Below the pieces are notes generated by a model. The model had not been told where the DNA came from, made no database searches, and saw nothing but the letters and a program-made list of their open reading frames with translations. The translations under genes and the position numbers were made by a program. DNA of 24,305 bases from a virus. The stretch is from positions 1 through 24,305 of IMG/VR virus record IMGVR_UViG_3300035670_001208; one strand, written 5' to 3'. Shown here piece by piece: positions 1 to 24,305 of the stretch (its first letter is position 1; each line of letters opens with the position of its first letter).

Positions 1-101
1 TGCATTTGCTGTGTTGCCTGACCGTATGTTTGACCTGTCACGGTTTGCTTGGCAACTTTACCCCCACGCAAATCTGAACGATTTGGATATTGCTTCGCCA
101 T
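1..101 (-). CDS. Short protein downstream of portal (3' part outside window)
   Basis: The reading frame starts at an ATG (101-99) directly after the portal TAA stop and runs open off the left edge. The visible N-terminus is MAKQYPNRSDL, followed by a Gly/Gln/Thr-rich stretch with the motif TGQTYGQATQQ. A small basic protein with this kind of start often follows the portal gene in environmental phages; that is recollection, not a search. Its position in the head operon suggests a structural or head-assembly role, but no domain can be named. It is truncated only by the window boundary. Confidence 0.7.
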   Translation of the reverse strand, partial: MAKQYPNRSDLRGGKVAKQTVTGQTYGQATQQM

Positions 102-1904
102 TTACAACATCGCTCCCATTGGTGGGGCAGGCGGAGCCATGCCGCCACCGCCACCACCTAGTTGTGCTAATAAACCTTCAATACCTGAAGGTGCTGGACC
201 CGCCATTGGTTGTTCCATACCGACACCGGCAGGTGACAAACCAGGCATTGTTTCAGGTGCGCCAGTCGGTGCAGGTGTTGCCTGTCGTTCTTGCGCCCGT
301 TTCTGTGCTGCCTGAATTGCTTCAGGTAGCGACATCTTGTTTGAACCAACCATCTCAGCGATAAACGCCAAATCATCAGGTTGGTATGGGCCGTTCGGGT
401 CGGCGGCTTGTGCCTGTACAGACTGCAACAAAGCAGATTCGATGGCTTCTGCCACGATACGGTCACGTTCAAGTTCAGGATCGGCAATCATTGGGTCTGC
501 TTCACGGGCTGATTCTTTAGACATCAAGCCTGTACCTAAGCGTTGTCCAAGACTGATAACAAGATTGTTGATGTCTGCACCTGATGCAGAGTATGAAACA
601 TAGTGGAAGTCGGTTTCCCACATCTTGTTCGGGGTGTAATCCTTCATTCCACCGCCTGTGCCTGGAATGTAGAACGACTTGGAGAAGTTACCCCAATAGG
701 CTTTTTCGATTGCGATAGCAATCTTGTCTTCTTCGACCATGGATGAAGCAAAGATTTCTTGGGATTCTTGTACACGGAAATCCACGGTTGCTGACAGGAT
801 GGATTCGCCACGGCGACCTGTACGGATGTTTGTTCCGGATTCGCCACCGAACTCGGCAGGAATTGCACCTTCTAGGCGTTCTTGGCGTTCCAAACGGTCT
901 AACGCAACATCGGTTTTGTAGCCAGGGTTCGTTTGCAACTGTGTAATGTCGCCGCCCTTGACAACACCAAGTTGTCCTGTTTTGCCGTCTGCGATTTGGA
1001 TGATTTCAGCGTTTTCACCTGGGCGTGATACTAGGTATTCGTCAGGGAAAATGCCACGTTCGATAGCGATTTCGGTGAGAGCTTGAAGTCTTGCACGGGT
1101 GTAGTACATCCCTAGCAGGCCGTCGAACTGTCCACGGGGTTTGTCAAGCGTGATGCGTTGTGGGACAACAACAAGTGGCATCCCTGTGCGGTTGATGACA
1201 CGGGACAACTCGACTGCTTGTTGACCTGGGTAGGTTTGCCCTGTGATCGGGTCGAATGATTTTTCTGCCCCCATAACGATGGTGACAATTTCTTCGCCAC
1301 AGACATATTCAAGAATTGTGAACAGTGTGTCGGGTGATGGGTCTGCAACACGCAAGATACCGTTCAACAATACCCCGTAGTTTTGCATCAGCCAACGATA
1401 CGGGCGGTGATACGTGAAAATCACGTTATCCGGTACAGGATTATCAATATCAATACGAGGAGCAGCAAACGTATCCAACGGATTACGTAACTGCCACTCA
1501 GGAACACGCTTATCAAAGTTCGGCTTCAAATAAACAGGCGAATTGCTGTACGCCAACAGGTGTCTAGCCCGTTGACGCATCTTCATTGACATACGGTTCT
1601 GATCCCAAATAGCCAGCATCGCCCGCTTACGGTCACGAGCCAGTTTCATTGAGCGATCCTGTCCCTCACGGAGAGCAGGGAAATACGGTGACGGCATCGT
1701 AGAAGCGACACGCATACTCATTTGGTCTAAACCTTGTACCAACAAGTTGGCTACAGAAGATTTCGTGTTGCGATCCAGTTCATTCAACGGGACAATGACA
1801 TCACCGTTAGCGAGTTGACGTACTTCACGCATCTGACGAAGAATCGGCCCTTGGGACTCAACACGGTCCTTATACAGTTGAACGATTTCTTCGACAGTTT
1901 TCAT
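102..1904 (-). CDS. Portal protein
   Basis: This 600-aa protein lies immediately downstream of the large terminase, the usual place of the portal gene. The portal forms the dodecameric ring at one capsid vertex through which the terminase pumps DNA and to which the tail binds. The N-terminal third is helical and highly charged (MKTVEEIVQLYKDRVES), the centre is mixed alpha/beta, and residues from about 470 are long helices ending in a Pro/Gly/Met-rich tail with a run of six glycines. The length and N-terminus fit the 500-600 aa head-tail connecting proteins of short-tailed phages better than the shorter SPP1-type portals. A weak AAAGG element precedes the ATG at 1904. Function rests on gene order and general sequence character rather than a diagnostic motif. 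Confidence 0.8.
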   Translation of the reverse strand: MKTVEEIVQLYKDRVESQGPILRQMREVRQLANGDVIVPLNELDRNTKSSVANLLVQGLDQMSMRVASTMPSPYFPALREGQDRSMKLARDRKRAMLAIWDQNRMSMKMRQRARHLLAYSNSPVYLKPNFDKRVPEWQLRNPLDTFAAPRIDIDNPVPDNVIFTYHRPYRWLMQNYGVLLNGILRVADPSPDTLFTILEYVCGEEIVTIVMGAEKSFDPITGQTYPGQQAVELSRVINRTGMPLVVVPQRITLDKPRGQFDGLLGMYYTRARLQALTEIAIERGIFPDEYLVSRPGENAEIIQIADGKTGQLGVVKGGDITQLQTNPGYKTDVALDRLERQERLEGAIPAEFGGESGTNIRTGRRGESILSATVDFRVQESQEIFASSMVEEDKIAIAIEKAYWGNFSKSFYIPGTGGGMKDYTPNKMWETDFHYVSYSASGADINNLVISLGQRLGTGLMSKESAREADPMIADPELERDRIVAEAIESALLQSVQAQAADPNGPYQPDDLAFIAEMVGSNKMSLPEAIQAAQKRAQERQATPAPTGAPETMPGLSPAGVGMEQPMAGPAPSGIEGLLAQLGGGGGGMAPPAPPMGAML

Positions 1905-1946
1905 CTAAAACCTTTGGTTGACCAAGACGTTCTAAAGATAACACAT

Positions 1947-3926
1947 TTAACGGTTCAGCAACCATGATGGTCGCCACTGTCGGGGAGGAGCTTTTGCTTG
2001 TGTCAAATTTGGCAGGTTCAAAATCGCCATCCACAACGCCATCACAATGTCAGTGCCGTGCTTTTTGTCCCGTGACCACTTCGTTAACTCGTCTTGTGCC
2101 GCCAATGTTTTCCAGTTTCCACGCATAGACGGGAAACGAATAGCACCAGACCGCACCACCGGTGGAATCAACGCTTCGACACCTAGTTTTTCGTCAACTT
2201 TGTTGCGGCTTGTGGTGTGAGGTATCACGTTGACACGGTTCATGGCTTGCCAGCGTCGCACAAAATCATGTGCCAACAGGAATCGTTGGGCGGCGTTAAT
2301 CTCGACAACCCAATGGGAGATGGGGTAGCCCATTTCGTAGGATCGTTCCTGCCATTCGTTCATCAAACCTGAATACTCACTGGTTGTGGTGTTGAATCCA
2401 AGGACTTCTTCGGCGGATAATTTGACTCGTTCAATGTCGACGACATGATAAATCTGGGTTTCAGGTTGGTAGATGATCCACACAAACGCCCAAAACATTG
2501 TCGGTGACGGGTCAACCGCACAAATAGAAATCCACGGATGTGATAACCCTTCAGGGATATAACCAGGTTGGCGTTCGTTATCGACACAGCCAGGGTATTC
2601 CACCCCATCCATCCCTTTACCGCCGGTAATCCAAGTACGGTCCACCAGTCTGGCATCAAGGTCAAGGTCTTCCTGCTGGTACACAACTTGGAACACGTCA
2701 GGTTTGTTGTAGCGGATAAACGACAGGTCTTTCCACGGCAGACGTTTTGGGTCTAGAAGCGGCCCGTCAGGATACGGCGGGGCTTTGAAAGAACGAGACT
2801 CTTTCCCTGTGTCTAGTTCTTCGTAATACGCTTTGTAAATAATGTGACGGTACTTTTTTTGTCGGACAGGTTGCCCTGCTTGAACATCTTCAGGGGTTTC
2901 GACATCAGAACCGTCATAGTTGATGTCGTCATCAATGTCGTAAGTTTCCTTAGCGAGACAATGGGCGTACAAATCGCCTGAGCCGAGACGCTGACCTACT
3001 ACTGCTAGGAGTCCACCTGGGTCGCATCGGGCTTCAGCCACATTGTCCCACCGTTCAAGAAGCTTGTCCCTAGCCACACTTTCACGGGCGTTGTCGGGTG
3101 AGGCCACATCGTCAAACAAGCAAAGGTCGGCACGGTGTCCGATGAACTCTGCTTCGATACCGTAGGCACGTACTGTTGGTTCTTTGTTGTCAAGCCCGTT
3201 ACCGTCAAGTTGTTCAACCACAAATTCTTCGGACCGCCACAATGCACCTTTATCGACAGGTTTGAATCTTCCATAGTCAATCGTTAAACATCCTTCTGCG
3301 TTAACTGCTAAACCTTTCGCCACCATCATCGGGTCAGGCTCAATAGGCATCACACGCTCTAACGTTTCACGGATACGGCGGGAATACATCTTCGCCATGT
3401 TCTGTGAAACAGACCCGATCATGACACGGATACGCCGGTTACGAACAATCGCCCACACCGCAACATCATGAAACAATGTGGATTTGCCTGCACCTGGCGG
3501 AACATTCAACACAACAAATTCTTTTTCTTCCGACTCCAACAGTTTCACCAGTGTGATTGCTGCTTCTACCTGCCACGGTGACGGAACACGGCCAAGATAA
3601 TGCGTTCTAAAAAAATCAAAATCTTCTAAACCACGTTTAGCGTTGTCACATAACTGGTCGTGCGGGACAGCCGATGGAAGGTCAATGGCATCCATGAAGT
3701 TGTTATGTGCAACAGATTGCCTACCGCCAGAACCTGCACCTGAAGAAACCTTATGTGCCGCTTCTTTACGGTTCGCTTCTAACAGTCGAGCCTTCTTCAC
3801 CCAACGTGAACCCGTGTTGTAATGCACACCAGTTTCAGCACACGCATCTTTAATCGTGCGCCCTGCTGCGACTAACGCAAAAAACTTTGCTTTGTCCTGC
3901 GGTGGGACAGCTCTTTTAGTTCCCAT
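1947..3926 (-). CDS. terL: Terminase large subunit
   Basis: This DNA-packaging motor has an N-terminal ATPase and a C-terminal nuclease. Walker A is PPGAGKST (143-150) and Walker B is LCLFDD (268-273). The RNase H-like nuclease shows the expected acidic residues: D472 in CAVDPSP, E542 in VVEINAAQ and D626 in HGTDIVMA. At 659 aa it is longer than most large terminases. The extra part is an N-terminal helix-turn-helix (about 13-48, DACAETGVHYNTGSRWVKK) of the type usually found in the separate small subunit, so DNA recognition may be fused in; no separate small-terminase gene is seen. The start ATG overlaps the end of the methyltransferase gene by 11 bases and has only a weak ribosome site, suggesting coupling. 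The portal gene follows. Confidence 0.96.
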   Translation of the reverse strand: MGTKRAVPPQDKAKFFALVAAGRTIKDACAETGVHYNTGSRWVKKARLLEANRKEAAHKVSSGAGSGGRQSVAHNNFMDAIDLPSAVPHDQLCDNAKRGLEDFDFFRTHYLGRVPSPWQVEAAITLVKLLESEEKEFVVLNVPPGAGKSTLFHDVAVWAIVRNRRIRVMIGSVSQNMAKMYSRRIRETLERVMPIEPDPMMVAKGLAVNAEGCLTIDYGRFKPVDKGALWRSEEFVVEQLDGNGLDNKEPTVRAYGIEAEFIGHRADLCLFDDVASPDNARESVARDKLLERWDNVAEARCDPGGLLAVVGQRLGSGDLYAHCLAKETYDIDDDINYDGSDVETPEDVQAGQPVRQKKYRHIIYKAYYEELDTGKESRSFKAPPYPDGPLLDPKRLPWKDLSFIRYNKPDVFQVVYQQEDLDLDARLVDRTWITGGKGMDGVEYPGCVDNERQPGYIPEGLSHPWISICAVDPSPTMFWAFVWIIYQPETQIYHVVDIERVKLSAEEVLGFNTTTSEYSGLMNEWQERSYEMGYPISHWVVEINAAQRFLLAHDFVRRWQAMNRVNVIPHTTSRNKVDEKLGVEALIPPVVRSGAIRFPSMRGNWKTLAAQDELTKWSRDKKHGTDIVMALWMAILNLPNLTQAKAPPRQWRPSWLLNR

Positions 3927-4383
3927 ACACCACTACAGCAGAAGGGAACGGGGCAGCGTTAGGTCCATCATTGAACTTCAACCTCCCACGAATAAAACGA
4001 ATATCAGAAGCAAATGGTATTACATAATCATGCCACCATGCTGTATCTGTCCGTGCCGGTACAAGAGCAACAATGCCACACCCACGAACAGATTCCTGTG
4101 CTGCTTTAGCCATGAACTTGCCGATACCTCGACCATACGGCGGGTTCATAAAAATATATCCACCACCACAATCTTGGAACCAGTCACGCACTAAACAATC
4201 ACGGCGTTCAGGATCTGAATGGTCAGGCCCATACCAGTTATCTGCTACAAGAGTTGACTCAGAAACAGCGCAAGCGTCTAACACAAAAGAAAACTCTGCA
4301 TCAAGTTTCTTATAAAACGGTGTAGGAGTACGCCACGTCAAATCAATAGACGACAACGCCACACCAGAATAAAAATTTTCCAT
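3916..4383 (-). CDS. Phage Dam-type DNA N6-adenine methyltransferase
   Basis: This 155-aa protein carries the catalytic motif NPPYG (80-84) after the hydrophobic strand GGGYIFM, and an N-terminal FVLDACAV segment as the SAM-binding strand. The architecture fits the small phage Dam family, many members of which methylate GATC; the target here is not known. The start at 4383 is chosen because GGAGGGG lies five bases upstream, rather than the more distal in-frame start at 4410. It sits between two small basic proteins and the terminase, so it is likely expressed late, when it could protect or mark DNA before packaging. No cognate endonuclease is adjacent, so it looks like an orphan methylase. 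Confidence 0.88.
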   Translation of the reverse strand: MENFYSGVALSSIDLTWRTPTPFYKKLDAEFSFVLDACAVSESTLVADNWYGPDHSDPERRDCLVRDWFQDCGGGYIFMNPPYGRGIGKFMAKAAQESVRGCGIVALVPARTDTAWWHDYVIPFASDIRFIRGRLKFNDGPNAAPFPSAVVVYGN

Positions 4384-4403
4384 CACCCCTCCAGTGGCAA
4401 ATC

Positions 4404-4652
4404 CTACCACTTAACTTTATTAGCCCAATACGCCGCAGACATCTTACCCTTAGCGATGTTCTTCGCATGACGAGCTTTAAACGCTTTATTACGGGCAGAA
4501 CCATCCGGTGAACCCTGCACACCCTGCTGACCAAAACGAATCAACTTCACCGTTGACCCCTCCTTAGCCAACACAGCATGAGACTTCTTCGCACCAGGAG
4601 TCCGCTTCGGTTTGTTATAACCAGCGAACTTCTCACCCCGATACTCAATCAT
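4404..4652 (-). CDS. Small basic protein with KARHAKNIAKGKMSAAYWANKVKW tail region
   Basis: This is an 82-aa, very basic protein. The C-terminal end, from NKAFKARHAKN through the tryptophans of AAYWANKVKW, recalls a small conserved family common in marine and freshwater phages beside packaging genes (I recall it as DUF6321-like; not checked). The central VKLIRFGQQGVQG segment looks like a short beta sheet. Function is unknown; DNA binding or a virion role is a guess from charge and neighbours. The ATG at 4652 overlaps the stop of the 51-aa gene (ATGA) and has GGGCGGTGA upstream; a TTG start at 4667 is less likely. Confidence 0.82.
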   Translation of the reverse strand: MIEYRGEKFAGYNKPKRTPGAKKSHAVLAKEGSTVKLIRFGQQGVQGSPDGSARNKAFKARHAKNIAKGKMSAAYWANKVKW

Positions 4653-4804
4653 TGTTTCACCGCCCAAGCATTATCAACAAGGTTCGGATATTTACGGCCT
4701 GCTTTCTTCGCACGAGCCATCGCTGCCTTCTTCTGTGCAGGAGACAAAGACTGTGATTTCTTCTTCGGATTTTTCTGATCCCAAAACATTTTCTTAGAAG
4801 CCAT
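4649..4804 (-). CDS. 51-aa lysine-rich protein, first gene of the packaging operon
   Basis: This short gene reads MASKKMFWDQKNPKKKSQSL, then SPAQKKAAMARAKKAGRKYP and NLVDNAWAVKQ. About one residue in four is Lys or Arg, and the middle forms an amphipathic basic helix. It ends in an ATGA overlap with the 82-aa gene, which supports it as a real coupled gene. Similar short Lys-rich proteins ending in a YPNLVDN-like motif occur beside the same partner in other phages, by recollection. Function is unknown; a DNA-binding packaging or virion accessory is plausible from charge alone. No good Shine-Dalgarno sequence precedes it. Confidence 0.75.
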   Translation of the reverse strand: MASKKMFWDQKNPKKKSQSLSPAQKKAAMARAKKAGRKYPNLVDNAWAVKQ

Positions 4805-5411
4805 ACAACAACCATAACAGATGTGCTACACTCACACTGCAACAGAAAAGAACTCCCACGCTGGGAAGCGTTAGAGAGAGCAAGGCTGTACACCGGTTGC
4901 ATGGTGCGGGGCATTTCACACACGGAAACGTGGGTCGATGTTTCCTGCAACCAAGAAGTACCCAAGACCGAACCTTCCCCTGTTGCGTAAGAGAAACAAG
5001 CAGCGTGAACAAACGTCATCTGTTCGTGAAAGAAAAGACTTTCTGGTGTCGGCTAAAAGAAATTGGCTACGGCGACCAACCACTCAACGTGGTGAACTGT
5101 GGGGGAAGACCAATACCGGAGACTAAATCATCAGCCACGCTCACCTTTTACTACCGCCCTCGCAAGCTCGGTTGGTCACAAAGAAGCATGGCTAACGTCA
5201 AACCACAAGCTCGGCCCAGATGCTCACTTTTCTTTTTTGTCCTTTTTTCTTTTCCAGATTAGTCGCCCACACAGAGTGGTCAGCCACCACACACAGTCAC
5301 CAGCTAGAACACCACACAAAAAGAGTGAGTCTCGGCAAATCCACTAATACAGTACCCCCCGCACGGGGCGCCTCGGCACACCCCCCGTTGAGACTCCGGC
5401 CCAGAAAATTA

Positions 5412-5427
5412 CATAACCAACGTTATG
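5412..5427. promoter_or_regulatory. Inverted repeat CATAAC-N4-GTTATG, possible operator
   Basis: Perfect 6-bp arms separated by CAAC, in the middle of the divergent region. On the minus strand a TGTAAT hexamer (5413-5408), a five-of-six match to a -10 box, overlaps one arm, although no matching -35 is present. A repressor site for a leftward promoter is a reasonable but untested reading. Confidence 0.35.
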
Positions 5428-5504
5428 GGCGGCCCTATTCGCCACCGATCACGGGCCAGACACCCCGCCCCCACCCCCATACGGGCAAAAAATCGACGGG
5501 GTAC

Positions 5505-5570
5505 GGGGTTGTCGAGTGACGTGGCCGGCGATCCGCCTAGGGGGGCGCTGTCGAGTGGGGTTGTCGAGTG
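5505..5570 (+). repeat. Three direct copies of TGTCGAGTG upstream of the rightward promoter
   Basis: The nonamer occurs at 5510-5518, 5549-5557 and 5562-5570. The first and third copies share a longer match, GGGGTTGTCGAGTG (5505-5518 and 5557-5570), and a trailing GTGGCCG; they are 52 bp apart, about five helical turns. Spaced same-face repeats just upstream of a CRP-type palindrome and a strong promoter suggest binding sites for a regulator or a replication initiator. Confidence 0.6.
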
Positions 5571-5587
5571 TGGTGGCCGTTCTCGCT

Positions 5588-5607
5588 AGTGTGACGCACG
5601 TCACACT
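5588..5607. promoter_or_regulatory. Perfect CRP/GlxR-type palindrome
   Basis: The sequence has 9-bp perfect arms (AGTGTGACG and CGTCACACT) around a 2-bp centre, and contains TGTGA-N6-TCACA exactly, the consensus of CRP-family regulators including the actinobacterial Crp/GlxR proteins. Its centre (5597.5) lies about 54 bp before the predicted start of the rightward transcript and 8 bp from the -35 box. It could be bound by the host cAMP receptor or by a phage protein; the sequence does not tell which. Confidence 0.6.
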
Positions 5608-5615
5608 GCTACTAC

Positions 5616-5645
5616 TTGACAAGTGTTTAACGGTTGCCCCATAAT
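5616..5645 (+). promoter_or_regulatory. Strong sigma70-type promoter for the rightward gene cluster
   Basis: A consensus -35 TTGACA (5616-5621), an 18-bp spacer and a -10 CATAAT (5640-5645, five of six) lie 43 bp before the first rightward gene. Transcription would start near 5652. No other promoter this good was noticed in the rightward block, so it likely drives all fourteen genes down to the terminator at 9862-9910. A promoter this close to consensus is typical of immediate-early phage transcription by unmodified host polymerase. Confidence 0.8.
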
Positions 5646-5652
5646 CTATGTA

Positions 5653-5668
5653 GCGCCAATTCCGGCGC
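5653..5668 (+). other. 5'-end hairpin in the rightward leader
   Basis: GCGCC (5653-5657) and GGCGC (5664-5668) pair around a six-base loop, essentially at the predicted 5' end of the transcript. A terminal stem of this kind can protect phage early mRNA from 5' decay; this is inference from position. Confidence 0.45.
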
Positions 5669-5687
5669 ACATACTGAAAGGGCAACT

Positions 5688-6002
5688 ATGAACACTGAAG
5701 ATCGCTATCGAGTAACAGTGTCAAGTGATTGGTTCCACATTTACGAGTCAAGCGGTATGGCCGATGATCTGATCCGTGAGGGGTTAGTAATCGAGAAAGA
5801 AACTAAGACCCGTACAACTCTCAACCTGTCTGCCGGTCACATTCAATTCTTTATTAGCGATATTGAGCGCAACGTCGAATGGTGTGAACTAGAGGCCAGC
5901 GACAAGGCACGGTGGCGTAGGGCGCTTACACGTTTTGAGAACGCCGATCTGATCGAGGAACAATGGCAACGTGACACTAACGGAGAATGGGGCACCATCT
6001 AA
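5688..6002 (+). CDS. First gene of the rightward cluster, 104 aa, unknown
   Basis: It starts at the ATG directly after the repeated GAAAGGGCAACT leader, 36 bp from the predicted transcript start, so it is the promoter-proximal and probably most abundant early product. The protein is acidic and mixed alpha/beta, with a Trp-rich, helical C-terminal half (KARWRRALTRFENADLIEEQW). An earlier in-frame ATG at 5634 lies upstream of the predicted transcript start and is rejected. No family is recognised. Its stop overlaps the next start (TAATG). Confidence 0.85.
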   Translation: MNTEDRYRVTVSSDWFHIYESSGMADDLIREGLVIEKETKTRTTLNLSAGHIQFFISDIERNVEWCELEASDKARWRRALTRFENADLIEEQWQRDTNGEWGTI

Positions 6003-6220
6003 TGCACTCAGAACACCGATCCGTAATAGAGGCCGTAGGCGGTGACCCCGCATATATCGACGCTATTGTCAAGGCCGGCGGCGAGATTATCGCCCCATTC
6101 ACCCGCCTATCCCACTTAGGTGCCTTTATCGTGCGCCTACCTAATGATTCCGTAACAGTCATCACCGCTATTTGTGGCGACTGTTCCCGCCCACGTAGCT
6201 GTTGTATCTGTCTCTATTAG
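6002..6220 (+). CDS. 72-aa protein with C-terminal cysteine cluster
   Basis: It is coupled to the previous gene by a TAATG overlap, with GGAGAATGGGGC upstream as ribosome site. The first 55 residues are a compact alpha/beta stretch (IEAVGGDPAYIDAIVKAGGE, then a beta-rich FIVRLPNDSVTVIT). The last 15 residues hold four cysteines in CGDC and CCIC, likely a metal-binding knuckle at the very C-terminus. No function is recognised. Confidence 0.78.
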   Translation: MHSEHRSVIEAVGGDPAYIDAIVKAGGEIIAPFTRLSHLGAFIVRLPNDSVTVITAICGDCSRPRSCCICLY

Positions 6221-6250
6221 AACCTGATCGGGCGGGGTGTTGCACCGCTT

Positions 6251-6263
6251 GAGAGTCACTCTC
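6251..6263 (+). other. Intercistronic hairpin GAGAGT-C-ACTCTC
   Basis: Perfect 6-bp arms around one base lie in the 94-bp gap between two small genes. Outer sequences GGGCGG (from 6229) and CCGCCC (to 6272) can add an outer stem, and a TGACC/GGTCA pair follows at about 6277-6292. There is no T-run, so a simple terminator is unlikely; mRNA processing or a stability element is possible. Confidence 0.4.
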
Positions 6264-6314
6264 TCACCGCCCACGATGACCTAACGGGGTCACATAAACA
6301 GAAAGGGGCTACTA

Positions 6315-6521
6315 ATGGCCTATTATCCACGACAACTCGATCTCGATGGGATTATTTGTGACGATTGCGGAGATGCTCGATGGCCTAGCCACTCCCACTA
6401 TGGCACCGATACAGATGCCCGCATAGCGGAGGCTAAGGTCACCGGTGTTCTTTACTGTTGGGTTCCGATCTATTCGAACACTCCTAGCCCGTGCATTATG
6501 TGCGGAACACCTACCAAATAG
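6315..6521 (+). CDS. 68-aa zinc-ribbon-like protein
   Basis: Four cysteines form two knuckles, CDDC near residue 15 and CIMC near residue 61, with several histidines between (HSHYG), consistent with one zinc site. The N-terminus MAYYPRQLDLDGIICDDCGD has the look of a treble-clef or ribbon finger. It is preceded by the repeated GAAAGGGGCTACTA leader. No known family is assigned. It belongs to the series of zinc microproteins in this cluster. Confidence 0.82.
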   Translation: MAYYPRQLDLDGIICDDCGDARWPSHSHYGTDTDARIAEAKVTGVLYCWVPIYSNTPSPCIMCGTPTK

Positions 6522-6533
6522 AAAGGGGCAGCT

Positions 6534-6716
6534 ATGAGAAATAATCAGGGCGTGCTATGGGGCGTTAATTGGGAGCGCCACAACTACGGTATTTATTGCT
6601 ACGCCATCGGCGGTAATTTTTACCTACTTAGCCGCAAGTATGTCGGCAACGGTTCCGATGTTCTTTCAGTGCGGGAATGTGTTAAACAATTCCGGCGTGA
6701 CGTATTAGGCAAGTGA
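6534..6716 (+). CDS. 60-aa protein, unknown
   Basis: A small aromatic protein: the first half is beta-rich with Trp/Tyr (VLWGVNWERHNYGIYCYAIG), the second a helix with basic residues (VRECVKQFRRDVLGK). The layout, a beta hairpin followed by a helix, recurs in other tiny phage proteins of this window (8894-9049, 9046-9213, 14430-14606). It has a GAAAGGGGCAGCT leader; its own stop lies within the leader of the next gene. No function is recognised. Confidence 0.78.
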   Translation: MRNNQGVLWGVNWERHNYGIYCYAIGGNFYLLSRKYVGNGSDVLSVRECVKQFRRDVLGK

Positions 6717-6728
6717 AAGGGGCAGCTA

Positions 6729-6926
6729 ATGCCGGTAATAGCAAACATTAGAACAGAAACGGCCGATGGCACCGCAACGCCACACCAAAAAGTGATCGGT
6801 GACGCAACACTTGCGGAGCGTTTCGCCGTTGCGATCATCGGAACAGAAACGGCCTATGGAATTGTGACCTATGTGTCATTGTTCGACAGTGATACCGCAA
6901 CGTCACTAGGGGAATGGGAACACTAG
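6729..6926 (+). CDS. 65-aa protein with internal repeat, unknown
   Basis: The protein contains a short duplicated phrase, RTETADGTAT (residues 8-17) and GTETAYGIVT (38-47), suggesting an internal tandem duplication. It is rich in Thr and Ala, acidic, and has no cysteine. It is preceded by GAAAGGGGCAGCTA. No family is recognised. A 107-bp gap with a hairpin follows. Confidence 0.72.
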   Translation: MPVIANIRTETADGTATPHQKVIGDATLAERFAVAIIGTETAYGIVTYVSLFDSDTATSLGEWEH

Positions 6927-6953
6927 ACCGATACGGGGCGGGGTTAGACCCTC

Positions 6954-6972
6954 GACAGGTTCGCCACCTGTC
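6954..6972 (+). other. Intercistronic hairpin GACAGGT-N5-ACCTGTC
   Basis: Perfect 7-bp arms around TCGCC lie in the 107-bp gap before the 173-aa gene. No T-run follows, so it is more likely an mRNA stability or processing element than a terminator. It resembles the gap hairpin at 6251-6263 in placement but not in sequence. Confidence 0.45.
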
Positions 6973-7033
6973 CGCCCACTATGCCCACAAGGGGCAGACA
7001 CCGCTACGGCGGAATACCGAAAGGGGGCCGATT

Positions 7034-7555
7034 ATGTCGGCGTATCAAGTAAACCAGGACACCATAGACCTAATGGTGTCGGTATTAGTGGAATGGGGAT
7101 CGGGGCAACGGCTCCACCCCTGGCTATATAGCTACGGTGACCAACCGACAGAACCGGAACTGACAGAACGCCTACAAGTAGGTACGTGGTTTTGTATGTT
7201 TGAGAACAACCACAACACCGCCGACGCATTAGGTCGAGAACTAATCGCTGCCAATGTGCGTAGTCTTACGGCACGGTATAGCGACGGTCTTACGATGGTT
7301 GGCTACTTTCCCGATGATTACACCTGGCGACGGGTTACGACAGATCAGGCCACCGTTGGTCAAGCTATGGGGGCGGTTAAGTGTTACCGTTACCAGTCTT
7401 GCGAGTTTGACGGGTGGCGGGGATCTTTTGCCGATGAGCTTTCTCAACGTTGCCTAGACCGTCTTGTCGATATTGTTTCTGATGGTTGGGATTATGAACG
7501 CCCCGCCACCGGCGGCAGTGTTGTTTCCATATTCGACCTAGTAGGGGAGGCGTAA
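7034..7555 (+). CDS. 173-aa protein, largest of the rightward cluster, unknown
   Basis: The ATG at 7034 follows the GAAAGGGGGCCGATT leader; the frame is open back to 6914, but that extension runs through the hairpin at 6954-6972 and lacks a ribosome site. The protein is acidic and mixed alpha/beta, with many Trp and Tyr. A central segment with WFCMFENNHNTADALGREL and the C-terminal helix (DELSQRCLDRLVDIVSDGW) suggest a folded single domain. No motif is diagnostic. It is likely an early host-interaction protein by position only. Confidence 0.82.
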   Translation: MSAYQVNQDTIDLMVSVLVEWGSGQRLHPWLYSYGDQPTEPELTERLQVGTWFCMFENNHNTADALGRELIAANVRSLTARYSDGLTMVGYFPDDYTWRRVTTDQATVGQAMGAVKCYRYQSCEFDGWRGSFADELSQRCLDRLVDIVSDGWDYERPATGGSVVSIFDLVGEA

Positions 7556-7557
7556 CG

Positions 7558-8031
7558 ATGGCGACACATACGATCGAGGCGTATACCTATCACGCTGCTA
7601 TGTTTTGCGCCCCTTGTGGAGCGACACTGCCAGAGATAGACCCAGAGGGGAACGATAGAACACCCGTTTATAGTTGGCACCTGTCGGATTTTTTTTACTT
7701 TGACGACCATATCGGCGTGATTATTCCTCAGTGTGACAAGTGTGGCCAATTCATTGGGGCTAGGTTCTCGATAGAGGCTAGAACCTGGCTAGACCGCACA
7801 TATGGAAACACCTATTATTCCCTACGCATTACCGGACACGGGCTAGACCTAGTTGTCCCTATGACCTACGGCCACGGGACACTAACGTTCCGCCACCGTG
7901 CCGCAACGGAGCTAGGTCTAAATTGGGGCGCAATGTCTCACGATCAGAGGCGGGAGATGTTTCCCGTCACTGAGTACGCCGTTACCCGTAAGCGTGACCT
8001 ACACCAACTAGAAACGGAGGCGGGGCGATGA
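7558..8031 (+). CDS. 157-aa protein with N-terminal zinc-binding cysteines
   Basis: Two knuckles, CAPC (about residues 17-20) and CDKC (about 59-62), flank a Tyr/Phe-rich stretch, giving a ribbon with a 38-residue insertion. The rest is beta-rich followed by a helical C-terminus (MSHDQRREMF). It has GGGAGGCG as ribosome site and ends in an ATGA overlap with the next gene. The family is not recognised; a nucleic-acid or protein-binding zinc domain is likely. Confidence 0.82.
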   Translation: MATHTIEAYTYHAAMFCAPCGATLPEIDPEGNDRTPVYSWHLSDFFYFDDHIGVIIPQCDKCGQFIGARFSIEARTWLDRTYGNTYYSLRITGHGLDLVVPMTYGHGTLTFRHRAATELGLNWGAMSHDQRREMFPVTEYAVTRKRDLHQLETEAGR

Positions 8032-8234
8032 GTAACCCATATAGCTACATCTACCCGTGCGAGTATTGCGGAGCCGCTAAGGGTGATCCTTGCGTATCTG
8101 GGGCGGGTATCGCCTCGCCTGCCCCTAACGGCTACCACGTGAGCCGGTACCCCGCTAACGGCTATGTTTCCGATAGTGACGGGGCGACAGTGCAATTCTT
8201 GACCAATCTAATCGTGAGGGGTGATGGCCGATGA
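8028..8234 (+). CDS. 68-aa phage-type zinc finger protein
   Basis: The N-terminal CEYCGAAKGDPC followed by a His-x-x-Arg (YHVSRYP) fits the short phage zinc-binding domain C-x2-C-x4-G-x2-C...H-x2-R, often found as a free small protein or as an add-on to helicases and primases in actinobacteriophages (recollection, not searched). Such domains are thought to bind nucleic acid. It is joined to both neighbours by ATGA overlaps, with GGAGGCGGGGCG upstream of the start. Confidence 0.85.
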   Translation: MSNPYSYIYPCEYCGAAKGDPCVSGAGIASPAPNGYHVSRYPANGYVSDSDGATVQFLTNLIVRGDGR

Positions 8235-8503
8235 GCTACCGATATAACCCAGATCTAATGGTACGCAAGCGGGTCGGCGGTTGGCAGCTCCAATGGCACC
8301 CGTCTCGACCTGGCCTCTGTTGGGCTATCCCCGAATACCTAAAAACGTTTCGCCGTTGCGAGTCGGCGGTTATGTATGACGACGGTTCTCTAGGTTGGGA
8401 TACCCAGCACGGGGTACCGCAATATGTCAAGAGCAAGGTGGCGGCGTTCATTATCGAGTGCCAACAACAACACAACACAACAACAGAAAAGGAGGCGGTC
8501 TAA
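8231..8503 (+). CDS. 90-aa protein, unknown
   Basis: The N-terminal half is basic and Trp-rich (RKRVGGWQLQWHPSRPG), the C-terminal half helical with a Gln/Asn/Thr-rich tail (ECQQQHNTTTEKEAV). It is coupled by ATGA to the preceding zinc-finger gene and by TAATG to the following zinc-ribbon gene. No family is recognised. Confidence 0.78.
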   Translation: MSYRYNPDLMVRKRVGGWQLQWHPSRPGLCWAIPEYLKTFRRCESAVMYDDGSLGWDTQHGVPQYVKSKVAAFIIECQQQHNTTTEKEAV

Positions 8504-8652
8504 TGATCACCGAAAACAACAACAAACAATGCCCCGTATGCGGCGACATTATGACTACGGAACACTCTAACTATGTTCCAGTGTGGAGCAATCTGCACGA
8601 CAACATTGTTTGCATTGACTGCAAAGAAACAACAGAAATGGAAAGGGATTAG
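8503..8652 (+). CDS. 49-aa zinc-ribbon microprotein
   Basis: CPVCG (10-14) and CIDCK (37-41) are the two knuckles of a classic zinc ribbon spanning nearly the whole protein. The start is fixed by AAAAGGAGGCGG just upstream, the best ribosome site of the cluster, and by the TAATG overlap. The fold resembles the ribbons of transcription and translation factors; the role here is unknown. Confidence 0.82.
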   Translation: MITENNNKQCPVCGDIMTTEHSNYVPVWSNLHDNIVCIDCKETTEMERD

Positions 8653-8654
8653 CG

Positions 8655-8894
8655 ATGACTAGCCAGGAATTAGCAGCGATAACGGAGCAACTATCTGCCA
8701 CGTATCGCCAACTAGAAACAACACTGAACGGCCTGCACCATCTCGATGAGGTTGGTAGTCGGTATGTCTGGCGCAAGCTTGACAATGTGCGATGGCTATT
8801 GGGTGATCTCATAGCGGATATGACCCCGACAACAGAACCGGCAGACATTGACGGGGCGGTAGCGTTCACGACAGCAGCCGAGAGGGGGCAGTAA
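8655..8894 (+). CDS. 79-aa helical protein, unknown
   Basis: Predominantly helical: residues 3-30 (SQELAAITEQLSATYRQLET and on) form a probable coiled coil, followed by a second helix VWRKLDNVRWLLGDLIADM and an acidic tail. It has no cysteine. It starts two bases after the preceding stop and is coupled to the next gene by TAATG. No family is recognised. Confidence 0.76.
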   Translation: MTSQELAAITEQLSATYRQLETTLNGLHHLDEVGSRYVWRKLDNVRWLLGDLIADMTPTTEPADIDGAVAFTTAAERGQ

Positions 8895-9049
8895 TGAACT
8901 ACGACAACGCACAAGTGTGGTCTGTCTGGGTTGGTGGCAGTGAGGTGAATTCTTACTATGTCACTAAGGCAGAGGCGCAACAGATAGCTAAGTATTGGAA
9001 AGAGCAAGGTTATCGAGACGTAGCAATTAGGCAGGAGATAGAACAGTGA
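8894..9049 (+). CDS. 51-aa protein, hairpin-helix type, unknown
   Basis: It reads MNYDNAQVWSVWVGGSEVNS, then YYVTKAEAQQIAKYWKEQGY and RDVAIRQEIEQ. The pattern is a beta hairpin (VWSVWVGGSEV..YYV), a helix starting at TKAEAQQIAKYW and a final strand (DVAIRQE), a compact beta-alpha-beta unit common among tiny phage proteins. The start overlaps the previous stop (TAATG) with GAGAGGGGGCAG upstream; the end overlaps the next GTG (GTGA). Function is unknown. Confidence 0.8.
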   Translation: MNYDNAQVWSVWVGGSEVNSYYVTKAEAQQIAKYWKEQGYRDVAIRQEIEQ

Positions 9050-9213
9050 AACACGGGGCTTTCGTTATCCCGCCTCACGGGTTGCGCCGTGTGTGGCGTG
9101 TCGAATACTACGACAAAGGCAAGTATTTAGGCCGCCACAACTACGCCAAGCAACGCCACGCCAGAGCAGAGCAGAACCTATACAACATCATCACGAAAGT
9201 GGGCAACCAATGA
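9046..9213 (+). CDS. 55-aa basic protein, unknown
   Basis: It starts at a GTG in a GTGA overlap, with AGGCAGGAGAT upstream. The protein is basic and Tyr/Arg/His-rich: two strands (RRVWRVEYYDKGKYLGRH) followed by a helix (YAKQRHARAEQNLYNII), the same strand-strand-helix plan as its neighbour and the 58-aa protein at 14430-14606. The charge would suit nucleic-acid binding. Its stop overlaps the next ATG (ATGA). Confidence 0.78.
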   Translation: MKHGAFVIPPHGLRRVWRVEYYDKGKYLGRHNYAKQRHARAEQNLYNIITKVGNQ

Positions 9214-9359
9214 CAGAGCATTTACTATTAGCGGGGTACTTCATCGTCACCCCATTGTTGATCATCATCACCGGCGTATTGTTTGACGCAATACGGGCAG
9301 TACGTCGTGAGCAACGTGCAGCGAGTCAAGGCCGACACCCCTCCCGCAAGAGGGGCTAG
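9210..9359 (+). CDS. 49-aa single-helix membrane protein
   Basis: Residues 5-26 (LLLAGYFIVTPLLIIITGVLF) form one transmembrane helix, followed by a strongly basic tail (RAVRREQRAASQGRHPSRKR) that should stay in the cytoplasm, giving N-out/C-in topology. It is coupled by ATGA to the preceding gene. It could be a superinfection-exclusion or membrane-acting early peptide; being far from the lysis genes, it is not a likely holin. Confidence 0.78.
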   Translation: MTEHLLLAGYFIVTPLLIIITGVLFDAIRAVRREQRAASQGRHPSRKRG

Positions 9360-9362
9360 GCC

Positions 9363-9563
9363 GTGGCTACTACCATTCTTTTATCTTGTGACAAGTGCGA
9401 GGGGCAAGCGTTGTACCCCGTCACCGGAACAACAACAGATGCCAGGGTCGAACACTTCAAGCACGGTTGGGTCATCGTTGTTGATCCCATTCACGGCACA
9501 ACAGACATCTGTCCAGTGTGCAGTGGGCGTGACCCCGACTATTACATAGCAGAGCCGTTCTAA
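9363..9563 (+). CDS. 66-aa zinc-ribbon protein
   Basis: CDKC (9-12) and CPVC (50-53) are the knuckles of one zinc ribbon, with a beta-rich interior (GWVIVVDPIHGTTD). The start is GTG, with GAGGGGCTAGG upstream, three bases after the preceding stop. It is coupled by TAATG to the last gene. It belongs to the zinc-microprotein series of this cluster; function unknown. Confidence 0.8.
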   Translation: MATTILLSCDKCEGQALYPVTGTTTDARVEHFKHGWVIVVDPIHGTTDICPVCSGRDPDYYIAEPF

Positions 9564-9841
9564 TGCGGTGGCTACGGTTAGCCAAGGAACGCCCACCGAA
9601 AGACCTACGGCAACCCAACCCAAGAGGGAAACTAGGCCGATCTGGTTGGGTCATCGTGCAGGAAACTATCACCGGTTCACCGTTTCGTTGGTTCTGCTAT
9701 CACAACAGTGACGTGTGGCGGTGGAGTGGCAACCCTGCACGGGCGGAAGTGTTTCCAACGAAACAAGCAGCTATCGAAGCGGTAGCTAATTGTTCGGTGC
9801 AGTATCGGAGCGTGTATCAGATACGCAACCTAGATACGTAG
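9563..9841 (+). CDS. 92-aa basic protein, last gene of the rightward cluster
   Basis: The N-terminal third is a basic Arg/Pro/Lys arm (RLAKERPPKDLRQPNPRGKL), followed by strands with Trp (GWVIVQET, RWFCYHNSDVWRW) and a helix (TKQAAIEAVAN). The folded part repeats the strand-strand-helix pattern of the tiny proteins upstream. It starts in a TAATG overlap with no good ribosome site, so translation probably depends on the preceding gene. The terminator lies 20 bp after the stop. No family is recognised. Confidence 0.78.
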   Translation: MRWLRLAKERPPKDLRQPNPRGKLGRSGWVIVQETITGSPFRWFCYHNSDVWRWSGNPARAEVFPTKQAAIEAVANCSVQYRSVYQIRNLDT

Positions 9842-9861
9842 CGATATGCTACGGTGTAATT

Positions 9862-9910
9862 GGCTCTACCTGGTGTTCCCCCTTCCGCCAGGTAGGGCCT
9901 TTTACTTTTT
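9862..9910 (+). terminator. Rho-independent terminator of the rightward cluster
   Basis: A 12-bp stem, GGCTCTACCTGG (9862-9873) with CCAGGTAGGGCC (9888-9899), has a single T-G wobble and a 14-base loop. It is followed on the plus strand by TTTTACTTTTT (9900-9910), which also covers the stop codon of the convergent whiB gene. The minus-strand side has no T-run, so termination is mainly rightward. Confidence 0.9.
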
Positions 9911-10186
9911 CCACCTAATCGGTTGCGCTACCCTCACGTGTTGATCACGTTCTTTCGGGGTCATATTCCCCCAATAGCCCTCTCGACGGCCTGTCTCCGC
10001 CTCAAAAGCGAGCTGATAGTTTAAGCATTGGAGCGTGACCGTGCAAGCGTCGCAGTATTGTTTAGCGGCGAACCAATGCACCCGTCGAACATCACCGGAG
10101 GGTATCTCAGGGAAGAAGATATCGGGGCGGTTCACGCCGTGGCAGGCACCTTTGATTTTCCAAGTGTCGTCGTGTTGTTTAGCCAC
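9902..10186 (-). CDS. whiB: WhiB-family iron-sulfur transcription regulator
   Basis: This 94-aa protein has the four conserved cysteines C15, C45, C48 and C54 (C-x2-C-x5-C), which hold a [4Fe-4S] cluster in this family, and the downstream glycine-tryptophan turn GYWGN (70-74) followed by a basic helix. WhiB proteins bind the main sigma factor and alter promoter choice, and phage copies are known to interfere with host WhiB function. The family occurs only in Actinobacteria and their phages, the best host evidence in this window. It starts at GTG, 12 bp after the preceding gene, and is the last gene of the leftward early operon, convergent with the rightward cluster. Confidence 0.92.
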   Translation of the reverse strand: MAKQHDDTWKIKGACHGVNRPDIFFPEIPSGDVRRVHWFAAKQYCDACTVTLQCLNYQLAFEAETGRREGYWGNMTPKERDQHVRVAQPIRWKK

Positions 10187-10197
10187 GGGGCGACCTG

Positions 10198-10377
10198 CTA
10201 GTTAGAATCGGGGCGGCCTTCGCTATAAACCCTGACAACAAATATGCACGGGTCAAACCCATCATCGAACTCTTTCATTTCTGTTTCCAGCATCGGAACG
10301 CCGTTGTGTATGTCGCATACGATTTCAGAGCAGAAACCTTTTTCTACTCCGTATGCGATCCATTCTTGAATGTCCAT
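10198..10377 (-). CDS. 59-aa acidic protein, unknown
   Basis: It reads MDIQEWIAYGVEKGFCSEIV, then CDIHNGVPMLETEMKEFDDG and FDPCIFVVRVYSEGRPDSN. Three cysteines and one histidine (C16, C21, H24, C44) could form a metal site. The pattern EWI.YG...GFC....C..H.G.P......E...G.DPC.FVVR is one I associate with a widespread small phage family of unknown function. The ATG overlaps the SSB stop (TGATG), so it is coupled to SSB. Start and end are both fixed by close neighbours. Confidence 0.82.
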   Translation of the reverse strand: MDIQEWIAYGVEKGFCSEIVCDIHNGVPMLETEMKEFDDGFDPCIFVVRVYSEGRPDSN

Positions 10378-10781
10378 CAGAATGGTTCTTCGTCTTCAAT
10401 CAAACGTGCGTTAGGGAATACATTCCCAACCTGTGCCATGACCTTCTCTGTTTGGTCAGCAACCCATGCGTTCCAACGGCAAGACACACCCACCTCATCA
10501 GCAATCAACTTCACTGATTTACCTTTGGTGCCGTCTTTCTTTGTGAACTCATCCTGCTCGTATCGACCAGCGATAATCACAGTAGAACCTTTGGCGATGG
10601 TGTTAGCGGTGTTCTCTGCAAGCTTGCCAAACACTGTGATGTTGTGCCATGTGGTTTTCTTCTTGTCATCTTTGCCGTATGTGTCAGCAACAGAGAATGT
10701 CAGAACAGCCATTCCGCCTGGTGTGTATCGCAACTCAGGTTCTTGGCCGACCTTACCGGACACAGTGATGTTGTTACTCAT
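10377..10781 (-). CDS. ssb: Single-stranded DNA-binding protein
   Basis: The protein is a 134-aa bacterial-type SSB. The OB fold covers about residues 1-108 (ITVSGKVGQEPELRYTPGG, TWHNITVFGKLAENTA, GSTVIIAGRYE). The C-terminus ends in DEEPF, the acidic tip through which SSB recruits repair and replication proteins. The intervening linker is unusually short and folded-looking (SCRWNAWVADQTEKVMAQVG) rather than Gly/Gln-rich. GAAGGGG lies just upstream of the ATG. With the exonuclease and annealing protein upstream it completes a recombination and replication set. Confidence 0.96.
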   Translation of the reverse strand: MSNNITVSGKVGQEPELRYTPGGMAVLTFSVADTYGKDDKKKTTWHNITVFGKLAENTANTIAKGSTVIIAGRYEQDEFTKKDGTKGKSVKLIADEVGVSCRWNAWVADQTEKVMAQVGNVFPNARLIEDEEPF

Positions 10782-10947
10782 TGGATTCCCCTTCTTTCTG
10801 TAATGGGATTACTCTGCCAGCTTTCTTGTAGCAGATGTGCGTTGGCGGGTATTGCACCGCTACGAATAAGGTTACTGCAATCTTGCAACTCTGGCAAGAC
10901 CATTTTGTTTTTTCTGTTACGCCGACAGGTTCGACATTCTCTGCCAC
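10774..10947 (-). CDS. 57-aa zinc-ribbon protein overlapping the HNH gene
   Basis: In a different frame from the HNH gene, this reads GVTEKTKWSCQSCKIAVTLF followed by VAVQYPPTHICYKKAGRVIP. WSCQSCK, a Val/Leu/Phe core and THICYKK form a recognisable ribbon with C-x2-C and H/C ligands. It ends at 10774, overlapping the ssb start by eight bases, a normal coupling distance. The start is uncertain: the frame is open to 11040, and the GTG at 10947 is chosen as the nearest plausible start. The protein sense suggests this is the older gene and that the HNH frame runs over it. Confidence 0.6.
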   Translation of the reverse strand: MAENVEPVGVTEKTKWSCQSCKIAVTLFVAVQYPPTHICYKKAGRVIPLQKEGESNE

Positions 10948-11311
10948 CGTTGCGTTTTGTGTATGTGTTTTCTTGCGTGTATTCATGTCCGTAGGGGCAG
11001 TGTGTTTTGTTTGCATAATAGTGGCGACCTCTGTCAACAACGTCTCTCATGTTGTCGGTTTGGGTTCCGCCTTCTAAATGGTGTGGGTTGCAGCATCTGC
11101 GGTTGTCGCATTTGTGGCGTACCACAGGCGGTGATTCGTAGGTGGCGATGTAGTGGGAGAACCGGTGTACTGCACGGTGTTTCCCTGCTGCGTAGAACTG
11201 TCCGTAGCCGTCTCCACGTAGTGATCCTTGCCATTCCCAACAGTCTTCGGGGTTGCCGATGTTGACTTTCGACCAGAATCGTTTGGTGATTTTGTACAGA
11301 AATGTTTCCAT
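10778..11311 (-). CDS. HNH homing endonuclease
   Basis: The first 133 residues are a typical free-standing phage HNH nuclease: an N-terminal segment CWEWQGSLRGDGYGQF, the nuclease core VVRHKCDNRRCCNPHHLEGG (65-83) with the catalytic His and the asparagine-histidine pair, then a DNA-binding zinc part (HCPYGHEYTQENTYTKRNGG and CRTCRRNR). The last 44 residues (from about 134) have no homing-endonuclease character and lie over the zinc-ribbon gene in another frame, so the natural stop may have been lost. GGGGCAGG precedes the ATG. It is a probable selfish insertion between the methyltransferase and ssb. Confidence 0.9.
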   Translation of the reverse strand: METFLYKITKRFWSKVNIGNPEDCWEWQGSLRGDGYGQFYAAGKHRAVHRFSHYIATYESPPVVRHKCDNRRCCNPHHLEGGTQTDNMRDVVDRGRHYYANKTHCPYGHEYTQENTYTKRNGGRECRTCRRNRKNKMVLPELQDCSNLIRSGAIPANAHLLQESWQSNPITERRGIQ

Positions 11312-11340
11312 GCCTGCCCCATCGTTGGCCCCGCTTCATT

Positions 11341-12459
11341 TCACAGTATCAAAATGTTGTTGAATAGTCCACCATTCGCTTGTGTTATACGGTTCTTTGC
11401 TATTTCTGCGTATTCAGGGTTTAGTTCTGTACCGACAAATGATCTGCCGTGTTTGTTGGCTACGACAGCTACGGTTCCTGAGCCTGTGAACGGGTCTAGC
11501 ACGGTATCTCCTAGTCGGCTTGACGCTAGTACGCATGGCTCGACGATTGCTTCTGGCATGACAGCGAAGTGTGCGCCTTTGAATGGTTTAGTGGGGACAA
11601 ACCACACGTCACGTTTATTTCTTCCTTGCGGGTTGCTCTGCATATTCCCCAATGTTTTTGAATATGAGTAGCCAGCAAGACTTTTGGCACTGCCACCACC
11701 ATCTTGTGAACGACCCCGTGGGCTTTTATCTCTAGTGATTGTTGTTTGGGCTAATGGTTCCCTAATTGCATCATTATTGAAGTAATATCTAGCGTTTTTT
11801 GTCAGCATGAAAATGTATTCATGTGATTTGGTGCAACGGTCACGTACTGATTCAGGCATTGGGTTTGGTTTAGCCCAGATAATGTCTTGTCGTAGATACC
11901 ATCCGTCGTCTTGTAGTGCGAACGCTAGCCGCCACGGGATACCAACAAGATCCTTTTCTTTCAACCCTTCAATTTTGTTCCCTCGTCGTGGGCAATCATC
12001 AGGTAGGTCTTGTTTTGTAGAAGAAACTGTCTGCTTAGGTAGTGATTGACCCTTGCCTGGTCGGTAGTTGTAATAGCTGTCGCCTATGTTTAGCCATAGC
12101 ACACCGTCATCGGCTAGTACACGCCACACTTCACGGAACACAGACACCATTTGTTGAACGTATTCCTGCGGGGTTTGTTCCAAACCAATCTGTGAATCTT
12201 CTCTTTCTGCTCCACATTTAGGGCAAACATCATGCGCTTGATGGCCAGCAGAAGCAGAATTACTTAATTGTTTTTCGCTTACTTTGTGTTCAAAACGGCC
12301 AACTCGATGATCGCAATTTTCATCACCGCCAATCCACGATGCTGTGCCATAGTCACGTAGTCCCCAATACGGCGGGCTAGTAACAACACACTGCACCGAA
12401 CCATCAGGCAGTTCAGATAAACGGGAACGAACATCCCCTACTAAAATTTTTGTTTCCAT
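11341..12459 (-). CDS. DNA methyltransferase (N4-cytosine/N6-adenine, beta class)
   Basis: The catalytic motif TSPPY (27-31) comes first and the SAM-binding DPFTGSGT (322-329) near the end, the order of beta-class N4/N6 methylases. TSPPY is more frequent in N4-cytosine enzymes, but the target base cannot be read from it. Between them lies an inserted zinc knuckle (C49, H51, then CPKC at 79-82), as in many phage methylases. The start at 12459 is chosen for GAAGGGAAAG directly upstream, against an in-frame start at 12495. It lies in the early operon and could protect phage DNA from host restriction. No matching restriction enzyme is evident, although PD-(D/E)XK-like proteins lie upstream. Confidence 0.92.
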   Translation of the reverse strand: METKILVGDVRSRLSELPDGSVQCVVTSPPYWGLRDYGTASWIGGDENCDHRVGRFEHKVSEKQLSNSASAGHQAHDVCPKCGAEREDSQIGLEQTPQEYVQQMVSVFREVWRVLADDGVLWLNIGDSYYNYRPGKGQSLPKQTVSSTKQDLPDDCPRRGNKIEGLKEKDLVGIPWRLAFALQDDGWYLRQDIIWAKPNPMPESVRDRCTKSHEYIFMLTKNARYYFNNDAIREPLAQTTITRDKSPRGRSQDGGGSAKSLAGYSYSKTLGNMQSNPQGRNKRDVWFVPTKPFKGAHFAVMPEAIVEPCVLASSRLGDTVLDPFTGSGTVAVVANKHGRSFVGTELNPEYAEIAKNRITQANGGLFNNILIL

Positions 12460-12476
12460 TTCTTTCCCTTCAAATA

Positions 12477-12893
12477 TCAGCAGCGATACTTCCAACGTTG
12501 TACCTTAGGGTGTCGAGACTTACAAATCAAGTCTTTCAACCCCATACAGTTTGCTTTGATAGCTCCCCATCCCCACGGTCCGACAGGCCATTTGTAGTGT
12601 TTGCCTGTCCAGTGTCCTTCCCATGCGATGTTGTCTACGACACGGGCTTGCTGCAGGGAGTTGAGTCCTTTGGCGGATGAGGTGTTTGACCAGCGTTGCC
12701 AGGTGCCACGGGCTATGCCGAACATCCCTGTGTAACTACGGGTCGAGTGGTTGACGTTGGATGCGGTTTCGCATTGTGCGAGCCTGCGGTAGAACGCCCA
12801 CGGCATTACGAGTTCTTCTCCGTATGCGTTGGTTGTGTTGGTTGGTGCTAGTACGGATATTGCGATGATGAGTGTGAGTGCGATTTTTCGCAT
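12477..12893 (-). CDS. Secreted Rpf/transglycosylase-like muralytic protein
   Basis: A 138-aa protein with a signal peptide (MRKIALTLIIAISVLAPTNT, cleavage likely after TNA, residue 23). The mature part has a lysozyme-like fold: RLAQCETASN with the probable catalytic Glu42, YTGMFGIARGTWQRW, and the closing PWGWGAIKANC. This is the layout of resuscitation-promoting factors and related actinobacterial transglycosylases, which cut peptidoglycan glycan strands. Unusually, it lies in the recombination operon, not beside the holin and endolysin. GAAAGGA precedes the ATG at 12893; an in-frame ATG at 12923 would add ten residues before the signal peptide. It could aid cell-wall remodelling or host reactivation. 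Confidence 0.82.
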   Translation of the reverse strand: MRKIALTLIIAISVLAPTNTTNAYGEELVMPWAFYRRLAQCETASNVNHSTRSYTGMFGIARGTWQRWSNTSSAKGLNSLQQARVVDNIAWEGHWTGKHYKWPVGPWGWGAIKANCMGLKDLICKSRHPKVQRWKYRC

Positions 12894-12919
12894 TGGTTTT
12901 CCTTTCGACAGGGGACAGG

Positions 12920-12934
12920 TCATCTAGGGTTCAT
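12920..12934 (-). promoter_or_regulatory. Four-codon minigene MNPR with strong ribosome site
   Basis: AAGGAGAACT immediately precedes ATG AAC CCT AGA TGA. The stop overlaps an ATG (12923) that is in frame with the secreted transglycosylase gene. Ribosomes finishing the minigene could restart there and make a product ten residues longer than the one from 12893. It may be a leader minigene that sets translation of the muralytic protein. Confidence 0.4.
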
Positions 12935-12966
12935 AGTTCTCCTTAGGTACTGTTAAACGGATTAGG

Positions 12967-13383
12967 TCAGTCTAGCCTGAAGATTACGCAGGCCGATATC
13001 GGTACAGCGATAAACAACTCGCCAGTCGTGAACTTCGTGTTCTTCTCCACCACCGGAGCAGCACGTAACGCCTGCTCATCAACGACCAAAACACAGGATC
13101 TTTCGTCGTTCAACATGGTAAAGAAATGATTCCAGCCTATGAACTTCTGTTTGCGGGCAGAGAAATGCACAGTCCTGTAAGGAAACTTCTCCCCTTGCCA
13201 GTTGTGTTTAACCTCAACCTCAAACCCGTAATCGTCACCGTCACGGGTGGCCAGCACATCAATGCCGTACAGGTCAGGGTTCACCCAAGCTGCGAACCTG
13301 TTTGTTTCTAACCATTCGATGATCCGGTATTTAGCGTTGTCGTCTGCTTCATACTGGTCAGCATCAAATGGTTTTCCAGCCAT
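12967..13383 (-). CDS. 138-aa protein with PD-(D/E)XK nuclease-like core
   Basis: The segment YGIDVLATRDGDDYGFEVEVKHNWQ carries an Asp followed after a hairpin by E-V-E-V-K, matching the D...(D/E)xK signature of restriction-endonuclease-like folds. The preceding NAKYRIIEWLETNRFAAWV helix matches the usual first helix. The C-terminal part is beta-rich (SCVLVVDE, ELFIAVPISACVIF). It could be a small nuclease or a non-catalytic relative; the substrate is unknown. It starts two bases after a TAG stop. A second protein with this signature lies at 13658-13993. Confidence 0.75.
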   Translation of the reverse strand: MAGKPFDADQYEADDNAKYRIIEWLETNRFAAWVNPDLYGIDVLATRDGDDYGFEVEVKHNWQGEKFPYRTVHFSARKQKFIGWNHFFTMLNDERSCVLVVDEQALRAAPVVEKNTKFTTGELFIAVPISACVIFRLD

Positions 13384-13385
13384 CG

Positions 13386-13658
13386 CTAATCCCCGCAGTA
13401 TCGACCTGGGGGGTACACAACTTTGGGGTCTGCTGTGCCTTGATTAACCATGTCCACTACGGAACGAACAGTTTCATCTACCTGTTCAGCGAATGTTTTT
13501 TCTTTTTCTGCTTCCGCAGCAAGGGTCATAAAGTTGACGATGTGTTGCAGGTTGTCACGTTCTTCTGTGACCCGCATCAACTCGACCTGTAGTTCACGGA
13601 TTGTTGCGTCTTGTTCTGACACTTTCTCCTCCAATGCTTCGATTAGTTCTTTACTCAT
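13386..13658 (-). CDS. 90-aa coiled-coil protein
   Basis: Residues 1-60 form a nearly continuous charged helix with heptad spacing (LIEALEEKVSEQDATIRELQ and on), followed by an acidic helix and a short Pro/Gly/Tyr tail. The ATG at 13658 overlaps the preceding TAA. Function is unknown; such proteins often serve as oligomerisation partners. Confidence 0.75.
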   Translation of the reverse strand: MSKELIEALEEKVSEQDATIRELQVELMRVTEERDNLQHIVNFMTLAAEAEKEKTFAEQVDETVRSVVDMVNQGTADPKVVYPPGRYCGD

Positions 13659-13993
13659 TAGAATCCTGCTTCCTTCATTAGCCATACGATCCATTCAAAC
13701 GGCATGATTGCATACCAGTTACCTGGGTCTGTGGTGCCACGCTTCTTCGCTACGACACAACCAGTGGATGCGTTCGCATTGACAGCTTCTGCTTCTAGTT
13801 CTTTGATCCAGCCAGCCAAATCCATTTTGGCGTGGTTCTTCACTTCAAACACGATAGGCCCGCAACCGGTGATGTCGCCTTTGTCAAGTGTTCCTGTTAA
13901 GGCACGGCGTTCCGCATATGGGAATCCGTTCTCTCGTAGGTATTTGGCAACGGCTGTTTCGGCGGCTGTGCCTTTCTGCTTCTGCTTACTCAT
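13658..13993 (-). CDS. 111-aa resolvase-like nuclease (PD-(D/E)XK)
   Basis: The N-terminal KGTAAETAVAKYLRENGFPY helix, the ALTGTLDKGDITG turn with the key Asp, and VFEVKNHAKMDL with E-x-K make a compact Holliday-junction-resolvase-like fold. The 111-aa length is normal for phage versions. It lies in the recombination operon, where a junction or flap nuclease would fit with the annealing protein and exonuclease. It has TAATG overlaps at both ends. The fold assignment is fairly secure; the substrate is not. Confidence 0.82.
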   Translation of the reverse strand: MSKQKQKGTAAETAVAKYLRENGFPYAERRALTGTLDKGDITGCGPIVFEVKNHAKMDLAGWIKELEAEAVNANASTGCVVAKKRGTTDPGNWYAIMPFEWIVWLMKEAGF

Positions 13994-14187
13994 TACTCAA
14001 CATCCGATTCTTTTATTTCGCTTTCGCCAAAAATTTCCATGTCAAGTTCCCTATGAAGACGCAAATTTTCTTTGCGTAAGCGTTCAATCTCATCGGCTGC
14101 ATCACATAGACGGCAGTAAGGGTCGTTACCACAGGAACGGTTATCACAAGCCACTTCCCGTAGTCGGGTCACAATGTCATCAGTCAT
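13993..14187 (-). CDS. 64-aa small protein, DDIV paralogue 1
   Basis: It begins MTDDIVTRLREVACDN and continues with a Cys-rich insert (NRSCGNDPYCRLC) and the helix DAADEIERLRKENLRLHREL. It shares its N-terminus with the genes at 14180-14356 and 15179-15415, and the AADEIE-LR helix with the latter, so these are paralogues. This short layout (start motif, variable cysteine insert, helix) is widespread in phages; function unknown. It overlaps the previous gene by eight bases. Confidence 0.8.
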   Translation of the reverse strand: MTDDIVTRLREVACDNRSCGNDPYCRLCDAADEIERLRKENLRLHRELDMEIFGESEIKESDVE

Positions 14188-14356
14188 TATTCAACCTTGA
14201 CCAATCGCCTACAAATTCTCCACACATTCCACAAACGCCGAAACCTAATTCTTTTTCACGGGGGCTTACGACATGTAACTCGCAGGGCTTGTATGAAGAA
14301 TTCTTTTTTATTCGTTCAGCCGCTTCTTTTATTTGGGTCACAATGTCATCAGTCAT
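14180..14356 (-). CDS. 58-aa small protein, DDIV paralogue 2
   Basis: It starts MTDDIVTQIKEAAERIKK like its two paralogues, but the C-terminal half is different: CELHVVSPREKELGFGVCGM with CGMCGEF forms a probable zinc-binding unit (C, H, C-x2-C). The ATG at 14356 is coupled to the 25-aa membrane peptide gene by TGATG, with AGGTGG upstream. It overlaps the next gene by eight bases. Function is unknown. Confidence 0.78.
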   Translation of the reverse strand: MTDDIVTQIKEAAERIKKNSSYKPCELHVVSPREKELGFGVCGMCGEFVGDWSRLNND

Positions 14357-14433
14357 CACAACCACCTATCCATCAATCTGGTAACAACAACAGTAGTTAC
14401 TGCCGAAACTATTACAACAATTAAAAAACTCAT
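14356..14433 (-). CDS. 25-aa membrane microprotein
   Basis: The product is MSFLIVVIVSAVTTVVVTRL plus MDRWL: one transmembrane helix of about 17 residues with a short Arg/Asp/Arg/Trp end. Evidence that it is a gene: GGGAGAAGAAG directly before ATG, an ATGA overlap with the upstream gene and a TGATG overlap with the downstream one, so it fills the space between them exactly. It would be missed by usual length cut-offs. Function is unknown. Confidence 0.68.
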   Translation of the reverse strand: MSFLIVVIVSAVTTVVVTRLMDRWL

Positions 14434-14606
14434 CTTCTTCTCCCAACAATTCCTCGGTATGCCCGATGCCAACGGACTGTTCGTTCCGCAGAACGCTTTG
14501 TCCAGTAACGTTTAATATGAAACGGTGGGTTACCCCATCTGCGGTCTGTGATGGCAAGTTCCCAATGAAACCGACCACGCTTCGTGATTTCATATATGTC
14601 ACTCAC
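14430..14606 (-). CDS. 58-aa basic Trp/Arg-rich protein
   Basis: It starts at GTG (14606) with GGGGGTGGCTG upstream and overlaps the preceding gene by eight bases. The product has two strands (RGRFHWELAITD, PFHIKRYW) and a helix (TKRSAERTVRWHRAYRGI), ending in RRR. It resembles the strand-strand-helix proteins at 9046-9213 and 9563-9841, so the two operons may share a fold family. It is highly basic, so nucleic-acid binding is possible. Function is not known. Confidence 0.75.
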   Translation of the reverse strand: MSDIYEITKRGRFHWELAITDRRWGNPPFHIKRYWTKRSAERTVRWHRAYRGIVGRRR

Positions 14607-14919
14607 CAGCCACCCCCTGATAAAAGTCCTGACCCCAAATCTCAACAGGGTGATACCCAAGCTTCACGCACATACGGTCAGCCGAATACAACTCGATACC
14701 TTCCTTCCACCAACGATCAATAGATTTACGGCCAACAGCATCAGTGCGGTTATCTTTACGCAACCGTTCAACAAACACCTTGCCATCCAGTCGAAGCGGA
14801 TACGTTCTATCCCGCCGCCTTTTCAACTTGTACAAGCTGTTATCCCGTACACATTCCTCACACCGGCACTTGTATTTCAGATAGGTGTTGCGGTTGTGTT
14901 TCAGTCCAGATTCCACCAT
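14599..14919 (-). CDS. 106-aa protein with phage Cys motif and HPxxIWG C-terminus
   Basis: The N-terminal LKHNRNTYLKYKCRCEEC has C-x-C-x2-C after a short strand, the pattern of small phage zinc domains that read H/N-G...Y-x-x-x-C-x-C-x2-C. After a basic linker (KLKRRRDRTYPL) comes a helical part ending in SADRMCVKLGYHPVEIWGQD, a helix-turn-helix-like ending seen in many actinobacteriophage proteins (recollection). It may be a DNA-binding protein. The ATG at 14919 has GGGAAGCAG upstream; an upstream in-frame start at 14964 lies inside the previous gene. Confidence 0.78.
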   Translation of the reverse strand: MVESGLKHNRNTYLKYKCRCEECVRDNSLYKLKRRRDRTYPLRLDGKVFVERLRKDNRTDAVGRKSIDRWWKEGIELYSADRMCVKLGYHPVEIWGQDFYQGVAGE

Positions 14920-15113
14920 GATTTCTGCTTCCCTTCCCATTTGCGGTAATACTCCTGAACCCACAACGGGGTTCCTTTCTTCGGTTGCAGCAACGCAACA
15001 GCGTGTGCCAACCCGTTCATCACTCGTCTAAGTTCATCCACTTCATCCTGTAGTTCTTTCAGTTGAAACTTCAGCAGACTGATGCGGTCTTCTAACCGGT
15101 CTTCTCTATCCAT
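14901..15113 (-). CDS. 70-aa coiled-coil protein
   Basis: Residues 1-45 are a long charged helix (MDREDRLEDRISLLKFQLKE, then LQDEVDELRRVMNGLAHAVA), followed by a Trp/Lys-rich tail (WVQEYYRKWEGKQKSWW). GGGGGCTCGAC lies just before the ATG at 15113. It overlaps the 106-aa gene by 19 bases and the 26-aa membrane peptide gene by eight. Function is unknown; it may oligomerise. Confidence 0.76.
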   Translation of the reverse strand: MDREDRLEDRISLLKFQLKELQDEVDELRRVMNGLAHAVALLQPKKGTPLWVQEYYRKWEGKQKSWWNLD

Positions 15114-15186
15114 GTCGAGCCCCCAACCAAATCCCAAGGATCAAGATGAAGCACGTGAACATCACGAACTGTAGGAACTCAGCCAT
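15106..15186 (-). CDS. 26-aa membrane microprotein
   Basis: The product is MAEFLQFVMFTCFILILGIW plus LGARHG: one transmembrane helix (about 4-22) and a basic C-terminus. GGGAGG lies six bases upstream of the ATG, among the best ribosome sites of the operon, and both ends overlap neighbours by eight bases. It is the second such peptide in this operon (see 14356-14433); the two share no sequence beyond hydrophobicity. Function is unknown. Confidence 0.72.
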   Translation of the reverse strand: MAEFLQFVMFTCFILILGIWLGARHG

Positions 15187-15415
15187 TTACTGCCTCCCTA
15201 ATTATGATTTGTAATTCTTCTTTTTCTTCTTTACTTAGCAATAAAGACAAAGGCATAAATTTTGTTGCAATTCTTACACAACTCATTTTCCACATAAATT
15301 CTTTTTGACGCAGTTGTTCGATCTCATCGGCTGCTTCATTCATAATTACATCTGGTATGTCCCCATCACGCATGAAGTCATACCCCCGTAGTTGGGCCAC
15401 AATGTCATCAGCCAT
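15179..15415 (-). CDS. 78-aa small protein, DDIV paralogue 3
   Basis: It starts MADDIVAQLRGYDFMRDG, has the shared helix NEAADEIEQLRQKEF, and a longer C-terminal extension (KFMPLSLLLSKEEKEELQII) that is helical and partly hydrophobic. It is paralogous to the genes at 13993 and 14180 by N-terminus, and to the former also by the AADEIE helix. It is joined to the ribbon-helix-helix gene by TAATG. Function is unknown. Confidence 0.8.
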   Translation of the reverse strand: MADDIVAQLRGYDFMRDGDIPDVIMNEAADEIEQLRQKEFMWKMSCVRIATKFMPLSLLLSKEEKEELQIIIREAVNG

Positions 15416-15597
15416 TAGCGAGCCAACTCCTGCTCCATAGCGTGACGCACCAGGTCACGAATCAACTGTGAACGCTTCACATTCCGAGCCTCGCACAGCA
15501 GACTAATCTCCTCTAACTGCTTAGGAGTGACACGGATACCAATAATGTGCGCCGATGCCTCTGATGCGTCGGGGTCAACGGTTCTTTTGTTAGCCAT
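15415..15597 (-). CDS. Ribbon-helix-helix DNA-binding protein
   Basis: Sixty residues. After a 17-aa arm comes a beta strand (IIGIRVT), helix one (PKQLEEISLLCEARN), a turn and helix two (KRSQLIRDLVRHAMEQEL), the layout of Arc/CopG/MetJ-type repressors, which dimerise and insert the strand into the DNA major groove. As the third gene of the operon that starts at 17236 it may regulate that operon or the divergent region. It has TAATG overlaps at both ends. Confidence 0.82.
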   Translation of the reverse strand: MANKRTVDPDASEASAHIIGIRVTPKQLEEISLLCEARNVKRSQLIRDLVRHAMEQELAR

Positions 15598-16280
15598 TAG
15601 AGAGCCTCCGAAATCTTCTTGTAGGCGGCACGAAGCTTGACAAGATCTGCTTCTGTCCATTCGTCTTCTGCTCCAAGGCCAGCATCAAATGCCACCTTGT
15701 CGGGGTCGATTCCACGTGCTTCGCAGGCGGAACGGAACTGGTTCACCTGGCTAGGTGTCAAACGCTTTGACGGGTCATGCTTAGATGTTTCTTTCACCAC
15801 AGGCTTTTGTGCTTCTGTGATTTTGCCGGTCTTCGGTGCGGTTGGTTTCATCGCAGGCTTAGGTGCAGGCGCAGGCGCAGGCTTGTCGATGTCATCCCAC
15901 TCCTGCTTAGTCCACAACGACAGACACACACCGAAACGCATAGCAGCATTACGCAGGAAATCTGATGCAAGTTCTTTCAACAGGTCTTGCTTGTTGTGCA
16001 TAACAGATCCGATACCTAAACGGCGAACACCGTGAATGGTAAGCCAGCCAGCCATATGTGCGAAACCGTTCTCGACACGGTATGCGGGCAGGCCGTCAGC
16101 ATCAAATGCCACTGGTTCCCATGACCACTGTGGGTCAATCTCGATGAGCATTTTGGTTACGTCAGCGTGACCTACAAAGTCAAGTTGGGTGTTTCCTTTT
16201 GGCAGTTTGCCAACAATCTTCGGGTCTGGTATCCCGTATTTGTTCAGGACTTCATCGAGTCCTACCGTTTTCTTTTCCAT
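15597..16280 (-). CDS. RAD52-like single-strand annealing protein (recombinase)
   Basis: This 227-aa protein has the pattern LDFVGHADVTKMLIEIDPQW...MAGWLTIHGVRRLGIGSV...DFLRNAAMRFGV (about 33-118), which I recognise from the ssDNA-annealing proteins of actinobacterial and environmental phages (RAD52-like group; assignment from memory). A Pro/Ala/Lys linker (131-170) leads to a C-terminal helical domain (SKRLTPSQVNQFRSACEARG) of a kind that often binds DNA or partners. The exonuclease gene directly upstream, joined by TAATG, is the classical partner: the exonuclease resects ends and this protein anneals the strands. Confidence 0.85.
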   Translation of the reverse strand: MEKKTVGLDEVLNKYGIPDPKIVGKLPKGNTQLDFVGHADVTKMLIEIDPQWSWEPVAFDADGLPAYRVENGFAHMAGWLTIHGVRRLGIGSVMHNKQDLLKELASDFLRNAAMRFGVCLSLWTKQEWDDIDKPAPAPAPKPAMKPTAPKTGKITEAQKPVVKETSKHDPSKRLTPSQVNQFRSACEARGIDPDKVAFDAGLGAEDEWTEADLVKLRAAYKKISEAL

Positions 16281-17236
16281 TATTTATCTCCCTTCACGAG
16301 AAAGCTTCTTGTTGTTGTTGTTTTGGTGAACTGGCTATGCAGTTCGGGGTACGCTTCTTTGAACGATTTAGCGTCAAAGGTGGTGCGTTCTTGTGCCTTC
16401 CAAGTGGCAACTGTTGTACCGTTGATGGTAGCGGTGTCACACTCGCCAATCAACTCACAAATCTGAGATTTCAAATCATCTTCCAACTGCTTGTATGAAT
16501 CCAGTTCGCTACGCACATGACGCAGACGATCAAACAATTCAGCAGCAGTCTCAGGTAACTCTTGAATCTTGCTCACGCTTTTCTTGTAGCGGGTAGCGGT
16601 AGTTTCATACGACCACTTCACACCAGTAGGCATCATGCCTAATTCGATAGCGTTCAGCCAAGCTTCAACAGCAGAGATATGTTCAGCCATTTCAGCCGGT
16701 GTAATGACCTGCTTGTGCAAATGCAGAATCATTGACGGATCAAAGATTGCCCACAGCACTTCGTTAGTGTCGGCACAGATGGCCTGTTGGATACCTTGGA
16801 TACGCCAGTAGTCAGGCAGTTGACCTTCCCATTTGCGGGTGGTGGTTTTGATTTCCAAAATCATGCGGGTGTCACCATCTTCGTAATACCCGTCGAGTGT
16901 GGCGACCATACGTGCGCCGTTCGGTGAATCAGCAGCAAACATTTCTTCAGGTGTGATGTACGGGACACCAACCTTGTCTGCTGCCCATTCCAAAACGAAT
17001 GGTTCTAAACGGTTGCCACGCTCCATAGCAGGGTTCGGAGGGATAGGGGTCGGTGCTACGTCACCCATTAACTCTGCTGCGTATGCGTCTTTCTTAACGA
17101 ATGGATGCAACCCGTAGATTGCTGCCACTGCCGAAGCTGATACACGTTTGTTGCCGTGTTCGTCACGGAACCGGATGTTTAACCAGTCTTGCCCGCCGTG
17201 TTCGGGTTTGTTGATGCGGTAACGATGTAAAGCCAT
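16280..17236 (-). CDS. YqaJ-type recombination exonuclease
   Basis: This 318-aa protein belongs to the lambda-exonuclease/YqaJ branch of PD-(D/E)XK nucleases. Visible residues are MERGNRLEP with E78, TLDGYYED with D115, LEIKTTT with E128 and K130, and YWRIQGIQQAICAD, whose Gln-rich helix is diagnostic for this family. The C-terminal 100 residues are a long charged helix plus a small beta domain. It is the first gene after the promoter at 17260-17298, with GAAGGGAAG as ribosome site. It would resect double-strand ends for the annealing protein encoded next. Confidence 0.92.
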   Translation of the reverse strand: MALHRYRINKPEHGGQDWLNIRFRDEHGNKRVSASAVAAIYGLHPFVKKDAYAAELMGDVAPTPIPPNPAMERGNRLEPFVLEWAADKVGVPYITPEEMFAADSPNGARMVATLDGYYEDGDTRMILEIKTTTRKWEGQLPDYWRIQGIQQAICADTNEVLWAIFDPSMILHLHKQVITPAEMAEHISAVEAWLNAIELGMMPTGVKWSYETTATRYKKSVSKIQELPETAAELFDRLRHVRSELDSYKQLEDDLKSQICELIGECDTATINGTTVATWKAQERTTFDAKSFKEAYPELHSQFTKTTTTRSFLVKGDK

Positions 17237-17259
17237 TGGCTTCCCTTCTGTGTTGTTGT

Positions 17260-17298
17260 GTTATACGGAACAATACAGACAGGGTGTGTCAATGTCAA
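17260..17298 (-). promoter_or_regulatory. Promoter of the leftward recombination operon
   Basis: On the minus strand two TTGACA boxes stand in tandem (17298-17293 and 17292-17287). The first has a 17-bp spacer to TATTGT (17275-17270). A TATAAC box (17265-17260) is also present but 21 bp from the second TTGACA. The exonuclease start codon at 17236 lies shortly downstream. The outer -35 overlaps the stop of the 89-aa gene. Confidence 0.65.
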
Positions 17299-17564
17299 AT
17301 AGAAATATCAGAAATTGTTTTCATGCTTCGCACCATGCCAACAGGAATGTGGAATGGGTGGATTCCTTCGCCTTCATGGTATGACTGCCACACCGTCACA
17401 TGATCTTGTTTTCCGCCAGGCATATCGGCAGGGATAAGGAAACCAACAGTTTCGACTACTACTTCACCTTCGTCTTCGTATTCTTCAAGCGACTGCCAGC
17501 CGCCTTCACCGGCGTGTGCATCGGCCCAACGAATCAAAACAATGGCGTATTCATTCTTCTCCAT
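17295..17564 (-). CDS. 89-aa acidic protein, unknown
   Basis: A beta-rich acidic protein with IVLIRWADAHAGEGGWQSLE, VVVETVGFLIPADMPGGKQD and a C-terminal HPFHIPVGMVRSMK. I associate this W-A-D-A-H...GW...E...GFL...HVT...IPxGMV pattern with a common phage family of unknown function. GAAGGAG stands upstream of the ATG. Its stop lies within the -35 region of the next operon, so it is the last gene of the lysis block. Confidence 0.8.
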   Translation of the reverse strand: MEKNEYAIVLIRWADAHAGEGGWQSLEEYEDEGEVVVETVGFLIPADMPGGKQDHVTVWQSYHEGEGIHPFHIPVGMVRSMKTISDISI

Positions 17565-17667
17565 CTGCTTCTCCTTCGGTGCGACACTGCGGGCAGTTTC
17601 TACCTTCAGTCACACTCCATCCGTAGTCACAGTTGGGGCAGGTGAGCCAGTTCTTCGGTGTGGTCAT
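17551..17667 (-). CDS. 38-aa zinc-ribbon microprotein
   Basis: The product MTTPKNWLTCPNCDYGWSVT plus EGRNCPQCRTEGEADGEE has two knuckles, CPNC (10-13) and CPQC (25-28), the minimum for one zinc ribbon, and an acidic tail. It overlaps the 89-aa gene by 14 bases. There is no Shine-Dalgarno sequence; a TAATAT box six bases upstream suggests a leaderless transcript. Function is unknown. Confidence 0.7.
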   Translation of the reverse strand: MTTPKNWLTCPNCDYGWSVTEGRNCPQCRTEGEADGEE

Positions 17668-17673
17668 GACCGA

Positions 17674-17679
17674 ATATTA
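17674..17679 (-). promoter_or_regulatory. Possible -10 box for a leaderless transcript
   Basis: TAATAT on the minus strand ends six bases before the ATG at 17667, so transcription would begin at about the start codon. Leaderless mRNAs are common in Actinobacteria. No convincing -35 is present. Confidence 0.3.
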
Positions 17680-17687
17680 GTCCCGTT

Positions 17688-17822
17688 TTAGGCGACTTTC
17701 TTTCCCTTATACAGCAAGGCTTCTAACCGTTCAACAGCACGTATGAACTCGTCATGGTCGGCTGGTGGTACTACCACTTTGACGAGATATTTCAACAGGA
17801 TTTCAATGTCGGCGTGTGTCAT
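17688..17822 (-). CDS. 44-aa helical protein, unknown
   Basis: The ATG at 17822 gives MTHADIEILLKYLVKVVVPP and a helix FIRAVERLEALLYKGKKVA with a basic end. The frame is open to a TTG at 17870, inside the preceding gene, which would add 16 residues; neither start has a clear ribosome site. It is amphipathic rather than transmembrane. It lies in the lysis block. Function is unknown. Confidence 0.6.
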   Translation of the reverse strand: MTHADIEILLKYLVKVVVPPADHDEFIRAVERLEALLYKGKKVA

Positions 17823-17841
17823 AGGACTGCCAACAATAGCA

Positions 17842-18072
17842 TCAACGTGGGCGTGTGATGTGATCCTCAACTGTTGTTAAACGCTTCTCGATGCGGTCAA
17901 TCGCATCACGCATAGAAGTACCACCGTTGTTCTTCATATTTGATTCAACGTGTGTAACAGCGTGTTCAATTCGTTGCGCCCACTTAAACATTGGATACAC
18001 AACAGCACGATGAATAACACCAAGAGCAGTGACAACAGCACCTGCTGTGATGATCCATTCTGCGACAGTCAT
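17842..18072 (-). CDS. 76-aa membrane protein with NGGTSMRDAIDRIE motif (lysis region)
   Basis: The N-terminal helix (VAEWIITAGAVVTALGVIHR) crosses the membrane, followed by a basic stretch and the segment NNGGTSMRDAIDRIEKRLTT, a coiled coil. The NGG-S/T-x-R-DA-DRIE motif is one I know from DUF2746-like phage membrane proteins encoded near holins and lysins. A role as holin partner is likely from position. It is joined by ATGA to the 38-aa membrane protein. Confidence 0.8.
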   Translation of the reverse strand: MTVAEWIITAGAVVTALGVIHRAVVYPMFKWAQRIEHAVTHVESNMKNNGGTSMRDAIDRIEKRLTTVEDHITRPR

Positions 18073-18185
18073 TTGTCGTCTTTGTTGCTAATGCGAACAG
18101 CTTCGCCCCATGCCATCAACAGGAAAGCGGTAACACCAAGGACTGCACCGATACTCATCCAGATCAGTACACCTAAGTTTTTCAT
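18069..18185 (-). CDS. 38-aa single-helix membrane protein
   Basis: The product MKNLGVLIWMSIGAVLGVTA plus FLLMAWGEAVRISNKDDK has one transmembrane helix (about 4-26) and a charged C-terminal tail. ATGA overlaps on both sides tie it to the endolysin gene and the 76-aa membrane gene. It could be a small holin, antiholin or holin partner; position is the only evidence. Confidence 0.75.
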   Translation of the reverse strand: MKNLGVLIWMSIGAVLGVTAFLLMAWGEAVRISNKDDK

Positions 18186-18703
18186 TCTGCTTTTTCTTCT
18201 GCTTGAAGTTTCGCCCAAATAGCAGCGAACTTGTTTGGGTTGTCAGCCATAGCAGGTGACAGTTCAAAATGCAACCACTTGCCTCCACGGGAACCGGCGT
18301 TGTCTCGGCTGTTGTAAATCTTTACGCCTTTTTCGCCTTCGCCACGGGAGCAACGATAGCCACGACCCCAACCAAGTTGACCGTCTGACTTGTCAGCATC
18401 AAACGCATAATCGTGTGCTTCTTCAAGACCTAATGCTTTGCTGTTTTTCAACATGAAATGCCACAGTTGCATCGCTTTTGTGCGGTTGGTGTACCCCAAG
18501 TCGCAGGCACGACCAGTTGCATGGACTGATAGCCAGCGTGGGTCACCCTTCTTAGCTTTCGGGTTGTTCATTGAACGGTTCACGAAACCACCAAGGTTCT
18601 TTAGGCCGTATTCCTTCATCGCTAACTGCATGAACTTCTTGGTGCCTGGTCGAAGACCTGTACGTGATACACCGTCTGAGTTCCCTGTGTACTTGCGTGG
18701 CAT
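18182..18703 (-). CDS. Endolysin, M15-type (VanY/L-alanyl-D-glutamate) peptidase
   Basis: This 173-aa zinc peptidase has the M15 signature SVHATGRACD with H61 and D68, and the second metal site WLHFEL with H145, where the family has its catalytic pocket. It would cut peptide stems or cross-links of peptidoglycan. There is no signal peptide, so release depends on a holin, and no separate cell-wall-binding domain is seen; the charged C-terminus EEKAE is short. TAGGAGG lies before the ATG at 18703, making it one of the best translated genes here. It is flanked by membrane proteins on both sides. Confidence 0.92.
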   Translation of the reverse strand: MPRKYTGNSDGVSRTGLRPGTKKFMQLAMKEYGLKNLGGFVNRSMNNPKAKKGDPRWLSVHATGRACDLGYTNRTKAMQLWHFMLKNSKALGLEEAHDYAFDADKSDGQLGWGRGYRCSRGEGEKGVKIYNSRDNAGSRGGKWLHFELSPAMADNPNKFAAIWAKLQAEEKAE

Positions 18704-19116
18704 TATGGCCTCCTAAGAGAGATAGACATTAGATCAACAACAAAGAATAGTAGGCAGATTAGCAGAGATATAATCTGTAACGCACCGGATAATGTAAGGA
18801 CAACAATGATCATGCCTGCAAGTGTCCACGCTGCACCAATCAGGTGACGTACCAAACGGGACAGGACACGGCGACGCAGGGAATGTGGGCCGTTACCTAG
18901 TAGACCGATGAGATGTGTCGAGGCGACTGGTTCTTCAGCGTCAAACACAACAACGATTTCGTTGTTCAGTAAAGCTTCTTCTCCTACTTCTACCCCGATA
19001 ACAGATCTGGAGAACTCTGATATGGCGATGGCGTATCTCGGTAGGGATTTGTCTTCTTCAAAAACAATGTACGAGGTGGGTGCTTTGAAGACGGCACGAA
19101 GGAACTTCTCTATCAT
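18703..19116 (-). CDS. 137-aa protein with two C-terminal membrane helices
   Basis: The first 80 residues are soluble alpha/beta (YIVFEEDKSLPRYAIAIS...EEALLNNEIVVVFDAEEP). A basic stretch RRRVLSRLVR leads to two hydrophobic helices (about 90-108 and 112-131) with a short turn, a helical hairpin in the membrane with both ends inside. It starts by ATGA overlap with the PA14-like gene and GGGAGAAG, and ends by TAATG at the endolysin. It could be a holin or a membrane partner of the surface protein. Confidence 0.78.
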   Translation of the reverse strand: MIEKFLRAVFKAPTSYIVFEEDKSLPRYAIAISEFSRSVIGVEVGEEALLNNEIVVVFDAEEPVASTHLIGLLGNGPHSLRRRVLSRLVRHLIGAAWTLAGMIIVVLTLSGALQIISLLICLLFFVVDLMSISLRRP

Positions 19117-20189
19117 CTTCTTCTCCCATTTGTACTTGCTGTGGTGGACACCCCCGTGGTTGAGAGTGTAGCAACAGTCGCTATCTGTACGATGGCAACA
19201 GCGACCACGGTTCGGCGTTGGGATTCGGTGGCGGTGAGGGTGATTTGGAGTGGCCCGATGCCTACCTTACGGGTATATGTTTTACCATTCTGATTCGTCG
19301 TCTGAGTCGTCAGGGCTATCGAGGTGCTGGTCGTCGTTTCTATCGCCGTAGGAACGCTTAGAGATGTCTCTGAGGCGATTGTAGAGGTAGAAGTAGGGAT
19401 CGTCATAAGGGTCGTAGTCGATGAAAGCGTCGATGTTGTGGTCCGACGAGGAACCGAAGTTGAAGATGATGACACCGTAGAGAGTGACGGGCTCACCGGA
19501 AGTGTCGAACTCGGCGGAGTCGTAGTCGGCTGGAGTGAAGTCGATGTCGTCGTGGGCGGGTCGGGCAGTGTCGTCGTAGTGCTGGACAATGTTGGCGAAC
19601 TCGATGTAGATGGCTCTGTTGTAGGCGGCAGAGTGTTCGTCGTCGTCGTAGTGGTCCATACTTGAACTGTACTAAAAGCAGACGCAGGAATTATTTCCCA
19701 AGTTGCGTCAAGCATCCAATACAGTTTCACCCAAGCTCCGCCACCGTTCTCATAAAACCACAGCAACATTTGTTTCGGGACACCGTATTCAAACGGGACA
19801 GGATCACTGACAGAACCACCGCCACCTTTGTCAAACCAGTCGTAAGTAATCAGGGTGTTATCTAAATAGAGAACAGTTCCGTCATCTGCTTGCGCCATCA
19901 ACCTGACATCACACGTGCATGGTGCAGTTAGGTACGAGTCGTAGCGAACCACGAAATCTTCATACATATTGAACAACGGTTCAGCATCGAAGTTCTGATC
20001 AACTTGTACAACTTGTGTCGTACCAACTACCGGTGTTGTCGGCGGTAACGGCGGGGCGTTGTTATAGCCAAGGTTGTCATAAACCGTGACCGTGATACCA
20101 GGGTTAGGTGTTGCTTCCGATGTGGCGGCGAGGAATAAAACCGATACACCGATTAGCAGTAAAGCGTATTTAGTCTTCCGACTTTTCAC
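19113..20189 (-). CDS. Membrane-anchored PA14-like surface protein with mucin-like stalk
   Basis: The 358-aa precursor has a signal peptide (1-26), a beta-rich domain at about 30-170 with YEDFVVRYDSYLTAP and ADDGTVLYLDNTLITYDWFD resembling PA14-type sugar-binding modules, a Thr/Ser/Pro stalk (about 175-295, long TTT and SSS runs), a short folded piece (KVGIGPLQITLTATES), and a final hydrophobic helix (327-347) before NGRRR. This is type I membrane topology with the PA14 part outside the cell. The stalk is typical of actinobacterial surface proteins. The start is GTG at 20189, overlapping the holin-like gene by 20 bases. A role in receptor masking or superinfection exclusion is a guess. Confidence 0.8.
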   Translation of the reverse strand: MKSRKTKYALLLIGVSVLFLAATSEATPNPGITVTVYDNLGYNNAPPLPPTTPVVGTTQVVQVDQNFDAEPLFNMYEDFVVRYDSYLTAPCTCDVRLMAQADDGTVLYLDNTLITYDWFDKGGGGSVSDPVPFEYGVPKQMLLWFYENGGGAWVKLYWMLDATWEIIPASAFSTVQVWTTTTTTNTLPPTTEPSTSSSPTLSSTTTTLPDPPTTTSTSLQPTTTPPSSTLPVSPSLSTVSSSSTSVPRRTTTSTLSSTTTLMTIPTSTSTIASETSLSVPTAIETTTSTSIALTTQTTNQNGKTYTRKVGIGPLQITLTATESQRRTVVAVAIVQIATVATLSTTGVSTTASTNGRRR

Positions 20190-20439
20190 GCTTCACACCG
20201 AAAGCAGCATCTACTTCGTGTGCTTCAAGCTTGCCGTCAAGGGATGCTTTGGCAAGGTTCACAAGAACGTCTGCGATGGCGTGGAATCCACCAAGGGCTG
20301 CGGAGTACCACAGTGGGATTTGAACGTCGGTGCCGACTGAGTTGATGATGCTGGAGCCTGTGATGATGGTAAGGCTTGACATGATGAACAGGGCCACAAT
20401 TCGGGCTGATACATCTTTAGCGATCTTCAATGACAACAT
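20170..20439 (-). CDS. Holin-like membrane protein
   Basis: The 89-aa protein has a hydrophobic helix at about 12-34 (ARIVALFIMSSLTIITGSSI), a second weaker one at about 43-60 (LWYSAALGGFHAIADVLVNL) and a C-terminal DGKLEAHEVDAAFG segment. The layout, including the final D-G-K-L-x-x-x-E-(I/V)-x-x-A-F, matches a holin type common in phages of Actinobacteria and others. GAGGAGAACCCC precedes the ATG. It would form the membrane lesion that lets the endolysin out. Confidence 0.82.
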   Translation of the reverse strand: MLSLKIAKDVSARIVALFIMSSLTIITGSSIINSVGTDVQIPLWYSAALGGFHAIADVLVNLAKASLDGKLEAHEVDAAFGVKREKSED

Positions 20440-20461
20440 GGGGTTCTCCTCTTGGGTTCCC

Positions 20462-20480
20462 CTACAATGTTGGATTGTAG
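20462..20480 (-). promoter_or_regulatory. Hairpin CTACAAT-N5-ATTGTAG between tail fibre and holin genes
   Basis: Perfect 7-bp arms around a 5-base loop lie between the fibre stop and the holin ribosome site. No T-run follows in the direction of transcription, so strong termination is unlikely. It may reduce read-through, stabilise the tail mRNA end, or control holin translation. Confidence 0.45.
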
Positions 20481-20486
20481 CAGGGT

Positions 20487-21572
20487 TTAGTCGTGCTTGA
20501 TGATGTAGTTCACTACCAGATAGGGCTGATAGTAGGCTTCTCCGCCACCGGTGTTGGCGTTGGTGACTGTGATTCCTGTTCCTACGGTTCCTGTAATACC
20601 TGTGGTTGCTGTTGCTGTTGCTTCCCCATATGACCCACCACCTGCGCCGCCTTCAAGAATCGCCCCAACATAATCCAAACCTGTTAATGCGTATTGTCCG
20701 TTGACGGTGTGGCTGTGTCCAGGGTCAGTAATTGTGACAGTCCCTGAGTTGAGAACAGCAGTGTTGGCGTGGCTGTGGCTCGGCAAGTTATTAACACCAA
20801 TAGTTGTTGAACCACCCGTACCCAACAAAGTTAAAGTTGAATTATCGCCAATAGGGAAACGACCACGAAGATCAGGCAACGTGGTTCCACCAAGAACAGT
20901 GTTCAACGATGAATATGTTGTTCCGTTAAACGATGAACCGTCACAAAGCAACCAACCTGTCGGGGCTGTAGCACCGCCATACATGGCGATAGTGCCGACA
21001 GGAACAAGGAAGTTTTGTACAGCAGTAGCTAGTTCAGCAATACCAACAGCGTTAGCAGCAATTTCGCTAGACCCCACAGCATCTGTAGCAATCTTGGCTG
21101 AAGTTACCGCATCGTCAGCAATACTGGCTGTAGCAACCTGACCCCATTCAGGGGCTGTAGCACCACTGTTCACTTTCAACACTTGGCCTGCTGTACCGAT
21201 AGCCAAACCAGTAAAAGTTGAAGCACCCTGATAGACAAGATGACCTTGGGCAGAGTAGGTAGCGGTCAATTCGTTCGCTTCGTCAGCATCAACGGCTGTG
21301 AACACCGGATAAATCGTGCAACCAGACGCATGGTTTGTGTCAGAGGTGTCATCCACCCCACGGGTAATAGACGAAATAGTGGTACCTGAAATAGACCCAA
21401 CAAGAATCTTTTCTTCAGATGATGTGCCAGGGTCAACAACACAGTAGAACGGACCTGATGTTGGCCAGCCTGTGTTCGCTGAGATGGTGGCTGATGTGGC
21501 ACCAGCAGACAAGCCAGCCGAAATTGTGGCGGGGGTGGCGTTGCCTTTGTATTTTCTGCGTGTCTTAGCCAT
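20487..21572 (-). CDS. Tail fibre with phage collar domain
   Basis: This 361-aa protein has an N-terminal beta domain (about 12-92) of the type FYCVVDPGTSSEEKI...ITRGVDDTSDTNHASG, a helical repeat region (150-181) with the recurrent phrase I-x-x-DAV-x-S-x-(K/E)-IA typical of trimeric fibre shafts, and a collar domain from 190: VPVGTIAMYGGATAPTGWLL, CDG and LPDLRGRFPIG. The C-terminal HSHAN...HSHTVNG pairs may bind metal as in other collar fibres. It is probably the receptor-binding fibre. AGGAGCATC precedes the ATG. It is the last structural gene before lysis. Confidence 0.9.
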   Translation of the reverse strand: MAKTRRKYKGNATPATISAGLSAGATSATISANTGWPTSGPFYCVVDPGTSSEEKILVGSISGTTISSITRGVDDTSDTNHASGCTIYPVFTAVDADEANELTATYSAQGHLVYQGASTFTGLAIGTAGQVLKVNSGATAPEWGQVATASIADDAVTSAKIATDAVGSSEIAANAVGIAELATAVQNFLVPVGTIAMYGGATAPTGWLLCDGSSFNGTTYSSLNTVLGGTTLPDLRGRFPIGDNSTLTLLGTGGSTTIGVNNLPSHSHANTAVLNSGTVTITDPGHSHTVNGQYALTGLDYVGAILEGGAGGGSYGEATATATTGITGTVGTGITVTNANTGGGEAYYQPYLVVNYIIKHD

Positions 21573-21579
21573 GATGCTC

Positions 21580-23448
21580 CTATTCGGTGACCGTTCTCAT
21601 GATAACAGTTGCGGTTCCTTCCCATAGCCAGTTACGGTCCACGGTGTCAAGTGCCTGCCATTCAACATCTTCAACGATTACAGAGTAGGTGTCGCCTTTC
21701 TCTTGATATGTGACAATGCGTGGGTTTGCCACCAGGTTGTCAAGGATGTCTCGTTCGGATTCGACATCCATGTAGTAATCCTTCCCATGCACGTCTAAGA
21801 CAGTGTGAAGCAGAACAGGAACACTGATGAGGCGTGAACGGGAAGGTGCGGCATATGCACGGGCCATCCAACGGGTGAAGGTTGGGCCTGTGGTGGCGGT
21901 TTGACGGGTGAGTGTCAGCTTGTATGAGGCTTCAATGAACTTGTCTTCAGGGGCTAGGAAGGTGTGTTCGGTGTCGTTCTGATCGGAGTGTGTGCCGATA
22001 CTGTCGTATTCTCCTGAGTCAAACGATACGGAAGCAGACACGGAACCGACGAGTGGTTGTACACGAATGTCGAATCGTGGTGCGAACTTACGATCTGGGA
22101 TACCCCAACGGTAGATACCTGTCTCGATAGAGCCTGAAGCGACAAGGTTGCCTGAGTCTTCAGCGATAACACCAACACCGGAAATGCTGAACACTCGTTT
22201 GTTGTTGAACGTTGCAACGTGTTTAACGGTACCTGTGTTTGTGTACATCAAATCTGTAGCGAAAGCAGGTGTGTTCGGGGCTATAAAGTTTGACAAGTCA
22301 AGACGGCCAAGACCGCTAGAAACACCGTCATAGTTTGTCCATGTGAACCACACGTATTTGTCTTCAGAGGTGAAGTCATATACCGACCCTGAAGTGGGAA
22401 TGATTGCACCGGCGACAAGGTTGTTACTGGAGTCTGCTGTGCAGTATCGGACACCTTTGTTTGTGCCGATAAAGATGCCACCTAAATACCCGAAGATTCC
22501 TGACACGATTTCACCGACAGGTAATTCAAGTGCTGCGATTGGTGCGTCAAACCCTGAAGCGTCTGCTTTTAATGTCAGCTTGTAAATGATGCTGTGGGTT
22601 CCTGCGTAGGCTGCGGCGTATACAGCGTTTTGTCCTGCTGCGAATCCAGCCCATCGAAGTGTGGTGTCAGGGCTTGTGTAGTGGATAGTGTGGCTTCCTG
22701 ATCCGACACCGATGACATACATGGCGTTGTCAATAGATGCAAAACCCCATCCTTTTGCATAGCCGAACGATGTGTAGGTTTGACCTGTTGTTCCTGATGT
22801 TGGGAAGAAAAAAGAAACACTGGAACTGCCTGGTGTGGTGTAGTAAATGTCGTTAGAGGTGTAACCAATAAACACGTTCACGCCGTTTGTTTCTAAACCT
22901 GTGATAGCAACACCAGCAGGTGCGCCAGTCGTTACCGATGTCCAAGTAGGGCTAGACGCATACGGGTCAGTCGTGTACTTCAGGGTGTTCCCATCGGCAA
23001 CATACAAATACTCTGTGCCGCCTGAAGCCCGAACAGAACACATATGCAGGTTCGTACTAGAAGTTGACAAAGACAAAGCTGTTGAATTCAACAGAGTCAA
23101 CTGGCCTTTAGTCCAAGGGTTGATACCTTTAGATTTGAAGAACCGATAATCTTTTGATTCGGCATCGTCAGCGTATTTCTGTCCCGCACCGAAATGCCAA
23201 GAGTTCTGACCACGCCTCCACAACCCCTGAGGGCTGATAGCCGACTCGCCAGGTGCAGTCGAATTGTCTTGCGAATCACGAACACGCTGATCAAACTGGC
23301 GTGTGAACCTACCGGAACGTGAATCAATCATGTACGGTCTGCCGTTGATAGCGACAGGAAACACATCAGGAACCAACGCTGTAGTGCCTGTGCCTGTAAA
23401 GAAACTAGGCCCACCCGTGAACGATGTCGTAAAATCAATTAGCGGCAT
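21580..23448 (-). CDS. Large tail protein, beta-propeller-like (tail tubular/stabilisation protein)
   Basis: This 622-aa protein is mostly beta, with repeated blades such as YLYVADGNTLKYTTDPYASS, NVFIGYTSNDIYYTTPG, NAMYVIGVGSGSHTIHYTSP and GIFIGTNKGVRYCTAD (about 130-370), suggesting a propeller. The N-terminus DVFPVAINGRPYMIDSRSGR and a C-terminal jelly-roll-like part follow. The place between adaptor and fibre matches tail tubular protein B of short-tailed phages or a similar hub protein. The family is not certain; the structural role is. Confidence 0.78.
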   Translation of the reverse strand: MPLIDFTTSFTGGPSFFTGTGTTALVPDVFPVAINGRPYMIDSRSGRFTRQFDQRVRDSQDNSTAPGESAISPQGLWRRGQNSWHFGAGQKYADDAESKDYRFFKSKGINPWTKGQLTLLNSTALSLSTSSTNLHMCSVRASGGTEYLYVADGNTLKYTTDPYASSPTWTSVTTGAPAGVAITGLETNGVNVFIGYTSNDIYYTTPGSSSVSFFFPTSGTTGQTYTSFGYAKGWGFASIDNAMYVIGVGSGSHTIHYTSPDTTLRWAGFAAGQNAVYAAAYAGTHSIIYKLTLKADASGFDAPIAALELPVGEIVSGIFGYLGGIFIGTNKGVRYCTADSSNNLVAGAIIPTSGSVYDFTSEDKYVWFTWTNYDGVSSGLGRLDLSNFIAPNTPAFATDLMYTNTGTVKHVATFNNKRVFSISGVGVIAEDSGNLVASGSIETGIYRWGIPDRKFAPRFDIRVQPLVGSVSASVSFDSGEYDSIGTHSDQNDTEHTFLAPEDKFIEASYKLTLTRQTATTGPTFTRWMARAYAAPSRSRLISVPVLLHTVLDVHGKDYYMDVESERDILDNLVANPRIVTYQEKGDTYSVIVEDVEWQALDTVDRNWLWEGTATVIMRTVTE

Positions 23449-23451
23449 CGG

Positions 23452-24305
23452 CTAATCCTTTGACAAATATGTGGGGTACTGCCTAATAAGCTTTGCTGCT
23501 TCTGCGGTTATACGGTCACGGCGCATACGGATCAGGTTGTTCACTGATGCACCTACAGCACCTGGGCCTACTTCATCGGCTCGGCGGGTGTCGCCTTGGG
23601 ATTCGGTGAAGTTGCGTTTGATTTCACGGGGAGCCATCAAACGGATTTGGACACCCATGTTGATGATGTCTTCACAAGAGGTTGGTAGTCCCGACTGGTT
23701 TGTGAGGTTTTGTGTTTCGTTCGTTAACGGTGCGAACGGTGATTTATAGACGATACGAAGACGGCCTGATAGTTGGCGTTGGTCAAACTTTAAGCCGTAT
23801 CCACTGGAAAAATCATCTGTTGGTAGGTCACGCAGAAGACGTACCTTGCGGATCCAGTCGTATCGGTCTGCGGTGACACGAATGTGGACACCAATCAAAT
23901 CAATAATGTTTAACACTGGTGGCAGGTTGATGATTTCTGATGTGCCGTTGTAGTCAAAGTCAAAAGTTTTGACTTGAAACAAACCGTGGACAGGGCTAGA
24001 CAAATCCTGTAGTTCGTCGTTTAACGCTTCAAAGATTTGGGAACGTGGGAACCGTGGGTTGACGGTGACGATAGCACCGGCGGTGTGGGCTGCGGCTGTG
24101 GTGCCGTTCCATCCACGTTCAACAGTCAGCGTCTTTGTACCTGCTGTAGCCTCCCAAACATAAAACAGTTCAGAGTCGATTTCAAACACTTGCCCTGCAC
24201 GAATACCATCAAGGTCATACGTCATTACGACAGTTGTGGTCGAGGCGTTGATTGTGGCAGACAGCTTGTTGCGTTGCTCAATAACACCTGACAGTAACTG
24301 TCGAA
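23452..24305 (-). CDS. Head-tail adaptor-like structural protein (5' end outside window)
   Basis: The frame is open from 23452 to the right edge; a Met at 24225 is internal, because the codons before it continue a sensible protein (VIEQRNKLSATINASTTTVV). An N-terminal beta domain (AGQVFEIDSELFYVWEATAG...ERGWNGTTAAAHTAGAIVTV) is followed by a helix (PRSQIFEALNDELQDLS) and a core GLFQVKTFDFDY..., ending in a basic helical tail. Order (adaptor, large tail protein, fibre) suggests a tail tubular protein A or connector role. The beta domain resembles the N-terminal domain of the collar fibre at 20487-21572. Confidence 0.75.
   Translation of the reverse strand, partial: RQLLSGVIEQRNKLSATINASTTTVVMTYDLDGIRAGQVFEIDSELFYVWEATAGTKTLTVERGWNGTTAAAHTAGAIVTVNPRFPRSQIFEALNDELQDLSSPVHGLFQVKTFDFDYNGTSEIINLPPVLNIIDLIGVHIRVTADRYDWIRKVRLLRDLPTDDFSSGYGLKFDQRQLSGRLRIVYKSPFAPLTNETQNLTNQSGLPTSCEDIINMGVQIRLMAPREIKRNFTESQGDTRRADEVGPGAVGASVNNLIRMRRDRITAEAAKLIRQYPTYLSKD

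Follow-up and report, generated by a model that had tools for sequence, protein, structure and literature searches.

Anticodon-less tRNA-like RNAs, a possible modular RNase P cutting signal of freshwater actinobacteriophages exchangeable in evolution with self-cleaving hammerheads and promoters

What is encoded by a dense run of small genes in a phage genome, and what do its two long gaps hold? The question is raised by positions 5688-9841 of a stretch of 24,305 nucleotides (IMG/VR record IMGVR_UViG_3300035670_001208, hereafter the window), which probably derives from an uncultured, tailed actinobacterial phage. Sixteen small, contiguous ORFs form there a single operon-like run, on the strand opposite to that of terL and portal (Table 1). 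A first-pass annotation, made from the letters alone, had read this cassette as fourteen small genes behind a near-consensus promoter. The promoter-like site and the one membrane peptide that it reported were both recovered, as were its six zinc-motif frames, starting at 6002, 6315, 7558, 8028, 8503 and 9363, but the total is 16 ORFs. Over the region, promoter-like sites are in total no more numerous than in shuffled sequences. The cassette was classified as early-type because of its strong promoter, its tiny coupled ORFs and its strand.

Table 1. Features of the cassette and of its immediate surroundings.
Feature	Position	Strand	Description
Promoter-like site	5616..5645	+	TTGACA-18-CATAAT, ahead of cassette; 11/12 sigma-70 consensus matches
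g1	5688..6002	+	104 aa; a single contig (L004/L088) has a relative, 88% identical
g2	6002..6220	+	72 aa; C-terminal CxxC-x7-CxC-type knuckle, also in L002 and L070
tRNA-like element 1	6230..6276	+	acceptor-type stem, small hairpin, T-arm, ACGA 3' end; no anticodon arm
g3	6315..6521	+	68 aa; CxxC...CxxC; linked to g15, by profile and alignments, as a distant paralogue
g4	6534..6716	+	60 aa; no relative found among contigs
g5	6729..6926	+	65 aa; family present in 9 cassettes
tRNA-like element 2	6936..6981	+	GGGCGG acceptor strand, GGT-TAG-ACC hairpin, T-arm, CCGCCC, ACTA
g6	7034..7555	+	173 aa; lacks a Cys-pair motif; MSAYxV family, seen in 14 cassettes and in distant phages
g7	7558..8031	+	157 aa; N-terminal CxxC...CxxC piece fused to a domain standing alone in relatives
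g8	8028..8234	+	68 aa; phage zinc finger PF24623; relatives in L032, L036, L062, L070
g9	8231..8503	+	90 aa; family present in 9 cassettes
g10	8503..8652	+	49 aa; CxxC...CxxC; 4 Cys invariant (n=5 sequences)
g11	8655..8894	+	79 aa; family present in 12 cassettes
g12	8894..9049	+	51 aa; family present in 13 cassettes
g13	9046..9213	+	55 aa; family present in 6 cassettes
g14	9210..9359	+	49 aa; membrane peptide (predicted from sequence); relative in one contig only
g15	9363..9563	+	66 aa; CDKC...CPVC; best conserved of the zinc-type families; 40 loci in IMG/VR
g16	9563..9841	+	92 aa; relatives at same cassette end, 22 loci including the window
WhiB-like gene	9902..10186	-	PF02467, 43.5 bits (cut-off 23.6); adjoins cassette

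About 40 contigs of related uncultured phages carry a cassette at the equivalent position, and its gene content turns over between these relatives. Conservation of the individual frames holds for most of them but not for g4, and is limited to one contig each for g1 and g14. Searches of phage records with window DNA or cassette DNA gave no match, nor did tblastn searches with g15 and g6; the cassette proteins had no informative match in PHROGs, and terL had none in GTDB genomes. We view the cassette as a variable early accessory operon making many small proteins.

Zinc-type motifs were found in g2, g3, g7, g8, g10 and g15, as CxxC...CxxC-type pairs in five of them and as a C-C-C-H phage finger in g8. 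Shuffling the residues of the same proteins (2000 trials) gave a mean of 0.34 motif proteins and a maximum of 3. In two cultured actinophages, identical ORF calling and motif criteria picked out 2/64 and 2/93 small ORFs. Among related cassettes, the number of zinc-type proteins ranges from 0 to 6 (mean 2.4), the window being the richest. The cassette is thus unusually rich in such proteins, as had been claimed, but given this range no fixed set is needed. Nor is every member nameless, as had been thought: g8 reaches 28.9 bits for Pfam Phage_zn_bind_8 (PF24623), above the curated cut-off of 24, and g3 and g15 form a single family, in which all four Cys are invariant in 41 sequences (alignment A1 being too diverse for it, the collection scan for the g15 family used a narrower one). 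Apart from g8, none of the six zinc-type proteins falls in a Pfam family; assignment of g10 to Lar restriction alleviation (PF14354) was rejected, at 20.7 bits for a cut-off of 28.6.

The invariance of the Cys in the g3/g15 and g10 families is what metal sites would show, and the knuckle Cys of g2 are kept across 3 sequences. In g7, the Cys pairs sit in an N-terminal piece absent from the relatives in L002, L004, L013 and L015, so that within this family the Cys part belongs to the window copy only. AlphaFold models of g15 (pLDDT 69) and g6 (pLDDT 78), each taken singly, had no significant PDB match. Several cassette proteins carry zinc-ribbon or zinc-knuckle motifs, are predicted to bind zinc, and may be host-modifying binders of nucleic acid or protein.

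The two long gaps of the cassette (Table 1) hold a repeated, structured, tRNA-like RNA, which the first-pass annotation had missed. The elements consist of an acceptor-type stem stacked on a T-arm with a 7-nt loop, and end with a 3' ACNA. The anticodon arm is absent: the spacer is 10-19 nt long in most copies, versus 36-43 in control tRNAs. In a tRNA, acceptor and T-stem together make 12 stacked pairs; there are 11 in the window elements and in most copies, and 12 in phage E7 (see below) and in one L134 copy. The 3' end is ACTA or ACGA in the window, and ACCA in L100, L104, L109, L116, L124 and others. The T-arm of element 2 reads ACAGG-TTCGCCA-CCTGT, and element 1 has a non-canonical T-loop, GTCACTC. 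Covariance model R1, run on the window, gave element 1 a score of 52.1 bits with an E-value of 9.5e-10 (46.5 bits with model R2) and element 2 a score of 66.1 bits with an E-value of 9.4e-13; the latter was also found independently by a motif scanner.

Among relatives, R2 detected 59 copies, and those of known orientation are all on the strand of the cassette; it detected none in D29 and Zeigle, both of which have real tRNAs. Over 40 loci, the motif scanner found 33 elements on the cassette strand, 1 on the opposite strand of a cassette and 2 outside, compared to 0.7 in shuffled cassettes; in two control phages, it recovered most of the tRNAs that are annotated there. Compensatory changes were seen at 10 of the 11 pairs, with 95.7% of pair cells kept and 80 compensatory cells versus 19.7 in shuffles, and the first alignment gave a similar result. 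ARAGORN reported no full tRNA gene in the window or in 42 loci. The elements match no Rfam family, and known Rfam families, Hammerhead_II (RF02276) included, were below gathering or without match in the window. An intrinsic terminator was also discarded, the stem having no T tract after it. We found no published description of such elements in the open-licence literature.

Similar elements were found in the gaps between small genes, zinc-type ones included, of two cultured 'Ca. Planktophila' phages, LanE43-AprE7 and AprF5 (E7 and F5). These share the terL-to-whiB layout of the window, although their terL is only 25% identical and their gene families differ. In E7 the elements are on the minus strand, with their first acceptor bases near 2208, 1793 and 1432. 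Copies placed ahead of the same gene in E7 and F5 differ by two compensatory changes; only one of the elements of these phages passes the strict scanner, and R2 scores none of them. The E7/F5 paper makes no mention of tRNAs (PMC10202952).

None of the 35 mapped elements lies inside a called gene, though intergenic DNA makes up just 25% of the cassettes. The median position is 9 nt past the upstream stop and 49 nt ahead of the next start (9 and 38 nt for element 1, between g2 and g3), and each element is followed by a further hairpin and a ribosome-binding site. At similar gap positions, L104, L107, L110 and L163 have a Hammerhead_II above the Rfam gathering threshold. The L100 element has a hammerhead core motif without Rfam significance, and is therefore counted only as hammerhead-like. 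Genes of family F33 are preceded by a hammerhead in L104 and L107, and by a tRNA-like element in L061/L125/L126, while L066 and L029 have a promoter-like site there. For family F12, the corresponding gap has a hammerhead-like element in L100 and others and a tRNA-like one in L013/L015/L086; in L098 it has a promoter-like site. The tRNA-like elements and promoters share gaps less often than expected, under both a strict rule (0 shared gaps, 7.2 expected, P 1e-4) and a loose one (6 shared, 12.5 expected, P 0.007). A -35-like TTGAC is also present in 6 of the 35 element gaps, in 5 of them directly upstream of the element, where cutting would merely trim the leader.

Our preferred reading, with putative cleavage and a putative enzyme, is that the elements punctuate the early transcript as processing signals of RNase P type; we give it about an even chance. 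Host tRNA-maturing nucleases, above all RNase P, would cut 5' of the acceptor stem and convert the polycistronic early RNA into shorter mRNAs, whose new 5' ends would begin with a stable structure followed by the next ribosome-binding site. In relatives, type-II hammerhead ribozymes would do the equivalent job, or a local promoter would make cutting unnecessary. Hairpins made of an acceptor stem plus T-arm serve as model substrates for RNase P; this enzyme also makes contact with the 3' RCCA, and certain mRNAs are among its targets (PMC11143913). For hammerheads, an earlier proposal is that they divide phage transcripts into mRNAs of gene length (PMC3088659). The 11 pairs instead of 12, the ACTA or ACGA instead of ACCA, and the T-loop of element 1 count against cutting, as do the five gaps with a TTGAC directly upstream and the poor recovery of the E7/F5 elements by scanner and R2. 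That such RNAs form, among freshwater actinobacteriophages, a modular cutting signal exchangeable with hammerheads and promoters is a serious but tentative proposal.

An uncut 5'-UTR structure would fit most of the same data. The elements would then be structured leaders protecting the mRNA end or tuning how the next gene is translated, and a phage protein might bind them; the constant distance to the next start and the hairpin and ribosome-binding site in between agree with this, and in the five gaps with a promoter-like site directly upstream the element would stand at the 5' end of the transcript. Such leaders predict neither a tRNA-type T-arm geometry nor a swap with self-cleaving hammerheads before related genes, and in L159 the element lies upstream of a promoter-like site; we consider this reading unlikely. 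Released or trans-acting tRNA mimics, which would titrate either a defence aimed at tRNAs or a host enzyme that handles them, would account for a T-arm and acceptor that imitate tRNA, and for the several copies per phage of some relatives. However, most anticodon nucleases target the anticodon arm, which the elements lack, and the fixed stop-to-start placement and the exchange with hammerheads and promoters argue for a role in cis; we give such mimics a low probability.

Repeated RNA hairpins acting in cis in the early transcript are also used by put-type antitermination, and the likeness could make the elements attenuators or antitermination sites of the early operon. This seems improbable, as the window stems lack a U-tract after them, no Rfam family matches, and the T-arm covariation and tRNA geometry would be left unexplained. 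Decay of former tRNA genes into functionless remnants would agree with the lack of a full tRNA gene in all 42 loci, but it is contradicted by pairs maintained through compensatory changes, and the copies sit only in cassette gaps; we hold it very unlikely indeed. Finally, the cassette might be a zinc-protein host-takeover set acting on transcription or translation, the RNA being incidental. The zinc-type enrichment, the invariant Cys, the adjoining WhiB-like regulator and the early-type promoter speak for such a set, which is compatible with the RNA reading and not exclusive of it. With counts falling to 0 in some relatives and no fold match from single-protein models, it appears doubtful. The gap RNA is the more distinctive system at these coordinates.

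If the elements are indeed RNase P-type signals and are cut, these phages would have in a host tRNA enzyme a general means of splitting operons. Bacteria would then have their own version of mitochondrial tRNA punctuation, in which ribozymes and promoters can replace the elements at equal sites, and the hammerheads long noted in phage operons would find an explanation. The idea is testable because E7 and F5, cultured phages whose host ('Ca. Planktophila' LanE-43) is also in culture, carry such elements. The zinc-type proteins, for their part, are early proteins, small, conserved and unnamed, that merit biochemical screening.

Compared to known systems, the elements resemble the tRNA-like domain of tmRNA, an acceptor and T-arm without anticodon arm, but they have no tag-coding part and no ARAGORN or Rfam match, and are contiguous within an mRNA gap. 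With the RNase P model and mRNA substrates they share the minimal parts and the 3' AC-A tail; they differ by a small additional hairpin where the D and anticodon arms would be, by the 11 stacked pairs of most copies, and by an ACCA found only in some. The type II hammerhead (RF02276) lies, in relatives, between similar small genes; the window has none, and its elements, which have no ribozyme core, would need a host nuclease. Mitochondrial punctuation is mostly ensured by working tRNAs, whereas the phage elements lack the anticodon arm, sit in a phage operon and are presumed to be cleaved. In both, tRNA structures stand between genes, and cutting by tRNA-maturing enzymes is what we propose for the phage ones.

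The gaps at 6221-6314 and 6927-7033, within the cassette of small plus-strand ORFs, share one architecture: in order, a stem GGGCGG/CCGCCC, a small hairpin, a 5-pair arm with a 7-nt loop (TTCGCCA in copy 2), and ACGA or ACTA. This combination of acceptor-type stem and T-arm, with no anticodon arm, was named tRNA-like element. Folding energies of the two gaps were only weakly above those of shuffles (z -2.1 and -1.1), and the case for the element therefore rests on comparison. In a plain MAFFT alignment of 20 sequences, all five T-stem pairs had compensatory changes, with every cell paired. Among 44 sequences, whose alignment was fitted to the model, such changes affected 10 of 11 pairs, and 80 compensatory cells were observed versus 19.7 in shuffles, slid partners giving far lower counts. 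By motif scanner, 33 elements lay on the strand of the cassette, 1 on its opposite strand and 2 outside, against 0.7 in shuffles, counts that are not fully independent as some loci are the same or near-identical contigs. The covariance model R2 retrieved 59 elements in 71 sources, and none in two control phages with real tRNAs. In a few elements, acceptor and T-arm are separated by a longer extra arm; these are perhaps intermediates towards full tRNAs.

None of the 35 mapped elements lies inside a called gene. Median distances are 9 nt after the preceding stop and 49 nt ahead of the next start, outliers including long gaps with a gene overlooked by the caller. In the relatives' cassettes, the ribosome-binding site AGAAGGGG is often within a short hairpin (e.g. 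AATCC-TAGAAG-GGATT), whichever element precedes. Another conserved, hairpin-rich leader, starting with GGACTTAAGACAG and different from the tRNA-like element, precedes gene families F19 and F24.

Features and their positions
Feature	Position	Strand	Remark
WhiB-like regulator	window 9902-10186	-	converges on cassette; position kept in relatives
Ser/Thr-rich low-complexity ORF	window 19113-20189	-	amid tail-type and lysis-type genes
Conserved Dam-cassette DNA	window 4870-5080, 5267-5390		non-coding-looking
g6 family (MSAYxV)	window 7034-7555; L137-L158		
g7	window 7558-8031		
E7 tRNA-like element	2208-2163 plus ACTA	-	between two small genes; strand opposite terL
Long-armed tRNA-like elements	L107 8893-8953; L111 8654-8712		
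Hairpin around AGAAGGGG	L109 3866-3916; L100 9005-9055		relatives' cassettes
GGACTTAAGACAG leader	L110 6298-6414; L116 2193-2306; L109 964-1082		

A DNA similarity search of phage records returned nothing similar to the window. The top terminase matches among these records, at 25% identity, were OX376640 and OX376641, i.e. LanE43-AprE7 and LanE43-AprF5 (hereafter E7 and F5), isolated on 'Ca. Planktophila' (PMC10202952). Together with the WhiB-like gene, these matches point to an actinobacterial host. E7 carries the element GCCCCCC-GCCCGTATCGACGGC-GTAGG-TTCAAGA-CCTAC-GGGGGGC-ACTA, and looser versions were read by eye in two more E7 gaps and two F5 gaps; the first-named element was the only strict hit, and the strict scanner has a background, in shuffled sequence, of roughly 0.5 hits on each strand. 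Ahead of a membrane-protein gene that is orthologous in the two phages (MAKFFEIGLDRFGF...), two pairs changed between E7 and F5: C-G to A-T in the acceptor, and G-C to A-T in the T-stem. Each change is compensatory (read by eye).

The window is the entire 24,305-base IMG/VR virus record, itself a fragment, since contigs carrying terminase relatives reach about 41 kb. Its minus strand encodes portal, terminase, Dam-type methylase, WhiB, SSB and HNH genes, and the plus-strand cassette is flanked by the Dam and WhiB genes. The stretch separating the Dam gene from the cassette promoter includes DNA, with a GGTGTCGGCTAAAA...GGCnACC core, that is conserved in more than 100 fetched loci and shows weak covariation on either strand; an RNA, an origin and a packaging site are possible identities.

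The first-pass annotation had counted fourteen small genes at 5688-9841, six of them zinc-type, and proposed a host-takeover set. The run of small genes stands, with 16 ORFs rather than 14 and ATGA overlaps common, and so do the six motif ORFs, versus 0.34 in shuffled proteins. Equivalent cassettes occupy the same position in about 40 related contigs; each has 8-22 called genes, approximate numbers from our own simple caller, and between 0 and 6 motif proteins, averaging 2.4 or 17% of genes. By the same rule, the small control of two cultured actinophages gave 2/64 and 2/93 small ORFs. Further zinc-type families (e.g. F2, F28, F36) occur in other cassettes, and zinc-type microproteins also in phage F5. 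The first-pass interpretation is supported in part, namely as to a zinc-enriched cassette that keeps its position. Its statement that no member can be named does not hold (g8 matches PF24623 above its cut-off), and the variable content of relatives speaks against a fixed set; a takeover role would be putative.

A collection scan gave 40 relatives of g15, to which g3 was linked by profile search and not by pairwise BLAST. Four Cys are invariant across the 41 aligned sequences of this family (23-80% identity to g15), and likewise in g10 (n=5); the g2 Cys pattern is kept in 3 sequences. In g7, a CxxC...CxxC piece appears to have been fused in frame to a domain that relatives encode as a separate gene. 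AlphaFold models were of medium or low confidence and a PDB search gave no match, so that the putative metal sites rest on sequence. Members of the g6 family also turn up in phages of quite another kind, whose contigs reach 79 kb.

Four relatives (L104, L107, L110, L163) have type-II hammerheads at or above the Rfam gathering threshold, a few bases past the preceding stop and 20-23 nt ahead of the next start. Upstream of family F33 we found a hammerhead (L104, L107), a tRNA-like element (L061, L125, L126) or a promoter-like site (L066, L029). Upstream of F12 were hammerhead-like elements (L100, L111, L046, L163), tRNA-like elements (L013, L015, L086) or a promoter-like site (L098, whose F12 gene shares its first 61 residues with L100). 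In a set of 176 gaps, a tRNA-like element shared its gap with a promoter more rarely than expected; under a loose rule 6 gaps had both, the promoter-like site being upstream of the element in 5 and downstream in L159.

RNase P takes acceptor stem plus T-arm hairpins as substrates, contacts the 3' RCCA, and cleaves some mRNAs (PMC11143913). For phage hammerheads, a role in dividing transcripts into gene-length mRNAs has been proposed (PMC3088659). The simplest account would be that tRNA-like elements make new 5' ends in the transcript. The main rival is that the element is a leader structure, acting without cleavage. We infer the formation of new 5' ends because the elements keep the parts read by RNase P and drop the anticodon arm, and because they sit stop-to-start on the transcribed strand, where they swap with self-cleaving ribozymes and promoters. 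The tRNA-like element, of which no description was found in the literature searched, would then be a variant of two known kinds, tRNA punctuation and phage hammerhead processing.
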